Assembly: GCF_000515255.1 (NCBI RefSeq)
Contig: NZ_KI911559.1
Span: 1,816,824-1,880,823, forward strand
DNA length: 64,000 nt
Direction: 5' to 3'
DNA from: Rhodovibrio salinarum DSM 9154
Lineage (GTDB): Bacteria > Pseudomonadota > Alphaproteobacteria > Kiloniellales > Rhodovibrionaceae
The notes beneath the pieces were generated by a model, which ran no database searches, was not told the origin of the DNA, and saw only the letters and a list, made by a program, of their open reading frames with translations. Position 1 is the first letter of the stretch. Every line of letters begins with the position of its first letter. Made by a program: the position numbers and the translations under genes. Positions 1 to 64,000 of this stretch are shown here, piece by piece.

Positions 1-957
1 GGCATGACCCAGACCGCGGCCGCGCGCCTGCAGCAGAAGCTGAGTCAGCTGGAGCGGGCGGTGCAGGACCTCACCGGTCGTTTGGAGCGGGTACAGTACG
101 ATCTGCGTCAGCTCACCCAGCGGATGGATACCCGGGCGAAGGATGTCGATTACCGGCTGAGCCAGCTGGAGCAGGCGGCGGGCGTCTCTGCCACCGGGGG
201 CGGCCAACAGACGGGGCAGGGCGCGCAGACCGGTCAGGGCCCAGGTCAAACCAGCCGGTCGGGCGGTGATCAGGGAGGTCGGCAGGCCCAGGACCTGCGG
301 CCCGACCGCCAGGGCAATCAGCGCCAGGGAACGCAGCAGGGCCAGGCCAGCCAGCGCGCGCAGTCCGGACAAAACGGTCAGAACGGCCAAGGCCAAGGCG
401 GGGATACGTTGGGCCAGGTATCCCAGCGCGCGGTCGACGAGCTGCGTCAGAACCGCGACAACCAGCAGACCGGGTCCGGCCAGCAGGGCCAGAGCCAACA
501 AGCGGAGACTCAGGGCCGTGGTCAGGGGCAGCAAACGGCCGCCGCCGAGGTCGAACTGCCCGACGGCTCGCCACAGGAGCAGTACGACTACGCCTTCGGC
601 CTGCTACGCCAAGCCGATTATGCCCAGGCCGAGCAGGCGCTCACCAAGTTCCTGAACCAACATCCCGAGCATACGCTGGCCGGCAACGCTCAGTATTGGC
701 TGGGCGAGACTTTCTACGTCCGCGGCAACTACGAGCGTGCCGCCGTGACCTTCGCCGAGGGGTTCCAGACCTATCCCGACAGCCAGAAGGCGCCGGATAA
801 CCTGCTCAAGCTCGGTATGTCGCTCGCCCAGATCGACCGCACCGAGGATGCCTGCGGCATCTTCGCCGAGCTGCAATCCCGTTATCCCGATGCCAAGCAG
901 AACATCCTCCAGCGCGCCCAACGCGAGCAAAGTCGCCTCAGCTGCGGCCAGGGGTGA
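1..957 (+). CDS. cpoB: Tol-Pal system protein CpoB/YbgF, 5' end outside window
   Basis: Periplasmic Tol-Pal partner that links outer-membrane constriction with septal peptidoglycan synthesis. The reading frame is open from base 1, so the signal peptide and true start lie left of the window; 318 residues are visible. The N-terminal ~60 residues are heptad-like (QLERAVQDLTGRLERVQYDL), matching the trimerising coiled coil. Residues ~65-178 form a long Gln/Gly-rich, low-complexity linker. The C-terminal ~120 residues carry TPR repeats (EQYDYAFGLLRQADYAQAEQAL, then YWLGETFYVRGNYERAA). The stop overlaps a possible GTG start of tilS. The cpoB-tilS-ftsH order is common in alphaproteobacteria and supports the call. 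The linker is longer and more repetitive than usual. Confidence 0.9.
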   Translation, partial: GMTQTAAARLQQKLSQLERAVQDLTGRLERVQYDLRQLTQRMDTRAKDVDYRLSQLEQAAGVSATGGGQQTGQGAQTGQGPGQTSRSGGDQGGRQAQDLRPDRQGNQRQGTQQGQASQRAQSGQNGQNGQGQGGDTLGQVSQRAVDELRQNRDNQQTGSGQQGQSQQAETQGRGQGQQTAAAEVELPDGSPQEQYDYAFGLLRQADYAQAEQALTKFLNQHPEHTLAGNAQYWLGETFYVRGNYERAAVTFAEGFQTYPDSQKAPDNLLKLGMSLAQIDRTEDACGIFAELQSRYPDAKQNILQRAQREQSRLSCGQG

Positions 958-1037
958 TCCCGACGTCGTCTGTGGTTCATAGAGCAGGCGTCGGAGAGGC
1001 GGCGCCACGCGCGGCCTGTGATGATCGGGCGTCTGAC

Positions 1038-2402
1038 ATGACCGACGGGGCGCCCGTCACGGCCGAGGAGGTCGCCGCCCGGATGGCGGCGTTCGATCCG
1101 TTCGAGCCGCGACCTGTTGTCGCGGTGGCGGTGTCGGGCGGACCGGACAGCCTGGCGCTGACGCTGTTGCTGGCCAATTGGGCGGCCGCGCGCGGGGGGC
1201 GTGTCCTCGGCATCACGGTCGATCACGGCCTGCGTCCGGAGGCTGCGGAGGAGGCGCGTTGGGTCGGCGAGGTGCTGGCCGCGCGCGGGATCGAGCACCG
1301 GGTCGTCGGCTGGCAGGGGGAACGGCCCGAACGGGTGCGCCAGCAGCACGCCCGGGAGGAACGCTACGACCGGCTGCGCGCCGTCTGTGCCCAGGAAGGC
1401 ATCCTGCACCTCGCCCTCGGCCACCACCGTGCGGACCGGGCGGAGACGGTGCTGCTGCGCCTGAAGGGGCAGAGCCGGCTGGACGGTCTGGCCGGTATGG
1501 CGCATCAGCGCGAGATGCCGGAAGTGCGGCTGATCCGTCCGCTGATCGACCTGCCGAAAGGCCGCCTGATCGCCACGCTGCGCGACCGTGGGCTTGGCTG
1601 GGTGGACGATCCGAGCAACCGCAATCCCGATCATCTGCGCGTGCATATGCGCGCCTTGCTGCCGCATTTGGCCGAAGACGGGCTTACGGTGACGCATATC
1701 AATGCCTTGGCCGGGGCCCTCGGCACCGCCCGGCGGACGGTCGAGGCCGCGCAGGATGCGCTGCTCGCCCGCGCGGTAACGTTGCATCCGGCCGGTTTTG
1801 CCCGGCTGGATCCCGGCATGTTCCGCGACGCCCGGCCTGAAGTGGCCGATGGCGCGTTGGCGCGCGCTCTGCTGGCGGTTGGCGGGGCGATCTACCCGCC
1901 GCGCGGCGGCCGGCTGGAGCGTCTGGCCGGGGAGCTGCGGACAGGGCTGAGCGCGACGCGCACCCTCGGGGGCTGTCAGGTGATCCCGTGCAAGGCCGGG
2001 CTCCTCGTGGTGCGGGAGTGGGAGCGGGTCGCCGCGATGACCCTCCACCCCGGCGAGGCGGCGGTGGTCGATGGTCGGTTCGAGGTGACGCTGTCGCCAA
2101 CGGCACCGGGCTCGGCGATCCTGCGCCCGCTCGGGCGGGCCGGCTGGGCGGGCCTGACCCAGAGGCAGCCGTCATTGAAAGCTCACGCGTTGCCGGGGCC
2201 GGTGCGTCCTGCACTGATGGGCGTTTTCGAGGCACAAGAATGTGCTGCAGATGGCGCCCGGGGACTGGTCGCGGTCCCGGAGTTGTCCCATCTTGAGTCA
2301 AATGGATGTGCGTGGCTCGCGGACTGGCGCTATGCGCCCCGCCGCGCGCTGACAGGCGCCGGCTTTACAGTTGTTCAAGACGAAGCGCACACTATGTCTT
2401 AA
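1038..2402 (+). CDS. tilS: tRNA(Ile)-lysidine synthetase
   Basis: Cytoplasmic ATP-dependent enzyme that converts cytidine-34 of the AUA-reading tRNA-Ile to lysidine, so the tRNA decodes isoleucine. The PP-loop SGGPDS is at residues 33-38 within VAVAVSGGPDSLALTLLL, followed by GITVDHGLRPEAAEEA and HLALGHHRADRAETVLLRL, all typical of TilS. I chose the ATG at 1038 (454 residues) because the family N-terminus aligns from TAEEVAARMAAF. A GTG at 954 overlapping the cpoB stop would add 28 residues that look unlike the family; neither start has a clear ribosome binding site. It sits between cpoB and ftsH and is probably cotranscribed with cpoB. Confidence 0.9.
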   Translation: MTDGAPVTAEEVAARMAAFDPFEPRPVVAVAVSGGPDSLALTLLLANWAAARGGRVLGITVDHGLRPEAAEEARWVGEVLAARGIEHRVVGWQGERPERVRQQHAREERYDRLRAVCAQEGILHLALGHHRADRAETVLLRLKGQSRLDGLAGMAHQREMPEVRLIRPLIDLPKGRLIATLRDRGLGWVDDPSNRNPDHLRVHMRALLPHLAEDGLTVTHINALAGALGTARRTVEAAQDALLARAVTLHPAGFARLDPGMFRDARPEVADGALARALLAVGGAIYPPRGGRLERLAGELRTGLSATRTLGGCQVIPCKAGLLVVREWERVAAMTLHPGEAAVVDGRFEVTLSPTAPGSAILRPLGRAGWAGLTQRQPSLKAHALPGPVRPALMGVFEAQECAADGARGLVAVPELSHLESNGCAWLADWRYAPRRALTGAGFTVVQDEAHTMS

Positions 2403-2568
2403 GGTGTTCGCACATGAGGCGCGCGGGCCGGCTGCCCGCCGCCGGAAATCGGATTTTGGGTCTGCGGCGCTTTGAATCGGCGATGGTGGCCGCACCCGGA
2501 CGCGACGTTATCCGGTCTAACAGGCCCCGGCCGTAGGGCCCGCCGGCAGAGGTAGAGGAAACGATACC

Positions 2569-4491
2569 GTGAACTTCAGCCGCAACGCAGCACTCTGGAT
2601 CATCATCGTGCTGCTGCTGTTCGCCCTGTTCAACCTGTTCCAGGGCAGCTCCCAGCGCGGGCCGGAACAGCAGATGGCCTTCTCCGATTTCATGGATCAG
2701 GTGGAAAGCGGCCAGGTGTCGCGCGTCACCATCCAGGGGCAGGAGGTCTCTGGCCAGTTCCGCGACGGCCGGCAGTTCCAGACTTACGCGCCGCAGGACC
2801 CGAATCTGGTCGAGCGGCTGCGCAACAACGGCGTGCGGATCTCCGCCCAGCCGGAGGAGGAGGTGAACCCCCTCCTGTCGATTCTGATCTCCTGGTTCCC
2901 GATGCTGCTGCTGATCGCCGTGTGGATCTTCTTCATGCGGCAGATGCAGGGCGGCGGCGGCAAGGCGATGGGCTTCGGCAAGTCCAAGGCCAAACTGCTG
3001 ACCGAAAAGACCGGACGGGTAACGTTCGACGACGTCGCCGGCATCGACGAGGCCAAGCAGGAGCTGGAGGAGGTCGTCGACTTCCTGCGCGATCCGCAGA
3101 AGTTCCAGCGCCTGGGCGGCCGTATCCCCAAGGGTATGCTGCTGGTGGGCCCTCCGGGCACCGGTAAGACGCTGCTGGCCCGCGCGATCGCCGGCGAGGC
3201 CAACGTGCCGTTCTTCACCATCTCCGGTTCCGACTTCGTCGAGATGTTCGTCGGCGTGGGCGCCAGCCGGGTGCGCGACATGTTCGAGCAGGCCAAGAAG
3301 AACGCGCCCTGCATCGTCTTCATCGACGAGCTGGACGCGGTCGGCCGGCACCGCGGCGCCGGCCTCGGCGGCGGCAACGACGAGCGTGAGCAGACCCTGA
3401 ACCAGCTGCTGGTCGAGATGGACGGCTTCGAGGCGAACGAGGGCGTGATCATGGTGGCCGCCACCAACCGCCCGGACGTGCTCGACCCGGCGCTGCTGCG
3501 CCCGGGTCGGTTCGACCGGCAGATCACCGTGCCCAACCCGGACGTGCTGGGGCGCGAGCGCATCCTGCGCGTGCACATGCGCAAGGTGCCGCTGGCCCCC
3601 GATGTCGATCCCAAGGTGATCGCGCGCGGCACGCCCGGCTTCTCCGGCGCGGACCTCGCCAACCTGGTCAACGAGGCGGCGCTGGTCGCCGCGCGCGCCA
3701 ACAAGCGCGTGGTCACCATGAACGACTTCGAGCTCGCCAAGGACAAGGTCCTGATGGGCGCGGAGAAGCGCTCCATGGTGATGGACGAGAAGGAGAAGGA
3801 GCTGACCGCCTATCACGAGGCCGGCCACGCCCTGATCTCCCTGTTCGTCGACGGCAACGATCCGCTGCACAAGGTGACGATCATCCCGCGCGGCCAGGCG
3901 CTGGGTGTCACCATGTCGCTGCCGGAGAAGGACCGCTACGGCTACAAGAAGTCGGAAATCACCGCGCGGCTGGCGATGATGTTCGGCGGCCGGGTGGCCG
4001 AGGAGCTGATCTACGGTCAGGAGCACGTCACCACCGGCGCCGGCAACGACATCAAGCAGGCGACCGATCTGGCCCGCCGGATGATCACCGAGTGGGGCAT
4101 GAGCGAGCGCCTGGGCCCGCTGCGCTACTCCGAGAACGAGCAGGACATCTTCCTGGGCCACCAGGTTGCCCAGCGCAAGAACCTGTCGGAGTACACCGCC
4201 CGCCTGATCGACGAGGAGATCCACCGCGTGATTGCCGAGGCGGAGTCCAAGGCCAAGGAAGTCCTGACCACCCACTTCGACGATCTGCACACCTTGGCGA
4301 AGGGCCTGCTGGAGTATGAGACCCTGTCGGCGAGCGAGGTGCAGAAGCTGCTGAACGGCGAGAACATCGACCGCTCCGATCCCGGTGGTGGCGAGAAGAG
4401 CCACTCCGGCCGGCGCGCGTCCGTGCCGAGCAGTGGCCGCAACAAGGGCGGCGCCACCGGCGGTCTGGAGCCGGAGCCGCAGGGCGGCTAG
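2569..4491 (+). CDS. ftsH: ATP-dependent zinc metalloprotease FtsH
   Basis: Inner-membrane AAA+ protease that degrades misassembled membrane proteins and short-lived regulators. It is 640 residues, the normal length. Two membrane segments flank a small periplasmic domain (about residues 7-25 and 102-122). Walker A GPPGTGK is at 194-200, Walker B plus sensor [13 protein letters not shown] follows at ~251-263, the second region of homology is at 298-317 ([20 protein letters not shown]) and the zinc site HEAGH is at 416-420. The start is GTG, with a purine-rich AGAGGTAGAGGAAA stretch upstream. The C-terminal tail is Gly/Ser rich. A strong hairpin terminator follows the gene. Confidence 0.98.
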
Positions 4492-4518
4492 GTCTCATCA
4501 CACAGAACCGTAACGACC

Positions 4519-4553
4519 ACGGCCGCCGGGGCACGTTCTCGGCGGCCGTTTTC
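4519..4553 (+). terminator. Rho-independent terminator after ftsH
   Basis: Ten-base perfect stem ACGGCCGCCG / CGGCGGCCGT with an 11-base loop, followed by TTTT. It lies 28 bases after the ftsH stop and would end the cpoB-tilS-ftsH transcript. Confidence 0.8.
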
Positions 4554-4725
4554 GTATGGGGATAGCTGCTCCTCGCCCAACACCGATACGGCCCGCTGAC
4601 GCCTCAGCCACGTTGCGCGTGCCGGCACGGGTTTGTAGGGTCCGCGTCCCGGCGCGGGGCGATTGACTATCGAGTCGCCCGCGGTTCCCAAGAGCTGTCA
4701 GACGTAAAGGCGTAATCCGAGCACC

Positions 4726-4971
4726 ATGGCCGATACCCAAGGCATCACCGGCGATCAGCTGAAGTCCTACATCGAGCGGATCGAGAAGCTGGAGGAGGAG
4801 AAGGCCAACTTGCAGGCCGACATCCGCGAGGTCTACTCCGAGGCCAAGTCCAACGGCTTCGACACCAAGGTGATGCGCCAGATCGTGCGCCTGCGCAAGA
4901 TGGACCAGCAGGACCGCAGCGAGCAGGAAGAGCTGCTGCACATCTACAAAAGCGCGATCGGCATGGAGTAG
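4726..4971 (+). CDS. gapR: GapR-family nucleoid protein (DUF2312/UPF0335)
   Basis: Small 81-residue protein of the DUF2312 family. The Caulobacter member GapR binds overtwisted AT-rich DNA ahead of replication and transcription and stimulates topoisomerases. The sequence shows the family pattern: GDQLKSYIERIEKLEEEKANL (long first helix, coiled coil), then IREVYSEAKSNGFDTKVMRQIVRLRK, with the lysine/arginine-rich second helix that contacts DNA. Length fits the family. It is a single gene after the ftsH terminator and convergent with the oxidase operon, only 14 bases away. The ribosome binding site is weak (AAGGCG). The family assignment is strong; the nucleoid role is by homology. Confidence 0.92.
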   Translation: MADTQGITGDQLKSYIERIEKLEEEKANLQADIREVYSEAKSNGFDTKVMRQIVRLRKMDQQDRSEQEELLHIYKSAIGME

Positions 4972-4985
4972 CCACCCGCGCGGGT

Positions 4986-5162
4986 CTACTGCCCCAGCGC
5001 CAGCTTGATCGCGTAGCCGACGACGCCAAGTGCCGCGACGCTGGCGGCCCACAGGCCGGCGAACCAGGCGAGGCGTTTCCAAGTGCGGTCGGCGCCGGCG
5101 GTCGTGGGGTCGGCGCGGTCCTCGTGGACCACGCCGACTTTCGGGAATCTGGCGCGCGCCAT
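4986..5162 (-). CDS. DUF2474 small bd-oxidase-associated membrane protein
   Basis: A 58-residue protein whose start overlaps the cydB stop (TGATG), so translation is coupled. The N-terminal half is charged and soluble. It ends in one hydrophobic helix, TWKRLAWFAGLWAASVAALG and onward through VGYAIKLAL, the DUF2474 pattern. Members sit immediately after cydB in cyanide-insensitive-type bd oxidases and are thought to act like CydX, a one-helix accessory subunit that stabilises the haem site. It is the third gene of the cydA-cydB operon. The start is fixed by the overlap; the accessory role is inferred from context and family. Confidence 0.8.
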   Translation of the reverse strand: MARARFPKVGVVHEDRADPTTAGADRTWKRLAWFAGLWAASVAALGVVGYAIKLALGQ

Positions 5163-6163
5163 CAGTGATAGCCCTCGTTTGGGTCGACCTTGCCGCGGAA
5201 CACCCAGTAGACATAGGCGGTGTAGCCCAGGATCATCGGCAGCAGCACGGCCGTGCCGGCGAGCAGAAACCACAGGCTGCTGTCGGGCGCCGCGCCGTTC
5301 CAGATCGTGACCGAGTGCGGCACGATGTAGGGATAGAAGCTGATCCCGATGCCGATGTAGCAGAGCACGAACAGGCCGTTGGCGGCCAGGAAGGGCAGGG
5401 CGTCCGGCCCGCGCTGCAGGCCGCGCACCAGGGCGTAGGCGGCGCCCAGCACCAGTAGCGGCATCACCGCGCTCAGAACCAGGTTGGGCCAATCGAACCA
5501 GCGGGCGAGGTAGGCGTCGTTCAGGAACGGCGTCCACAGACTGACCGAGCCGATCGCCGCCAGCGTCAGCGCGCCGAATACCCAGGCGAGGCGCACGGCC
5601 TGCTGGCGCGGGTGGCCGTCGGTCTTCATCACCATCCAGGTCGCGCCCAACAGCGCGTCGCCGACCACCAGCGCACAGCCGGTCATCACGCTGAACACCG
5701 TCAGCCAGTCGAACCAGCCGCCGGCGTAGCTGCGGTTGGCGACCTCGATGCCCTGGACCAGCGCGCCCAGCGCCACCCCCTGGGCGAACGCCGCGAGGAT
5801 CGAGCCGCCGGAAAAGGCCGCCGACCAGAAGTGCTTGTGCCGCTTGCTGCGCCAGCGGAACTCGAACGCCACCCCGCGGAACACCAGCGCCAGCAGCATC
5901 GCGATCAGCGGCGCGTAGAGCGCCGGCAGGATCGTCGCGTAGGCCAGCGGGAACACCGCGAACAGGCCGCCGCCGCCCAGGATCAGCCAGGTCTCGTTGC
6001 CGTCCCAGACCGGGGCGACCGAGTTCATCATGATGTCGCGGTCCTGCTCGCTCTTCACCAGCGGGTAGAGGATGCCGATGCCGAGGTCGAAGCCGTCGAG
6101 CAGGATGTAGGCCAGGACCGCCACCGCGATCAGCGCGGCCCAGATGGTTGCTGGATCGATCAT
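5162..6163 (-). CDS. cydB: Cytochrome bd-type (cyanide-insensitive) quinol oxidase subunit II
   Basis: Integral membrane subunit of a bd-type quinol oxidase, which reduces oxygen to water without pumping protons. It is 333 residues with the characteristic start MIDPATIWAALIAVAVLAYI and the LDGFDLGIGIL signature at ~23-33. NSVAPVWDGNETWLILGGGG follows at ~48-67, a hallmark of subunit II, and about eight hydrophobic segments are visible. It lies 13 bases after cydA and overlaps the DUF2474 gene. Length and partner genes fit the CIO branch better than the E. coli CydB branch. Confidence 0.95.
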   Translation of the reverse strand: MIDPATIWAALIAVAVLAYILLDGFDLGIGILYPLVKSEQDRDIMMNSVAPVWDGNETWLILGGGGLFAVFPLAYATILPALYAPLIAMLLALVFRGVAFEFRWRSKRHKHFWSAAFSGGSILAAFAQGVALGALVQGIEVANRSYAGGWFDWLTVFSVMTGCALVVGDALLGATWMVMKTDGHPRQQAVRLAWVFGALTLAAIGSVSLWTPFLNDAYLARWFDWPNLVLSAVMPLLVLGAAYALVRGLQRGPDALPFLAANGLFVLCYIGIGISFYPYIVPHSVTIWNGAAPDSSLWFLLAGTAVLLPMILGYTAYVYWVFRGKVDPNEGYH

Positions 6164-6176
6164 GGCGGTGTGCCTC

Positions 6177-7589
6177 CTATTCCGCGGGGAAGACCTTGTC
6201 GGGCGCGACCGAGGCCGCGGGCGTCAGCCCGGCCGAGCGGGTCGGCCCCTCGGGGCGGTCGCTCTCGCCGGCCTCCGGCGGCTTCGCCATCAGGCGCAGG
6301 ATGTAGACCGTGCCAGCGCCGAACAGCGTGAAGTAGACGAGGATGAAGGCGACCAGCGAGGTCGCGACCGCTGGTGCGCCGACGGCTGAGGCGGAGTCGG
6401 CCGTGGTCAGCAACCCGTAGACCGTATAGGGCTGCCGGCCGACCTCCGTGGTGACCCAGCCGGCGAGTACGGCGACGAAGCCTGAGGGCGCCATCGCCAC
6501 GGCCGCGCGCTTCAGCCAGGTGTCGTCATAGAGTTGCCTGCGCCGACGCTGGATCAGGCTCCAGAGGCCGACACCGACCATCGCGAGGCCGAGGGCGACC
6601 ATGATCCGGAACGACCAGAACACCCAGGCGGCCGGTGGACGCTGGTCTTCCGGGAAGGCGTCCAGACCCTTCACCGCGCCGTCCCAGTCGTGGGTCAGGA
6701 TGAACGAGCCGAGGTTCGGGATGCCGATGGAATAGTGCAACTCACCGGCCTCGTCGTCGGGGATGCCGAACAGATAGAGCGGCGCGCCGTCCGTATGCGT
6801 CTCGTAGTGGCCTTCCATTGCCGCGATCTTGGCCGGTTGGTGCTCCAGCGTGTTCAGGCCGTGCAGGTCGCCGGCCACGATCTGCAGCGGCGCCACCAGG
6901 GCGGCCATCCACATCGCCATCGAGAACATGATCCGCGCGCCGCGGTCGCGGCTGTTTTTAAGCAGGTGCCAGGCGCCCACGCCGCCGACCACGAAGGCGG
7001 TCGTCAGGTAGGCGGCCAGCACCATATGCCCCAGCCGGTAGGGGAAGGAGGGATTGAACACGATCGCCCACCAGTCCTCCGGCACGAACTGTCCGGCGTC
7101 GTTGATCGCGAAGCCCGCCGGGGTCTGCATCCAGCTGTTCACGCTCAGGATCCAGAAGGCCGACGACAGCGTGCCGACCGCCACCATGGCGGTGGCGAAC
7201 AGGTGCAGCTTCGGCCCCACCCGGTTGAAGCCGAACAGCATGATGCCGAGGAAACCGGCCTCCAGGAAGAAAGCGCTCAGCACCTCGTAGCCCATCAGCG
7301 GGCCCACGATCGGCCCGGCCTTGTCGGAAAAGACGCTCCAGTTCGTGCCGAACTGGTAGGACATCACGATGCCCGAGACGACGCCCATGCCGAACGCGAC
7401 GGCAAAGATCTTCTTCCAGTAGGCGAACAGCGTCGCGTAGGCGTCGTCCTTGGTCCAGAACCACAGGCTCTCGAGCACCAGCAGGTAGCTCGCCAGCCCG
7501 ATCGAGAAGGCCGGGAAGATGATGTGGAACGAGATGGTAAAGGCGAACTGGATACGCGCCAGATCGAGCGCGGAGAGCGCGTCGAGCAT
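6177..7589 (-). CDS. cydA: Cytochrome bd-type (cyanide-insensitive) quinol oxidase subunit I
   Basis: Haem- and quinol-binding subunit of the terminal oxidase. Visible ligands: His22 in FTISFHIIFPAFSIG (haem b595 in E. coli CydA, His19), Glu102 and Glu110 in GYEVLSAFFLEAGFLG, and His188 in YRLGHMVLAAYLTT (haem b558). The quinol loop begins GDLHGLNTLEHQPAKIAAME, with Lys254 and Glu259 at the quinol-contact positions. GRQPYTVYGLL is also conserved. At 470 residues it lacks the long Q-loop insertion of E. coli CydA, placing it in the short-loop CIO group. The ribosome binding site CCGGAGG is 6 bases before the ATG. It is the first gene of the cydA-cydB-DUF2474 operon. Confidence 0.95.
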   Translation of the reverse strand: MLDALSALDLARIQFAFTISFHIIFPAFSIGLASYLLVLESLWFWTKDDAYATLFAYWKKIFAVAFGMGVVSGIVMSYQFGTNWSVFSDKAGPIVGPLMGYEVLSAFFLEAGFLGIMLFGFNRVGPKLHLFATAMVAVGTLSSAFWILSVNSWMQTPAGFAINDAGQFVPEDWWAIVFNPSFPYRLGHMVLAAYLTTAFVVGGVGAWHLLKNSRDRGARIMFSMAMWMAALVAPLQIVAGDLHGLNTLEHQPAKIAAMEGHYETHTDGAPLYLFGIPDDEAGELHYSIGIPNLGSFILTHDWDGAVKGLDAFPEDQRPPAAWVFWSFRIMVALGLAMVGVGLWSLIQRRRRQLYDDTWLKRAAVAMAPSGFVAVLAGWVTTEVGRQPYTVYGLLTTADSASAVGAPAVATSLVAFILVYFTLFGAGTVYILRLMAKPPEAGESDRPEGPTRSAGLTPAASVAPDKVFPAE

Positions 7590-8170
7590 CGATGCCTCCG
7601 GAAAACCGGCGTTCGGGAAAGCTCTATACAGGATGAGACTTTAAGCGTGCATGTTCAGCTTTCAATGATTCTAAATTAGTCTGCGCGCATGTGACACACG
7701 TACGCGCGGACAGGCTGGTCGCCATCGTTGCACACGCCGATGTGGGACCCTACACATCTCAATATTATTTCATGCGCCCATGTGCGGGGAGCGGCAACGG
7801 TTGCGGCGCTCCTGCCCGGTTCAGCCGGCACCGGTATAATTTGTAGGGTCTTGAGAGCGCCCGACCGCGATCTGTGGCGTGGTGTATAAACGTGTATTTA
7901 TAGACCGCTCAAGATAGTGCCGGGCTTGATTGCTGGATGTTTAGTCGAAACTTGGATTGTTCCAAGTTTTCCTCTCATGAATATCATTGTATTGTAAATT
8001 TATTATGCAATAAATAATGAAGTTAAATCCAATATAACGGTGGTAATAACCCAAGTAATTTACAGATTATTCATATTTTAGTGATATAAAGATAAATGCT
8101 GCCCATAGGCGGTAGAAGGTGTTTGCACGCCAAGGGCCATCGGACCCGTCCCATTCAGGTAGAGGTAGAG
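7590..8170. other. AT-rich divergent intergenic region
   Basis: About 580 bases between the divergently read cydA and the HlyD-type gene. From about 7740 to 8095 the sequence is strikingly AT-rich compared with its GC-rich surroundings, and it has no convincing ORF. It contains a 7-4-7 inverted repeat (ATTTATT/AATAAAT, 7998-8015) and a 6-6-6 repeat (TATAAA/TTTATA, 7885-7902). It must hold the promoters of both operons; I cannot assign -35/-10 boxes with confidence. Confidence 0.6.
7998..8015. repeat. AT-rich inverted repeat upstream of polysaccharide operon
   Basis: Perfect 7-base arms ATTTATT and AATAAAT around ATGC, about 155 bases upstream of the HlyD-type gene. It could be a regulator site or a chance feature of AT-rich DNA. 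It is not followed by a T-run on the + strand. Confidence 0.35.
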
Positions 8171-9565
8171 ATGCAGAAGGGCCGCGTCATCCGTATCGGC
8201 TTGACGCTCGCCATTTTTGGCGTGGTGATCTGGACAGTGGCGCCCTACGTCACCAGCCGGGTCTCAACCTCCGCGGTCGTCAACGCGCCCCTGTCCCCGA
8301 TCGTTGCACCCTTTAACGGCCGGGTCGCGGAGCCGTCGAAGCCCGTCGGCGCCCGGGTGCAACCGGATGAGCTGTTGTTTAAGGCCGTCTCGGAAAGCCC
8401 GGATCGGCGCTATCAAAGCGAACTTGAGGCACGCACCCAAACGCTGCAGCAGCGTCTCGCGGCGGTCGCCCGGCAGCGGACGCAGCTTGAGCAACTGGCC
8501 GAGGATCTGCACGCCCGCCAGAGCCGCTATCGCAGCCATGCGTTGAAACGTCTGCGCCACGAGATCGAGCAGACGCAAGCCGCGCTTGAAGGTGCGCGGG
8601 CCGAAGCCAAGGAGGCTGACGCGGCGCTTGCGCGCAGCCGCAACCTACAGGCCAAGGGGCTCACCCCCAATTCCGAGCACGATGAGCGCGTTACGGTCGC
8701 GCAGGTGGCCCGGGCCCGGGTGAACGAACTGCAGGCGCGGCTGGACGGCTTGACGTCGGAGGTGGTGGCGGCCCGGGAAGGTACCTTCGTCCGTGCCGGC
8801 GTGCACGACGTGCCCTATTCCCAGCAGCGCGCCGACGAGGTGGCCCTGCGCCTGAGCGAGCTTGCCCGCAGCGAAGCACGCTTGGCCGCGGAGTTGTCGG
8901 GAGCCCGCCACCAATTGGCCGAGGAGCGTGCCCGGCGTGACCGGACGGAGGCGTTCCGTCCCACCGCGCCGATGCGCGGCGTGGTCTGGAGTGCGAGCGG
9001 CGTGCGTGGAGACCCGATTTCGACCGGGCAGGTGGTTCTGCAGGTCGCTGACTGCGAACAGCGGTTCGTCGAAGTGGCCGTTAGCGAAGGCTATTTCGAA
9101 GCCATCCAGGCCGGCGACATCGCGCGTGTGCACCTCAAGGGCAGCGACCGCACCTTGCGCGCGCCCGTGATCGCGGTGCGCGGGGCCGGGGCTCGCAAGG
9201 AAGGGCCAAATCTGGCCGCCCGCGTGCCGCAGGTCGAACGTGGCCAGTTGCGCGTTCTGGTGTCGCTGGAAGGGGTCGGGCTGGATCGTTCGGCGAGTAC
9301 CTTCTGCAACATCGGCCGCACGGCGGAAGTCTACTTTTCCCGAGATACGTCTGGGATGATCGGCACGGCGGCAACGGCCGTGCGCGGCTGGGCTATGGCG
9401 CTATGGCAGACGCTCGATAGCGGCGTTAGCGAAGCAGTTGGCGCGCGCGCCGGACCCGGAATCGCCGCGCCGCAGATGCCGGATCCCCCCGAGGCAGCCA
9501 GCCGCGGGAGACTGCCGGCATCGACGGCTGGCTTCCGGTCTTCTGAGCACCAAGGCAGCGAGTGA
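8171..9565 (+). CDS. HlyD-type membrane fusion protein for exopolysaccharide synthesis (BgsB-like)
   Basis: A 464-residue inner-membrane-anchored periplasmic protein. One N-terminal membrane helix (LTLAIFGVVIWTVAPYVTS) is followed by a lipoyl-like half-motif (VVNAPLSPIVAPFNGRV), a long helical hairpin (about residues 80-200, many heptads) and a second beta-rich domain. The start was set at the ATG at 8171, preceded by AGAGGTAGAG; the ATG at 8096 would add a non-conserved tail ahead of the membrane helix. The stop touches the next start (TGAATG), so it pairs with the PilZ glycosyltransferase. The pairing is like Sinorhizobium bgsB-bgsA and pseudomonad alg44-alg8. Likely role: periplasmic guide or assembly partner for the polymer. 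Confidence 0.75.
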   Translation: MQKGRVIRIGLTLAIFGVVIWTVAPYVTSRVSTSAVVNAPLSPIVAPFNGRVAEPSKPVGARVQPDELLFKAVSESPDRRYQSELEARTQTLQQRLAAVARQRTQLEQLAEDLHARQSRYRSHALKRLRHEIEQTQAALEGARAEAKEADAALARSRNLQAKGLTPNSEHDERVTVAQVARARVNELQARLDGLTSEVVAAREGTFVRAGVHDVPYSQQRADEVALRLSELARSEARLAAELSGARHQLAEERARRDRTEAFRPTAPMRGVVWSASGVRGDPISTGQVVLQVADCEQRFVEVAVSEGYFEAIQAGDIARVHLKGSDRTLRAPVIAVRGAGARKEGPNLAARVPQVERGQLRVLVSLEGVGLDRSASTFCNIGRTAEVYFSRDTSGMIGTAATAVRGWAMALWQTLDSGVSEAVGARAGPGIAAPQMPDPPEAASRGRLPASTAGFRSSEHQGSE

Positions 9566-11680
9566 ATGTGGCCGCAGCTCGACAGCCTGATCCCGCTCTT
9601 GCTCGTCATCGGTGTCTTTACAGGTCTTGCCCCGCTACTGGGGCGGCAGAACGCGGTGGGGCGCTGGCTGGTGGTCGGCTTCGTGACGATCGTCGTGCTA
9701 CACTATATGGCTTGGCGGATACCGGTCACGTTGCTGCCGGCCAACGACCTCTCGACGCAGTCGCTCTGGGTCTGGTTCCTGTTCGCGATCGAGCTGCTGG
9801 CGCTGGGGGACGCGGCGATCCTGTTTGCGACCTTGCTGCGCCGGACCAACCGCAGCCCCGAGGCCGACCAACACGAAGCGCGTTTGCGCAGCCGGTCGCT
9901 CGCTGACCTGCCGACGGTGGACGTATTCATTGCCACCTATAACGAATCCATCGAGGTGCTTGAGAAGACGTTGGTCGGCGCGCTGTGTATCGACTGGCCG
10001 GGCACGCAGCTGAACGTCTATGTCCTGGACGATGGCAGCCGGCCCTGGCTGGCCGAACTGGCGGCGGCGAAAGGCGCGCGGTATCTCACCCGCGACGGCA
10101 ACGCGCACGCCAAGGCCGGTAACATCAACGCCGCGATCCAGCGCACCGACGGCGACTTCTTCCTGATTCTCGATGCCGACTTCATCCCGCGTCGGGACAT
10201 CCTGTACCGCATGATCGGCTTCTTCGAAGATCCGAAGGTCGCGATCGTCCAGGCCCCGCACAATTTCTTCAACCACGACCCGATGCAGGCGAACCTGGCG
10301 CTTCGGCGGACGTTGCCGGACGATCAGCGCCTGTTCTTTGACGAGATCATGGCCGGGCGCGATGGGTGGGACTGTGCTTTCTGCTGCGGCTCCAACTCGA
10401 TCACGCGGCGTTCCGCCATCGCGGAGATCGGCAACCGCATGCCGACCGACTCGATCACCGAGGATATCCTGCTGACGCTTGCGCTGATGCGCCGGGGCTA
10501 CATCACCCGCTACCTGAACGAGAAGCTGGCGATCGGCCTGGCGCCGGAATCGTTAGAGGCCTTCTTCGTCCAGCGCGCCCGCTGGGCGCGCGGTGGACTG
10601 CAACTGCTGTACCTGAAGAATGGGCCTTTTGGGTCGGGCTTGCCGCTGCGCGCGCGCTTTCTGTTCCTGCCCACGCACTGGCTGACCCAGTCGCTGGTGC
10701 AGGTCACCGGTATGGCGATCCCGGCGATCTATCTGCTGACCGGTTTGTTGCCGTTGATGAACGCAACCGTCGAGACGGTGTTCATCTATCAGCTACCCGC
10801 TTTGTTCGCGATCCTGATGGCGATGCGCTTTTTCGCGCCATCGGCCTATTTCCCGCTCGCCGCCACGGTACTGGGCGTGTTGCAGGCGTTTCGCCTGCTG
10901 CCGACGGTCCTGGTGACGATGATCAAGCCGTTCGGCCACGCCTTCAAGGTGACGCCCAAGGGTAAGGACGCCGGCGGCAAGCGCTATGACCCGGTCACGG
11001 TGCGTCTGTGCAGCCTGTTGATCGGTGCCACGGCGCTCGGCCTGTTGCTGAATGCCGACTTCAACACCCGGATCATCGACCGCAGCGCCCTGATCCCCTT
11101 GGTGGCGATCTGGAGCGCCTACAACATGCTGATCCTGATGCTGGTCGGGATCACCGCCTTTGCGGCGCCGGCACGGCGGGCGGAGGAGCGCTTCGAACTG
11201 GACGAGCCGGCCCGCCTGCGCGGCGCGTTTGGGCAGTTGGACGTCCGGCTTCTGGACCTCTCTCTTGGCGGTGCCCAGCTCGTGGCCGACGAAGCTCCAC
11301 GGGTCCCCGTCCAGCGCGGCGACTGGATTTGGACTCAGATCGAGGGGGTGGGGGACTTGCCGGGCGAAGTGATGCGCGTCGGCCAGGACGGGCGGCGGTT
11401 CGGCGTGCGCTTCTACCTGCCTCAAGGCGGGGACCGCGACTTGTTGATCGCCAAGCTGTTCACCCAGGGGATGGACAACGCCACGCGTAACGACAACGGC
11501 TGGCAGGTCGCGCTGGGTATGCTGGCGCGTTTGTTCGCCCCCGATCACGCGCCGCATCCCGTGGCGGGCAACCCCCCGTCAGAGCCGCCGGATTTGGTGC
11601 TGGCGGAATTTCGACGCATGCGCCGCACCGGGACCGTGCGCGAGCTGGTCGCGGATCAGGACGACAGTCGGGTCGCGTAG
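9566..11680 (+). CDS. BcsA-like family 2 glycosyltransferase with C-terminal PilZ domain
   Basis: A 704-residue processive membrane glycosyltransferase, probably making a beta-glucan from a UDP-sugar. N-terminal membrane helices (~9-90) precede the GT2 domain: first Asp motif DD at 155-156 (YVLDDGS), DAD at 203-205 (LILDADF), TED at 298-300 as catalytic base, and QRARW at 336-340 holding the acceptor. Further helices (~370-455 and 478-535) form the channel. The C-terminal PilZ domain has the paired arginines in RRAEER (537-542) and DLSLGG (564-569), the c-di-GMP-binding signature, so activity should be gated by c-di-GMP. No BcsB, BcsC or BcsZ is nearby; the partner is the HlyD-type gene just upstream. 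Cellulose, mixed-linkage glucan or a curdlan-like product are all possible. Confidence 0.85.
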   Translation: MWPQLDSLIPLLLVIGVFTGLAPLLGRQNAVGRWLVVGFVTIVVLHYMAWRIPVTLLPANDLSTQSLWVWFLFAIELLALGDAAILFATLLRRTNRSPEADQHEARLRSRSLADLPTVDVFIATYNESIEVLEKTLVGALCIDWPGTQLNVYVLDDGSRPWLAELAAAKGARYLTRDGNAHAKAGNINAAIQRTDGDFFLILDADFIPRRDILYRMIGFFEDPKVAIVQAPHNFFNHDPMQANLALRRTLPDDQRLFFDEIMAGRDGWDCAFCCGSNSITRRSAIAEIGNRMPTDSITEDILLTLALMRRGYITRYLNEKLAIGLAPESLEAFFVQRARWARGGLQLLYLKNGPFGSGLPLRARFLFLPTHWLTQSLVQVTGMAIPAIYLLTGLLPLMNATVETVFIYQLPALFAILMAMRFFAPSAYFPLAATVLGVLQAFRLLPTVLVTMIKPFGHAFKVTPKGKDAGGKRYDPVTVRLCSLLIGATALGLLLNADFNTRIIDRSALIPLVAIWSAYNMLILMLVGITAFAAPARRAEERFELDEPARLRGAFGQLDVRLLDLSLGGAQLVADEAPRVPVQRGDWIWTQIEGVGDLPGEVMRVGQDGRRFGVRFYLPQGGDRDLLIAKLFTQGMDNATRNDNGWQVALGMLARLFAPDHAPHPVAGNPPSEPPDLVLAEFRRMRRTGTVRELVADQDDSRVA

Positions 11681-11708
11681 CGCGTGGCCTGGTCGCTGGC
11701 GGATCGGT

Positions 11709-12656
11709 TTACAGGACGTCGTCCAACGCGCGCTCGATGTCCTGGGCGTCCTCGATCGCGTGCGCTTCGTGCTTGCCATCGATCGCGCGGACGTAGGTGC
11801 TTAGATCGTCGCCGTGGCCGATTTCCAGGAATTCGGTGACGCCGTGGTCTTTCATGTATTCCACGCTTTCGCGCCAGCGGATCGGCCGGGCGACCTGCTC
11901 GGCCAGTCGGGTGCGAATCTCGTCCGCGCTCTCCAGTGCATAGGCGGTCACGTTGGAAACCAGCGGCAGCTTTGGCGCGCGGACCTCCACCTCGGCGAGG
12001 GTCGCCTGCAGTTCGGCGACGGCCGGTTCCATCAGGCTGGAGTGTAGCGGCGGGATGCCATCCAACAGATGGGTCTCGCCCCCCTTCTTGGCTGCCAATT
12101 GCAGGAAAGCTTCAACCGCGGCGCGTTCGCCACTGACAGCGTGGCTGTCGGGGGCGTCGTCGCGTGCCAGCTCGCAGATCCCCTTGCCCTGCGTCGCGGC
12201 TTCGCGAGCGAGGCTCTCGACGGTCGCGAGATCGAGACCGTGGACCGTACAGACGGCGCCCTTCTCCGGCGAAAAGGCCGACCAGACCGCCTTCGCCCGC
12301 GCGCGCAGCCATTTCGCGGCCGCGCCGGCGCTCAGGGCATCGACAGCGGCGAGCGCCGTGGCCTCCCCACGGCCGTGGCCGGCGACGAAGCTGCCGGTCT
12401 GCGAGAGCCATAGATCGCCCTGTTCCTCGAGCGCCTTCACACCGGCCAGGCTGACCGCGAGCATCGCCGGATCAGCGTTCTCCGGCAGGGCCAGCGTTTC
12501 CTCGGGGCCCTCAAAGATCAGGCGCGACAGTTCCTGACCCAACGCGTCGTCGATTTCCTGGAAGACGTACCGCGCGGAGGGATAGGCCTGGACGTAGTGC
12601 AGGCCCATGCCGATCGTCTCGCCACCGCGGCCGGGGAATATGAAGGCGCGCGCCAT
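11709..12656 (-). CDS. FabD-like malonyl-CoA:ACP transacylase homologue lacking catalytic serine
   Basis: A 315-residue protein with the FabD fold by sequence: N-terminal FPGRGGETIGMG in place of the usual FPGQGSQ, and VAGHGRGEATALAAVDAL in place of VAGHSLGEYSALAAAGAL. The nucleophile position of the GHSLG motif is Gly95 rather than Ser. The catalytic His is retained (His205 in PPLHSSLMEPA), as is an Arg in WLRARAKAVW. SHAVSGERAAVE matches the family's SG-x-x-AAVE stretch. The start at 12656 has GGAGGG upstream; an extended frame to 12704 was rejected. It stands alone, convergent with the glycosyltransferase. It probably cannot form an acyl-serine intermediate and may be a regulator, an ACP-binding protein or a decayed paralogue. 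Confidence 0.8.
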   Translation of the reverse strand: MARAFIFPGRGGETIGMGLHYVQAYPSARYVFQEIDDALGQELSRLIFEGPEETLALPENADPAMLAVSLAGVKALEEQGDLWLSQTGSFVAGHGRGEATALAAVDALSAGAAAKWLRARAKAVWSAFSPEKGAVCTVHGLDLATVESLAREAATQGKGICELARDDAPDSHAVSGERAAVEAFLQLAAKKGGETHLLDGIPPLHSSLMEPAVAELQATLAEVEVRAPKLPLVSNVTAYALESADEIRTRLAEQVARPIRWRESVEYMKDHGVTEFLEIGHGDDLSTYVRAIDGKHEAHAIEDAQDIERALDDVL

Positions 12657-12856
12657 GAAAGGGCCCTCCTGTCGGATTTGGGCGACGGCTTGGTTCGCGG
12701 GCACCGTACCGCGTGGCCGCCTTGTGCTACTTTACGTGTTTTATGGGTTCGACCGACTGTCATGATGCCATGATGCGGCGCGAAAAGCCACGCCGGGAGA
12801 ACCGGCTGGTCGGGGGCATGTCGTATTGCCGCCATCGCGGTCAAGCGCCCGCGGGA

Positions 12857-14788
12857 TTAGGAGCGCGATTGTCCGTTGCCACTTTCCGCCGCTTCGATCG
12901 GCGCGCCCGCGTGGCGTTCCACGAACGGGCCCAGCCAGACATCCACCGGCGCCTGCCGGCCGCGCACCGGCAGGTCGGCCTCGCGCATCATGCCGTCGAG
13001 CGCAGCGGTGCTCTGGACCGGTATTTGATCGACCACGCTTGTGGAGACGACGAGGCCGACGCCGCGCTCCTTGGCGATCGCCATGAGCCGGCTGGCCAGG
13101 TTCACGGTGTCGCCGGCAAGGGTAAGCTGGTGCTGTTGCCGACCACCTAGCCGGGCGACCTGGACCAAGCCGTGGTGCAGGCCGATGCGCACGGGCAGGT
13201 CGGTCCTGGCGGTGCGCACCAGCAGGTCGCGGGCGCAGGCGAGTGCCCGGGCGGCGTCGTCGGGCCGGGGGGTCGGTACCCCGAACACCAGCATCGCCCC
13301 GTCGCCAGCGAAATTATCGACATAGCCGCCGTGGCGATGCGCGCCGTCTTCCAACTCCGTGTGCAGGGCGCGCATCATCGCAACCGTATCCGACGGGCTG
13401 GCGGTCTCGCTGCGATTGGTGAAGCCGATCATGTCGACGAACAGCACGGCAGCCGATAGCACTTGTCCCTCGAACGCCGGCCGATCGGCGTTGGCGAGCG
13501 CTTCGGCCAGGGGCTTCGGGACATAGCGTGCCAGGCGGCGGCGTTGCGCATCCCCCAGGATGAGGCGGATGGCAACGGCCGTTCCGGTGCCCAGAACGCT
13601 GGCCACTGCGGGGACCGTGATGTTGAGCCAAATCTGCCAAAGCAGAAACACCGCCACGGCGAGCGCAATCCACGCCGCGACCGGCAAAAACGCGGCCAGG
13701 ATCGCCCACCGCGCAGGGTGCAGGTGCCCGGCATGCCAGCCAAGCGTGCCGAGCAGGATGACGGCCGCCATTTCCACGAGCATGGTCCAGGGGCCGTGGC
13801 TGAGGAAAGTGTTGTCCAGCAGGTTCGCGCTCAGGGTCGCGAACGCTTCCACGCCCGGCATCGCGGGGTCGAATGGGGTGACGAAGGTGTCGCCGGAACT
13901 GGTCGCCGTGGCCCCCAGCCAGACGATCCGTCCGCGCACGTCGGCTATGTTGAAGGCGCCGCGCAGTACGTCAATTAGCGGAATCGTCTTGAAGCTGCCC
14001 GCGGGGCCGTAGAAGGCCGGCGTCCACTGTCCGCCCGTGCCGAGCGGCACGCGTAGGTTGCCAATATGTACGGCCCTGGACAGATCGATCACGATATCCG
14101 ACCGACCGGCGCCTTGTAACCGTGCGACCGCCAACACAGCCAGCGACGGCAGCGCCGAGCCGTCCGGCAGCAGGATCGCGGGGGGCAGGCTGGTGAGCGT
14201 GCCATCGGAGCCGAGCCCGACATTGACGTGGCCGAGGCCCGCCGTCTGTGCGAGTAGGGTGATCGGGGTCAGCAGTGTCGGCGGTTGCGGCGGGGCCGGC
14301 GCGGTGGCCCCGCGGTTCATCGGGACGGTGTGCGGCGATAGATCGACCGGCCGGGGCAAAGTTTGCGCCGCATTGGCCGTTCCCGCCACCGGCAGCAAGG
14401 TGCGGCCACTCGCGCGCAAGGCCGCAGCAAGGTCGGCGTCGGCGGCGCGGGGGCGCGCTGGCTCCGCCATCAGCAGATCGACGGCGATCACGGCGGCGCC
14501 CACCTCGCTGAGCCGGCGGATTGCGGTGCCCAGCTGATCGCGTGGCAATGGCCAGCCGCCGGCGGCGGCGACCGTCGCATCGTCGATCGCTACGATCGTG
14601 ACCGGGGCGGACGGGGGCTCGGGCCCGCGCAGCGTGTAGCGCCACGTGAGCGTGTTGTTTTCCAGCCCGGCGATGCGTGGCAGTTCGCGCAAAGCAGGGT
14701 AAGCGAGCGCCAGCAGGGCGAATGGCAACGCGGCCAGCAAAATGCGCGCCCACCGCACCGTTCGGCTCCTGTGTGCCGGCTGGCTCAT
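12857..14788 (-). CDS. CHASE2-domain class III nucleotide cyclase
   Basis: A 643-residue membrane sensor that makes a cyclic nucleotide, probably cAMP. One N-terminal membrane helix (~13-31) is followed by a periplasmic CHASE2 domain (~45-330, with TIVAIDDATVAAAGGWPLPRD and RIVWLGATATSSGDTFVTP), three membrane helices (~335-410) and the cyclase domain. Metal-binding Asp452 (VDMIGF) and Asp496 (GDG) are present, as are Asp560, Asn563 and Arg567 in LTLAGDTVNLASRL. The position usually Lys before the second metal Asp (D-K-F-x-G-D) is Asn492, which could alter base selectivity. It overlaps the FecR gene upstream by ATGA; this pairing is common for CHASE2 cyclases. Confidence 0.9.
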   Translation of the reverse strand: MSQPAHRSRTVRWARILLAALPFALLALAYPALRELPRIAGLENNTLTWRYTLRGPEPPSAPVTIVAIDDATVAAAGGWPLPRDQLGTAIRRLSEVGAAVIAVDLLMAEPARPRAADADLAAALRASGRTLLPVAGTANAAQTLPRPVDLSPHTVPMNRGATAPAPPQPPTLLTPITLLAQTAGLGHVNVGLGSDGTLTSLPPAILLPDGSALPSLAVLAVARLQGAGRSDIVIDLSRAVHIGNLRVPLGTGGQWTPAFYGPAGSFKTIPLIDVLRGAFNIADVRGRIVWLGATATSSGDTFVTPFDPAMPGVEAFATLSANLLDNTFLSHGPWTMLVEMAAVILLGTLGWHAGHLHPARWAILAAFLPVAAWIALAVAVFLLWQIWLNITVPAVASVLGTGTAVAIRLILGDAQRRRLARYVPKPLAEALANADRPAFEGQVLSAAVLFVDMIGFTNRSETASPSDTVAMMRALHTELEDGAHRHGGYVDNFAGDGAMLVFGVPTPRPDDAARALACARDLLVRTARTDLPVRIGLHHGLVQVARLGGRQQHQLTLAGDTVNLASRLMAIAKERGVGLVVSTSVVDQIPVQSTAALDGMMREADLPVRGRQAPVDVWLGPFVERHAGAPIEAAESGNGQSRS

Positions 14789-15414
14789 GGCAGGGTTGTG
14801 CGGGCCAACACGTCGTCGACTCGCGCTTGGCCCCAGCGCACCACCGTGCCGGGTGGTTCGCCGGGTCTCACATCCGTACCTTCACCGGCACCAAGAATGA
14901 CGGCTTGGTTCTGCGCGCGCACCTCCACGGTGCCGCTGACGGTGAACACCGCCGTCGCTGCCCTGGCATCCAGATCGTCTAGGGCGACGACCCACTCCGT
15001 GGATCGGGCGGCGGCAACGGCACTGGCCGTCTGCACCTCGAAACGTTGCCATGGCCGTGCTGGATCGAGGACAAGACGCAGGATGCCGCGGACCAGACGC
15101 ATCGCCGCGTTGCCGCGCTCGGGCGCGAAGGTGGATACGGCGACCTGGCTGTCCGCCCCGAGCGTGAGCCGGGAGCCATCCGTGAAGCGCACTGCCAGTT
15201 TGGCGCCGGTCAGGGTGCGAAGCGTTTCTCCGCGGTGGACCTCCGCCCCCAGGCTGAGGACGCGCGGTGTGCCGTTGAGCCACGCGCTGGCCGGGCCAGT
15301 CACGGCGGTCACGGTGCCTACAGGCTCGCCCGTCTGTGCCCGTGCGAAGCCAGGCGCGACCAGTAGGGTGGCCGACAGCATGGCGGCGATCGCGACAACC
15401 AGGAAGGCACGCAT
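14785..15414 (-). CDS. Secreted FecR-domain protein
   Basis: A 209-residue periplasmic protein. It has a signal peptide (MRAFLVVAIAAMLSATLLVA, cleavage near ARA-QT), then a FecR-type beta domain (VTAVTGPASAWLNGTPRVLS, GAEVHRGETLRTLTGAKLAV, FTDGSRLTLGADSQVAV). The start at 15414 was chosen because the signal peptide begins there and AAAGG lies upstream. The stop overlaps the start of the CHASE2 cyclase by four bases. Known FecR proteins of this stand-alone type bind or sense something in the periplasm, and it probably feeds the CHASE2 sensor next door. There is no TonB receptor or sigma factor nearby, so iron-citrate signalling is unlikely. Confidence 0.85.
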   Translation of the reverse strand: MRAFLVVAIAAMLSATLLVAPGFARAQTGEPVGTVTAVTGPASAWLNGTPRVLSLGAEVHRGETLRTLTGAKLAVRFTDGSRLTLGADSQVAVSTFAPERGNAAMRLVRGILRLVLDPARPWQRFEVQTASAVAAARSTEWVVALDDLDARAATAVFTVSGTVEVRAQNQAVILGAGEGTDVRPGEPPGTVVRWGQARVDDVLARTTLP

Positions 15415-15672
15415 CGACCCGACCTTTCCCGGGCGCGGGCCCGAGTTGTCTAACACAGGTGATTAGCCGTGCATGCTAGCACGGGCACAAGGCCATCTTG
15501 CACGCCTGTTTGTTCGAGCGTTGGCGTCTCCCGGATGCGCAGCAGACTCGCGGCGCTGTAATATGTCCGCCGCCTGAGACTTGCAGAGCGCGGCACGAGA
15601 TACATTTCCCGGAATGCCGATTGAAGTTCCCGCTCTGAGTTTATCCGACATCGAGAGACGAGACGTAGATGG

Positions 15673-16356
15673 ATGACCGATAACCCGGCCAGCCCGGTCG
15701 TGCGCCTGGATGGCGCTCGGCTCTCTTATCCCTCGCCGGAAGGTGAAATCGCTATCCTGCAAGGCATCGATCTATCGGTGCGTGCGGGGGAGGTCGTCGC
15801 GGTGACCGGGCCATCCGGCTCCGGCAAGTCGTCGCTGATCGCGCTGATTGGCGGTTTGGAGCGGGCTACCGGTGGCACGGTTCAGGTGCTGGACACCGAC
15901 CTCGGCCGGGCTGACGAAGCCACACGCACCCGTCTGCGCCGACACGACATCGGTGTGGTGTTCCAGGCCTATCATCTGGTTCCCGCGATGACGGCCCGGC
16001 AGAATACGGCGCTGCCGCTGATTCTCTCCGGTGCCAAGGAGGCGCAGGCACAGGCTGCGACGATGTTGGAGCGCGTCGGTCTGAGCCACCGCCTGGACCA
16101 CCGGCCGAGCCAGTTATCGGGCGGCGAGCAGCAGCGCGTGGCGATTGCGCGTGCGTTCGTCGCGTCGCCAAGGCTGATCCTGGCGGACGAGCCGACCGGC
16201 AACCTGGACCGGCGTACCGGGACCAGCATCGTCGAAACGATGTTCGACCTGTGCCGCAAGACCGACGCGGCGATGCTGCTGGTCACCCACGACGAAGGGC
16301 TGGCCCAGCAATGCGATCGCGTCCTTGCGATCGACGACGGCCAGGTTGTCAGCTGA
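15673..16356 (+). CDS. ABC transporter ATP-binding protein (LolD/YbbA/MacB type)
   Basis: A 227-residue cytoplasmic ATPase that drives the large permease encoded next. Walker A GPSGSGKS is at 46-53, the Q-loop is [10 protein letters not shown], the signature [14 protein letters not shown], Walker [13 protein letters not shown] and the switch His lies in [10 protein letters not shown]. The YbbA/LolD group exports lipoproteins or substrates by mechanotransmission rather than by a classical channel. The permease ATG follows the stop by one base, so the pair is coupled. The substrate cannot be read from sequence; YbbA-YbbP homologues are usually annotated only as predicted exporters. Confidence 0.9.
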
Positions 16357-16357
16357 T

Positions 16358-18913
16358 ATGAAGCGCCTTCCCGATCACGCGTACGCCCAGGATCTGCACC
16401 CTGGAACGCTGTTCACGCTGCTGAAGGCGGAACTGGCGGCGGGCGTATACGGTCTGCGCTTGTTCGTGGCCGCGGTGGCGGTGGCGGCCGGCATGCTGGG
16501 CACGGTGTGGCTGCTGGCAGATGGCCTGACGGGCGCGTTGGCGGAAAACGGCAAGCGTATGTTGGGCGGCGATCTGGCGGTCGAGGTGATCAACGCACCG
16601 CTTGGCGGTGAGACGCTTAACGAGATGCGCCAGCTGGGTCGGGTTTCGCAGGTGGTTGAACTGCGGACCAGCGCGCGGGCAGAGGCATTGCGGGCGGCGG
16701 TCGAGCTGAAGGCGGTCGACGCGCGCTATCCCTTGTACGGTGCGGTCGAACTGGACGGCGCTGCGGACCTGCAGGATGCGTTTGCCATGCGCGACGGCCG
16801 GCCGGGCGCCGTTGTCGAGCCGGCGCTGCTGCAGCGCCTGGGCATTCAGGTCGGGGACGCCATTCGCCTGGGCCGGCAGACGTTCACCGTCCGCGCGGCG
16901 TTGACGTTGGAGCCGGACCGCCTGGCTTCCGGCGGCTTCATGGTCGGTCCGCGGGTGATGATTGCGCGCGACCAGCTGGAGTCCGCGGGCCTGACGGGCC
17001 GTGGCACGTTGGTGGAATACGTCACCCGCTTGCGTCTGCCCGAAGGAGCGGAGGTCGAGACCGCGGCCGACCGGTTGAACGCGATCGCCCCGGCGCGCGG
17101 CTGGGACTTGGAACGCCCGCGCGACGTCGGCGAGCGGGTGCGCCGCGTCGCCGAGCGGACGACCACCTTCCTCGGGGTGGCCGGCTTGGTGGCGCTGGCG
17201 ATCGGTTTGTCGGGCGCCTGGACCGCCGCCACCGTCTGGGTACAGCGGCGCGGTCGGACGATCGCGTTGTATCGCCTCTCCGGGGCGACGGCCGGCCTGG
17301 TGACGGCGCTGCATGCCGCGATCATTGCGGTTGCGGGCGTGCTGTCGCTTGCGCTCGGTATCGCGATCGCGTTCGGCGTGGTCTGGTTCCTGATGGACCT
17401 GATCGCCGGGCGCCTGCATCTGTCCTGGGGGCTGAGCGATCTGGCTATCCCGGCGGCGCAGGTGGTCGCGACGCTGACCCTCGGTTTGGCTGGTGCGAGC
17501 GCGGCCGCGCTGTCGGCCGCCGCGCGCACGCCGCCGGGGACGGCGATGCGTAGTGGGGAAGCGGCGGTGTCCCCCCACGCCCGCCACGTCGCGCTGGGCG
17601 CGTTGGGGGTGCTGGCGGCCCTCGCGCTGGCCGTGGTCAGCCTGCCGCAACCCTATCTGGCGGCGACGGCGGCGACGGGGTTGGCCATCGCGGCGCTGGC
17701 GTTGGGAGTGGCCGGTTGGTTGTTGGCGTTGTTGGCGACCCGGCGCACGCCGCGCAGCTTCCTGGGGCTGGTCGCCCGGCAGGGACTAGCCGTCCCTGGG
17801 TCGGCCGCGACCAAGGCGCTCGCGCTCGGTATCGGGATCGCCGGGATCACAGCCGTGATCGCCGCGCAGAACTCGCTGGAAGGCTCGTTGCGCGCGGACC
17901 TGCCGTCGCGTGCGCCGGATCTCGTGCTGATCGACGTGCAGCCGGACCAAGTCGAGCACATTCGCGAACGTGTGCAAAGCGATGATGGCCTGGGCCGGCT
18001 GGAGGCGACGCCGTTCATGCGTGCGCGCATCCTGCAGGTGAACGGCAAGCCGGCCGAAGAGGTCATCGTCGACGAGAGCGAACGCTGGGTGATCGAGGGC
18101 GATCGCAGCTTCTCCTGGTCGCCGGGGCCGACCTGCGAAGCGATCATGCAGGGAAAGTGGTGGCCGAAGGATTACAACGGGCCGCCGCTGATTTCCGCTC
18201 AGGAGGACGTGGCGGAGGCGTTTGGTCTGTCGCCGGGCGCGACCATCACCTACAGCGTGCTGGGGCGGACCTTCACGAGCGAGGTCGCGAACATCCGGCA
18301 GGAAAGCTACCGGTCCTACAGGCCGGACTATCTGCTGGTTGCTTCCCCGCAGCCGTTCCGGGAGGCGCCGCACAGTTGGATCGTCACCTTGAAGGGCGTG
18401 GGCCCCAACGCCGATGCGGCCGTTGACGCCGTGATGCGCGATCTGGGGCAGGCGGCTCCCAATGTGACCAGCATCGACGTGCGCCGGATCGTCGGGCAGA
18501 TCACCGCGGTGATCGACGGTGCGATCCTGGGGTCACTTGCCGTGGCGGCGACGCTGCTCCTGGCGGGGGCGCTGACGCTGGCCGCCGCCGTGACCGCGGA
18601 CGTTGACGCGCGTCGGCGGGAAGCCCTGGCGTTCACGCTGATCGGCGCGTCGCGGCGGGAGATCGCGCTCGCCCGGCTGATCGAAGCGGCCGTGATCGGC
18701 GTGCTCGCCGCCATCCTGGGCGGCGCGGCCGGTCTCCAGGGCGGGCGCTGGCTGGCCGATCAGGCGCTGCGTATTGATTGGGAACCGGGCTTGCTGGCCT
18801 TCCTTTTGCCGGCTGTGCTGGGTGTGGTGGCGGCCGTTGCCGCGGGGCTGGCCGGTGGTATCGGCGCGGTGCCGCGTGGGCGTGGCCAATTGGTTCGGCA
18901 GCTCAGCAGCTGA
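16358..18913 (+). CDS. FtsX-like ABC permease (YbbP type)
   Basis: An 851-residue membrane protein. It has an N-terminal membrane helix ([20 protein letters not shown]), a large periplasmic MacB-like domain ([20 protein letters not shown] onward), two FtsX permease blocks (around residues 270-380 and 715-840) and a middle membrane pair at ~410-460, giving the ~10-helix YbbP plan. The start at 16358 lies one base after the ATPase stop; an earlier in-frame start would sit inside that gene. Typical YbbP text such as [22 protein letters not shown] is visible. Together with the ATPase it forms a type VII ABC exporter or mechanotransmitter of unknown cargo. Confidence 0.85.
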
Positions 18914-19018
18914 GGCAACGCGTCCGGTTCGAAATTGCCGAATGGACTGGATACCATCAATTTTGGCCCCATTTCCGAAGCTGGCGTTGGGGCCACACCG
19001 GCCGAGCGAGGGAGGCTG

Positions 19019-20107
19019 ATGCAGCCACACGGTTTGATCCGAACGGTCGCCGCGGCGACGGCGCTTGTGCTGTTGCTGGCGGGCCCAGCAGGCGCCCAGA
19101 ACGCGGCGCCTGTCGAGGTGGCGACCGCGGAACAGCGCACCATCCTCAACCTCGTGCGGGTTTCCGGCACGGTGGTGGCGCCGCGCACCTCGCAGGTCTC
19201 GACCTCGCTTGGCGGGCTGGTCGAGGAGGTGGCGGTCGACCTTGGCGTCCAGGTCGCGGCCGGCGATACGCTGGTTGCGCTGGATGATGCATTGGCCCGC
19301 CACGACGTTGCCCGCGCCGCGGCGGCGGTGGACGAGGCGGAAGCCGACCTGGCCGATGCGCGCCAGCGCGTGCGCCGGGCGGAGCAGTTGGCACAGACCA
19401 ACAACATTCCGCAGAGCGAACTGGATTCCCGCCGGGCGGAAGCGCAGCGCGCGGCGGCGTCCGTCGACCGGCTGGAGGCCGAGGCGTCGGCCGCGCGCGA
19501 GCGGCTGGACCAGCACACGATCACCGCCCCGTTTGAGGGCGTGGTGACCGACCGCGTGACGGAACCCGGGGAGTGGGTTTCGCCCGGCGAGACCCTGGTC
19601 GTGGTGAGTGCGGTGGATCAGCTGTACGTCGATCTGCAGGTGCCGCAGACCTATTACCCCGACCTGCGCGATGGCGCGCCGATCTCGCTCAGCTTCGAGG
19701 CGTTGCCCGGGCGCAGCGTGCCTGCGGTGATCGCCGCCCAGGTCCCGGTCAGCGATCCGACCCAGCGCACCTTCACCCTGCGCGTGGCTCCGGATGCCGA
19801 GGGGACGCTGCCGCTCACCCCCGGCATGTCGGCGCGGGCGGAGATCGAGCTTGCGACGGGCACGCAGGACATCGTCGTGCCGCGTGGGGCGATCATCCGC
19901 TATCCTGATGGGCGCACCACGGTGTGGACGCTGGACGACAGCGAGGAGCGCCTGCACGCCCGCGAGGTGCAGGTTGAGCTGGGCCGTGCCTTCTCCGGCG
20001 TGGTGCAGGTAACCTCCGGGCTTGAGGTCGGGCAGCGCGTGGTGACCCGCGGCAACGAAACCCTGCGCCCGGGTCAGGCGGTGCGCCTCTCCGGCTCCGA
20101 CAGCTGA
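19019..20107 (+). CDS. RND efflux periplasmic adaptor (HlyD/AcrA family)
   Basis: A 362-residue adaptor that joins an RND pump to an outer-membrane channel. The start at 19019 has GAGGGAGG upstream and gives a clear signal peptide (TAVVAAATAL-type core, cleavage near GAQ-NA). The lipoyl half-motifs are VSTSLGGLVEEVAVDLGVQV and TITAPFEGVVTDRVTEPGEW. A helical hairpin lies between them (~residues 75-150), followed by beta-barrel and membrane-proximal domains. An upstream in-frame ATG at 18935 was rejected because it precedes the signal peptide. The RND gene follows after 41 bases. No outer-membrane TolC-type gene is in the window. Confidence 0.9.
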   Translation: MQPHGLIRTVAAATALVLLLAGPAGAQNAAPVEVATAEQRTILNLVRVSGTVVAPRTSQVSTSLGGLVEEVAVDLGVQVAAGDTLVALDDALARHDVARAAAAVDEAEADLADARQRVRRAEQLAQTNNIPQSELDSRRAEAQRAAASVDRLEAEASAARERLDQHTITAPFEGVVTDRVTEPGEWVSPGETLVVVSAVDQLYVDLQVPQTYYPDLRDGAPISLSFEALPGRSVPAVIAAQVPVSDPTQRTFTLRVAPDAEGTLPLTPGMSARAEIELATGTQDIVVPRGAIIRYPDGRTTVWTLDDSEERLHAREVQVELGRAFSGVVQVTSGLEVGQRVVTRGNETLRPGQAVRLSGSDS

Positions 20108-20148
20108 TCCCTTCTGGCCCGACGCGCTAAAGGACGCCCGATCCCCCG

Positions 20149-23100
20149 ATGTTCGACGCCCTTGTCCGCCGCGGCATTCTGGTGACCGTCGCCGTCCTGA
20201 TCATGTGCGTGATCGGGATTGCGGCGGCACTTCGGATTCCGATCCAGATGATCCCGGACCTGGAAGTACGCACGATCACCGTACGCACCAGTTGGGCCGG
20301 CGCGACACCGCAGGACATCGAGAAGGAAATCCTGATCGAGCAGGAGCAGTACCTGCGTCAGGTGCCGAACCTGGAACGCCTAAGTGCGCGCGCCGAGACC
20401 GGCCAGGCGCGGGTCGAGCTGGAGTTCCCCTACGACGTCGACATCACGCAAACGCTGATTCAGGTGAACAATGCCCTGAACCAGGTGCCGGATTATCCGG
20501 AAAACGTCGATCAGCCGCGGGTCTACGCGACCTCCTTCTCCGCCAACTCCTTCATGTATTTCAACGTCGCCCCGGTCGACGGCAATCCGCGCGGCCTCGA
20601 CATGGCGATGATGCGCGACTTCCTCGACGACAACGTGCGCACCCGCATGGAGAGCGTGTCGGGTGTGTCCGGCGTGTCGTTGTGGGGCGGGGCGGCCCGG
20701 CAGATCCAGGTCATGATCGACCCGAACAGGCTGGCCGACCGGGACATCACCATGACCCAGGTGCGTGATGCCTTGCGTCAGCGTAACCAGGACGTCTCCG
20801 GCGGCGAGGTGTCCAGCGGCAAGCGCCGCTATCTGCTGCGCACGGTCGGCCGGTTCGGCGACATGGAGAACATCGAACAGCTGGTCGTGCGACGGTCCGG
20901 CGACAGCGTGACCCGTCTGGGCGACCTGGCGGAGGTCCGCTTCGGCCACGCCGAGTTGAGCGGCTATTCGCTGGTCAACACCAAGCCGGTGATCACGCTC
21001 GCGGTGCGGCGCGAGGCCGGATCGAACGTGATCGACATCAAGTACGCCATGATCGACGAGATGCAGGCGATCAACCAGCAGATCCTGCGTCCGGCGGGCA
21101 TGGAAATGCAGTTGATGGCGGAGGATGCCGGTTACGTCGAGGCGTCGATCAAGAACGTCTGGCAGAACCTGGCCATTGGTGCGGTGCTGGCGACGGCGAT
21201 CATGTTCGTCTTTCTGCGCTCGACCAAGGCGACGGCGGTCGGCGTGGTCGGCATTCCGATCTGCACGATCGCGGCCTTCCTCGGCCTGATGTTGATGGGC
21301 CGAACGATCAACGTGATCTCGCTTGCCGGTGTGGCGTTCGCGATCGGCATGACGCTCGACAACGCGATCGTGGTGCTGGAGAGCATCGACCTGGAGCGCC
21401 GGCGCGGGTTGGACCGCGTCCGCGCGGCCGTCGCCGGTGTGCGCAAGGTCTGGCCGGCGGTGGTCGCCTCGACCCTGACGACGGTGTTGGTGTTCGTGCC
21501 GATCGTGTTCATCGAGGAACAGGCAGGCCAGCTCTACTCCGACGTCGCGATCGCGGTGTCGGCGGCGATCCTGGCGTCGATGCTGGTGGCGATCACGATC
21601 GTGCCCACCGCCAGCGCCCGGATCGACTTCCGTAAGCGCGGCGGCCTGACCCACGGGCCCGACACGGAGGGAGCAAGCGAGGGACGGGTCGCCCGCGCCG
21701 TCGGTTGGCTGACGGTTGGCAAGCTGCGTCCGCTGGTGACGATCGCCATTAGCATCGCCGTCAGCGGTTTCATCATTGTCGCGTTGACGCCGCCCGCGGC
21801 CTACTTGCCGGAGGGCGAGGAACCGAAGACCTTCGCCGCGATGAACGCGCCGCCGGGCTACAACCTGGAAACGATGCACGAGATCGGCCTGGAGGTGCAG
21901 GACTACTTCATGCCGTTCGTGGGCGACGATCCCGCGCAGTTCGAGAACGGCGAAACCTCGGTGCCGGCGATGAAGTACGTGAACATGCGCATCGAACCCT
22001 CGCGCGTGCGGATCATCACGGAATCGGTCGACCCAGACCACATCGAGCCATTGATGGACGCGCTCACGGAGAAGTTCCGCGAATACCCGGGGATGCGCGC
22101 GTTCGCGGCGCGAGGCTCGATCATAACCTCCAACGACGGCGGAACGCGCTCGGTCAACCTGGATATCTCGGGCCCCGAACTCGCCGAGGTCTATCAGGTC
22201 GCCTCCGCCGCCTACGAGCGGGCGCAGGCAATTTTCGACAACCCGCGCGTCCAGGCGCAGCCGAACACGTTGTCGCTGTCCCAGCCGCTGGTCGAGGTGC
22301 GGCCGGATTGGGACCGCGCGGCCGAACTCGGCCTGGATGCCGGGCAGATCGGTTTCACCGTCGCCGCGATGACCGACGGGGCGTTCGTCGACGAGTTCTT
22401 CCGCGACGACGAGAAGGTCGACATCTACTTCTACGGGCCCAGCGGCAAGAACGCCGACCTCGCCGATCTGGAGAGCGTGCCGATCTATACGCCGGCCGGC
22501 GGAGTGGTGCCGTTGGGCACCACCGCGTCGATCGTCGAGACGGTGGATACCAACACGATCCGCCGGATCGACGGTCGGCGGACCGTGACGTTGAACGTGA
22601 TCCCGCCGGAGGGCGTGCCGCTTGAGGTGGGCGTGCAGCGCGTGCGCGAAGATCTGGTCGGCTACCTGAAGGACAACGGGCAGGTGCCCCAATCGGTGCG
22701 CATCGACATCTCAGGCGCCAGCGACCAGCTGCAGGCGACGCAGGAGGCGATCGCCAATAACTACGTGATCGCGGTGGCGATCGTGTACCTGCTGCTGGTG
22801 GCGATTTTCCGCCACTGGGGCTACCCGCTGCTGATCATGACCACGATCCCGCTGGGCGCGGCGGGCGGCATCGTCGGCCTGCAGCTACTCAACCTGGCGG
22901 GTAGCCAGCTGCCGCTTCTCGGCCTGCAGCCGATCCACCAGCCGTTCGACATGATCTCCATGCTGGGCTTCCTGATCCTGATGGGGACGGTGGTGAACAA
23001 CCCCATTCTGATCGTCCACCGGGCCATGGAGAACGTGCGCGAGGAGGCGATGGCCGCGCGCGCCGCGGTGCAGGAGGCGGTGGCTTCTCGCCTGCGGCCG

Positions 23101-23340
23101 ATCGCCATGACCACGCTCACCACCCTGTTCGGCCTGCTGCCGCTGGTGGTGATTCCCGGCGAGGGAACGGAACTCTATCGCGGCGTCGGCGCGATCGTGC
23201 TGTTCGGCATCCTGGGCGCGATGATCGTCTCGCTCACCTTCCTGCCGGCCCTGACGTCGCTGGTCCTCAGCCTGGGCGAGGCCCGTCAGAGCCGGCGTTC
23301 GGTTACGCCCGTCGGTGCTGCCAGCCGGCCGGCGGAATAG
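20149..23340 (+). CDS. RND-family efflux permease (AcrB/HAE type)
   Basis: A 1063-residue inner-membrane proton-driven exporter. Typical blocks are IPIQMIPDLEVRTITVRTSW near the N-terminus, SYSLVNTKPVITLAV-like porter motifs, and 12 membrane helices in two halves (~335-500 and ~880-1040). The proton-relay motif is GMTLDNAIVV with Asp404 but Asn405, whereas AcrB has two Asp. The helix-10 lysine of AcrB (AKNAILIV) is replaced in VVNNPILIV. Both changes are seen in less-studied RND branches. Substrate is unknown. It forms an operon with the upstream adaptor and perhaps with the ABC pair; a perfect CCGCCC/GGGCGG hairpin follows the stop. Confidence 0.92.
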   Translation: MFDALVRRGILVTVAVLIMCVIGIAAALRIPIQMIPDLEVRTITVRTSWAGATPQDIEKEILIEQEQYLRQVPNLERLSARAETGQARVELEFPYDVDITQTLIQVNNALNQVPDYPENVDQPRVYATSFSANSFMYFNVAPVDGNPRGLDMAMMRDFLDDNVRTRMESVSGVSGVSLWGGAARQIQVMIDPNRLADRDITMTQVRDALRQRNQDVSGGEVSSGKRRYLLRTVGRFGDMENIEQLVVRRSGDSVTRLGDLAEVRFGHAELSGYSLVNTKPVITLAVRREAGSNVIDIKYAMIDEMQAINQQILRPAGMEMQLMAEDAGYVEASIKNVWQNLAIGAVLATAIMFVFLRSTKATAVGVVGIPICTIAAFLGLMLMGRTINVISLAGVAFAIGMTLDNAIVVLESIDLERRRGLDRVRAAVAGVRKVWPAVVASTLTTVLVFVPIVFIEEQAGQLYSDVAIAVSAAILASMLVAITIVPTASARIDFRKRGGLTHGPDTEGASEGRVARAVGWLTVGKLRPLVTIAISIAVSGFIIVALTPPAAYLPEGEEPKTFAAMNAPPGYNLETMHEIGLEVQDYFMPFVGDDPAQFENGETSVPAMKYVNMRIEPSRVRIITESVDPDHIEPLMDALTEKFREYPGMRAFAARGSIITSNDGGTRSVNLDISGPELAEVYQVASAAYERAQAIFDNPRVQAQPNTLSLSQPLVEVRPDWDRAAELGLDAGQIGFTVAAMTDGAFVDEFFRDDEKVDIYFYGPSGKNADLADLESVPIYTPAGGVVPLGTTASIVETVDTNTIRRIDGRRTVTLNVIPPEGVPLEVGVQRVREDLVGYLKDNGQVPQSVRIDISGASDQLQATQEAIANNYVIAVAIVYLLLVAIFRHWGYPLLIMTTIPLGAAGGIVGLQLLNLAGSQLPLLGLQPIHQPFDMISMLGFLILMGTVVNNPILIVHRAMENVREEAMAARAAVQEAVASRLRPIAMTTLTTLFGLLPLVVIPGEGTELYRGVGAIVLFGILGAMIVSLTFLPALTSLVLSLGEARQSRRSVTPVGAASRPAE

Positions 23341-23419
23341 CCCGCCCGGCCGGGCGGTGACGACACGCAGCTTGGAGGTTAGGTCTTGGCCATCGGGGTA
23401 CCGTGTGCGCGCCAGGCGC

Positions 23420-24079
23420 TTACCCCCGGGGCACGGCGCGGGCGGTTTCCAGACTTGCCTCAGCCTTGGCAGCGATCGCTGCCCAGTCGGCGCGGGCGAT
23501 TTCGGCGCGCGGGGCCATGCGGGAACTGCCCACCGCAAGGACGTTTTTCAGGCCCAGGTAGCCCGCCATGTTGGAATCGTCGATGCCGCCGGTCGGCCAG
23601 AAGGTGATGTCCGGCAGCGGGTCGGCGACGCTGCGCAGCAGGTTGGGGCCGCCCAGCGCCTCCGCCGGGAACAGTTTCTGCACGACCGCACCGGCTTCGC
23701 GTGTGCGCATCATCTCCGACGGTGTGGCGACCCCGGGGATCAGCGGCAGCCCGACGCGTCCGGCGGCCTCCAGCAGTTCCGGCGTGTGCCCGGGGGCAAC
23801 CGCGAAGCTGGCGCCTGCATCCTGCGCCTGCTTCAGATGATCGGCGGTGGTGGCGGTGCCGACCCCGACCACCGCTTCCGGCACCGCCCGCGCCATGGCT
23901 GCCAACGCGGCAAGCCCGGCCTCGGTGCGCAGGGTCACTTCGAACACGCGCACCCCGGCTGCCCACAGCGTTTCGGCCAGGGCCGGGGCCTGCGCGGCGT
24001 CGTCGATCGTCAGCACGGGGGCGACCGGGGCCGCGTGCAGGGCGTCCCGCAGGCTTTCGGGGATTGGGGGCAGGGTCAT
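23420..24079 (-). CDS. eda: 2-dehydro-3-deoxyphosphogluconate aldolase
   Basis: Class I aldolase splitting KDPG into pyruvate and glyceraldehyde 3-phosphate, the last step of the Entner-Doudoroff route. It is 219 residues, normal for the family. The Schiff-base lysine is in QKLFPAE (Lys135) and the general acid/base Glu in FEVTLRT (Glu47). GVGTATTADHLKQAQDAGA and WPTGGIDDSN are family hallmarks. The start ATG overlaps the kdgK stop by four bases (ATGA), so it is the last gene of the hexR-sORF-kdgK-eda operon. Its frame continues open upstream to 24613, but that extension is antisense-like and unrelated. Confidence 0.95.
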   Translation of the reverse strand: MTLPPIPESLRDALHAAPVAPVLTIDDAAQAPALAETLWAAGVRVFEVTLRTEAGLAALAAMARAVPEAVVGVGTATTADHLKQAQDAGASFAVAPGHTPELLEAAGRVGLPLIPGVATPSEMMRTREAGAVVQKLFPAEALGGPNLLRSVADPLPDITFWPTGGIDDSNMAGYLGLKNVLAVGSSRMAPRAEIARADWAAIAAKAEASLETARAVPRG

Positions 24080-25089
24080 GACAGGTGATCCGTATCGTTG
24101 TGCGAAGGGGAGTTGGACGAGGAGGCCGGGGTCAGATCGGACAGGTCCGGTGCCTGGAACGTCGCGCGCGGGATGATCGTGCCTTTGTGGCCGATCACCA
24201 CGGCGGCCAACCGGTTGCCGGCCACGGCGGCGGCGTCCACCGATGCCCCGGCGCGTCGGGCCGCCAGGAAGCCCGCATTGAAGGAATCGCCGGCTGCGGA
24301 GGTGTCGACCGGCTGGGCGACCTGAACCCCCGGAACCTCGCGCCAATGCCCGTGGGTGTAGAGCCCGGCGCCGCGTTCGCCCTGCTTGATCACCACCGTC
24401 TCGGCGCCGCGGCGTGCAAAGCGCACGGCCGCGTCCTCCGGCGTGCTGTCGGCGTAGACCGCCTGACAGTCTTCCCAGCTTGGCATCATGGTATCGGCGA
24501 TCGCCGCCATCCGGTCGTAGGCGTCGCTTGCGGCCGCCGCCGAGGGCCAGCAGCGCGGGCGGTGGTTGGTGTCGAATGCCACCGTGAGGCCGCGTTCGCG
24601 CGCCGCTTCGCACAGCCGGAACAGCTCCTGGCGCTGGGCATCGTCGAACAGCGAGAGCGTGATCCCGGACAGGTAGAGCGCGGCGAAGCGGTCCAGTTCA
24701 GCGCGCAGACGGTCGAGCACGCCGTCAGAGACCATCGTGCGCACCGGCGCGTTCCAGCGCCAGTAGGCGAAGCTCCGTTCGCCGTTGGCATCCGTGTGGA
24801 TGGCGTAGAGGCCCGGCTGTGCCCCCGGCTTTCGAGCCGTCAGGCTGGTGTCCATGCCTTCTTCCTGCCAGGCCCGCGTCATCTCGTCCGAATAGACGTC
24901 GTCGCCCAGTTGCGTGACGTAGGCGACCGGGACGCCAAGGCGTGCGAGGTAGACGCTGGTGTTCAGCGTGTCCCCGCCGAACCCGCGGCGCATCCAGCCC
25001 TGGCCGAGTCCATCGCCTTCGCCCGGACCCTGGTCGATCAACTCGACCATGCATTCGCCGATCGCGGCGACCGCACCCGTGCCGGCCAT
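24076..25089 (-). CDS. kdgK: 2-keto-3-deoxygluconate kinase (PfkB family)
   Basis: Ribokinase-family enzyme that phosphorylates 2-keto-3-deoxygluconate to KDPG, feeding Eda. It is 337 residues from the ATG at 25089, which overlaps the stop of a 26-codon ORF (TGATG). A TTG at 25113 is a less likely alternative. The N-terminal GECMVELIDQGPGE and GFGGDTLNTSVYLARLG patterns match KdgK. The PfkB signature with catalytic Asp is DTSAAGDSFNAGFL. It overlaps eda by four bases. Upstream GGGAGACG gives a possible ribosome binding site, but coupling from the preceding ORF is also plausible. Confidence 0.93.
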   Translation of the reverse strand: MAGTGAVAAIGECMVELIDQGPGEGDGLGQGWMRRGFGGDTLNTSVYLARLGVPVAYVTQLGDDVYSDEMTRAWQEEGMDTSLTARKPGAQPGLYAIHTDANGERSFAYWRWNAPVRTMVSDGVLDRLRAELDRFAALYLSGITLSLFDDAQRQELFRLCEAARERGLTVAFDTNHRPRCWPSAAAASDAYDRMAAIADTMMPSWEDCQAVYADSTPEDAAVRFARRGAETVVIKQGERGAGLYTHGHWREVPGVQVAQPVDTSAAGDSFNAGFLAARRAGASVDAAAVAGNRLAAVVIGHKGTIIPRATFQAPDLSDLTPASSSNSPSHNDTDHLS

Positions 25090-25169
25090 CAGGTAACGTC
25101 TCCCAGCAGCCAATGCGCGCGCTGTGACAAGGCCAGCATGGCCAGGCGCGCTCCCAGTTGCAGCCTCAT
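25089..25169 (-). CDS. 26-codon bridging ORF between hexR and kdgK
   Basis: This short frame is nested exactly between two genes. Its ATG (25169-25167) overlaps the hexR stop as ATGA, and its TGA overlaps the kdgK start as TGATG. It has a strong ribosome binding site, GGGAGG, 8 bases before the ATG, and that site lies inside the last codons of hexR. The peptide is basic at the N-terminus (MRLQLGARLAML) and largely aliphatic, ending LLGDVT. I do not recognise it. It may simply couple hexR and kdgK translation, or encode a real micropeptide. The overlap geometry and Shine-Dalgarno sequence are seen directly; expression is inferred. Confidence 0.5.
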   Translation of the reverse strand: MRLQLGARLAMLALSQRAHWLLGDVT

Positions 25170-26092
25170 GAATTCTTTCCTCCCGTCGAAGTTTGGATGG
25201 GCCCCGGTTGATGCTCGGGGGACATAGGTATTCCGGAGGCAGCGTCGCCTCGCACGGATTTCACGCGGCCAAGCGCGCTCTTGATCCGGCTCAGACGCTC
25301 GCCAAGCTCTGGGCCGGCGCGCAACGCGAGCGCGCTGACCAGAATGTCGACCAAGACGAGTTGGACGAGCCGGCTCGACATCGGGGTGTAGAGGAAGGTG
25401 TCCTCCATCTCCGGCACCGGGACGACGTGGTCGCAGAGGGCTGCCAAGGGCGAGCCGACGCGGGTCACCCCAATGCGGATGGCATGGTTGGTTCGGGCGA
25501 CCTGCGCGGCTTCGATGATCTCCGGCGATTGCCCGGTGAAGGAGAACAGGACCAACGCGGTGTGCGCGTCGGCCACGCTGGCGGACATCACCTGCTGGTG
25601 CGGGTCGGAATAGGCGACCGCCGGCCGTCCCAGACGAAAGAACTTCTGCTGCGCATCCGCCGCGACAAGGCCGGAGGCGCCGACACCGTAGAACTCGAAC
25701 TGACGGGCATCTGCCATCGCCTCGACCGCGGTATCGACGGCTTCCCAGTCGGTTTCGGCGCGCAGCTGATCGAGCGCGGCGATCGAGGAACTGCAGATCT
25801 TGTGGGCAAGACTGGCGACGTCGTCATCGGCGGAGATATCGGTGCGCATCGACGGGGCTTGCCGGCCGATCTCTGCGGCGAGCGCATAGGAAAACGCCCG
25901 GTAGCCGCTGTAGCCCAGCTGTTGGGCGAAGCGCATCACCGTGGGTTCGCTGACCTGCGCCCGCGCCGCCACCTGACGGATCGCCATCTGTAGCACCGCG
26001 CGCGGATCCGTGAGCACGACGTCCGCAACCCGGCGCTCCGAACGCCGAAGCTGCGAGACTGAGTCCCGGATTTGCGAAAGCAGGGACGGCAA
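25166..26092 (-). CDS. hexR: HexR-like RpiR-family transcriptional regulator
   Basis: A 308-residue regulator with an N-terminal HTH (SQLRRSERRVADVVLTDP, then VAARAQVSEPTVMRFAQQLG) and a C-terminal SIS sugar-phosphate domain (EFYGVGASGLVAADAQQKFF, VLFSFTGQSPEIIEAA). HexR proteins bind KDPG, which relieves repression of central sugar genes. I chose the TTG at 26092: AGGAGG sits 6 bases upstream (26099-26104) and the protein then begins with PSLLSQIRDSVSQL, where the family begins. The frame stays open to 26491, but that extension would cover the operator. It is first in an operon with the 26-codon ORF, kdgK and eda, which fits HexR control of the Entner-Doudoroff pathway. Confidence 0.88.
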   Translation of the reverse strand: MPSLLSQIRDSVSQLRRSERRVADVVLTDPRAVLQMAIRQVAARAQVSEPTVMRFAQQLGYSGYRAFSYALAAEIGRQAPSMRTDISADDDVASLAHKICSSSIAALDQLRAETDWEAVDTAVEAMADARQFEFYGVGASGLVAADAQQKFFRLGRPAVAYSDPHQQVMSASVADAHTALVLFSFTGQSPEIIEAAQVARTNHAIRIGVTRVGSPLAALCDHVVPVPEMEDTFLYTPMSSRLVQLVLVDILVSALALRAGPELGERLSRIKSALGRVKSVRGDAASGIPMSPEHQPGPIQTSTGGKNS

Positions 26093-26167
26093 CGGCGCCC
26101 TCCTGCGCGCTTGCGTTGAAGCCTGTGCGGATGCGGATGGGTCGACCGGTGGTCCAGCCAACGAGCC

Positions 26168-26182
26168 TGTAGTGGAACTACA
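26168..26182. promoter_or_regulatory. HexR-like operator upstream of hexR
   Basis: Perfect inverted repeat TGTAGT-GGA-ACTACA, about 76 bases upstream of the chosen hexR start. Known HexR sites in other proteobacteria are TGTARTWAAATTACA-like, with the same TGTA...TACA ends and 15-base length, so autoregulation by HexR is likely. Confidence 0.65.
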
Positions 26183-26222
26183 CAAACTGGCGTTTTGCAA
26201 GCACGGAAGGTGCTCTTGTGTA

Positions 26223-26237
26223 AGAATTTGTAATTCT
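26223..26237. repeat. Second perfect palindrome upstream of hexR
   Basis: AGAATT-TGT-AATTCT, 6-3-6 perfect arms, centred 55 bases from the HexR-like site and also upstream of hexR. Its sequence differs from the first site, so it may be bound by a different regulator or be part of the promoter. Confidence 0.4.
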
Positions 26238-26681
26238 GCGCCACAAGACACTTCGCCAGATGCGGCATAGCGGGATATGCGGGGAACGGGGCGCCGGAAA
26301 AGTGGCCAATGATGATCTGGGCGGCCGACGGGCGACAACCTGCGCAGCCTCGGCAGAGGCGTGGCGATGGTTGGCTGAGAATGGGCAATTGAGCAGGCTG
26401 CCCCACATTTCGGCAGCCTGCGCCATGGGCGCGGGTATCGACCGCTAGACCATCGTTTTAAGCCACAAACGCATCGCGCCTGCGGTTTCACGGAACTGCC
26501 AAAAACCTAAGCAATCGCGCACATCTGTGGTCTACAGCCTACAGCCGCGACCGCAACCAAATGGAAATGGTTCGCCCAAGCGGGAAGATTGGCAAACGCC
26601 AAAGGTCGATCCGGCGAGATTGCGCCGAATGTGCCGCCAAAGATCGTGACGGTTGCCGTGCTTCGGGTAACTGTCGCTTGG
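26238..26681. other. Intergenic stretch without recognised gene
   Basis: About 440 bases between the hexR control region and a small gene on the minus strand. Several short frames exist on both strands, but none has a good ribosome binding site or recognisable content. I see no terminator or RNA gene here. Confidence 0.5.
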
Positions 26682-26804
26682 CTAGAACGACAGGCCGTAA
26701 GCGATCAGCGCGGCAACGAGCAGGGTGAAGCTGCTGCCTATCATCAAGATGCGCGGTTCAGCCGTGGTGGCCAGATTGCAGGCGGCCTTACTGCGCACGC
26801 TCAT
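26682..26804 (-). CDS. 40-residue putative small membrane protein
   Basis: A short frame starting at ATG 26804 with GGAGG 7 bases upstream (CTGGAGGATAACGATG). The product has a positively charged N-terminus (MSVRSKAACNLATTAEPR) and then one hydrophobic helix (ILMIGSSFTLLVAALIAYGL), with F as the last residue. This resembles a single-pass inner-membrane micropeptide. The longer in-frame extension to 26894 lacks a ribosome binding site. I do not recognise the family. It follows another small gene on the same strand (26916-27101) and could share its transcript. Confidence 0.5.
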   Translation of the reverse strand: MSVRSKAACNLATTAEPRILMIGSSFTLLVAALIAYGLSF

Positions 26805-26915
26805 CGTTATCCTCCAGCAACGTGGTCGGACGGCCTGCTGCCGTCCTTCAAAAAGTACGTTACTGCAGGTGAGACTGGCTTGCAACTGCGTCAAGAGGCG
26901 CGATCGGCCCGCCCG

Positions 26916-27101
26916 TCAGAACGGTTCTACCCAGGGCCGCAGATCGCATTCATGGGTCCAGGCGCTGCGCGGCTGCAGGTGCGGTTGCCAGTAGCTTTCC
27001 GCGATCGCCTCCGGCTTCAGCAGGGTATCCTCACCGCGGTCGCGGAATGGCTGCCGTCGCGCGCTGCCCAAACCCGGTCCCGCGCCGACGGCGACGTTCA
27101 T
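26916..27101 (-). CDS. 61-residue hypothetical protein
   Basis: ATG at 27101 preceded by CAGGAAACTCTTG, a fair ribosome binding site. The product starts MNVAVGAGPGLGSARRQPFR, has no membrane segment, and ends in an aromatic, Trp-rich tail (ESYWQPHLQPRSAWTHECDL then RPWVEPF). I do not recognise it. It is upstream of the 40-residue membrane peptide on the same strand, 111 bases apart. It is divergent from gabD, whose promoter would lie in the 190 bases between them. A longer frame on the opposite strand (26589-27266) covers both small genes and looks like a shadow. Confidence 0.4.
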   Translation of the reverse strand: MNVAVGAGPGLGSARRQPFRDRGEDTLLKPEAIAESYWQPHLQPRSAWTHECDLRPWVEPF

Positions 27102-27291
27102 CAAGAGTTTCCTGCGTTTGCGTGCTGTATTTCGGCCGGTATCGAAGCTAGACGCACGCCCCTGTCACGGCAACCTGGCGCCACCGGGTTCACGGGCGTA
27201 AGGGCGCGGCGCTATAGTCCGTTCCGGCACCAATGTCGCATGCGCGCGATCTCGCGATCGCGCTGACCACCCCGAACAGGAGTCTATAGAC

Positions 27292-28773
27292 ATGAGTCCC
27301 GACGCCAGCCGTCCCGCTGCACCGCAGCTGCAGGACGCCAAGTTGTTCCGCCAACAGGCCTACATCGACGGTCAGTGGGCGGATGCCGACAGTGGCGAGC
27401 GTTTCGAGGTCACCAACCCGGCCGACGGGCAGGTGATCGGCACCGCACCGTCGATGGCCGCCGGCGAGACCCGTCGGGCGATCGAGGCGGCCGACCGCGC
27501 ATTCGCCGACTGGCGCGCCAAGACCGCGAAGGAACGCGCGCAAATCCTGCGCAAGTGGTACGACCTGATCATAGCGGCGCAGAGCGATCTTGCCCAGCTG
27601 ATGACCCTGGAACAGGGCAAGCCGCTGACGGAAAGCATGGGCGAGGTGGTCTACGGCGCGTCCTTCGTCGAATGGTTCGCCGAGGAAGCCAAGCGGATCT
27701 ATGGCGACACCATCCCGCCGCATCAGTCGGACAAGCGCATTGTCGTGACCAAGGAGCCGATCGGCGTCTCCGCGGCGATTACGCCCTGGAACTTCCCGAT
27801 CGCGATGATCACCCGCAAGTGCGCGCCGGCGCTGGCGGCCGGCTGCCCGGTTGTGGTCAAGCCGGCGGAGCAGACGCCCTATTGCGCGCTGGCGCTCGCC
27901 GAGCTGGCGGAACGTGCGGGGCTCCCGGCCGGGGTGTTCAACGTCGTCACCGGCGATGCCGAGGCCGTAGGCGGCGAACTCACCTCCAACGCCACGGTGC
28001 GCAAGCTGTCGTTCACGGGCTCCACGGCCGTGGGCAAGCTGCTGATGCGCCAGTGCGCCGATACGGTGAAGAAGGTTAGCCTGGAGCTTGGCGGCAACGC
28101 GCCCTTCATCGTGTTCGAGGACGCCGATCTGGACGCTGCGGTCGAAGGCGCGATCGGCTCCAAGTTCCGCAACACCGGCCAGACCTGCGTCTGCGCCAAC
28201 CGCATCCTGGTACAGGACAGCATCTACGAGGCGTTCGCCGCCAAGATGGCGGAGAAGGTCGGAGAGATGAAGGTTGGTTCCGGCTTCGACCAGGGCATCA
28301 ATCTAGGTCCGCTGATTGATGAGGACGGCCTCAAGAAGGTCGAGGACCACGTCCGGGACGCCACCAGCAAGGGCGCCAAGATCGCTGTCGGCGGCGCCCG
28401 GCACGAGCTGGGCGGCACCTTCTTCCAGCCGACCGTGCTGACCGACGTCACCACCGACATGAAGGTGACCAACGAGGAAACCTTCGGTCCGGTCGCGCCG
28501 TTGTTCCGCTTCGGAAGCGAGGATGAGGCGGTGCGCATGGCCAACGATACGCCGTTCGGCCTGGCCGCCTACTTCTACTCGCAGAACCTGGGCCGTTGCT
28601 GGCGTGTCGGCGCCGCGCTGGAGTACGGCATCGTCGGCATCAACACCGGCATCATTTCCACCGAGGTCGCGCCCTTCGGTGGCGTCAAGGAAAGCGGCAT
28701 CGGCCGGGAGGGCTCCAAGTACGGCATCGAGGAGTACTTGGAGATCAAGTACATGTGCATGGGCGGGCTGTAA
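27292..28773 (+). CDS. gabD: NAD(P)-dependent succinate-semialdehyde dehydrogenase
   Basis: Aldehyde dehydrogenase that oxidises succinic (or glutaric) semialdehyde to the acid, the exit of the GABA shunt. It is 493 residues. The general base Glu265 is in SLELGGNAPF and the nucleophile Cys299 in GQTCVCAN, with a second Cys at 301 as in GabD. LEQGKPL, ITPWNFPIAMITRKCAPALA and the C-terminal APFGGVKESGIGREGSKYG are GabD-typical. The ribosome binding site is CAGGAG. No GABA transaminase is adjacent. A terminator-like hairpin follows. Confidence 0.93.
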   Translation: MSPDASRPAAPQLQDAKLFRQQAYIDGQWADADSGERFEVTNPADGQVIGTAPSMAAGETRRAIEAADRAFADWRAKTAKERAQILRKWYDLIIAAQSDLAQLMTLEQGKPLTESMGEVVYGASFVEWFAEEAKRIYGDTIPPHQSDKRIVVTKEPIGVSAAITPWNFPIAMITRKCAPALAAGCPVVVKPAEQTPYCALALAELAERAGLPAGVFNVVTGDAEAVGGELTSNATVRKLSFTGSTAVGKLLMRQCADTVKKVSLELGGNAPFIVFEDADLDAAVEGAIGSKFRNTGQTCVCANRILVQDSIYEAFAAKMAEKVGEMKVGSGFDQGINLGPLIDEDGLKKVEDHVRDATSKGAKIAVGGARHELGGTFFQPTVLTDVTTDMKVTNEETFGPVAPLFRFGSEDEAVRMANDTPFGLAAYFYSQNLGRCWRVGAALEYGIVGINTGIISTEVAPFGGVKESGIGREGSKYGIEEYLEIKYMCMGGL

Positions 28774-28783
28774 GCCCCCTTTG

Positions 28784-28851
28784 CTGCGGGCGGGCGCAGG
28801 GTTAGGGTCAGCGACCCGGCCGAAGGCGCCCGCCCTGCGGCCCGGTTTTTC
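28784..28851 (+). terminator. Probable terminator after gabD
   Basis: A GC-rich stem (GGGCGGGCGC at 28788-28797 against GCGCCCGCCC at 28826-28835) with a structured loop is followed by TTTTT at 28846-28850. It is 11 bases after the gabD stop and 35 bases ahead of gor. Confidence 0.55.
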
Positions 28852-28885
28852 CGCGCAATCGCCGTCCGTTTGAGGAGACCGACGC

Positions 28886-30301
28886 ATGGCTGCTTCCGCC
28901 GCCAACCCAGCATATGACTACGACCTCTTTGTCATCGGCGGCGGGTCCGGCGGGGTGCGGGCCGCGCGGATGGCGGCGATGCAGGGCAAGCGCGTGGGCC
29001 TGGCGGAAATGAGCCGCTTCGGCGGCACCTGCGTGATCCGTGGCTGCGTGCCCAAGAAGCTGCTGTCCTACGCCGCGCATGTGAGCGAGGAAATCGCGGA
29101 CGCGCATGGCTATGGCTGGTCGATCCCGGCGGGGGAGTTCGATTGGCCTACGCTGATCGCCAACAAGGACCGCGAGATCGATCGGCTGGAGGGCATCTAC
29201 CAGAAGCTGCTGGACAACGCCGGTGTGGAAGCGGTGCGCGCCCAGGCCCGGGTGATCGACGCCCACACGGTCAGCCTGTTCGACATCGAGGGCGGCGAGC
29301 GCGGGAGCGTCACCGCGGAAACGCTGTTGATCGCGGTTGGCGGCCACCCGGTGATTCCGGACATTCCTGGCCACGAGCACGGCATCACCAGCAACGAGGC
29401 CTTTCACCTGGAACAGCTTCCGAGCCACGTCACGATCGTGGGCGGTGGCTACATCGCGGTCGAGTTCGCCGGCATCTTCAACGGGCTGGGCGCCAAGGTA
29501 ACGCAGCTTTACCGCGGCGAGCAGATCCTGCGCGGTTTCGATGATGACGTCCGCGCGACGGTGGCGCATGAGATCGTCAAGAAAGGGGTCGACCTGCGCA
29601 CCCATAGCGATCCCGCCCGGATCACCGAGACCAACGATGGCCGCTACCGCGTCACGCTCAGGGACGGCAGCGGCTTCGACACCGATCTGGTGATGTTCGC
29701 CACTGGCCGGCGGCCGAACACCACCGGCCTGGGCCTGGAGCGTGCGGGCGTCAAGCTCGGCCACGGCGGCGCGGTATTGGTGGATGGCTATTCCCGCACG
29801 AACGTCGAGAATGTCTATGCCTTGGGCGACGTGACCGACCGGGTCAATCTGACCCCGGTCGCCATCGAGGAGGCGATGGCACTTGTGGACACGCTCTACA
29901 AGCAACGTCCGCGTGAAATGGACCACAATAACGTGCCGGCCGCCGTGTTCAGTCAGCCGCCGGTCGGCAAGGTCGGGCTGAGCGAAGCGGAAGCCGCGGC
30001 GCAGGGCCGCCGGTTGGAAATCTATCAGGCGAGCTTCCGTGCCATGAAGTACACGCTCTCCGGCCGGGACGAGAAAACCATGATGAAGCTGGTGGTCGAT
30101 GCCGACACGCGCGCCGTTCTGGGGGTGCATATGGTGGGCGTGGATGCGCCCGAAATCGTCCAGGGCATGGCGGTCGCGGTGAAGTGCGGCGCCACCAAGG
30201 AAGACTTCGACGCCACCGTAGGCATCCACCCGACCAGCGCGGAGGAGTTCGTCACTATGCGCGAGCCGGCGCGCACGGTCGAGAAGCAGGCGGCGGAATA
30301 G
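28886..30301 (+). CDS. gor: Glutathione-disulfide reductase
   Basis: Flavoenzyme that reduces oxidised glutathione with NADPH in the cytoplasm. It is 471 residues. The FAD-binding GGGSGG is at 18-23, the redox-active disulfide is Cys49/Cys54 in GGTCVIRGCVPKKLL, the second nucleotide site is GGGYIAVEFAGIFNGLG, and the C-terminal catalytic His is in VGIHPTSAEEF. VIRGCVPKK identifies the Gor branch rather than lipoamide dehydrogenase. TGAGGAG lies about 9 bases before the ATG. It is separated from gabD by a likely terminator. Confidence 0.95.
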   Translation: MAASAANPAYDYDLFVIGGGSGGVRAARMAAMQGKRVGLAEMSRFGGTCVIRGCVPKKLLSYAAHVSEEIADAHGYGWSIPAGEFDWPTLIANKDREIDRLEGIYQKLLDNAGVEAVRAQARVIDAHTVSLFDIEGGERGSVTAETLLIAVGGHPVIPDIPGHEHGITSNEAFHLEQLPSHVTIVGGGYIAVEFAGIFNGLGAKVTQLYRGEQILRGFDDDVRATVAHEIVKKGVDLRTHSDPARITETNDGRYRVTLRDGSGFDTDLVMFATGRRPNTTGLGLERAGVKLGHGGAVLVDGYSRTNVENVYALGDVTDRVNLTPVAIEEAMALVDTLYKQRPREMDHNNVPAAVFSQPPVGKVGLSEAEAAAQGRRLEIYQASFRAMKYTLSGRDEKTMMKLVVDADTRAVLGVHMVGVDAPEIVQGMAVAVKCGATKEDFDATVGIHPTSAEEFVTMREPARTVEKQAAE

Positions 30302-30421
30302 GTTGCGAGCCAGCGTTTTATTCGGCCGCTCTTGGCCCCGCGGGCTTTACAAACCGCACCGCTGTGGAGTTTTCTCGCGCCAGCATGACCAACAGTTAAG
30401 AAATGACGGACCGGTAGAGCG

Positions 30422-31810
30422 ATGACGCAGCACACCTGGAGCCCCGACAGCTGGCGCCAGAAGCCCGTGCGGCAGGTGCCCACCTATCCCGACAGCCAGC
30501 GGCTGAGCGAGGTGGAGCAACTGCTGTCCGGCTTTCCGCCGTTGGTGTTCGCCGGCGAGGCGCGGCAACTGAAGGACCAGTTGGCCGAGGTCGCCAACGG
30601 CAAGGCCTTCCTGTTGCAAGGCGGCGACTGTGCGGAGAGCTTCGCGGAGTTTAACGGCAACAACATCCGCGACACCTTCAAGGTGCTGCTGCAGATGGCC
30701 GTCGTGCTGACCTTTGGCGCCGCTTGTCCGGTGGTGAAGGTGGGCCGCATGGCCGGACAGTTCGCCAAGCCGCGCTCGTCGGATACCGAAACGCAGGGCA
30801 ACGTCGAGTTGCCGGCTTACCGGGGCGACATCGTCAACGCGATCGAGTTCGACGAAGCTGCGCGCAGTCCCGATCCGGATCGTCTGCTGCGCGCCTACAA
30901 CCAGGCGGCGGCGACCCTGAACCTGCTGCGTGCTTTCGCCCAGGGTGGCTTGGCCGACCTGAACCAGGTGCACCGCTGGAACCTGCAGTTCGTCTCCGGC
31001 AGCCCGCAGGGCGAGCGTTACGACGAACTGGCCCAGCGGATCGACGAGAGCCTTGCTTTCATGCGCGCTTGCGGCATCACCAGCGATAAGGTGCCGCAGA
31101 TGCAGGAGACCGACTTCTACACCTCGCATGAGGCGTTGCTGCTGAACTACGAGCAGGCGTTCACGCGCGTCGATAGCTTGTCGGGCGATTGGTACGACTG
31201 CTCGGCGCACATGGTCTGGATCGGCGACCGTACCCGTGACCTCGACGAGGCGCATGTCGAATTCATGCGCGGAATCAACAACCCGATCGGCTTGAAGTGT
31301 GGGCCGAGCATGGAGCCGGATGAGCTGCTCAAGCTCCTGGACAAGCTGAACCCACGGAACGAGCCGGGACGGATCACCCTGATCAGCCGTATGGGGGCGG
31401 ATAAGGTTCAGGAGCGTTTGCCCCAGTTGGTCCGGGCGGTGCAGAAATCCGGCCACAGCGTGGTCTGGTCGTGCGACCCGATGCACGGCAATACGCTCAA
31501 GGCCGGTAGCGGCTTCAAGACCCGCCCGTTCGACAAGATCCTGTCGGAGGTGAAGTCCTTCTTCGCCGTCCACCGGGCAGAAGGCTCTTACGCCGGCGGC
31601 GTCCATTTCGAGATGACCGGTCAGGACGTTACCGAGTGCATCGGCGGCGCGCAGGCGATCAGCGAGGATCGGCTGGGTGATCGCTACAACACCTATTGCG
31701 ACCCGCGTTTGAACGCCAATCAGGCGCTCGAGCTTGCCTTCCTGACCGCGCAGGAGTTGAAGGCCGACCGGGAAGCCAAGAACGGCGGCGGCCTGGCCGC
31801 GGCCTCCTAG
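30422..31810 (+). CDS. Class II 3-deoxy-7-phosphoheptulonate synthase
   Basis: First enzyme of the shikimate pathway, condensing phosphoenolpyruvate with erythrose 4-phosphate. The 462-residue protein is the plant/AroA-II type, with no relation to E. coli AroF/G/H. Hallmarks are the N-terminal [19 protein letters not shown], the metal/substrate block [44 protein letters not shown] and [19 protein letters not shown]-type sequence. It begins 120 bases after gor. The ribosome binding site is modest (GGTAGAG). No aromatic-pathway neighbours are seen. Confidence 0.95.
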
Positions 31811-31927
31811 GTCGGGCGGCTGCTGGACGGCCACGGACAAGCCGTTCGGCAGGTGCTTACCGTATTGGGACCGGCGCTGCGCCGTGGCAGAAGCGGGCAG
31901 CGATCTTGAAGTTTGGGGGATAGCTGC

Positions 31928-33166
31928 GTGGCCGAGGACGCAGGCATGCCGGGAAACGGCCCGCGCGATGGGCGCACGGACGAGCCGGATACGCCGGCAG
32001 GCACCGGATCGCAAACGGTTGACGTGGCGCGCAGCCCGGCGCGCGGCTGGCCGAAGGACGACCAGGGCATCGCCGACTGGACCGACGTTTACTTCAAGCG
32101 CACGAAGGAGGCGGTGCAGCACTTCGGCGACTGTGAGGTGACGTACGCCGTGTTCATGCGCCGGCCCGTAATCTCCGCGCCGCGGCTGGCGCTTGACTGG
32201 CTGCACGATGTGGCTGAACGCCGAGGGTTCGAAGTCGAGCTCGACGTGCGCCATCCGGAAGGTACCTGGGTCGGCGCGGGCGAGCCTATTCTCTACCTGA
32301 CCGGCCCGCTCAGCCATCTGGTCGATCTGGAGACGATCCTGTTGGGCAAGCTGGGGCCGCCGTGCGTGGCGGCTTACAACGCCTATACGATGTGCTCCGA
32401 CCTGCCGCAGGTTGCCTTCCTGGCGATGGACGCGCGCCACTGCGCGGGTACGGAGATGGCCGATCTGATGGCCTATGCCGCCCACGTCGGCTCCGAACGG
32501 GCCCACCGGGAAGTCGGGGCGACCGGTTTCGTCGCCAACGCCACCGACGCGACCGCGCATTATTTCGGGCAGGCGGCCGGCAAGGGAACCATGCCCCATG
32601 CCTTTATCGGCTACGCCGGCTCGACCGTGCGTGCGGCCGAATTGTTCGTCGGCGCCTTTCCGAAGGAGCCGCTGGTCGTCTTGGTCGATTACTATGGCCG
32701 GGAGATCACGGACACGCTCGACGTCTGCCGCCGCTTCCCGGAGAAAGCAAAGGCCGGCGAGATTTCGATCCGTATCGACGTCGCCGGCAGCCGATTCATG
32801 GAGGGCATGGACCCCGCCACCTCCTACGCGGTGCTTGAGCGGAACTGTCCGCAGTGCATCCGTGGCTACCGCACGGAAGATGAGTTGCGCTATCTGGTCG
32901 GTGCGGGCACCAGTGCGGCGGCGATCTGGCGGATGCGTGAGGTGCTGGACCAGCACGGCTTTAGCCAAGTGAAGATCGTCGCGTCTTCGGGGTTCGGCCC
33001 GGCCAAGTGCCGGGTCATGGCCGCCGCCAATGCCCCGATCGACGTGATCGGCACGGGGAGTTATCTGCCGGAAAAGTGGACCGAGACCTACGCCACCGCC
33101 GACGTCGTCGAATACGATGGCAAGCCGAGCGTCAAGCTGGGTCGCGAGTTCCTGCTGCGGAAATAA
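31928..33166 (+). CDS. Nicotinate phosphoribosyltransferase-like protein
   Basis: A 412-residue protein of the NAPRTase family, which makes nicotinate mononucleotide in NAD salvage. WTDVYFKRTKEAVQHFGDCE and YAVFMRRPVISAPRLALDWL match the N-terminal domain; DARHCAGTEMADLMAYAAHV, VGATGFVANAT and ASSGFGPAKCRV lie in the phosphoribosyl-binding barrel; GTGSYLPEKW is near the end. The GTG at 31928 has GGGGGAT upstream; a TTG at 31913 is possible. The first ~35 residues are polar and variable. Nicotinate is the likely substrate, but nicotinamide or quinolinate specificity cannot be excluded by reading alone. Confidence 0.85.
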   Translation: MAEDAGMPGNGPRDGRTDEPDTPAGTGSQTVDVARSPARGWPKDDQGIADWTDVYFKRTKEAVQHFGDCEVTYAVFMRRPVISAPRLALDWLHDVAERRGFEVELDVRHPEGTWVGAGEPILYLTGPLSHLVDLETILLGKLGPPCVAAYNAYTMCSDLPQVAFLAMDARHCAGTEMADLMAYAAHVGSERAHREVGATGFVANATDATAHYFGQAAGKGTMPHAFIGYAGSTVRAAELFVGAFPKEPLVVLVDYYGREITDTLDVCRRFPEKAKAGEISIRIDVAGSRFMEGMDPATSYAVLERNCPQCIRGYRTEDELRYLVGAGTSAAAIWRMREVLDQHGFSQVKIVASSGFGPAKCRVMAAANAPIDVIGTGSYLPEKWTETYATADVVEYDGKPSVKLGREFLLRK

Positions 33167-33450
33167 CCTTTGGGCTCGCTCTAAGCGGGCGTGGACTGCC
33201 GGGTTCAACGCACGAAGTCGTGTACGCCAGTGGCATGACAGCCGAACCAATCTCCGGTATGATTTGGAATGGAAACGCTCGGCGCGATGCCGTGTTTTTT
33301 ACGGTACTGAGTCGAACCGCGGCTGGGAAAACACCTCAGACGGCAATATCGTGACCGGCCGAAGCCAGCTTGGCGATTCCGGTGCCAACGGCACGCTCAG
33401 GCAGAAACGACAACGACCAGGCACCGACGCAGAACGGGGAGGAAAGCACG

Positions 33451-34245
33451 ATGGCGCGTGAAGCGACCATGCCGCTTGAAGATGCCCGCGAGCACCAGCG
33501 TGTGTTCGTTCGTCAGATTACCCGTGACGATCTGCGCGACGCGCTGGACAAGGGGGCGCACGACTTCTTCCAGAAGCCCACCCATGTGGTCTTCCTGGTG
33601 GCGATCTATCCCATCGTAGCGCTGGTGCTCAGTCGGCTCACTTTCGGATACGAGATCCTGCCGATCCTGTTCCCGCTGGCAGCTGGCTTCGCCTTGCTGG
33701 GACCGGTAGCGGCGATCGGCCTGTACGAATTGAGCCGCCGGCGCGAGAAGGGCGAGCAGCCGTCCTGGTACGACGCCTTCAAGGTCCTGCAATCGCCCGC
33801 ACTCAAAAGCATCATCGGTCTTGGCGCGATCCTGGCGGTCGTCTTCGTCCTTTGGCTTGCTGTCGCTTGGCTGATCTTTGCGGCGACGCTGGGGGCTGCG
33901 CCACCATCGGTGACCGGCTTCCTAGGTGTGGTCTTCACCACCGCCGAAGGCTGGACCATGATGATCATCGGTAATTTGGTGGGGGCGCTGTTCGCCTTCG
34001 TCGTGCTGGTGATCAGCTGGATCTCCTTTCCGATGATTATCGACCAGCACGTCGACGTGGCCACGGCCGTGAAGACATCGCTGCGCGCGGTGGTCGGGAA
34101 CCCGGTGCCGGCGATCACCTGGGGACTGATCGTGGTTGCCGGGCTGGTCCTGGGGTCGCTGCCGCTGTTCGTTGGCTTGGCCATCACCCTGCCGGTGCTG
34201 GGGCACGCCACTTGGCACGTCTACCGCAAGCTGGTCAGCTTCTAA
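33451..34245 (+). CDS. DUF2189 integral membrane protein
   Basis: A 264-residue inner-membrane protein with about six hydrophobic segments, starting at VVFLVAIYPIVALVLSRLTF. The N-terminal cytoplasmic stretch (RQITRDDLRDALDKGAHDFF) and the motifs GPVAAIGLYELSRRREKGE and SFPMIIDQHVDVATAVKTSL fit the DUF2189 family of uncharacterised proteins, sometimes linked to cytochrome c oxidase loci. The ATG at 33451 has a strong GGGGAGGA upstream; an in-frame earlier start at 33370 has none. It is convergent with the SDR gene. Function is unknown. Confidence 0.8.
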   Translation: MAREATMPLEDAREHQRVFVRQITRDDLRDALDKGAHDFFQKPTHVVFLVAIYPIVALVLSRLTFGYEILPILFPLAAGFALLGPVAAIGLYELSRRREKGEQPSWYDAFKVLQSPALKSIIGLGAILAVVFVLWLAVAWLIFAATLGAAPPSVTGFLGVVFTTAEGWTMMIIGNLVGALFAFVVLVISWISFPMIIDQHVDVATAVKTSLRAVVGNPVPAITWGLIVVAGLVLGSLPLFVGLAITLPVLGHATWHVYRKLVSF

Positions 34246-34284
34246 GCGCTCTACCCGCAGATCGGTCTGCGATGCCACCACGGC

Positions 34285-35013
34285 TCACCAGGGCAGCGGG
34301 GTACCATCGTGGTTGAAAAAGCCCCCGCTGTCCGCGCTTTCCAATCGATCGATCACGTTGAGAAGGCGTGTCGCTGTCTCTGCCGAAGACCGTACGGTTA
34401 GGCCGGTCTTGCTGAAAGGCTCGGACAAGGCGGTGTCCGTCGTTCCCGGGTGGATCGCCACGCACAGCGTCTCCCCCTGTCGGCGCGACAGCTCGATCGC
34501 GGCGGTGCGCACCAACTGATTCAACGCCGCTTTGGAAGCGCGGTAGGAATACCAACCGCCGAAATGGTTATCAGTAATCGACCCGACCTTGGCCGATAGG
34601 GTCGCGAAGGCGGCTTTGCCGGTCCGGGGTAACAGCGGCAGGATGTGCTTCATCATCATCGCCGGCCCGATCGCGTTGACCGCGAAGGCGTGGGCCATAT
34701 GCGCGGGGTCGAGCCGTCGGTAGCTCTTCTCCGGGCCGCCGTGGTCGCGATCGTGCAGGAAGCCGGTGCAGTCCAGCACCAGACGGATTGGCAGGTCGTC
34801 GGCCTGCACCCATTCGACGGCGGCCTGGATGCTTGTCTCATCGGTAATGTCGATTGGCGGGTTACTGCGCCGGGAAAGCGCGTGCACGATCTTGAAACGG
34901 CCGCTGGCCCTGAGCGCGTCGACGCTGGCATGGCCGATCCCGCCGCTCGCCCCGATCACAACTGCAATGCCGTCGTCGGGAAAGCTGGAGAGGTTGGGAA
35001 ACTGCGCTATCAT
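34285..35013 (-). CDS. Short-chain dehydrogenase/reductase family protein
   Basis: A 242-residue NAD(P)-dependent oxidoreductase of the SDR family. The cofactor motif is GASGGIGHA near the N-terminus and the active site YSYRASKAALNQL supplies Tyr and Lys. The Ser of the triad is probably in TLSAKVGSI. LDCTGFLHDRDHGGPEKSYR resembles the small C-factor-like SDR group. The ATG at 35013 was chosen over an in-frame start at 35076, which adds a polar tail; neither has a clear Shine-Dalgarno sequence. It is divergent from the histidine kinase. Substrate is unknown. Confidence 0.85.
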   Translation of the reverse strand: MIAQFPNLSSFPDDGIAVVIGASGGIGHASVDALRASGRFKIVHALSRRSNPPIDITDETSIQAAVEWVQADDLPIRLVLDCTGFLHDRDHGGPEKSYRRLDPAHMAHAFAVNAIGPAMMMKHILPLLPRTGKAAFATLSAKVGSITDNHFGGWYSYRASKAALNQLVRTAAIELSRRQGETLCVAIHPGTTDTALSEPFSKTGLTVRSSAETATRLLNVIDRLESADSGGFFNHDGTPLPW

Positions 35014-35176
35014 GCAGGAGTAGCTAGGGCTTTTCGATTGCGTGTCCACGCAAGCCAGTGGGTGCGGCACGTCCATGACGACCGACTCACCGCAGATTCA
35101 CGACCTTAAGTCCTCTTTAAGTGAACGGCGGGTTACACTTTCGACTGAATCCTATACGAGAGACGGGCGTGAAATT

Positions 35177-37087
35177 ATGCACGCGGCGGGGCAGGGCTTG
35201 ATCGGCCTAAGCGGCTTGGTGGACTGGATCACACGCGGGTTGCCGGCGGTCGTGGTGGTGATCGGGATCGCCTCGGCCACGTTGCTCGCCCGTGAACTCG
35301 ACACCCGCGCCAACCAGCGCGCTGCCGCCGAATTCCAGCTGGAAACCGAGCGTGTCACGGCGCTGCTCAGTCTACAGGCCGACCGGCTGGAACAGCTCCT
35401 GCGCGGCACGGCCGCCTTCCTGGCAACCGATAGCACGGTCACGGCCGGCGCCTTTCACAATTACGTCGATAGCCTGGATCTGGTCGAACGCTTCCCCGGG
35501 GTGCGTGCGCTCGCCTTTAACCGCCGCATGCGTCCGGCAGATGAAACGGCGTTGCGCCGCCAACTTGTGAGCGATCCGACTCGCGCGGAGCTATCGTACC
35601 CGGCGTTCGAGGTCTGGCCCGAGACGGAGCAGAAGGTCCGCTTCCCCGCGATCTTGGTCGAACCGCAGCTCGGTAACAGTCAGGTGTTTGGGTATGACAT
35701 CTGGAGCGATCCCGACCGGCGGGCGGCGGCTTGGCAGGCGCTTGCCACCGGTCGACTTCAGGCGACGGCACCGGTGGTGCTATCGCAGGACGCCGGGCAA
35801 AGCCGTGTCAGCCAGGTGCTCGTGATGCCGGTGATCCGGCTCGCCAGCCTTGCGGAAACCGGGGCTGCGAGCGTACCGCAGTTCATCGGGTTCATAACCT
35901 CGGGCGTCAGCGTCGATGCGATGGTGTCCGGCGCTCCGGCCGCCGATCTGTTTCGGCGCACGGGCCTGAGCGTGTATGACGCCGGTCCACTCGACGTGCC
36001 CGAGGCGCAGCGCCCGCCCGCGCAACCGTTGGCGTTGTTCGACGCCACCGCAAAGGCCGAGGGCGCCCCGGAGCATACCAGCGAGATCACGTTCGCAGGT
36101 CGGCGCTGGGTGCTCAGCTTTAACGGCGAGGAGGCCTTCCACACACCTGTTCAGGAAGCGCTGACCTACGGCACTTTTCTGGGCGGCTCGGCGTTGAGCC
36201 TGCTGCTGGCTTTGCTCATCCAGCGCCTGACGAGCGAACGTCGGCGGCTGCGTGCCCAGGTGGCCGTCCGAGCGGCGGAATTACGGGGCGTCAACGCCGA
36301 GCTGCGCCACCGACTGGAAGAGATGAATGCGGCAATCCACGCCAAGTCACAGTTCCTTGCCAGCGTGAGCCACGAACTGCGCACCCCACTGAACGCAATC
36401 ATCGGCTTTTCCGAGATGTTGCAGTCGGAAGTGTTCGGGGCGTTGGGCAGCGCCAAGAATCGCGAATACGTGGATGACATCCACGCCGCTGGCGGGCGGC
36501 TGCTTTCCCAGGTCAATCAGTTGCTGGATCTGTCGCGGATCGAAGCGGGAGGGCGTGAGCTTCAGGACCAACCAGTCGACGTCGCCGCCGCGCTGTATCG
36601 TTGCCGTCAGTTGGTCACCCACATGAGCCATGGCGCTGGTCCTGCCGCCGAGCGGGCCAAGGTCCATGTGGAGGTTCCCCCCGACAAGCCGATGCTGCGC
36701 GCGGACGCGGATTCGATCGACCAGATCCTGCTCAACCTGGCGAGTAACGCGGTCAAGTTCTCGCCGCCCGGTGCGCTGGTACGGCTGGTTGCGGACTATG
36801 ACGACGACGGCGGTATCCGGTTGCGGGTGATCGATCAGGGGCCCGGCATTCCGGCCGATCATCAAGCCAAGATCACCGAACCATTCTATCAGGTCGCCGA
36901 CCAGCATTCGCGCGCGACCGAGGGCAGCGGCTTGGGGCTGACGATCGTCGACCGGCTGGCCCGGGCGCACGGCGCGCGCTTACTGACCGACAGTGTCCTA
37001 GGGCAGGGCACATCCATAAGCGTGCATTTCCCGTCGGACCGGACGATCCGGGAGACGCGGGACACTGCGCATCTGGCCACGGGGTGA
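35177..37087 (+). CDS. CHASE-domain sensor histidine kinase
   Basis: A 636-residue membrane kinase. The N-terminal helix LPAVVVVIGIASATLLARE is followed by a periplasmic CHASE1-type domain (~35-310; FPGVRALAFNRRM is typical), a second membrane helix (~333-350, LGGSALSLLLALLIQRL), a coiled-coil linker, the dimerisation box with His399 (FLASVSHELRTPLNAIIGFS) and the ATPase domain: N-box DQILLNLASNAVKFSP, DQGPGIP and GSGLGLTIV. The start at 35177 is the last ATG before the helix; 35042 and 35075 are alternatives without a binding site. No response regulator is adjacent. Its stop may overlap a GTG of the DUF3305 gene, so it could belong to the formate dehydrogenase transcript. Confidence 0.85.
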   Translation: MHAAGQGLIGLSGLVDWITRGLPAVVVVIGIASATLLARELDTRANQRAAAEFQLETERVTALLSLQADRLEQLLRGTAAFLATDSTVTAGAFHNYVDSLDLVERFPGVRALAFNRRMRPADETALRRQLVSDPTRAELSYPAFEVWPETEQKVRFPAILVEPQLGNSQVFGYDIWSDPDRRAAAWQALATGRLQATAPVVLSQDAGQSRVSQVLVMPVIRLASLAETGAASVPQFIGFITSGVSVDAMVSGAPAADLFRRTGLSVYDAGPLDVPEAQRPPAQPLALFDATAKAEGAPEHTSEITFAGRRWVLSFNGEEAFHTPVQEALTYGTFLGGSALSLLLALLIQRLTSERRRLRAQVAVRAAELRGVNAELRHRLEEMNAAIHAKSQFLASVSHELRTPLNAIIGFSEMLQSEVFGALGSAKNREYVDDIHAAGGRLLSQVNQLLDLSRIEAGGRELQDQPVDVAAALYRCRQLVTHMSHGAGPAAERAKVHVEVPPDKPMLRADADSIDQILLNLASNAVKFSPPGALVRLVADYDDDGGIRLRVIDQGPGIPADHQAKITEPFYQVADQHSRATEGSGLGLTIVDRLARAHGARLLTDSVLGQGTSISVHFPSDRTIRETRDTAHLATG

Positions 37088-37152
37088 ACCGACCGTTCGC
37101 CAAACTTGGTCTTCCGACTCCAATCCCCATACGATATGGCAGCGTGTCGACA

Positions 37153-37773
37153 ATGGGGTCGATGGGCGAGCCCCTCGTGATCGATGAAAAGGAGGCGCAC
37201 GGCGTCGTGGCGAGCTATATCGGGCAGGAAATCATGCCGGTCGGCGTGGTGGTGGAGCGTCGGGCGAGCGATCATCCCTGGCTTGACTACAGCTGGCACG
37301 CGGTCTCCGTGATCCCCAAGGCACCGGCGCTGGATCCCAAGGGCGACTGGCGCGGCCTGGTCGATGACGGTGCGGTCGCGCAATTCCATGCCGGTACGCT
37401 GGATCTCAGCCTGTTCCGGAAGGAGACCGAGGGGTACAAGCTGAACCTTTCGCAGCATCCCCCGCGGCTTTGGGTCGTGCTGCGCCGTGAGACGGAAGGC
37501 GAATGTCCGCACGAGGTGCTACCGTTCCACGTCACCGCCGATCCGATGGAAGCGCAGATCTATCTGGACACCGGCGACGACCTGGTCGATCCGGTGGTGA
37601 TGCCCGATGTTATCGCGGCCTGGATGAAGGACTATGTGGACCGCCATCATGTCGACCGGCCGTTCCATAAACGCAAGCGCACCCCTCACCCGGACAAGCA
37701 GGGCGGGGGCCACGGCTTCGAGCCGACGACTGGCAGCAGACGGGGATCTGGTAAGGCCCCCGGAAGCGGATGA
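37153..37773 (+). CDS. DUF3305 protein, formate dehydrogenase accessory
   Basis: A 206-residue cytoplasmic protein. The DUF3305 core is VGVVVERRASDHPWLDYSWH, then GTLDLSLFRKETEGYKLNLS and PPRLWVVLRRE. The C-terminal tail is basic and low in complexity. The family is found almost only in formate dehydrogenase loci, next to DUF3306 and TorD, but its activity is not established. The ATG at 37153 is my choice; a GTG at 37084 overlapping the kinase stop would add 23 residues. The DUF3306 gene follows after 33 bases. Confidence 0.85.
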   Translation: MGSMGEPLVIDEKEAHGVVASYIGQEIMPVGVVVERRASDHPWLDYSWHAVSVIPKAPALDPKGDWRGLVDDGAVAQFHAGTLDLSLFRKETEGYKLNLSQHPPRLWVVLRRETEGECPHEVLPFHVTADPMEAQIYLDTGDDLVDPVVMPDVIAAWMKDYVDRHHVDRPFHKRKRTPHPDKQGGGHGFEPTTGSRRGSGKAPGSG

Positions 37774-37806
37774 CTGGTGCGGGTGCGAGAGGTGAGGAGG
37801 TCGGCT

Positions 37807-38457
37807 ATGGCGGACAGTCGTGATGAAGGGTTCCTGACCCGTTGGGCGCGCCGTAAGCAGCGCGCCGCCCAGGCACCGGCGGCCAAGCCGGGGGCGCCCG
37901 AAACCCCGGCGGAGCCGGTCCCGAGCGCAACGGAGCGTACCGAGACCGAAGCCGCACGTCAGGAATGGATCGATAGCCTGCCCGAGCCGGAACAGCTGGG
38001 TCCAGAGGACGATTATGCGCAGTTCCTACAGGACGGCGTGCCGGACGAGCTGCGTCAGCGCGCCCTGCGTCGCCTTTGGAGCTCCAATCCGGTGTTCGCC
38101 AACCTGGATGGTCTGAACGACTATGACCTGGACTACACCGACGCGGCGACGGTGGTGGAGAACCTCAAGACCGCTTTCCAGGCCGGTCGCGGTATGGTGA
38201 CCAAGGAGGAGCGGGAAGCCGAAGCGGCCGCCTCTGCCGCCCCTGGTGAGGAACTTGCCGAGGAAGCGACGTCTGCGGAGACCGCAAACGAGCCCTCGGA
38301 CGCGCTTTCGGCAGAGGCGGACACCGCGCCCTCAGAGGAAGACAGCGTTTCGATGGCCGGGGAGGGGGCCCCATCCCCGCGGGAACGCTATCGGCCGAGA
38401 TCAGACGGGCAGAGTCGGGTGAAGGGTGCGGCGGCGCAGCGGCGATGGGGGAGTTAG
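37807..38457 (+). CDS. DUF3306 protein, formate dehydrogenase accessory
   Basis: A 216-residue hydrophilic protein. The N-terminal FLTRWARRKQRAA is the family signature, followed by an acidic core (EDDYAQFLQDGVPDELRQRA, LRRLWSSNPVFANLDGLNDY, DLDYTD). The last third is Glu/Ala-rich and probably disordered. DUF3306 pairs with DUF3305 in formate dehydrogenase operons. The start has a near-perfect GAGGTGAGGAGG 6 bases upstream. About 500 bases without a gene separate it from torD, so it may be on a different transcript from the fdh structural genes. Confidence 0.85.
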   Translation: MADSRDEGFLTRWARRKQRAAQAPAAKPGAPETPAEPVPSATERTETEAARQEWIDSLPEPEQLGPEDDYAQFLQDGVPDELRQRALRRLWSSNPVFANLDGLNDYDLDYTDAATVVENLKTAFQAGRGMVTKEEREAEAAASAAPGEELAEEATSAETANEPSDALSAEADTAPSEEDSVSMAGEGAPSPRERYRPRSDGQSRVKGAAAQRRWGS

Positions 38458-38574
38458 ATATCCCTGCCGTGTATCATGCGTCGTTCTACACATCTCGCTA
38501 GTTGTATGTAGGGACTCGATCCCAGATGACCGGATCGATCTGAATACCAAGTATAATGGTTCCTGACATGATTT

Positions 38575-38589
38575 AGGGTAAGTTACCCT
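38575..38589. promoter_or_regulatory. Palindromic operator candidate for the fdh operon
   Basis: Perfect 7-1-7 inverted repeat AGGGTAA-G-TTACCCT in the AT-rich part of the gap before torD, about 110 bases upstream of a possible promoter. The binding factor is unknown. Confidence 0.45.
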
Positions 38590-38683
38590 TTCTTAAGTAT
38601 ATGAATCTGGACCTTGGAAGTCGGAATTTCTGCCGCTTGCACTTGGCCGTGCGAAACCTTCGCGGATGCAGCATCAGATTTTG

Positions 38684-38714
38684 TTGACACCTTGGGTGAC
38701 AGACGGGCTAATGT
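38684..38714 (+). promoter_or_regulatory. Possible sigma-70-type promoter before torD
   Basis: TTGACA at 38684-38689 and TAATGT at 38709-38714, with a rather long 19-base spacer. It lies about 250 bases upstream of torD and is the best match in the gap. Confidence 0.3.
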
Positions 38715-38961
38715 GTTCTAGAGACGTTCAAAACAAGGTCTGCGACAAGCGGACGCACCAAGCCGGATTCGGGGCGTAGCCTCACCTAAAACCATAACCG
38801 GCTGGAATGAGTTTGCACACGAAGGGCGCCCTGGTTGGGCAGGATGGCGCGCTTCCCTATTGCCTGCTGGCGACGGCACGAGGTGCGCCCGCAGACGATT
38901 GAGAAGTGGCTGAGACGCCTCCCTCACCAGCCAGATCAGGTGCTATGAGGAGGTAAGTGCC

Positions 38962-39570
38962 GTGTCCGACGGCCCGCCCGATTCCGGCAGTCTGGCAGAA
39001 GAAGACCAGCTGCGCGCCAACGTGTATATCTTGTTGGCGCAGTTGCTTGCGCGCGCGCCCCAGGCGGACCTGTTGCAGCAGGTGGCTGGCTTGCAGGGTG
39101 ACGACAGCCCGTTTGGCGAGGCTATGCGCGCGCTCGCGCATCAGGCCCAGCGCGCTACCCCGGATCAGATTGCGGACGAGCACTTCAACCTGTTCATCGG
39201 GGTCGGCGAGAGTGAGCTGGTCCCCTATGGCTCCTATTACCTGACCGGTTTCCTGAACGAAAAGCCGCTTGCCCGGTTGCGGGCCGACATGGCCGAGCTT
39301 GGTATCGCGCGCGCCGACGGCGTGCACGAGAGCGAGGACCACATCGCTGCGCTGTGCGAGATCATGGCCGGCCTGATCACGGGGGCGTTCGGCGATGCGG
39401 CGGATTTGAGCCAGCAACGGCGCTTCTTTCAGCAGCACATCGGGTGCTGGGCTCCGCGTTTCTTCGAAGACCTGGAAGCGGCCGCAGGCGCCGCTTTTTA
39501 CATGCCGGTGGGAAGTATTGGCCGGCTGTTCATGGAGGTCGAGAGCGAGGCCTTCGAGATGGCCGCTTAA
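38962..39570 (+). CDS. TorD-family molybdoenzyme maturation chaperone
   Basis: A 202-residue cytoplasmic chaperone that binds the Tat signal of the formate dehydrogenase large subunit and holds it for cofactor loading. All-helical, with the family motif E-H-F-N-L-F-I-G-V-G-E followed by PYGSYYLTGFLNEKPLARLR, and the ESEDHIAALCEIMAGLI block typical of TorD/DmsD. The start is GTG at 38962, with GAGGAGG 7-8 bases upstream. It precedes the Tat-signal protein and FdhA, in keeping with this role. Confidence 0.9.
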   Translation: MSDGPPDSGSLAEEDQLRANVYILLAQLLARAPQADLLQQVAGLQGDDSPFGEAMRALAHQAQRATPDQIADEHFNLFIGVGESELVPYGSYYLTGFLNEKPLARLRADMAELGIARADGVHESEDHIAALCEIMAGLITGAFGDAADLSQQRRFFQQHIGCWAPRFFEDLEAAAGAAFYMPVGSIGRLFMEVESEAFEMAA

Positions 39571-39685
39571 CGCGGCGGTCCGTCGGCTGTGTCGCGCAGG
39601 AGCGCACGACTTGCCGATGCCCGCGCCCATAGCGCCCACGGGAACCGCCCGTCCGGTCCGGACGCTGGCAAGAGAGGAGAGCACG

Positions 39686-39937
39686 ATGAGCAGGAAGCAG
39701 CACAAGACCGGGGCGGATGCCCAAGCCGATCAGCCTGACGCCGCGCGGCGGAAATTCGTGCGTTCGGCCGGCCTTGGCCTCGGCGCGGCCGGGGCGGCGG
39801 CGGTCTATTTCGGCCGTGGCGGCAGTGACGAAGCGCAAGCCGCACAGCCGGAGAAAGCTGGCGGCCAAGGCAAGACGCAGGCCGGCTATCAGGAAACCGA
39901 CCACGTCCGTCGCTATTACCAGTTGGCGCGGTTCTAG
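39686..39937 (+). CDS. Small twin-arginine signal protein of formate dehydrogenase region
   Basis: An 83-residue protein resembling the small Tat-target proteins found next to formate dehydrogenase genes (TIGR02811 type). It has the twin-arginine motif in AARRKFVRSAGLGLGAAGAA, a hydrophobic stretch, then a short polar tail ending QETDHVRRYYQLARF. The ATG has GAGAGGAGA upstream. It sits between torD and fdhA. Such proteins probably travel with, or anchor, the FdhA complex, but no biochemical role is established. The longer frame starting at 39518 is not the gene. Confidence 0.85.
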   Translation: MSRKQHKTGADAQADQPDAARRKFVRSAGLGLGAAGAAAVYFGRGGSDEAQAAQPEKAGGQGKTQAGYQETDHVRRYYQLARF

Positions 39938-40060
39938 GGCGCTTGGCCGACTAAGTCTCCGGCGTCAGCAGGGCCTGAGCCCCGAACCGGGATTGCAGCC
40001 CCCGCGCCGAGCCATCTGGCCAAGGGTCTGCCAGCAGATCGCAAGTTGAGGAGTCGAGCG

Positions 40061-42937
40061 ATGCTCACCAAGAAATCCAGCGGCACGACCCGCAGCTCCC
40101 GCCTGTCCAAGGCGGCCGTCGGTTTCACCGGCGGGGCGATGGACCGCCGCGCCTTTCTGAAGCGCTCGGGCCTGACCGCCGGCGGTGTGGCTGTCGCCTC
40201 CACCATGGACTTCGGGATGGTGAAGAAGGCGCAGGCGCAGTCCGGCGTGGACCCGAAGGCCAAGATCCAGATCAAGAAGTCGGTCTGCAGTCACTGCTCG
40301 GTCGGTTGCACGGTGATGGCTGAGGTGCAGAACGGCGTCTGGGTCGGGCAGGAGCCCGGCTGGGACAGCCCGTTTAACCTGGGCACGCACTGCGCCAAGG
40401 GCGCGTCGGTCCGCGAGCACGCGCACGGCGAGCGCCGCCTGAAGACTCCGATCAAGATGGAAGGCGGCAAGTGGAAAAAGCTCTCCTGGGAGCAGGCGAT
40501 CGACGAGATCGGCGACAAGCTGCTGCAGATCCGTGAGGAGAGCGGGCCGGACTCGGTCTACTGGCTGGGCTCGGCGAAGCACAACAACGAGCAGTCCTAT
40601 CTGTTCCGCAAGTTCGCCGCCTTCTGGGGCACCAACAACGTCGACCACCAGGCGCGCATCTGCCACTCGACCACGGTCGCGGGCGTAGCCAATACCTGGG
40701 GCTACGGCGCGATGACCAACAGCTACAACGACATCCATAACTCGGCGGCGATCTTCCTGATCGGCGGCAATCCGGCCGAGGCCCACCCGGTGTCGATGCA
40801 GCATCTGCTCAAGGCCAAGGAACAGAACAACGCGCCGCTGATCGTCTGCGACCCGCGCTTCACGCGCACGGCCGCGCACGCCGACGAGTACGTCCGGCTG
40901 CGTCCGGGGACCGACGTCGCGTTGGTCTGGGGTCTCCTGTGGCACGTCTTCCAGAACGGCTGGGAAGACAAGACCTACATCCGCCAGCGTGTCTGGGGCA
41001 TGGACCAGATTCGCGACGAGGTCGCGCAGTGGACCCCGGAAGAGGTGGAGCGCGTTACCGGCGTGCCCGGCAGCCAGCTCGAGCGCGTCGCGCGCACGCT
41101 GGCGAACAACCGGCCGTTCACGATCATCTGGTGCATGGGCGGCACGCAGCACACCAACGGCAACAACAACACCCGCGCCTACTGCATCCTGGGGCTGGCG
41201 TTGGGCGTGATCGGCAAGTCTGGCGGCGGCACCAACATCTTCCGCGGCCACGACAACGTGCAGGGCGCCACCGACCTGGGTGTGCTGTGCCACACCTTGC
41301 CTGGCTACTACGGCCTGTCGGAGGGGGCGTGGAAGCACTGGTCGCGCGTCTGGGACGTCGATTACGACTATCTGCAGGGCCGGTTCCATAACAAGGAGAT
41401 GATGGAATCGCCGGGCGTGCCGGTCTCGCGCTGGTTCGACCTAGCCCTGGAGGATGCCGAGAACATCGAGCAGCCCAATCCGCTGCGCGCGATGATCTTC
41501 GACGGGCACGCGCCGAACAGCCAGACCCGCCTTCCCGACATGAAGAAGGCGATGGAAAAGCTGGATATGCTGGTCGTCATCGACCCCTATCCGACGATGA
41601 CCGCGGTGATGCAGGACCGCACCGAGGGCACGTATCTGCTGCCCGCCTGCACGCAGTTCGAGACCTACGGCTCGGTCACCGCGTCGAACCGCTCGATCCA
41701 GTGGCGCCAGCAGGTCGTCGAGCCGATCTTCGAGAGCAAGCCCGACCAGGAGATCCTGTACCGGATCGCCGAGAAGGTCGGCATAGCCGATCAGCTGTTC
41801 AAGCACATCAAGGTTGAGAACAAGCAGCCGGTCATCGAGGACCTGACCCGCGAGTTCAACCGCGGCATGTGGACGATCGGCTACACCGGCCAGTCGCCGG
41901 AGCGCATGAAACTCCACATGGCCAACCAGCACACCTTCGATAAGACCACGCTGAAGGCCGTCGGCGGCCCGGCGGACGGCGACTACTACGGCATGCCCTG
42001 GCCGGCCTGGGGCACGCCGGAGATGAAGCACCCCGGCACGCCCAACCTGTACGACACCTCCAAGCCGGTGGCCGAGGGCGGCCTGTGCTTCCGCGCCCGC
42101 TTCGGCGTGGAGCGCGACGGGCAGAACCTGCTCGCCGAGGGCTCCTATCCGGTCGGCTCGGAGATTCAGGACGGCTATCCCGAGTTCACGATGGCGATGC
42201 TCAAGAAGCTCGGCTGGGACAAGGATCTGACCGAGGACGAGCGCAGCACGATCGAGAACATCGCGGGCGACAAGACCAACTGGAAGACCGACCTGTCGGG
42301 CGGCATCCAGCGCGTCGCGATCAAGCACGGCTGCGCACCGTTCGGCAACGCCAAGGCGCGCTGCGTGGTCTGGAACTTCCCGGACCCGGTGCCGGCCCAC
42401 CGCGAGCCGCTGTACACCGCGCGGCGCGACCTGGTAGCCGACTACCCGACCTACGAGGACCGGCGGATGTACCGTCTGCCGATCATGTACAAGTCGATCC
42501 AGGCGCAGGACTACTCGCAGGATTTCCCGTTGATCCTGACCTCCGGACGGCTGGTCGAGTACGAGGGCGGCGGCGAGGAAACCCGCTCCAACCCGTGGCT
42601 TGCCGAACTGCAGCAGGACATGTTCATCGAGATCACCGCGTTCGACGCCAACAACCTCGGCGTGCGCGACGGGGCGATGGTCTGGGTGCACTCGCCCGAA
42701 GGCTCGAAGATCAAGGTCAAGGCCATGGTCACCGAACGCGTGGGCCGTGGCGTGGTGTTCATGCCGTTCCACTTCGGCGGCTGGTGGCAGGGCGAGAGCC
42801 TGCGCGACAAGTACCCCAAGGGCACCGATCCGTACGTCCTGGGCGAGGCGTCCAACACGGCGCAGACCTACGGCTACGACTCGGTCACCAACATGCAGGA
42901 AACCAAGGCCACGCTGTGCCGCGTGGCGCCGGCGTAA
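40061..42937 (+). CDS. fdhA: Formate dehydrogenase molybdenum/tungsten subunit, cysteine type
   Basis: Catalytic subunit that oxidises formate to CO2 at a bis-MGD centre, exported by Tat. It is 958 residues. The twin-arginine signal is MDRRAFLKRSGLTAGG (Arg29-Arg30) with cleavage near AQAQS. The [4Fe-4S] ligands are Cys76, Cys79, Cys83 and Cys111 in VCSHCSVGCTV and THCAKG. The metal ligand is Cys201, followed by His202, in ARICHSTTVAGVANTWGYGA; E. coli FdnG has selenocysteine there. C-terminal MGD-binding block: DFPLILTSGRLVEYEGGGEE. GAGGAG lies 8 bases before the ATG at 40061. It partners FdhB and FdhC downstream. Confidence 0.95.
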   Translation: MLTKKSSGTTRSSRLSKAAVGFTGGAMDRRAFLKRSGLTAGGVAVASTMDFGMVKKAQAQSGVDPKAKIQIKKSVCSHCSVGCTVMAEVQNGVWVGQEPGWDSPFNLGTHCAKGASVREHAHGERRLKTPIKMEGGKWKKLSWEQAIDEIGDKLLQIREESGPDSVYWLGSAKHNNEQSYLFRKFAAFWGTNNVDHQARICHSTTVAGVANTWGYGAMTNSYNDIHNSAAIFLIGGNPAEAHPVSMQHLLKAKEQNNAPLIVCDPRFTRTAAHADEYVRLRPGTDVALVWGLLWHVFQNGWEDKTYIRQRVWGMDQIRDEVAQWTPEEVERVTGVPGSQLERVARTLANNRPFTIIWCMGGTQHTNGNNNTRAYCILGLALGVIGKSGGGTNIFRGHDNVQGATDLGVLCHTLPGYYGLSEGAWKHWSRVWDVDYDYLQGRFHNKEMMESPGVPVSRWFDLALEDAENIEQPNPLRAMIFDGHAPNSQTRLPDMKKAMEKLDMLVVIDPYPTMTAVMQDRTEGTYLLPACTQFETYGSVTASNRSIQWRQQVVEPIFESKPDQEILYRIAEKVGIADQLFKHIKVENKQPVIEDLTREFNRGMWTIGYTGQSPERMKLHMANQHTFDKTTLKAVGGPADGDYYGMPWPAWGTPEMKHPGTPNLYDTSKPVAEGGLCFRARFGVERDGQNLLAEGSYPVGSEIQDGYPEFTMAMLKKLGWDKDLTEDERSTIENIAGDKTNWKTDLSGGIQRVAIKHGCAPFGNAKARCVVWNFPDPVPAHREPLYTARRDLVADYPTYEDRRMYRLPIMYKSIQAQDYSQDFPLILTSGRLVEYEGGGEETRSNPWLAELQQDMFIEITAFDANNLGVRDGAMVWVHSPEGSKIKVKAMVTERVGRGVVFMPFHFGGWWQGESLRDKYPKGTDPYVLGEASNTAQTYGYDSVTNMQETKATLCRVAPA

Positions 42938-42990
42938 CGCGCCGGTTGTCACCGCACGCGGCCGACAGCGGACCTAGGGAGTAGAGATCA

Positions 42991-43584
42991 ATGGCACGCA
43001 TGAAATTCCTTTGCGACGCCGAGCGCTGCATCGAGTGCAACGCCTGTGTCACCGCCTGCAAGAACGAGAACGAGGTGCCCTGGGGCGTGAACCGCCGGCG
43101 CGTCGTCACCATCAACGACGGCAAGCCGGGCGAACGCTCGATCTCGGTGGCCTGCATGCACTGTTCGGATGCGCCGTGCATGGCCGTCTGTCCGGTAGAC
43201 TGCTTCTACATGACCGAAGAGGGCGTGGTGCTCTGGTCGAAGGACCTGTGCATCGGCTGTGGCTACTGCTTCTACGCCTGCCCCTTCGGCGCCCCGCAGT
43301 ACCCGCAGGCGGGCAACTTCGGCTCGCGCGGCAAGATGGACAAGTGCACCTTCTGCGCTGGCGGCCCGGAGGAGGACAACTCCGCCGACGAGTTCGCCAA
43401 ATACGGCTCTAACCGCTTGGCCGAGGGCAAGCTGCCGCTGTGCGCGGAGATGTGCTCGACCAAGGCGCTGCTCGCCGGCGACGGCGACACGGTCGCCGAC
43501 ATCTACCGCGAGCGTGTGGTCGCGCGCGGCTTCGGCTCCGGCGCCTGGGGCTGGGGCACGGCCTACGAGCAGAAGGCTGGCTAG
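42991..43584 (+). CDS. fdhB: Formate dehydrogenase iron-sulfur subunit
   Basis: A 197-residue electron-transfer subunit carrying four [4Fe-4S] clusters. The Cys groups are CIECNACVTACKNENEVPWG near the N-terminus, CMHCSDAPCMAVCPVDCFY, CIGCGYCFYACPFGAPQYP, and a later set KCTFCAGG with CAEMCSTKAL. It lacks the C-terminal membrane helix of E. coli FdnH, so it probably docks directly on FdhC. The ATG has GGGAGTAGAG upstream. It is the second structural gene after fdhA, 53 bases away. Confidence 0.93.
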   Translation: MARMKFLCDAERCIECNACVTACKNENEVPWGVNRRRVVTINDGKPGERSISVACMHCSDAPCMAVCPVDCFYMTEEGVVLWSKDLCIGCGYCFYACPFGAPQYPQAGNFGSRGKMDKCTFCAGGPEEDNSADEFAKYGSNRLAEGKLPLCAEMCSTKALLAGDGDTVADIYRERVVARGFGSGAWGWGTAYEQKAG

Positions 43585-43728
43585 ACCGGGAAGGTGTTGG
43601 GCGCCCGCCATGGTCTGGATACGCCCCGCTGGCTCGGGCCAGCGGGGCCGTCCTGCGGGTGGGCGTCGGTGCTATGGCGTTGTCACCCACTCTCCGGCCC
43701 ACGAGATGACGAAAGCCGTATTCAACAG

Positions 43729-43926
43729 ATGATCAGGTCATTCGCCCGTCTGCTGACGCTCGCCATGCTCGGCGGGACCTTGCTGGTTGCGGCCGGCTGC
43801 AAGGAAGCGGAGCAGAACCGCGTGCTGTTCCATGAGCCCGGCGTCTACAAGGGGCAGAAGGACCAGGGAATCAGCGACGAAACCTATCAGGAACTGCGCC
43901 AGCGCGCCCGCCGGCAGGCGGGTTAG
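43729..43926 (+). CDS. Small putative lipoprotein between fdhB and fdhC
   Basis: A 65-residue secreted protein. A basic, hydrophobic signal (MIRSFARLLTLAMLGGTLLV) ends in a lipobox LVAAGC, so Cys24 is likely lipidated. The mature part is short and polar (KEAEQNRVLFHEPGVYKGQK, then ETYQELRQRARRQAG). I do not recognise the family. The frame is open upstream to 43594, but the signal peptide sets the start at 43729. The ribosome binding site is weak, and an 8-codon frame overlaps its start as ATGA. Position inside the fdh cluster suggests a periplasmic role with the complex. Confidence 0.65.
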   Translation: MIRSFARLLTLAMLGGTLLVAAGCKEAEQNRVLFHEPGVYKGQKDQGISDETYQELRQRARRQAG

Positions 43927-44093
43927 GCGCGCACCTGAGGGCAAGCGTCCGCCGGTTGCCGCTTGGTTGAGCGACCTGCGGTTGGTTGGACGCAACGCTG
44001 CCGCATATGACGGGCATATACTGCGGTCTTGCGGGCGTCAGGCGTCCTGCAGATGCGTAAGACCGCCGAATTGAGGTGAGGAACCAGGACACG

Positions 44094-45248
44094 ATGTCCA
44101 GTCAGCGCACGCAGTCGGTCGCGCGCCGGCAAGACGCCGGCGGGTGGTTGTTTCCGCTGCTGGCGACTTTGATCGTCGCCGTCTTTCTGACGCTAGCCGC
44201 GAGTTCGCCCGCGTGGGCGCAGTCCGGCACCGCGGACCCGTCCGTGACCGCGGAACAGCCGACGCGCGGTCAGATCCCCGGCAACGCGTTGGGCGGCACC
44301 AACGACACCGAATTTTGGAAGATGATTCGTCAAGGCCAATCGGGCACGGTGTCGCAGCCGGATAAGAAGCTCGGCGTGCTCGTGGACTCCAGCGGGGAGA
44401 ACTGGCGCGCAATCCTGAACGGTCCGGTGAAGGTCTATGGCGCCTGGCTGATCCTCGGCGTGTTGGCGCTGTTGGCGCTGTTCTATGCCCTGCGCGGACG
44501 TGTTCCGGTGGACGGCGGCTTTTCCGGCAAGACGGTCGAGCGTTTCACCACCCTTGACCGTTTCGCGCACTGGCTGTCGGCGACCTCCTTTGTGATCCTG
44601 GCGTTCACCGGCCTGAACCTCGTTTACGGCAAGTACTTTCTGCTGCCGCTGATCGGCCCGTCCGCTTTCTCCTGGATCACGCAGGCCGGCAAGTACGCGC
44701 ACAACTTCGTCGCCTTCGCCTTCATGGCCGGCGTGATCATGATGTTTCTGCTGTGGGTGCGCTTCAACATCCCGAAGAAGCACGACCTGACCTGGCTGGC
44801 GAAGGGCGGCGGCATCTTCGATTCCAAGGTCCATGCACCCTCCGAGCGGTTCAATGCGGGCCAGAAGGGGGTCTTCTGGCTGGCCTGCCTGGGCGGGCTC
44901 AGCCTGTCGATGTCGGGGATCGCGCTGCTGTTCCCCTTCGAGTTCGGTTTCTTCGGCAAGACCTTTGCCGCGCTGAACGGTCTCGGTCTGGATTTGCCGG
45001 CCCAACTCAGCCCGCTGCAAGAGCAGCAGCTCAATCAGATTTGGCATTCGATCCTGGCGTTCGTGCTGATCGCGGTCATGCTGGCCCACGTCTATATCGG
45101 TTCGGTCGGCATGCAGGGGGCCTTCTCGGCGATGGGCTCCGGCCAGGTCGACGTGAACTGGGCGGAAGAGCACCACAACATGTGGTATGCGCGCTTGGTG
45201 GAGGAAGGCCGGGCGCCGCCGTCCAACCAAATTCATCCGGCCGAGTGA
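44094..45248 (+). CDS. fdhC: Formate dehydrogenase cytochrome b subunit
   Basis: A 384-residue membrane subunit that takes electrons from FdhB to quinone through two b haems. It has an N-terminal signal-like helix (LLATLIVAVFLTLAASSPAW), a periplasmic linker, then four core helices with His ligands: DRFAHWLSATSFVILAFTGL, GKYAHNFVAFAFMAGV, and IWHSILAFVLIAVMLAHVYI. The long N-terminal extension is typical of alphaproteobacterial FdoI-like proteins. The ATG at 44094 follows GAGGTGAGGA by about 12 bases; a GTG at 44076 is an alternative. The 126-residue protein gene begins five bases after the stop. Confidence 0.93.
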   Translation: MSSQRTQSVARRQDAGGWLFPLLATLIVAVFLTLAASSPAWAQSGTADPSVTAEQPTRGQIPGNALGGTNDTEFWKMIRQGQSGTVSQPDKKLGVLVDSSGENWRAILNGPVKVYGAWLILGVLALLALFYALRGRVPVDGGFSGKTVERFTTLDRFAHWLSATSFVILAFTGLNLVYGKYFLLPLIGPSAFSWITQAGKYAHNFVAFAFMAGVIMMFLLWVRFNIPKKHDLTWLAKGGGIFDSKVHAPSERFNAGQKGVFWLACLGGLSLSMSGIALLFPFEFGFFGKTFAALNGLGLDLPAQLSPLQEQQLNQIWHSILAFVLIAVMLAHVYIGSVGMQGAFSAMGSGQVDVNWAEEHHNMWYARLVEEGRAPPSNQIHPAE

Positions 45249-45253
45249 CTGAT

Positions 45254-45634
45254 ATGCCGTGTCCAACCTGCCGTCGCGCCGGCCTTCTCGCCGGCGTGGC
45301 CGCCGCCCTGCTGCTCGCCGTCAGCCTGCCAGCCAGCGCGGCGCTCGACCGGGCAGACCTCGAACAGCGCGTCGAGAAGGCCTTCCAAGCCCGGGTCCTC
45401 AAGATTCGGGAGGGGACGTTGCAGGGCCGCGCGGTTTTGTTCGTCACCATGATGCGCGAGCAGGCCAACTCGAACGCCGCCTTCAAGGTCGATACGCTGG
45501 CCTTCGATCCGGAAACGGGGGCGGCGTTGCGGGGGCGTGTGCCGGACGTGCGCAACGACGCAGCCGTGCCCAAGCGCGAGACCCAGATGATCGATCGGCG
45601 TCCGGACGTGCTGCGCGGACGGCCCTGGCGCTGA
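45254..45634 (+). CDS. Secreted 126-residue protein of the fdh operon
   Basis: Starts with MPCPTCRRAGLLAGVAAALL, a signal peptide (cleavage near ASA-AL). The mature domain (~95 residues) has a helix (DRADLEQRVEKAFQARVLKI) and a beta-rich middle (TLQGRAVLFVTMMREQANSN, AAFKVDTLAFDPETG), then a basic Arg-rich end. There is no Cys in the mature part, so no haem or metal cluster is evident. I do not recognise the family. It is tightly packed: five bases after fdhC and one base before the WD40-cytochrome gene. A GTG at 45246 is another possible start. Confidence 0.7.
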   Translation: MPCPTCRRAGLLAGVAAALLLAVSLPASAALDRADLEQRVEKAFQARVLKIREGTLQGRAVLFVTMMREQANSNAAFKVDTLAFDPETGAALRGRVPDVRNDAAVPKRETQMIDRRPDVLRGRPWR

Positions 45635-45635
45635 G

Positions 45636-47009
45636 ATGGTGGGACCGGCGGTGGCAGCGCTGGCGCGCGTGTCCCGACGGTTCCGACGATGGGCGACTGC
45701 GCTTGCACTCGCCGCCGCGTTTGCCGGCACGTCCATGGCGACGGCCGGCCTAAGCGGCCACGGCGGTCCGGTCACGGCCATCGCGATCTCACCGGACGGT
45801 CGGCTCGCCTTGACGGCGTCGTTCGACTACACCCTCAAGCTTTGGGATCTCGATCGACAGGTGCCGCTGCAAACGCTGCGCGGACACACCGGCGCGGTCA
45901 CCACCGTCGCCTTCCTGCCCGACAGTCGGCAGGCGCTCTCCGGCGGCGACGACGGTAAGCTGCGCTTGTGGGATGCCGCCTATGGCCAGGAATTGCACGT
46001 GTTCGACGCGCATCGCGGCAAGGTGGCCGACCTCGCCGTGTCGCCGGATGGCATGCGCGCGGTCAGTGCCGGTTGGGATGGGCAGGTGCGGCTTTGGGAC
46101 CTGACGGCGCGCCGGTCACTGCGCACGTTGGACGCGGACGCCGGCATGGTGAACGCGGTCGCCTTCACCGCCGACGGCCAGCAGATGGTTGCGGTCGGGG
46201 CGCAGGGACATGCCCAGCTGCATGCGCTGGCTCGCGGCGGGCGGTCGAGGGAACTGCCGGGCCAAGGGCTCGGGATCAACACCCTCGCGCTGACAGGGGA
46301 CGGTCGGGCGCTTGCCGGTGGGGTCGACGGTCGGCTGCACGTCTGGTCCCTCGACAGTGGCACGCGGATCGGCGCGTTGGATGCGCACGACGGGCCGCTC
46401 AGCGCCGTCGCCGTTACGGGCGATGGGGCGACGGTGGCGACCGCCGGCACCGACGGTTTGATCCGACTCTGGACGCTGGGGTCGCGGAGGCTGCGCCATA
46501 CCTTGAGCGCCGTCGCGGCGCCGGTCTGGGATCTGGCCTTCACGCCCGACGGGACGCGCCTGCTTGCAGCGGGTGGGGATGGTACGGCGCGCCTGTTCGA
46601 CGTCGCAACCGGCAAGCCGATTGGCGGGCAGGTGCGCGGTGTCGACACCCGCCTGCCGGAGCCGGACAGCCGCGGGGCGGCGCTCTTCCGCAAGTGCGCG
46701 GCCTGTCACACTCTGACCCGGGACGGGGGCAACCGCGCGGGGCCGACGCTCTACAAGCTGTTCGGCCGCAAGGCCGGTACTGTGCCGGGCTACGACTATT
46801 CCCGGGCTTTGGCGCGTGCGGATCTGGTCTGGACGAAGGAGACGGTGAGCCGCCTGTTCGCCCAGGGCCCGCACGTGGTGACGCCGGGTAGCAAGATGCC
46901 GATCCAACGCATGCCGGACGCCGATGACCGGCGCGCGTTGATCGCCTATATCGAACGTCACGCGATGCCGGATGGGGCGGCACCCACCGGCTCAGGGACC
47001 AGGGAGTAG
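45636..47009 (+). CDS. Periplasmic seven-bladed WD40 propeller fused to cytochrome c
   Basis: A 457-residue protein. A signal peptide (RFRRWATALALAAAFAGTSM) is followed by seven WD40-like repeats (~38-335), e.g. SFDYTLKLWDL, GGDDGKLRLWDA, GWDGQVRLWDL, GTDGLIRLWTL and GGDGTARLFDV, enough for a closed propeller. The C-terminal class I cytochrome c has CAACH at 354-358 and Met421 or Met426 in GSKMPIQRMP as likely sixth ligand. GPTLYKLFGRKAGTVPGYDY is typical of small cytochromes c. It starts one base after the preceding gene, so it is in the fdh operon. Probable role: a docking scaffold plus electron carrier for formate-derived electrons; this is inferred. Confidence 0.85.
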   Translation: MVGPAVAALARVSRRFRRWATALALAAAFAGTSMATAGLSGHGGPVTAIAISPDGRLALTASFDYTLKLWDLDRQVPLQTLRGHTGAVTTVAFLPDSRQALSGGDDGKLRLWDAAYGQELHVFDAHRGKVADLAVSPDGMRAVSAGWDGQVRLWDLTARRSLRTLDADAGMVNAVAFTADGQQMVAVGAQGHAQLHALARGGRSRELPGQGLGINTLALTGDGRALAGGVDGRLHVWSLDSGTRIGALDAHDGPLSAVAVTGDGATVATAGTDGLIRLWTLGSRRLRHTLSAVAAPVWDLAFTPDGTRLLAAGGDGTARLFDVATGKPIGGQVRGVDTRLPEPDSRGAALFRKCAACHTLTRDGGNRAGPTLYKLFGRKAGTVPGYDYSRALARADLVWTKETVSRLFAQGPHVVTPGSKMPIQRMPDADDRRALIAYIERHAMPDGAAPTGSGTRE

Positions 47010-47016
47010 AAGAGCG

Positions 47017-47145
47017 ATGCGTGCTTTCATCACCGCCGTGGCCGCGCTGCTGGTGCTGTCCGTGGGCGCCGGCGCGATCATGACCGCCGCGAACCCGACG
47101 ACGACGCAGGAATACGCCACCGACAACGTCCGTCTCGGCGATTAG
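47017..47145 (+). CDS. 42-residue hydrophobic small protein ending the fdh operon
   Basis: ATG at 47017 with AGGGAGTAGAAGAGCG upstream, seven bases after the WD40-cytochrome stop. The product is a hydrophobic N-terminal helix (MRAFITAVAALLVLSVGAGA) and a short polar tail ending EYATDNVRLGD. It could be a single-pass membrane peptide or a secreted 20-residue peptide after signal cleavage. I do not recognise it. Its tight spacing and good binding site argue for a real gene. It is convergent with the COQ10-like gene. Confidence 0.6.
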   Translation: MRAFITAVAALLVLSVGAGAIMTAANPTTTQEYATDNVRLGD

Positions 47146-47154
47146 GCGCAATCG

Positions 47155-47637
47155 TTATCTCACGCCCGCACGCGTTGTTTTCGCGCCCTCGGGGATGCCG
47201 TAGAGCTTCTTGGCGCGGTCGGCGAAAGAGGTGATGACCGTGTTGAAGGTCTGGTTGAAGTAGCGCTCCGCCAATTGGCGCAGCGGGATGTTGCGCAGGC
47301 GGTAGCGGGCGTGGGCGATCACCTCGCAGCCGCCGTCGTCCAGGGGGCGGAACTGCCAGCGCAGCACGAAGTACTGGAACGGCCGACCGTTGGCGGAAAT
47401 GCGCAGGTAGGTTGGCCGTGTGAAGCGGGCATCCGTGTCGAAGCGGAAGCGGATGCCCTTGTCCGCGATCACCTGGTCGACGTGCAGCCAGCCGCGCGCG
47501 CGATCTCCGGTGCGTTTGGTGATCCGCACCGCCCGCCAGCCCGGCACGAACTGGGGATAGTGCTCGATGTCGACGACAAGGTCGAACATCTGCTCGGCGG
47601 AATAGGGGACTTTGAGCCGTTGATAGACGGTCGCCAT
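47155..47637 (-). CDS. COQ10/RatA-like polyketide cyclase (START) family protein
   Basis: A 160-residue ubiquinone-binding START-fold protein. The N-terminal VYQRLKVPYSAEQMFDLVVD and IEHYPQFVPGWRAVRIT are diagnostic of the COQ10 family. SFADRAKKLYGIP near the end also matches. COQ10 aids quinone delivery for respiration; some bacterial homologues (RatA) were reported as ribosome-associated toxins, but without a RatB partner here the quinone role is preferred. It lies 34 bases after the UbiA-family gene on the same strand, consistent with quinone biology. Confidence 0.88.
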   Translation of the reverse strand: MATVYQRLKVPYSAEQMFDLVVDIEHYPQFVPGWRAVRITKRTGDRARGWLHVDQVIADKGIRFRFDTDARFTRPTYLRISANGRPFQYFVLRWQFRPLDDGGCEVIAHARYRLRNIPLRQLAERYFNQTFNTVITSFADRAKKLYGIPEGAKTTRAGVR

Positions 47638-47671
47638 GGCACCTCGTCAGTGTCAGGGGCGTTCGGGGCCT

Positions 47672-48622
47672 TTAAGCTGCGAGCGCGCAGCCGGTGAGCC
47701 AGACCGTGCCGGCGTTGTGCGCCAGCATGCTGAACTTGATTCCGCCCGTCATCGCGTCCGGGTCATTCACCTTCGGTAGGCCGCGGGTGGCGAAGGGGGC
47801 GATCACGGCAATCGCCACCGGCAGCAGCGGCGTCCAGATCGGGAGCAGCCCGACCAGTGCGGCGACGCTCGTGGCGATGGCGGCGACGGTGTGGACCGCG
47901 AGGTAGGCCATATGCGTGCCCTTCGGTCCCAGGCGCACCGCCAACGTGCGTTTGCCGGCCTGACCATCCGAGCGTATATCCGGGATCTCGTTTCCCAGCA
48001 GGATGTTGACCACCCAGCAGGCGACCGGCAGCGAGATCAGCACGGCTGCCCAGCTGATCAGTCCGGTTTGCAGCCAATAGGCCCCGACCACAGGCAACAG
48101 ACCGAAGGCGGTGCCGACCGTCAGCTCGCCCAGTCCGCGGTTGGCGAAGTGCAGCGGCGGCATCGAATAGGCCAGCGCCAGGCCCAGGCCGATCGCGCCG
48201 AACGCCAGAACCTCGATCCCGGCGAGCGCGGTCAGGAGCAGACCCAGCACGACCGAGGCGCCGGCCAGCGTGGCGCCCCAGCGCGCCATCTGGTATCGGC
48301 TCATCACACCGTTCTGGATGAACCGGGAGCCCCCGGTGAAGGGGTGTAGGCGACTGTCGTTGTCCGGGTCCGTGCCGGAGATGTCGTCGTAGACGTCGTT
48401 CAACACGTTGGCCGCGGCGGTGACCAGCAGCGTTGCGGCCATCGCCAGCAGGAACGCAACGCCGGCGAAGCCAAGCGCATGTTGTGCGCCGTAGGCCGTG
48501 CCCAACAGGACCGGCAGTGCCGAGGCGGACATGAACGGTGGACGGGTGGCAAGCAGCAACCGCTTGGCGACCTGATGCGGCCGGTCGCCGCCCAGGGCTT
48601 CCCACGAGGGTTCGATGGCCAA
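47672..48622 (-). CDS. UbiA-family prenyltransferase (MenA-like)
   Basis: A 316-residue membrane enzyme that joins a polyprenyl chain to an aromatic acceptor. Metal-binding motifs are NDVYDDISGTD (first Asp motif) and EIPDIRSDGQAGKRTLAVRL (second). About eight or nine hydrophobic helices follow from residue 31 onward. The motifs resemble MenA (1,4-dihydroxy-2-naphthoate acceptor) more than UbiA of ubiquinone. No other men genes are nearby, so the acceptor is uncertain. The TTG start has TTTGGGGGAA upstream. It is followed by the COQ10-like gene. Confidence 0.8.
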   Translation of the reverse strand: MAIEPSWEALGGDRPHQVAKRLLLATRPPFMSASALPVLLGTAYGAQHALGFAGVAFLLAMAATLLVTAAANVLNDVYDDISGTDPDNDSRLHPFTGGSRFIQNGVMSRYQMARWGATLAGASVVLGLLLTALAGIEVLAFGAIGLGLALAYSMPPLHFANRGLGELTVGTAFGLLPVVGAYWLQTGLISWAAVLISLPVACWVVNILLGNEIPDIRSDGQAGKRTLAVRLGPKGTHMAYLAVHTVAAIATSVAALVGLLPIWTPLLPVAIAVIAPFATRGLPKVNDPDAMTGGIKFSMLAHNAGTVWLTGCALAA

Positions 48623-48790
48623 CGCTGTGATTCCCCCAAAGATGGTGTCGGCATGGATGCGGCCGCCTGTCCAGTCGGCGCCACACCGCTAACCTGCCCT
48701 TATCTAACCAATGAGGTAAGTCCCGGAATTGCTCCAAATCAGTTTGGGATAGGAAGGATTAAAATCCAGCTATGCCGTGAACGCGGCGTT

Positions 48791-49465
48791 TCAGGCAGCC
48801 TTGCGGGGCGCACCTGGCATCCGGGCGAGCGCCCAGATCAACAGGCCAAGCACGATGGCGTTGAGCACATGCCACATGAAGTGCGTGCCGAACGGGGTGG
48901 CGCCGCACAGCGGTTGATCAAGCGTGCGTAGGGTGATCGATGCAACGAACACCCCCGCGGCCACCAGCAGCCAACGTCCCGCCGACACCCCGCGCGCCAG
49001 CAACCAGCCGCCGGCGATCACGAGCGCGGCGAGCGCGGGCAAATAGCCGCTGGAGCCGCCCAGCGCGTCACCTAGCAGCCGCTCGACCCCGGCTTCGAAG
49101 CCCATGCTGGCGGGCAGGAAGGCGAGTGTGAGGCCACCGGCCCAGACCCAGTTCAGATGGAAGCCACGGCGTAGCGTAAGCGCCAGGTACGCCAGGATGA
49201 ACAGCATGATCGGCAGCACATCGGCCAGCGCCGCCCAACGGGTCGCCACCGTGTGGAACAGGAAGGAGCCGATCCCGATCGTCGTCAGCAGGACGAGCAG
49301 GAGGCCCGTACCAGCCTCCAGCCGCCCGTCACGGCGCAGGCTGGCGAATACCAGCGCGGCCGCGATCAGGAAAGCCGCGTTGGTCAGCGCGTTGACCGGT
49401 TCGGCCCAGAAGGTCGGACCCATCCGCTCGCAATAGATGTCAATCTGCTGAGACCACCCGTCCAC
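48791..49465 (-). CDS. Ceramidase-like (CREST superfamily) membrane protein
   Basis: A 224-residue protein with seven or so membrane helices, resembling the alkaline ceramidase family (PF05875). The N-terminal IYCERMGPTFWAEPVNALTN, GIGSFLFHTVAT in the first active-site helix, and GTHFMWHVLNAIVLG near the end supply Ser, Asp and three His that bind zinc. Alkaline ceramidases hydrolyse ceramides; bacterial members are barely studied. The GTG start has GGGAG 6 bases upstream. It is the next gene upstream of the UbiA-family gene, but 168 bases apart. Confidence 0.75.
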   Translation of the reverse strand: MDGWSQQIDIYCERMGPTFWAEPVNALTNAAFLIAAALVFASLRRDGRLEAGTGLLLVLLTTIGIGSFLFHTVATRWAALADVLPIMLFILAYLALTLRRGFHLNWVWAGGLTLAFLPASMGFEAGVERLLGDALGGSSGYLPALAALVIAGGWLLARGVSAGRWLLVAAGVFVASITLRTLDQPLCGATPFGTHFMWHVLNAIVLGLLIWALARMPGAPRKAA

Positions 49466-49596
49466 GTGCGCGCTCCCGCTGTGTGTCCGTGGGTGAGCTA
49501 CGGTGCACAGGGGCGGGCGTCAAGGTGACGGGCAGGTAGGTAGCGGACGCCAGGCCGGGCTCGACCTACGCCAACGGGACTTGCCCCGCCTTTGGC

Positions 49597-52368
49597 CTAC
49601 TCCGCCGCCTGTTTCTCCTTATCCAGCTCGATCCGGGCGGCGCAGAACTTGAACTCGGGGATCTTGCCATCCGGGTCGATCTGCGGATTGGTCAGGACGT
49701 TGGCGGCGGCTTCGGCGTAGGCGAAGGGGATGAAGATCATGCCTGATGGCACTTCCCGGTCGGCGCGCAGCACGAGCGCGATCGAGCCGCGACGGGTGGT
49801 GACGCGCACCCGCTGGCCGGCGCGCCAGCCGCGCTTGCCGATTTCGCGCGGGTGCATCGAGACGATCGCCTCCGGCTCCAGGTGGTCGAGCACACGCGCC
49901 CGGCGGGTCATCGCGCCGGTGTGCCAGTGTTCGAGCTGCCGGCCGGTGGTCAGTACCAGCGGATAGTCCTGGTCGGGCAACTCGGCTGGCGGGGTGATGT
50001 CGACCGGCTTCATGCCGCCGCGTCCGCTCGGTGTCGGGAAGCCTTCGGAGAACACGATCGGTTCGCCCGGATGGTCCGGGGCCGGGCAGGGGTAGGTGAC
50101 CGACCCCTCGCGCTCCAGCCGGTCCCAGGTGATGTTGGCGAGCGACGGCATGATACCGGCCATTTCGGCGTAGACCTCGCGCACCTGGGCGAAGCCGAAG
50201 TCGTGGCCCATTCGCCGGGCGATCTCGTGGGTGATCCACCAGTCCTGGCGCGCCTCGCCGGGCAGCGAAATCGCCGGGCGGCCCAACTGCACCTGCCGGT
50301 TGGTGTTGGTGTAGGTGCCGGTTTTCTCCTGCTGGGCGGAAGCGGGCAGGACCACGTCGGCGTGGAAGGCCGTTTCGGTCAGGAAGATCTCCTGCACCAC
50401 CAGATGCTCCAGCTTGGCGAGCGCGGCGCGGGCGTGCGTCTGGTCCGGGTCGGACATCGCCGGGTTTTCGCCCATGACGTACATGCCCTTGATCTCGCCG
50501 TCGTGGGCCGCGTTGACGATCTCCACGACCGTCAGACCCTTCTGCCCGTCCAGTTCGGTGCCCCAGTAGTCCTCGAACTGCTGCTTGAAGTCGGCGTTGG
50601 TGACCGGCTTGTAGTCCGGGAAGACCATCGGGATCATCCCGGCATCCGAGGCGCCCTGGACGTTGTTCTGCCCGCGCAGCGGATGCAGGCCGGTTCCCTT
50701 GCGCCCGATCTGGCCGGTCGACAGCGCCAGGTTGATCAGGCTGCGGGAATTGTCGGTGCCGTGGACGTGCTGGCTCACCCCCATGCCCCAGAAGATGATC
50801 GAGGCGTTGGAGGTCGCGTAGGCGCGCGCACACTCCTTGATCGTCTGGGCGTCGACGCCGACCAGTTCCGCCATCTCTTTCGGCGGGAAGTCCTTGACCT
50901 TCTCGCGCAGCGCCTCGACGCCGTCGGCATGCGCCTGGATGTACTGCGTGTCCTCCAGCCCCTCGGCGAAGATGGTGTGCAGCATGGCGTTCAACAGCGC
51001 CACATCCTGGCCTGGCTTGAACTGCACGTTGCGCCAGGCGTAGCGGCCGAGCTGCACCTGATAGCGTGGGTCCATCACGATCAGCTTGGCGCCGTTCTTG
51101 GCGGCCTGTTTCAGGTAGCTCGCCGCGACCGGATGGTTTTCGGTTGGGCGGGCGCCGATCACGATGATGCACTCGGCGTCGCTGGCCGCGTTGAACGGTG
51201 CGGAGACGCCGCCGGAGCCGAGGTTCTCCATCAGCGCCGCGACCGAGGAGGCGTGGCACAGCCGGGTGCAGTGGTCGACGTTGTTGGTGCCGAAGGCGAC
51301 CCGCACCGTCTTCTGGAACAGGTAGGCTTCCTCGTTCGTGCCCTTGGCGGAGCCGAAGCCGGCCAGCGCGCCCGATCCGTCGCGGTCGCGGATGCGTTGC
51401 AGGCCGCCCGCCGCGACCTCCAGCGCTTCCTCCCAGCTGGCTTCGCGGAAGTGGGTCCAGGGGTTGGCGGGATCGACCTTGTCGTCGCCGCGCTTGGGCG
51501 CGTCCGCCCGGCGGATCATCGGCACCTGCAGGCGATGCGGATGGCGGCTGTAGTCGGTGCCGAAACGGCCCTTCACGCACAGCCGCTGTTCGTTGGACGG
51601 ACCGTTGCGCCCGTCGACCGAGATGATCCGGTCGTCCTTGACGTTGTAGGTAACCTGGCAGCCGACCCCGCAGAAGGGGCAGACGCTCTCGACCTGCGTG
51701 TCGGGCCATTCGGTGCGGGTCTGCTGCTCGTCCAACAGCGCGCTTTCCATCAGCGCGCCGGTTGGGCAGGCCTGCACGCACTCCCCGCAGGCCACGCAGG
51801 TGCTCTCGCCCATCGGGTCGTCGAAGTCGAACACCACCTTGGCGTCGTGACCGCGGTGGGCGAGGCCGATCACGTCGTTGACCTGGACCTCGCGGCAGGC
51901 CCGGACGCACAGGTTGCAATGGATGCAGGCGTCCAGGTTGACCGCCATCGCCGGATGGCTGGTATCCGGCTGCCACTGCTCGCGCTCGGGAAAGCGGGAC
52001 TGCGCGACGCCGACCTGGTCGGCCCAGTGCCAGAACTGGCTGGTCGGGTCGTGGCTGGTCTCCCGCGCGGGCTGGTCAGAAACCAGCAACTCGAACACCA
52101 GCTCGCGGGCCCGGCTGGGGCGGTCCCCAGCCACGGACACTTTCATGCCCTCGCTTGGCTTTCGGATGCAGGAAGCGGCCAGCGCGCGCTCGCCTTCCAC
52201 CTGCACCATGCAGGCCCGGCAGTTACCGTCCGGCCGGTAGCCGGGCTCCGGGCGGTGGCACAGGTGGGGAATCTCGATGCCTTCGCGCTTGGCGACCGTC
52301 CAGATGGTCTCACCGGGCGCGGCCTCGACCGTCCGGCCGTCGATCTCGAATCGGATGGTGTCGGTCAT
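49597..52368 (-). CDS. fdsA: NAD-dependent formate dehydrogenase catalytic subunit
   Basis: A 923-residue cytoplasmic molybdenum/tungsten formate dehydrogenase subunit, with no Tat signal. The N-terminal [2Fe-2S] domain has Cys37, Cys50, Cys53 and Cys67. A His-ligated cluster motif and two [4Fe-4S] ferredoxin motifs (CIHCNLCVRACREVQVNDVI, CVACGECVQACPTGAL) follow, then the catalytic domain starts CPFCGVGCQVTYNVKDDRI. The active-site Cys is in HCTRLCHASSVAALMENLGS. It overlaps the fused fdsG-fdsB gene by ATGA, so the two subunits are coupled. It links formate oxidation to NAD+ reduction. Confidence 0.95.
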   Translation of the reverse strand: MTDTIRFEIDGRTVEAAPGETIWTVAKREGIEIPHLCHRPEPGYRPDGNCRACMVQVEGERALAASCIRKPSEGMKVSVAGDRPSRARELVFELLVSDQPARETSHDPTSQFWHWADQVGVAQSRFPEREQWQPDTSHPAMAVNLDACIHCNLCVRACREVQVNDVIGLAHRGHDAKVVFDFDDPMGESTCVACGECVQACPTGALMESALLDEQQTRTEWPDTQVESVCPFCGVGCQVTYNVKDDRIISVDGRNGPSNEQRLCVKGRFGTDYSRHPHRLQVPMIRRADAPKRGDDKVDPANPWTHFREASWEEALEVAAGGLQRIRDRDGSGALAGFGSAKGTNEEAYLFQKTVRVAFGTNNVDHCTRLCHASSVAALMENLGSGGVSAPFNAASDAECIIVIGARPTENHPVAASYLKQAAKNGAKLIVMDPRYQVQLGRYAWRNVQFKPGQDVALLNAMLHTIFAEGLEDTQYIQAHADGVEALREKVKDFPPKEMAELVGVDAQTIKECARAYATSNASIIFWGMGVSQHVHGTDNSRSLINLALSTGQIGRKGTGLHPLRGQNNVQGASDAGMIPMVFPDYKPVTNADFKQQFEDYWGTELDGQKGLTVVEIVNAAHDGEIKGMYVMGENPAMSDPDQTHARAALAKLEHLVVQEIFLTETAFHADVVLPASAQQEKTGTYTNTNRQVQLGRPAISLPGEARQDWWITHEIARRMGHDFGFAQVREVYAEMAGIMPSLANITWDRLEREGSVTYPCPAPDHPGEPIVFSEGFPTPSGRGGMKPVDITPPAELPDQDYPLVLTTGRQLEHWHTGAMTRRARVLDHLEPEAIVSMHPREIGKRGWRAGQRVRVTTRRGSIALVLRADREVPSGMIFIPFAYAEAAANVLTNPQIDPDGKIPEFKFCAARIELDKEKQAAE

Positions 52369-54092
52369 GTTTCGAGATCCTCAGGGAAGTACTTGAAGAC
52401 GCAGTCGATCGGGTTCGGAGCTGCCTGGCCAAGGCCACAGATCGAGGCATCACGCATGACCTGCGACAGGTCGGCGAGCAGTTCCTGGTCCCAGCGGTCG
52501 CGTTCCAACAGCTTGACCGCCTTCTCGGTGCCGTTGCGACACGGCGTGCACTGACCGCAGCTTTCGGCCTTGAAGAAGCGCATCAGATTGCGCGCGGCGG
52601 CCTTGATGTCGTCCTGGTCGCTCAGGATCACGATCGCCGCGGAGCCGATGAAGCAGCCGTATTCGTCCAGCGACCCGAAATCGAGCGGGATGTCGCTCTT
52701 GCTGGCCGGCAGGATGCCGCCGGACGCGCCGCCCGGCAGGTAGGCCTTGAAGCTGTGCCCCTCGGCCATGCCGCCGCAGTACTCGTCGATCAGCTCGCGC
52801 ACCGTGATCCCGGCCGGGGCGTGCTTGACGCCCGGCTCCTTCACCCGGCCGGAGACGGAGAAGAGACGTAGGCCCGAGCGCCCGTTGCGGCCCTTGCCGG
52901 CGAACCATTGCGGGCCGTGCTGGATGATGTCGCGCACCCAGTACAGCGTCTCGACGTTGTTGGTCAGGGTCGGCTGGCCGAACAGGCCGACCTCGGCGGC
53001 GAACGGCGGCTTGTGCCGGGGGAGGCCGCGCTTGCCCTCGATCGATTCCAGCATCGCCGATTCTTCGCCGCAGATGTAGGCGCCTGCGCCACGGCGCAGG
53101 TAGACCGGGCAGATGCGGTCGATGTAGCCAGCGCGCGCGACCCGGTCCAACGCCTCCTGCAGCAGGCGGTTCACTTTCGGATATTCGTCGCGCAGATAGA
53201 TGTAGCAGGCATCGGCCTGTACCGCGGCGCTCGCGATCAGCGCGCCCTCCAGGAAGCGGTGCGGGTCGCGCTCCATGCACCAGCGGTCCTTGAAGGTGCC
53301 GGGTTCGCCCTCGTCGGCATTGATCGCGACGTAGTGGGGATGCGGCTGCTGGCGGACGATTCCCCACTTCTTGCCGGCCGGGAAGCCGGCGCCGCCCAGG
53401 CCGCGCAGATTGGCGTCGGACAGCGCGCCGACGATGCTGTCAAACGTGCGTCGTCCGTCCAGCAACTCCTGCAGTACGGTATAGCCGCCGTGGGCGACGT
53501 AGGTCTCGTAGTCGACCGGCGTGGGCTCGTGCAGCTCCATCGGTCCGCCGGCCGCCGCGATCGCCAAGCTGGAGAGGGTGGCGTGGTGCATGTGCCCCTG
53601 ATGGCCGATTTCGGCCACCGGGGCGGTGTCGCAGCGGCCCATGCATGGGCCCGAAAGCACCCGGATCTTGTCGCTGACCGCTTGCGGCAGCTTGGCCAGC
53701 AACTCCTGGGCGCCGGCCATCTCGCACGCGATGCCGTCGCACACGCGGATGGTCAGATCCGGTGGCGGTGTCTCGCCGTCATCGACGATGTCGAAATGGG
53801 CGTAGAAGCTGGCCACCTCGTAGACCACCGCCATCGGCAGGCGCATCTCCTCCGCCAGCGCATGCAGGTGGCGGGCGTGCAGGCAGCCGAAGTGGTCCTG
53901 TAGCAGGTGCAGATGCTCGATCAGCAGATCGCGTTGACGGGAGCGGTCGCCCAGCAGTGCACGCACCGCGTCAGCGGCTTCAGGGTCGAGCTGCCGGCCC
54001 TTGGGGGTCGGCGGTGCGTTACGCCGCCCAGATCCGGGGGCGATCTGACGCTCTAGGGGGCGCTGCGGGGGAGGTGGGTTGCCGTCGGCCAT
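52365..54092 (-). CDS. fdsB: NAD-dependent formate dehydrogenase diaphorase, fused gamma-beta (FdsG-FdsB)
   Basis: A 575-residue NuoE-NuoF fusion. The N-terminal ~160 residues carry a [2Fe-2S] site (VCDGIACEM and GPCMGRCDTAP) as in FdsG/NuoE. The rest is FdsB/NuoF: the FMN/NADH-binding GLGGAGFPAGKKWG, DEGEPGTFKDRWCMERDPHR, GAYICGEESAMLESIEGKRG, and the [4Fe-4S] motif ESCGQCTPCRNGTEK plus a later Cys. FdsG and FdsB are separate genes in many bacteria; here they are one polypeptide. AAGGATGAGG lies upstream of the ATG. It is upstream of fdsA. No FdsC or FdsD is adjacent. Confidence 0.93.
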   Translation of the reverse strand: MADGNPPPPQRPLERQIAPGSGRRNAPPTPKGRQLDPEAADAVRALLGDRSRQRDLLIEHLHLLQDHFGCLHARHLHALAEEMRLPMAVVYEVASFYAHFDIVDDGETPPPDLTIRVCDGIACEMAGAQELLAKLPQAVSDKIRVLSGPCMGRCDTAPVAEIGHQGHMHHATLSSLAIAAAGGPMELHEPTPVDYETYVAHGGYTVLQELLDGRRTFDSIVGALSDANLRGLGGAGFPAGKKWGIVRQQPHPHYVAINADEGEPGTFKDRWCMERDPHRFLEGALIASAAVQADACYIYLRDEYPKVNRLLQEALDRVARAGYIDRICPVYLRRGAGAYICGEESAMLESIEGKRGLPRHKPPFAAEVGLFGQPTLTNNVETLYWVRDIIQHGPQWFAGKGRNGRSGLRLFSVSGRVKEPGVKHAPAGITVRELIDEYCGGMAEGHSFKAYLPGGASGGILPASKSDIPLDFGSLDEYGCFIGSAAIVILSDQDDIKAAARNLMRFFKAESCGQCTPCRNGTEKAVKLLERDRWDQELLADLSQVMRDASICGLGQAAPNPIDCVFKYFPEDLET

Positions 54093-54192
54093 GGGGTTGG
54101 CCTCATCCTTCTGGCGGTAGTGGGCGTGACCCGGGCAGCTTGTCGCGTCTCGTTGCGGGCCGCAGCCGGGCTCCCGGTTCGGGCAAGCTGGC

Positions 54193-54375
54193 TCAGTCGG
54201 CGTTGGCGTCGATGACGTCCAGACGGGCGTGGGTCATATCGATCAGCTGTTTGCCCTGGTGCTCGAAGTTGACGGTTACGCGGGCGCCGATCACCGATTG
54301 GACCTGACCGAGCCCCCAGTCCGGGGCGTCCGGGTTGCGCACCAGCATGCCGGGCGCGAGATGGTCGTCGGTCAT
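54193..54375 (-). CDS. DUF3553 small protein
   Basis: A 60-residue protein, mostly beta: GMLVRNPDAPDWGLGQVQSV and GARVTVNFEHQGKQLID match the short DUF3553 family. The ATG has GGAGGAG 7-8 bases upstream. It is just upstream of the fdsB-fdsA pair on the same strand, but 100 bases apart. It is divergent from chpT, and promoters for both probably lie in 54376-54544. DUF3553 resembles a small beta-barrel nucleic-acid or protein-binding fold; the function is unknown. Confidence 0.8.
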   Translation of the reverse strand: MTDDHLAPGMLVRNPDAPDWGLGQVQSVIGARVTVNFEHQGKQLIDMTHARLDVIDANAD

Positions 54376-54544
54376 GTTGGCTCCTCCTATTTGCTACTCT
54401 ACGCGCCTCAAGGGTGCGACAATCTGACCAAGAACGACACCGATAGGGGTTGATGCGACACACACCACAACGCACAACGGGGCCAGTCAGCCGCCGCGCG
54501 TCCGTCTTCCGAGGCTTCCGAACGCCTCATCCAGGGAGGAACCG

Positions 54545-55186
54545 ATGCAGGATATCCAGATCGATCTTCGGGTCGCCGAGTTGTTGGCCTCGCGGCTGTG
54601 CCATGACTTGGTCTCGCCAGTGGGGGCGGTAAATAACGGCCTGGAGTTGATGGCCGAGGATTTGGACCCGGAGATGATGCAGGACGCGCTCGCGCTGGCC
54701 GATAAGTCGGCCAAGCAGGCCTCGTCGACCGTCCAGTTTTTCCGGCTTGCCTATGGCCAGGCCGGGCGGCAGGTCGACATGGGCCCGGCGGAGTTGAGGC
54801 GTCTGGCCGAGAGCTTTTTGAGCACACACAAGGCCGAGCTTTCCTGGGATGCGGACGCGTTGGTCCTGAACGGACCCGACGGCGGCGGTAAGCTGCTATT
54901 GAATTTGATCGCGCTTGCGCTCGAGACGCTGCAGCGCAGTGGCACGATCCGGGCGGACGTATCGTCCGCCGGCACGGCGATCCGTGTGACTGGGAGCGGG
55001 GCCAAAGCGCGTCTGCGTGATGAGACCCGGGCGGCAATGTCCGACGACGTTGACGTCGCCGAACTCAGTCCCCGCGCGGTCCAGGGCTATTTCACTCGGC
55101 TGATCGCCCGGCGGATGGGCGGCGATCTTGGGGTGCACGAAGAGCCGGACGCCGTGACGTTCGAGGTGACGGTCCGCGCGGACTGA
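54545..55186 (+). CDS. chpT: Histidine phosphotransferase ChpT
   Basis: A 213-residue phosphotransferase of the CckA-ChpT-CtrA pathway that controls the cell cycle and motility in alphaproteobacteria. LASRLCHDLVSPVGAVNNGL contains the phosphorylated His; the downstream part is a degenerate histidine-kinase ATPase fold that lacks ATP-binding motifs. AVQGYFTRLIARRMGGDLGV is also typical. GGGAGGAACCG lies upstream of the ATG. Unrelated genes flank it. Function by homology to Caulobacter ChpT. Confidence 0.92.
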   Translation: MQDIQIDLRVAELLASRLCHDLVSPVGAVNNGLELMAEDLDPEMMQDALALADKSAKQASSTVQFFRLAYGQAGRQVDMGPAELRRLAESFLSTHKAELSWDADALVLNGPDGGGKLLLNLIALALETLQRSGTIRADVSSAGTAIRVTGSGAKARLRDETRAAMSDDVDVAELSPRAVQGYFTRLIARRMGGDLGVHEEPDAVTFEVTVRAD

Positions 55187-55243
55187 CCGTCGGTTATGGC
55201 GGTGAGTTGATCGGTATTCTTGTACTGAACGAGAGCGGCTAGA

Positions 55244-55753
55244 TTATTTCGAGGTGGTTTGAAGCTGACGTCGTAGCGTTTCGACCATAAAGGGCACCTC
55301 AGTCGCCGTCAGACGCCCGTGGTGCGTTAGAAACGCCTCGATATCCCGGTCCGTGTAGCGGCCGACGAGCTTGTCATCTTGTATGAACAGCTTCAGCCGG
55401 GCCAGTTCATAGGCACGGTCATGGCAAATGCGGCACTTGTCTTCGAACAGTCCATGGCCGCGGTTAATCGCGGCCAGATGATCCAAGATAATGTCAGTTT
55501 CTTCTGTGTTCAAACCGCCGTGGCCGCTTTTAAGAAACATTTCTAGCTTTAAGCCATTTTGACTGACAAGCGCGCCGTCATCGTCCAGTGAGAGCTTCTT
55601 CTCCACGAATTCACGGGCATGTTCTTCGTGGCAGCGGCCACAGCTTCGCTCATAGAGCTGATGCGGATCGAGGTTTTGCGCCATCCCCCGGACTGGAAGC
55701 AAAGCGAGAACCATGAGGAGCAGGGCACACGCGATGCGCAGCCGATACAGCAT
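55244..55753 (-). CDS. Diheme cytochrome c
   Basis: A 169-residue secreted protein. The signal peptide is LRIACALLLMVLALLPVRGM. Two haem-binding sites appear: CGRCH (after YERS) and CRICH (after FEDK), so it should bind two c-type haems. I see no extra conserved domain. The ATG at 55753 was preferred over a TTG at 55771. It stands alone, convergent with chpT, and is divergent from the iron-binding protein. It could serve as a periplasmic electron carrier or peroxidase-like protein; no partner is identifiable. Confidence 0.8.
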   Translation of the reverse strand: MLYRLRIACALLLMVLALLPVRGMAQNLDPHQLYERSCGRCHEEHAREFVEKKLSLDDDGALVSQNGLKLEMFLKSGHGGLNTEETDIILDHLAAINRGHGLFEDKCRICHDRAYELARLKLFIQDDKLVGRYTDRDIEAFLTHHGRLTATEVPFMVETLRRQLQTTSK

Positions 55754-56160
55754 TCGTAAGATTCCGACCAACGTCGCTCATGTGGCTCGATATGAGGAGA
55801 TCTGGATTGTACGAGAATCCCCATTGAGAAGGTATGTCAGAATTCTCGATCCGGCCCAATCAGGAGGACGCCTGCATCGAACAGCCGGGCCACGAACCTA
55901 ACTTCTTTGTCCACTTATCGTCGTAGTAGCTACATGGGATCGCCGGCACTGCGATCACGCCCTGCAGGTGGGGTGAAACCGTCGGCATACAGCCGTTTCT
56001 CGAAGCATTGAGGCGGAACGCCGCACCCTGCGATATTGCAAGTGAAAATCATTTGCATTACTAGAGAGGCAGTGTGGCGCTACGGTTGTCCTGCCCGGCG
56101 CCATCTTGACGCGCGACCTGTGAAGGGCGCGACCACCTGACCGAGGGAGACACGCAGATC
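55754..56160. other. Divergent control region with Fur-like box
   Basis: About 400 bases between the diheme cytochrome and the iron-binding protein gene. It is less GC-rich than its flanks, has no gene, and contains the Fur-like site at 56037-56057 about 105 bases upstream of the iron-binding protein ATG. Confidence 0.6.
56037..56057. promoter_or_regulatory. Fur-like iron box
   Basis: Imperfect 21-base palindrome with arms TGCAA/TTGCA and core TGAAAATCA, which differs from the Fur consensus core TGATAATCA by one base (about 13 of 19 positions match the full consensus). It lies upstream of the iron-binding protein gene and should repress it when iron is plentiful. Confidence 0.6.
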
Positions 56161-57177
56161 ATGCGCGCATATGCGATCACCGCAGCGGCCGCCACGCTCG
56201 CCGCCGGACTTGCGGTCACCAGCGCCGCCCACGCGCAAGGCGAGGTGAATATCTATTCCGCCCGCCACTATCAGACCGACCAGCGGCTCTACGACGAGTT
56301 CGAAAAGCGCACGGGCATCGAGGTGAACCGCCTGCAGGGCAAATCCGATGCCCTGATCCAGCGGATCAAGAGCGAGGGGCGCAACACCCCTGCTGACGTT
56401 CTGGTCACGGTCGATGCCGGCCGCTTGTGGCGCGCCGAGCATGAAGGTCTGTTCGCCCAGATCGACAGCGAGGTGCTGAACGACCGTATTCCGGCCAATC
56501 TGCGTCACCCGGACGGCGAATGGTTCGGCTTCTCCAGCCGCGCGCGGATCATCCTGTACAACAAGGATCGTTTCGAGGAGCCGCCGGTCACGACCTACGA
56601 GGGGTTGGCGGATGACAAGCTTGAGGGCGAGGTCTGCATCCGGTCGTCTTCCAACATCTACAACCAGTCGCTGCTGGCCAGCCTGATCGAGCATCACGGT
56701 GCCGAGGGCGCACAGGAGTGGGCCGCGAACGTGGTCGACAACTTCGCCCGTGAGCCGGAAGGCGGGGACACCGACCAGATCATGGGCGTTGCCGCTGGCG
56801 AGTGCGGCGTGGCCGTCGCCAACCATTATTACTTCGTGCGCGTGCTGCAGAATCAGCCCGAGGCGGTCGAGAACGTGGGCTACGTCTTCCCGAACCAGGA
56901 CGGGCGGGGCACACACGTCAATATTTCCGGCGCTGGCGTGATCAAGAACAGCCCGCACCGCGAGAACGCCGTGCGCTTCCTGGAGTTCCTGGCCAGTGAC
57001 TTCGCCCAGCGCTACTTCGCGGACGGCAACAACGAGTACCCGACCGTGCCCGAGGTCGCGCCGAATACCAAGCTGAAGAAGCTGGGCGACTTCAAGATCG
57101 ACGACATCAACGTCTCCGCCTATGGCGAGAACCAGCCAGAAGCCCAGCGAATCTTCGACCGCGTCGGCTGGAAGTAG
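56161..57177 (+). CDS. Periplasmic Fe(III)-binding protein of an ABC transporter (FbpA/FutA type)
   Basis: A 338-residue solute-binding protein. The signal peptide MRAYAITAAAATLAAGLAVT is cleaved near AHA-QG. The mature start EVNIYSARHYQTD is diagnostic of FutA/FbpA; GKSDALIQRIKSEG and the iron-ligand tyrosines in NIYNQSLLAS and VANHYYFVRVLQ follow. It should bind ferric iron for an ABC importer, but no permease or ATPase gene is adjacent, so it is an orphan. GAGGGAGA lies upstream of the ATG. A Fur-like box and a strong terminator flank it. Confidence 0.92.
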   Translation: MRAYAITAAAATLAAGLAVTSAAHAQGEVNIYSARHYQTDQRLYDEFEKRTGIEVNRLQGKSDALIQRIKSEGRNTPADVLVTVDAGRLWRAEHEGLFAQIDSEVLNDRIPANLRHPDGEWFGFSSRARIILYNKDRFEEPPVTTYEGLADDKLEGEVCIRSSSNIYNQSLLASLIEHHGAEGAQEWAANVVDNFAREPEGGDTDQIMGVAAGECGVAVANHYYFVRVLQNQPEAVENVGYVFPNQDGRGTHVNISGAGVIKNSPHRENAVRFLEFLASDFAQRYFADGNNEYPTVPEVAPNTKLKKLGDFKIDDINVSAYGENQPEAQRIFDRVGWK

Positions 57178-57200
57178 CACCCTCCCTCTAGCCGGCCCGC

Positions 57201-57238
57201 ACGCCCGCCCGGAGAGGCCCATCCGGGCGGGCGTTTTT
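57201..57238 (+). terminator. Terminator after the iron-binding protein gene
   Basis: Perfect 13-base stem ACGCCCGCCCGGA / TCCGGGCGGGCGT, 8-base loop, followed by TTTTT. It is 24 bases after the stop. Confidence 0.9.
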
Positions 57239-57243
57239 CGTAT

Positions 57244-57885
57244 TCAAGTCGCCGCGTGCCGTGGCTCGCTGAACACCAGTCGGACGAAGTCGCGATAGAG
57301 CCGGACCTGTCGCGCCAGGCTCGGCGGATCGCGTGTGACCTTTGATAGAATGATTCCCCCATCGACCACGACGGTCACCATGTCCGCGAGATCGTCCAGG
57401 TCGACCGGGATGCGCGGTGGGTAGAGGGCGGCGATCGCCTCCAGTCGTGCCCGAAACCGCTTGCGCCAGCCGAGCACGGCGGCAGTGTTGACCTCCTGGA
57501 CTTGTCTGGCGAACAGCTGTTCGTGGTAGCAGACCGAGGCCACCAGGCAGCCGGGGTGCCCGTTTGGGAGGTCGGCGAACATGTCCGCCAGTAGCTTGAG
57601 CGTGATCAGGAAGGCGTGCAGCGGGTCCTCGCTGAGTGCGTCGCCGCGGGATTCCAATTGGTCGAAGATGGCGTCGTCCTCGCGCACATAGCGCTCCAGC
57701 AGCGCCTTCGCGAGTTCGCTCTTGTCCCGGAAATGGTAAAAGAAACCGCTTTTCGAGATGCCCACGGCGGCGATCAACTCGTCGATCGAGGTGCCGCTGA
57801 ACCCCTTTGCCAGAACAGCATCCTGCGCCGCGTCGAGCAATTGCTCGCGCGTGGGGAGGGCGGTCCTGGGCGGTTGCGTGGCCAT
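57244..57885 (-). CDS. TetR/AcrR-family transcriptional repressor
   Basis: A 213-residue repressor. The N-terminal HTH is REQLLDAAQDAVLAKGFSGT and SIDELIAAVGISKSGFFYHF, with RDKSELAKALLERY after it, as in TetR. The C-terminal domain is the family-typical helical ligand pocket and is not diagnostic. A perfect palindrome 27 bases upstream of the ATG should be its operator. It is divergent from the TTC38-like gene, which may be its target. Ligand unknown. Confidence 0.9.
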   Translation of the reverse strand: MATQPPRTALPTREQLLDAAQDAVLAKGFSGTSIDELIAAVGISKSGFFYHFRDKSELAKALLERYVREDDAIFDQLESRGDALSEDPLHAFLITLKLLADMFADLPNGHPGCLVASVCYHEQLFARQVQEVNTAAVLGWRKRFRARLEAIAALYPPRIPVDLDDLADMVTVVVDGGIILSKVTRDPPSLARQVRLYRDFVRLVFSEPRHAAT

Positions 57886-57911
57886 GATCTGGGTACATCC
57901 GTAAGGCGGTT

Positions 57912-57930
57912 ACTGTACCACCGGTACAGT
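57912..57930. promoter_or_regulatory. TetR-family operator
   Basis: Perfect inverted repeat ACTGTACC-ACC-GGTACAGT, 8-3-8, ending 27 bases before the tetR start and 206 bases before the TTC38-like gene. It is the type of site TetR repressors bind for self-control. Confidence 0.75.
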
Positions 57931-58135
57931 CCCCGGTGTCGGCGCAAACGGGTAGGCGGCCATCTCGGCTGGGCGTCGAGCGCTAAAGTTTTGTTTTAAT
58001 AGCAGATTTGTTGGCGACGCGCCCTGTACCGCAGGTTCACTACCGCCCGCAGCGCGGCCCTCGTATCTCTTGGGTCCGCGATCCCAAGCCTTGCGGCGTG
58101 GTCGATCGCATGTTCCCCCACCAGGAGATCGACTT

Positions 58136-59473
58136 ATGCTGCAGGATCGACAGGGTAATCCTCTGACCGGCGCCAACGCCGAAGCCGTGGCGGCTTTCGA
58201 TGCGGGCGTTCGGGCATTCAACATCTACCGCGGCGACCCGCTTGCGCATGCGGATGCGGCGTTGGCGGCCGCGCCGGCCTGCGTCATGGCGCACCTTCTG
58301 AAGGCCCATCTGCTTTTAATGGCCACCGAGCCGGCGGCCGCTGAGGAGGCTGGGGGGATCCTTGGTCACGTTCGGAACTTGCCGATGTCTGATCGGGAGG
58401 CCGGCCACCTGGCCGCGTTGCAGCAGGTGCTGGCGGGCGATTGGTCGCGCGGCGCCGAGACGTTGGACCGGCTCAACATGCGCTATCCGCACGATTTGCT
58501 GGCGCTGCAGTCCGGTCATCTGATGGATTTCTACCGGGGCAACGCCCGCAACCTGCGTGACCGCGTCACGCGCGTGCTGCCGGCCTGGACGGCGGATGTG
58601 CCGGGTTACTCGATCGTGCTTGGCTTTCAGGCGTTCGGGTTGGAGGAATGCGGCGACTACGCCCGGGCGGAGGCGGCCGGGCGCGAGGCGCTCGCCCGGG
58701 AGCCGCTGGATTGCTGGGCGCACCATGCCGTGGCGCATGTCATGGAGATGCAGGGCCGGGCGGAGGATGGCATCGGCTGGATGCAGGTCCGGCAGGCGCA
58801 ATGGGACGGCGACGACAACTTCTTCAAGGTGCACAACTGGTGGCACAAGGCGCTGTTCCATCTGGACCTCGACGATGCCGAGGGCGCGCTTGCGTTGTAC
58901 GACGGCGCGGTTCGGCGGGAGGCGAGCGAGGTTGCGATGGATCTCGTGGATGCTTCGGCGCTGCTGTGGCGGTTGCATGCGGCGGGTGTCGACGTCGGCG
59001 GACGCTGCCTCGAGGTCGCGGAGGTCTGGCGCGCGCATGCCGACGGTAAGCTTTACCCGTTTAACGACTGGCACGCGGCGATGGCTTATCTCGGCGCCGA
59101 TCAGGTGGTCGAGGTCGACCGCCTGATCGCGGCGTATGAGAACGCACCGTCGGCAGGCGAGGTCGGGCGTTGGCAGGCGCAGATCGGGTTGCCGCTGCTG
59201 CGCGGCTTCCGGGCATTTGCGACCGGGCACTACGCCGAGGCGGTGAGCGATCTGCACACAGGTCGGGCGATCGCCAACGGCTTCGGCGGCAGCCACGCCC
59301 AGCGGGACGTGATCGACTGGACCCTGGCCGAAGCCGCGATTCGCGCCGGTCTGGGGGCCGAAGCCGTCGCCTTCGCCCAGGAGCGGGTTGCGGTGAAACC
59401 CCACAGCCCGATCAGCCGGCGCTCCCTGCAGCGGGCCCGCTCCATTTCCGCCGCACCAGCGGCCGCGGCTTGA
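58136..59473 (+). CDS. TTC38-like tetratricopeptide repeat protein
   Basis: A 445-residue cytoplasmic protein of the TPR-38 family. The family hallmark is AVAAFDAGVRAFNIYRGDPL with ~10 helical repeats, and the signatures DCWAHHAVAHVMEMQGRAED, FFKVHNWWHKALFHLDL and YPFNDWHAAMAYLGA. AGGAGA lies 6-7 bases before the ATG. A longer frame to 58070 was rejected. It follows a TetR gene on the opposite strand. The biochemical role of TTC38-type proteins is unknown in bacteria. Confidence 0.85.
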   Translation: MLQDRQGNPLTGANAEAVAAFDAGVRAFNIYRGDPLAHADAALAAAPACVMAHLLKAHLLLMATEPAAAEEAGGILGHVRNLPMSDREAGHLAALQQVLAGDWSRGAETLDRLNMRYPHDLLALQSGHLMDFYRGNARNLRDRVTRVLPAWTADVPGYSIVLGFQAFGLEECGDYARAEAAGREALAREPLDCWAHHAVAHVMEMQGRAEDGIGWMQVRQAQWDGDDNFFKVHNWWHKALFHLDLDDAEGALALYDGAVRREASEVAMDLVDASALLWRLHAAGVDVGGRCLEVAEVWRAHADGKLYPFNDWHAAMAYLGADQVVEVDRLIAAYENAPSAGEVGRWQAQIGLPLLRGFRAFATGHYAEAVSDLHTGRAIANGFGGSHAQRDVIDWTLAEAAIRAGLGAEAVAFAQERVAVKPHSPISRRSLQRARSISAAPAAAA

Positions 59474-59730
59474 GCCGAGTGCTCGGGAGATTTCCGGCCT
59501 GAGCATGGCGGGTGTAGAGGGCACGAGGGCCTTCTACGCCCGCTAAGGCTTCATAGAAGTCGGTAAGTGGAGAGAGGTGAGGATGGCTGGGGCGGAGCCG
59601 ATCACGCCCCGATGGCCGGTACCTGAGCGATTTTCGGCCCTGTGGCGGCCCCGGGTTAGAGTCTTGGTAACCCTAGATGTGCAGTCTGCGCGATGGCTTC
59701 GTCTAAAAAAGAGTGAGGTTCGGAGAGACG

Positions 59731-61173
59731 ATGGCGGCGGAATCGGTCGAGCAGTTGCACGGAGAGATGCTGGCGCGCTTGGAGAAGGGCAGCGGCCGGT
59801 TCAGCAACCTGTTCAAGAACTGGATGAAGTTCGAGAACAACAGCGAGCGGATGTTCAAGGCTCGTGCGGCCAACGGGGGAAGCTATCTGCTCGCGCGCCT
59901 GGCCGATTACGAGGTCTCCAGGGCCCTCGTCGTGCTCGAAACCGTGATGGAGTTCTGGGATCGCGAGCGCTTCGCCCTTTACGTCAACGCCGAGGACAAC
60001 GACGGCAACGGCATCTGGCACTATCTTGCCGACAACCTGCGGCTCAACGAGGGTCGGGATACGCTCAAGTTCGCGCACATCCTGATCAAGCTCGACGTCG
60101 ACTTCGCCCGGCGCAACAAGTACGGCATCAGCCCGCTCGGCAAGATGTTGGTGCCCGAGCCGAAGTGGCAGTCGATCAACGCGCTGATCCAGACCAAGCA
60201 CCTGCAGATCGTCAACGTCGAGAACGCGGTGGCCGAGCAGGCGAAGGGCGATCAGGGGAAGCTCGCCAACATGATGTGCGGCATCTTCGCCGCGGACCTG
60301 TCCGACAACCGCGCGCTACTCTCCCAGCACTGCCTCAAACAGGCGGTGCAGTCCAACACCGACAAGGAACAGCGGCAGGCGACCTGCCGGCTGTTTTTTG
60401 ATTACATTAATGCCGAGGACGGCACGACGGCCTTCCACAAGCTACTGGGGCACGCCAATACGGCGATGTTCGAGGATCTGCTGGGTCTGTTGTTGCAGCA
60501 GACGGAAGAGACGGTGGTCGGGATGTCCCCGCCGGATGTCGCGACCAAGAAGGTCTACCGCCAGGCGGTGCTGTGCCGGCGGCTGTTGAAGCGCGACAAG
60601 GCGCGCCGCACGCTGTTCGTGCACTGCCTGCTGCTTGGCAAGACCGCTTATTTGCGCAAGCTGACGGGCATGCTTTTGAATGACGAGCTGGCGATCAAGA
60701 AGCTGGTCCGCGGCGAGCCGCAGCCCCAACCGGTGGTGATCGACAAGACCTCGCCCGCGCCGTCGAACCCGCTGCTGTCTGCCTTGCTGGCGCGCGACCG
60801 TCGCGGCGATACGCTGATGCATTTGGCGATTCTGCAGGGGGACAAGGGGGCCCTGGAAGTGGCCTTGCATGGCCTCGCCTCCAACGACGTGCACGCCATG
60901 CTCACCAAGGTGCCAGACGCCTCAGGGGCGTCTCCGGTGGAGATGGTCGATTTGGAGAAGGCGAAGGCCCGTTTGGGGCGTGCCGTGAAATCGGGCCGTC
61001 TGCCGATGGAGGTCGCCAACGCCCGGATGAAGCGTCTGGCCAAACTGGACAAGGGCCTGCGCAGTTACATCAACGACAAGATCGCCGAGATCGAGGCGCT
61101 GGCGAGTGACACCAAGGGCGGGGCGCCGGTCGCCCCCAACTTCGACGTGCGCAAGATGGCCGGCGCTGCGTAA
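59731..61173 (+). CDS. Ankyrin-like helical-repeat protein of unknown function
   Basis: A 480-residue soluble protein. The body resembles degenerate ankyrin repeats: NAEDNDGNGIWHYLADNLRL, RRNKYGISPLGKMLVPEP and RRGDTLMHLAILQGDKGALE each carry the DxxGxTxLHxA-like core with imperfect residues. There is no signal peptide or membrane helix. The C-terminus is basic and lysine-rich (KRLAKLDKGLRSYINDKIAE). The ATG at 59731 has GGAGAGACG upstream; the frame starts at 59713 (GTG) as an alternative. I do not recognise a precise family. Confidence 0.6.
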   Translation: MAAESVEQLHGEMLARLEKGSGRFSNLFKNWMKFENNSERMFKARAANGGSYLLARLADYEVSRALVVLETVMEFWDRERFALYVNAEDNDGNGIWHYLADNLRLNEGRDTLKFAHILIKLDVDFARRNKYGISPLGKMLVPEPKWQSINALIQTKHLQIVNVENAVAEQAKGDQGKLANMMCGIFAADLSDNRALLSQHCLKQAVQSNTDKEQRQATCRLFFDYINAEDGTTAFHKLLGHANTAMFEDLLGLLLQQTEETVVGMSPPDVATKKVYRQAVLCRRLLKRDKARRTLFVHCLLLGKTAYLRKLTGMLLNDELAIKKLVRGEPQPQPVVIDKTSPAPSNPLLSALLARDRRGDTLMHLAILQGDKGALEVALHGLASNDVHAMLTKVPDASGASPVEMVDLEKAKARLGRAVKSGRLPMEVANARMKRLAKLDKGLRSYINDKIAEIEALASDTKGGAPVAPNFDVRKMAGAA

Positions 61174-61202
61174 ACGCGGGTGCCGGCCCAGCCCTCGTCA
61201 AA

Positions 61203-61238
61203 CAAAAAAGCGCCGGCCAGGGGAACCCGGCCGGCGCC
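61203..61238 (-). terminator. Terminator for the choline-binding protein gene
   Basis: Perfect 9-base stem GCGCCGGCC / GGCCGGCGC with a 10-base loop. On the minus strand it is followed by TTTTTTG, 37 bases after the stop of the choline-binding protein gene. Confidence 0.8.
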
Positions 61239-61274
61239 AGTCAAAGCTGAAGGCGGAAAGATCAGGCCGCCGGA

Positions 61275-62255
61275 TTAGCCCTCCAGGGCACTCATCACGG
61301 CCTTCTTCGGATCGCCGCCATCACGGGTCTTTACGCCGGTGAACACCAGCGGACCGCCCCGATCGAACCAACGATCGAGGATCTCGGGCTTCTCCTGGAT
61401 CAGCTTTTTGCCGGCTTCCAGGTAGTCCATCTCCTCGTTGATCACGTACTTGCCGAGCAGGTTCTGTTCGTCGAGTGTGAAGGTGTAGTTGGTCAGCAAC
61501 TGGCCGACGTTCGGGCACTCCCAGGTGTAGCCGCTGCGCACGGCGGTGTAGACCGTGGCGCCGCCCTTGTTCGGGCCCCAGTAGTCCGCGCCGCCGGACA
61601 GGTACGCCATGTCGATGTTCAGGTTCATCGGGTGCGGCTCCCAGCCCAGGAAGACCGCCCACTTGTCCTGACGGGCGTCCTTCTTCACCTGGGTCAGCAT
61701 GCCGGCGGAAGAGGAGGGCAGCAGCTTCCAGTCGCCCAGCCCATAGGCATCGTCGGCGATCATCTCCTTGATGATCTGGTTGCCGTCGTTGCCGGCCTCG
61801 ATGCCATAGATCGTGCCGTTGAACTTATCCTTGTACTCGTCGAGGTCGGAGAAGCTCTGCACGCCCGCATCATAGGCGTTCTTGGTCACCGCCAGCGTAT
61901 ACTTCGCGCCTTCCAGGTTGGCGCCCACGATATCGATTGAGCCTTCCTTCATGTACTTGCCGATCATCGACTTCTGGGTCGGCAGCCAGAGGCCGAGGAA
62001 AGCGTCCCGCTCGTTCTTGGCGAGCGAGTTGAACATGATCGGCACGGAAGCCGTGATCAGGTCGGTCTCGTACCCGAGCTGCTGCAGGACCCAGGCCAGG
62101 GTCTCGGTCTTGGCCGTGACGCCGGTCCAGTTGACCTGCTCCAGGCGTACGGTGCCGCAGGAATCGCCTTCGTCCTGCGCGGTCGCCGGTCCGGTGACCA
62201 GGGCGGTGCTTGCCAGCGCAAGCGCGCCGGCGGCGAAAAGGCTCTTGAAGTTCAT
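61275..62255 (-). CDS. Choline/glycine betaine ABC transporter substrate-binding protein (ChoX-like)
   Basis: A 326-residue periplasmic protein with a signal peptide (MNFKSLFAAGALALASTALV, cleavage near ATA-QD). ChoX hallmarks: LEQVNWTGVTAKTETL, LGYETDLITASVPIMFNSLA, FLGLWLPTQKS, GIEAGNDGNQI and FLGWEPHPMNLNIDM, which include the aromatic residues that cage the quaternary ammonium group. The ATG at 62255 has GAGGGGAC upstream. No permease or ATPase gene is adjacent, so it is an orphan. It is divergent from betI; the 480-base gap contains the BetI operator. Confidence 0.9.
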   Translation of the reverse strand: MNFKSLFAAGALALASTALVTGPATAQDEGDSCGTVRLEQVNWTGVTAKTETLAWVLQQLGYETDLITASVPIMFNSLAKNERDAFLGLWLPTQKSMIGKYMKEGSIDIVGANLEGAKYTLAVTKNAYDAGVQSFSDLDEYKDKFNGTIYGIEAGNDGNQIIKEMIADDAYGLGDWKLLPSSSAGMLTQVKKDARQDKWAVFLGWEPHPMNLNIDMAYLSGGADYWGPNKGGATVYTAVRSGYTWECPNVGQLLTNYTFTLDEQNLLGKYVINEEMDYLEAGKKLIQEKPEILDRWFDRGGPLVFTGVKTRDGGDPKKAVMSALEG

Positions 62256-62736
62256 GTGAAGTCCCCTCGTTTCAAGCCGTTGTTGTCGCGGTTGTCGGGT
62301 CTTCTTGGGCTTCGGTTGTCGGGCGCGGCCAACGCCCGTTGCGATCCGGCGCGGCTGCGTTTGCAACCGAGGCCCTTTATTTCTCGCACGTCCATCTCGC
62401 CGACCGCTTCAGCGAAATAGCCAGGATGGTCGAGAAGGCGCGCCGCCGATCGCGTGCACGGCCGTATCAGTCCCTCTCGATCATGGCGACCATGCGATCA
62501 GATCGGCGCGCGGGCTGACGCGCCCACGGCCAAGCGGCGAACCCAGCTTACGGGGTCACCGTCGTCGTCGCCACGATACGGTTTTTGATTGAACGTTCAA
62601 TCAAAAAAAGATACATGGACTGTGGAACGGGCGTTTCTGGGGCGTTCAGCGCCAACGGCGCCCCTGTGCGACTCGGCATAGGGTCAGCGGTTCGATCGGA
62701 AGCGATCGTGGACGATAAGCAGGGGAGAGTGGGGCG
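62256..62736. other. Divergent control region with BetI operator
   Basis: About 480 bases between the choline-binding protein gene and betI. It contains the palindrome at 62582-62607; nothing else recognisable is visible. Short frames here lack ribosome binding sites. Confidence 0.6.
62582..62607. promoter_or_regulatory. BetI operator, 26-base perfect palindrome
   Basis: Fully self-complementary 26-base sequence with centre ATTGAACGTTCAAT and A/T flanks. The centre matches the known E. coli BetI site. It is 129 bases upstream of the betI start and likely controls betI-betB and possibly the choline-binding gene. Confidence 0.85.
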
Positions 62737-63354
62737 ATGCCCAAGCTCGGGATGGAGCCGGTGCGTCGGCACCAGATGATCGAGGCCACGATTCGCGCGA
62801 TCCACGAGGTTGGCTTTCCGAATACCTCGCTCGCGCAGGTCGCTCGGCGTGCCGGCGTCAGCCAGGGGCTCGTCGCACATTACTTCCGCGATAAGGCCGG
62901 CCTGCTGGAGGCCACGATGCGCCACATTGCCGCCGAGCTGAAGGCGGATGTCGTGCGCTACCGCCGCGGCCTGACCGATCCGCTGGCGCGCCTAGATGCG
63001 GTTCTGGAGGCCAACTTCTCCCCGCGCTCCTTCGCGCCGGAAAGCCTCAGTGCCTGGGTCGCCTTCTGGGGGCAGACCCACCGAAACCCGCAACTCGGCC
63101 GCATCCAGCGCGTCTTGCGGGTGCGGCTGAAAAGCAACCTGGCCTACGACCTGCGTCAGCTTCTGCCGGATGCGGAAGCCCGGCGCATCGCTCTGGGCCT
63201 GTCGATCTTCGTCGACGGTCTGAGCCTGCGCACGGCGATGGGCGAGCGCGCCCTCGACCGGGAAACCGCGCGGGCTCTCGCCTTCGACTATCTGGACACG
63301 GAACTCGCCAAGAACGGCGTCAAACGGGAGCCCAGCCATGCAGCGCAAGGATGA
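62737..63354 (+). CDS. betI: Choline-responsive transcriptional repressor BetI
   Basis: A 205-residue TetR-family repressor of betaine synthesis genes; choline relieves repression. The HTH region [20 protein letters not shown] then [20 protein letters not shown] is characteristic of BetI, as is [35 protein letters not shown] lies upstream of the ATG. Its 3' end overlaps betB by 17 bases, so the two are cotranscribed. The upstream perfect palindrome agrees with the known BetI box. Confidence 0.95.
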
Positions 63355-64000
63355 TCTGAAGCTCTACATCGGCGGCGGCTACGTTGCCGCGCAGAGCGGG
63401 CAGACGTTCGAGACCGTCGACCCCGCGCACAACGCGCCGATCTGCAACGTGCACCTGGCCGGCAAGGCCGACGTCGACGCCGCCGTCGGCTCGGCGCGTC
63501 AGGGCTTTGAGGTCTGGTCGCGGATGACCGGCGCGGCACGCGGTCGGGTGCTGCAGAAGGCGGCCGACCTGCTGCGCGCGCACCGCGACGAGCTGGCCCG
63601 GCTGGAGACGCTGGACGCCGGCAAGCCGCTGTCGGAAACGCCGGAGGCGGACGTCGATTCCGGCGCGGATTGCCTGGAGTACTTCGCCGGTCTCGCCAGC
63701 AAGCTGGGCGGCGAGTATCAGGAGGTCGACGACGCCTTCTTCTATACCCGGCGCGAGCCGCTCGGCGTGTGCGCCGGCATCGGGGCCTGGAACTATCCGC
63801 TGCAGATCATCTGCTGGAAGGCCGCCCCCGCGCTCGCGGCCGGCAACGCGATGGTGTTCAAGCCGGCCGAACTCACCCCGCTGTCCGCCCCGCGCATGGC
63901 CGAGCTGATGACCGAGGCCGGCCTGCCGGATGGTGTGCTGAACGTGGTGCAGGGCTTCGCGGAAACCGGCCAGGCGCTGGTCAATCATCCGGGCGTGGCC
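63338..64000 (+). CDS. betB: Betaine aldehyde dehydrogenase, 3' end outside window
   Basis: Oxidises betaine aldehyde to glycine betaine, the osmoprotectant. The first 221 residues are present; the gene runs off the right edge before the catalytic Glu and Cys. [60 protein letters not shown] and [20 protein letters not shown] match BetB. The ATG at 63338 has GGGAG upstream and overlaps the end of betI. No choline dehydrogenase (betA) is in view; it may lie beyond the window. Confidence 0.93.

Follow-up and report, generated by a model that had tools for sequence, protein, structure and literature searches.

A WD40 propeller–cytochrome c fusion linked to FDH3-type formate dehydrogenase genes in Alphaproteobacteria

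Many Alphaproteobacteria carry a gene for a propeller-cytochrome protein, together with a gene for a tiny membrane protein, near the genes of a periplasmic formate dehydrogenase, and both products look like dedicated partners of that enzyme. The link between the fusion and formate dehydrogenase, as read from gene content and gene position, is strongly supported. We propose that the fusion works in the periplasm as an electron-transfer partner dedicated to FDH3, a role that we rate at about an even chance and in which the electrons would come from FdhB. Formate occupies a central position in one-carbon and autotrophic metabolism, and there is interest in FDH3-type enzymes as catalysts of CO2/formate conversion. 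If FDH3 does have a cytochrome c partner of its own, the energy yield of formate for the cell would change, and the partner would provide a natural docking module with which the enzyme could be wired. Gene deletion could directly test which electron acceptor FDH3 uses in Alphaproteobacteria, now that the fusion, the split forms and the microprotein are known.

The fusion protein and its operon

The fusion gene lies at 45636–47009 on the plus strand of the analysed stretch of Rhodovibrio salinarum DSM 9154 (the whole 64,000 nucleotides, hereafter the window) and forms a single frame of 457 aa with no stop inside. Its N-terminus is a hydrophobic signal region, as judged by eye, with a helix at residues 4–30 of the model. 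WD40 repeats follow (Pfam PF00400, E 3.2e-58, 192 bits vs. a cut-off of 27; five stretches are each significant alone), and the C-terminal part is a class I cytochrome c with a single haem site, CAACH, at residues 354–358. Seven blades were counted from the strands of an AlphaFold2 model (alignment of 25 sequences, mean pLDDT 86.1), and in Foldseek this model matched WD40 propellers best, including two with a 7-bladed description (1.3 and 1.4 Å). When compared with relatives in the alignment by eye, blade 4 of the window's fusion looks degenerate. The initial annotation had described a signal peptide, seven WD40-like repeats and a CAACH cytochrome in one frame, and the open reading frame, PF00400 and the model agree with that description. 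Among 76 fused copies, which had been selected with a cytochrome profile, CxxCH was present in all and PGxKM in 72, with a Met retained by eye in the remaining four. The cytochrome domain matches the CycA model NF043008 (E 6.8e-15) at 55.4 bits, below the cut-off of 240, and its identification as cytochrome c-550 CycA was rejected on that score.

The operon around the fusion runs on the plus strand and opens with a DUF3305 protein (37084–37773; Pfam PF11749, E 3.9e-39) and a DUF3306 protein (37777–38457; Pfam PF11748, E 1.6e-24), a pair that has been noted earlier beside fdh operons, according to the available part of the source (PMC4464133). A TorD/NarJ-type chaperone (38962–39570; Pfam PF02613, E 4.8e-31) and a small twin-arginine signal protein come next (39686–39937; 83 aa, RRKFVRSAG in the translation); S. 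meliloti, Bradyrhizobium and Salipiger have a small gene in the same position, labelled either 'formate dehydrogenase' or 'twin-arginine translocation signal'. The catalytic subunit FdhA (40046–42937, with an alternative ATG at 40061) carries a twin-arginine motif and matches TIGR01591, the general Fdh-alpha equivalog, at 491.9 bits, under the cut-off of 666.25. Its nearest solved chain is 9vap_A (1433 bits over residues 32–962), which makes it an alpha subunit of the SoFdhA kind. FdhB (42991–43584), whose nearest solved chain is 9vap_B, scores 343.5 bits against the FDH3 model NF038355 (cut-off 240), and a hydropathy scan of it found no membrane segment, including a C-terminal helix. The fusion had been placed inside a formate dehydrogenase operon by the initial annotation; this placement stands, and the beta subunit score defines the operon as FDH3 type.

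Between fdhB and fdhC is a small lipoprotein-like ORF (43729–43926; 65 aa, read from its translation, with a sub-threshold Pfam match only), relatives of which occur at part of the related loci. The cytochrome b subunit FdhC (44076–45248, with an N-terminal extension and a further ATG at 44094) matches TIGR01583 at 151.2 bits (cut-off 115.85). Four of its His align with His of 1kqf_C (E. coli FdnI) that we take to be haem-b ligands; FdhC thus has the four haem-b histidines of an Fdh-N-type gamma subunit, and quinone reduction is predicted for it. Because these four His are retained, the fusion cytochrome would be an extra exit beside the quinone route and not a substitute for it, and the possibility that it replaces a broken FdhC was rejected.

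The gene directly ahead of the fusion (45254–45634) encodes a small secreted protein of 126 aa, not a catalytic fdh subunit. This protein is PepSY-like by eye only, Pfam and NCBIfam searches at E 0.1 gave no match, and some of the related loci carry relatives of it. Its stop ends at 45634 and the fusion ATG is at 45636, which is exactly the one-base distance given originally. A microprotein of 42 aa, with one hydrophobic segment and the end ...NVRLGD, is encoded after the fusion (47017–47145) and was recognised from its translation and conservation. The order is therefore DUF3305, DUF3306, TorD, twin-arginine protein, fdhA, fdhB, lipoprotein-like ORF, fdhC, secreted protein, fusion, microprotein. 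Given gaps of 5 bases (fdhC to secreted protein), 1 base (secreted protein to fusion) and 7 bases (fusion to microprotein), the genes from fdhC to the microprotein look like one transcript. Near the FDH3 operon, the minus strand carries a second molybdopterin enzyme with NADH-dehydrogenase-like iron-sulfur domains (49597–52368), adjoined by a 575-aa ORF (the two spanning 49597–54092); together they are probably a cytoplasmic NAD-linked formate dehydrogenase.

Co-occurrence of the fusion, its split forms and a microprotein with FDH3

Of the 385 genomes in a class sample, 55 had the FDH3 beta subunit, 37 had the full fusion and 35 had both (Fisher one-sided p 4.9e-33, uncorrected for kinship). 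The remaining two fusion genomes (G058 and G283) have fdh gene pieces flanking the fusion at contig ends and were rejected as FDH3-less cases. Among 38 fusion places in this sample, an FDH3 beta gene was no more than 5 kb away in 28 and no more than 15 kb away in 32; unlinked copies lay 252 kb (G401) and 85 kb (G091) from FDH3. Ten class FDH3 genomes had a propeller match that ended before the cytochrome, and 10/55 had neither the fusion nor a counted propeller match, some of these loci ending at a contig end. The class search for the fusion gave 61 genomes, of which 48 were used in the linkage count; the 13 excluded (G147, G168, G172, G180, G183, G204, G238, G252, G265, G275, G363, G380, G381) had matches confined to the propeller region, for the most part within long frames. 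One of them, G183, has a microprotein beside its match and may be a further propeller locus.

Within the order (58 genomes), the fusion was found in 45 genomes, the FDH3 beta subunit in 46 and both in 44, a count that omits a truncated beta match at a contig end in G001 and includes the truncated matches in G010, G017 and G057. The one order genome with a fusion but no full FDH3 beta match (G024) is an assembly of about 640 contigs. Thirty-eight of the 45 order fusion genes were within 5 kb of FDH3 beta on the same contig and one was at 9.7 kb; six had no FDH3 beta match on their contig. The initial annotation had called for a comparison of alphaproteobacterial fdh operons and would have given up the link if homologues occurred mostly outside fdh loci. 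We found the opposite: the fusion tracks FDH3 in 35/37 class and 44/45 order fusion genomes, and most copies (28/38 and 38/45, respectively) are no more than 5 kb from it.

Across the phylum (398 genomes), the full fusion was identified in 22 genomes, all from the class and all with FDH3 (22/22); ten of these also belong to the class sample. At E 1e-70, it was found in 0/32 FDH3 genomes of the phylum sample outside the class. Two gammaproteobacterial MAGs carry a relative of the fusion on contigs where no fdh gene was found; one of them has FDH3 on another contig and the other is without an FDH3 beta match. The fusion also matched 18 plasmid records, five of which were examined. Gene order differs among the records: the fusion gene is about 10 kb upstream of fdh3B in S. 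meliloti and Bradyrhizobium plasmids, it directly follows the gamma subunit gene in Salipiger and Sulfitobacter plasmids, and it is in the upstream order in an unannotated Methylobacterium bullatum record. Record labels for the gene were 'hypothetical protein' or 'c-type cytochrome'. Beside the fusion of S. meliloti (L223, 5132–10533), we also observed molybdopterin genes and genes of an ABC transporter, solute-binding protein included, whose substrate may be tungstate or molybdate.

The propeller and the cytochrome are not always joined. At nine loci (L045, L123, L128, L138, L139, L148, L162, L167, L228), the propeller gene stops once the final blade is complete, and the cytochrome c is encoded by a gene of its own that adjoins and faces it; L045 and L128 are close relatives, as are L139 and L148, so the nine represent fewer independent cases. 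Among the ten class FDH3 genomes with a propeller-only match, seven had a separate cytochrome gene beside it and three did not. At these three (L117, L150 and L229), no cytochrome gene was found near the propeller gene on the fetched loci, which argues against the cytochrome being needed at every locus. In G161 (L125, 10169–11674), the propeller-cytochrome frame is broken by a stop, and this locus was counted as propeller-only for that reason; its relative L163 is whole.

In the cytochrome tree (111 columns; the root depends on the outgroup chosen), 46 fused domains formed one clade (99/94), with four split cytochromes as the nearest group (99/96) and four others placed deeper. Fused and split domains together were separate from 27 other class I cytochromes c (98/91); these generic cytochromes were a thinned set in both trees made (every second, every third). 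The long-branched solo cytochrome of L167 was included in the quick tree and omitted from the careful one. In the propeller tree, three of the same four split loci were beside the fused group (SH-aLRT 99) and L228 was deeper than in the cytochrome tree; the outgroup of this tree is poor, since it does not fall on one side of a branch, and the fused group needs two changes, with one outgroup fragment falling inside it. On these trees, the simplest reading would be one joining of neighbouring propeller and cytochrome genes at this locus. The adjacency of propeller and cytochrome in both the split and the joined state is good evidence that the two work together. Counting against this picture are the three propeller loci that lack a cytochrome, the small number of columns behind the cytochrome tree and the dependence of its root on the outgroup.

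The microprotein that follows the fusion represents a family of roughly 40-residue proteins that have a single hydrophobic segment and, in most copies, VRL at the C-terminus; no Pfam or NCBIfam model matched it at E 0.1. Of 83 places of its gene, 43 were directly after the fusion, 8 after the solo cytochrome of a split locus and 9 after fdhC, with 23 elsewhere on the stretch. In the order, it was present in 46/58 genomes, one copy each, and these were 46 of the 47 genomes with FDH3 or the fusion and 0/11 of the others (one of the 11, G001, has the truncated FDH3 match left uncounted). In the class, it was detected in 30/230 genomes, all 30 with FDH3 or a propeller match; in G107 it is away from the FDH3 place, and among the 230 genomes searched none was found in G058, which has the fusion. 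When 102 class FdhB loci were considered, the microprotein was on 54/63 with the fusion, 7/7 with separate propeller and cytochrome genes, 2/3 with a propeller only, and 9/29 without a propeller on the fetched stretch, several of the 29 having a propeller gene elsewhere in the genome or a contig end. Outside the class, it was on 2/20 FdhB loci. The microprotein thus tracks FDH3 in the order and less regularly in the class, and it is not at every FDH3 locus. A tie to the fusion alone was rejected, given its presence at split, propeller-only and propeller-less FdhB loci.

Proposed role of the fusion and alternatives

Docking of the fusion on formate dehydrogenase and a second exit for formate electrons, as suggested in the initial annotation, appear plausible. 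Beyond the co-location of the fusion and FDH3, we infer every step of this mechanism. Periplasmic FdhAB would oxidise formate, and FdhC could pass the electrons to quinone. The propeller of the fusion would dock on the periplasmic FdhAB(C) complex, and its haem may accept electrons at the outermost FdhB iron-sulfur cluster and then pass them on, either to the pool of soluble cytochrome c or to an oxidase. Two COX1-family oxidase genes in the source genome are candidate acceptors, with cytochrome c or quinol both conceivable as their donor. Formate electrons would in this way have two exits, to quinone via FdhC and to cytochrome c via the fusion. The one-helix VRL microprotein might be a small membrane subunit of the FDH3 complex. 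The broadest version of the proposal is tentative, and we rate it as less likely than not: that alphaproteobacterial FDH3 is a two-exit enzyme which, in addition to reducing quinone through FdhC, acts as a formate:cytochrome c oxidoreductase, with a dedicated cytochrome held by the seven-bladed propeller and a new 40-residue, one-helix subunit of its membrane arm with a periplasmic VRL tail.

The likely partner within FDH3, judging from one genome, is the iron-sulfur subunit FdhB. In Marivibrio halodurans, the fusion gene is immediately preceded by a second copy of fdhB, on a different contig from the main fdhABC operon. The two copies (L042, 7241–7845; L182, 1493–2097) are 605 bases long and 99.2% identical; the four differences that fall within the gene are silent, so that the proteins are identical.

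The fusion could instead be an assembly, stability or quality-control factor, in which the propeller holds the FDH3 complex or small subunits and the haem is redox-sensing or structural. WD40 domains usually act as scaffolds, the propeller occurs with no cytochrome seen nearby in L117, L150 and L229, and further small secreted or membrane proteins surround the fusion, all of which would suit such a role. Nonetheless, the haem motif in 76/76 fused copies, the retained Met, and the likeness of the fusion cytochrome to ordinary class I electron carriers are more in line with electron transfer, and we regard an assembly role as rather unlikely. It is also conceivable that the fusion is a safety valve that, once the quinone pool is full, draws electrons off over-reduced iron-sulfur clusters and so protects the enzyme in air. 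With FdhC intact, a second exit could serve such an overflow, and the available text describes Shewanella FdhAB, the closest relative with a solved structure, as tolerant of oxygen (PMC13397495). That same text, as far as it is available, describes the tolerance without such a partner (PMC13397495), and the fusion was in none of the 32 FDH3 genomes of the phylum sample outside the class, which makes the safety valve improbable.

Electron transfer from FDH3 remains our preferred role for the fusion, and the chance that it is only a neighbour carried along with the operon, with no part in formate oxidation, seems very slight to us. A few unlinked fusion copies and the existence of FDH3 genomes without the fusion would be expected of a mere neighbour. 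The same link, however, recurs in named Hyphomicrobiales, Rhodobacterales and Rhodospirillales, it persists near FDH3 although gene orders vary (downstream, convergent, upstream), and split and fused forms alike have retained it.

Comparison with known systems

A full-text literature search, to which subscription papers were mostly external, returned nothing on a WD40 cytochrome in connection with formate dehydrogenase. In Verrucomicrobia, genes for planctomycete-specific cytochrome c domains can also encode WD40, according to the available part of one paper (PMC5615132), and since WD40 joined to other kinds of cytochrome is thus known, such a fusion alone is no proof of a formate role. Those proteins differ from the window's fusion in their cytochrome family and their other domain partners (PMC5615132), and formate dehydrogenase was absent from the text of that paper as available to us. 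Cytochrome c-550 (CycA) is likewise class I, whereas the window's domain is below the CycA cut-off and fused to a propeller.

The gamma subunit of E. coli formate dehydrogenase N (1KQF) aligns with the window's FdhC, the four His being common to both. To our knowledge, the E. coli enzyme has no c-type cytochrome. Its beta subunit has a C-terminal membrane tail, as given in the accessible part of the source (PMC10924467), in contrast to the window's FdhB, which is without one by hydropathy scan. The best match of the window's FdhA and FdhB chains is Shewanella oneidensis FdhAB (PDB 9VAP). Methylobacterium papers, in their accessible parts, term Fdh3 'cytochrome-linked' (PMC5784242, PMC6520949). 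Unlike the window, neither Shewanella FdhAB nor Methylorubrum extorquens Fdh3 comes with a propeller-cytochrome in the portions of their descriptions available to us.

A parallel is found in sulfate reducers, where periplasmic formate dehydrogenases have multihaem cytochrome partners, as stated in the available text (PMC13397495). In Desulfovibrio, FdhABC3 and the periplasmic enzyme with tetrahaem cytochrome c3 pair a periplasmic formate dehydrogenase with a c-type cytochrome that receives its electrons (PMC13397495), as is proposed for the fusion. The Desulfovibrio-type partner, as described there, has four haems and the enzyme is without an integral membrane subunit, whereas each of the 76 fused copies has one CxxCH after the propeller, and the window combines this single haem on a propeller with an FdhC.
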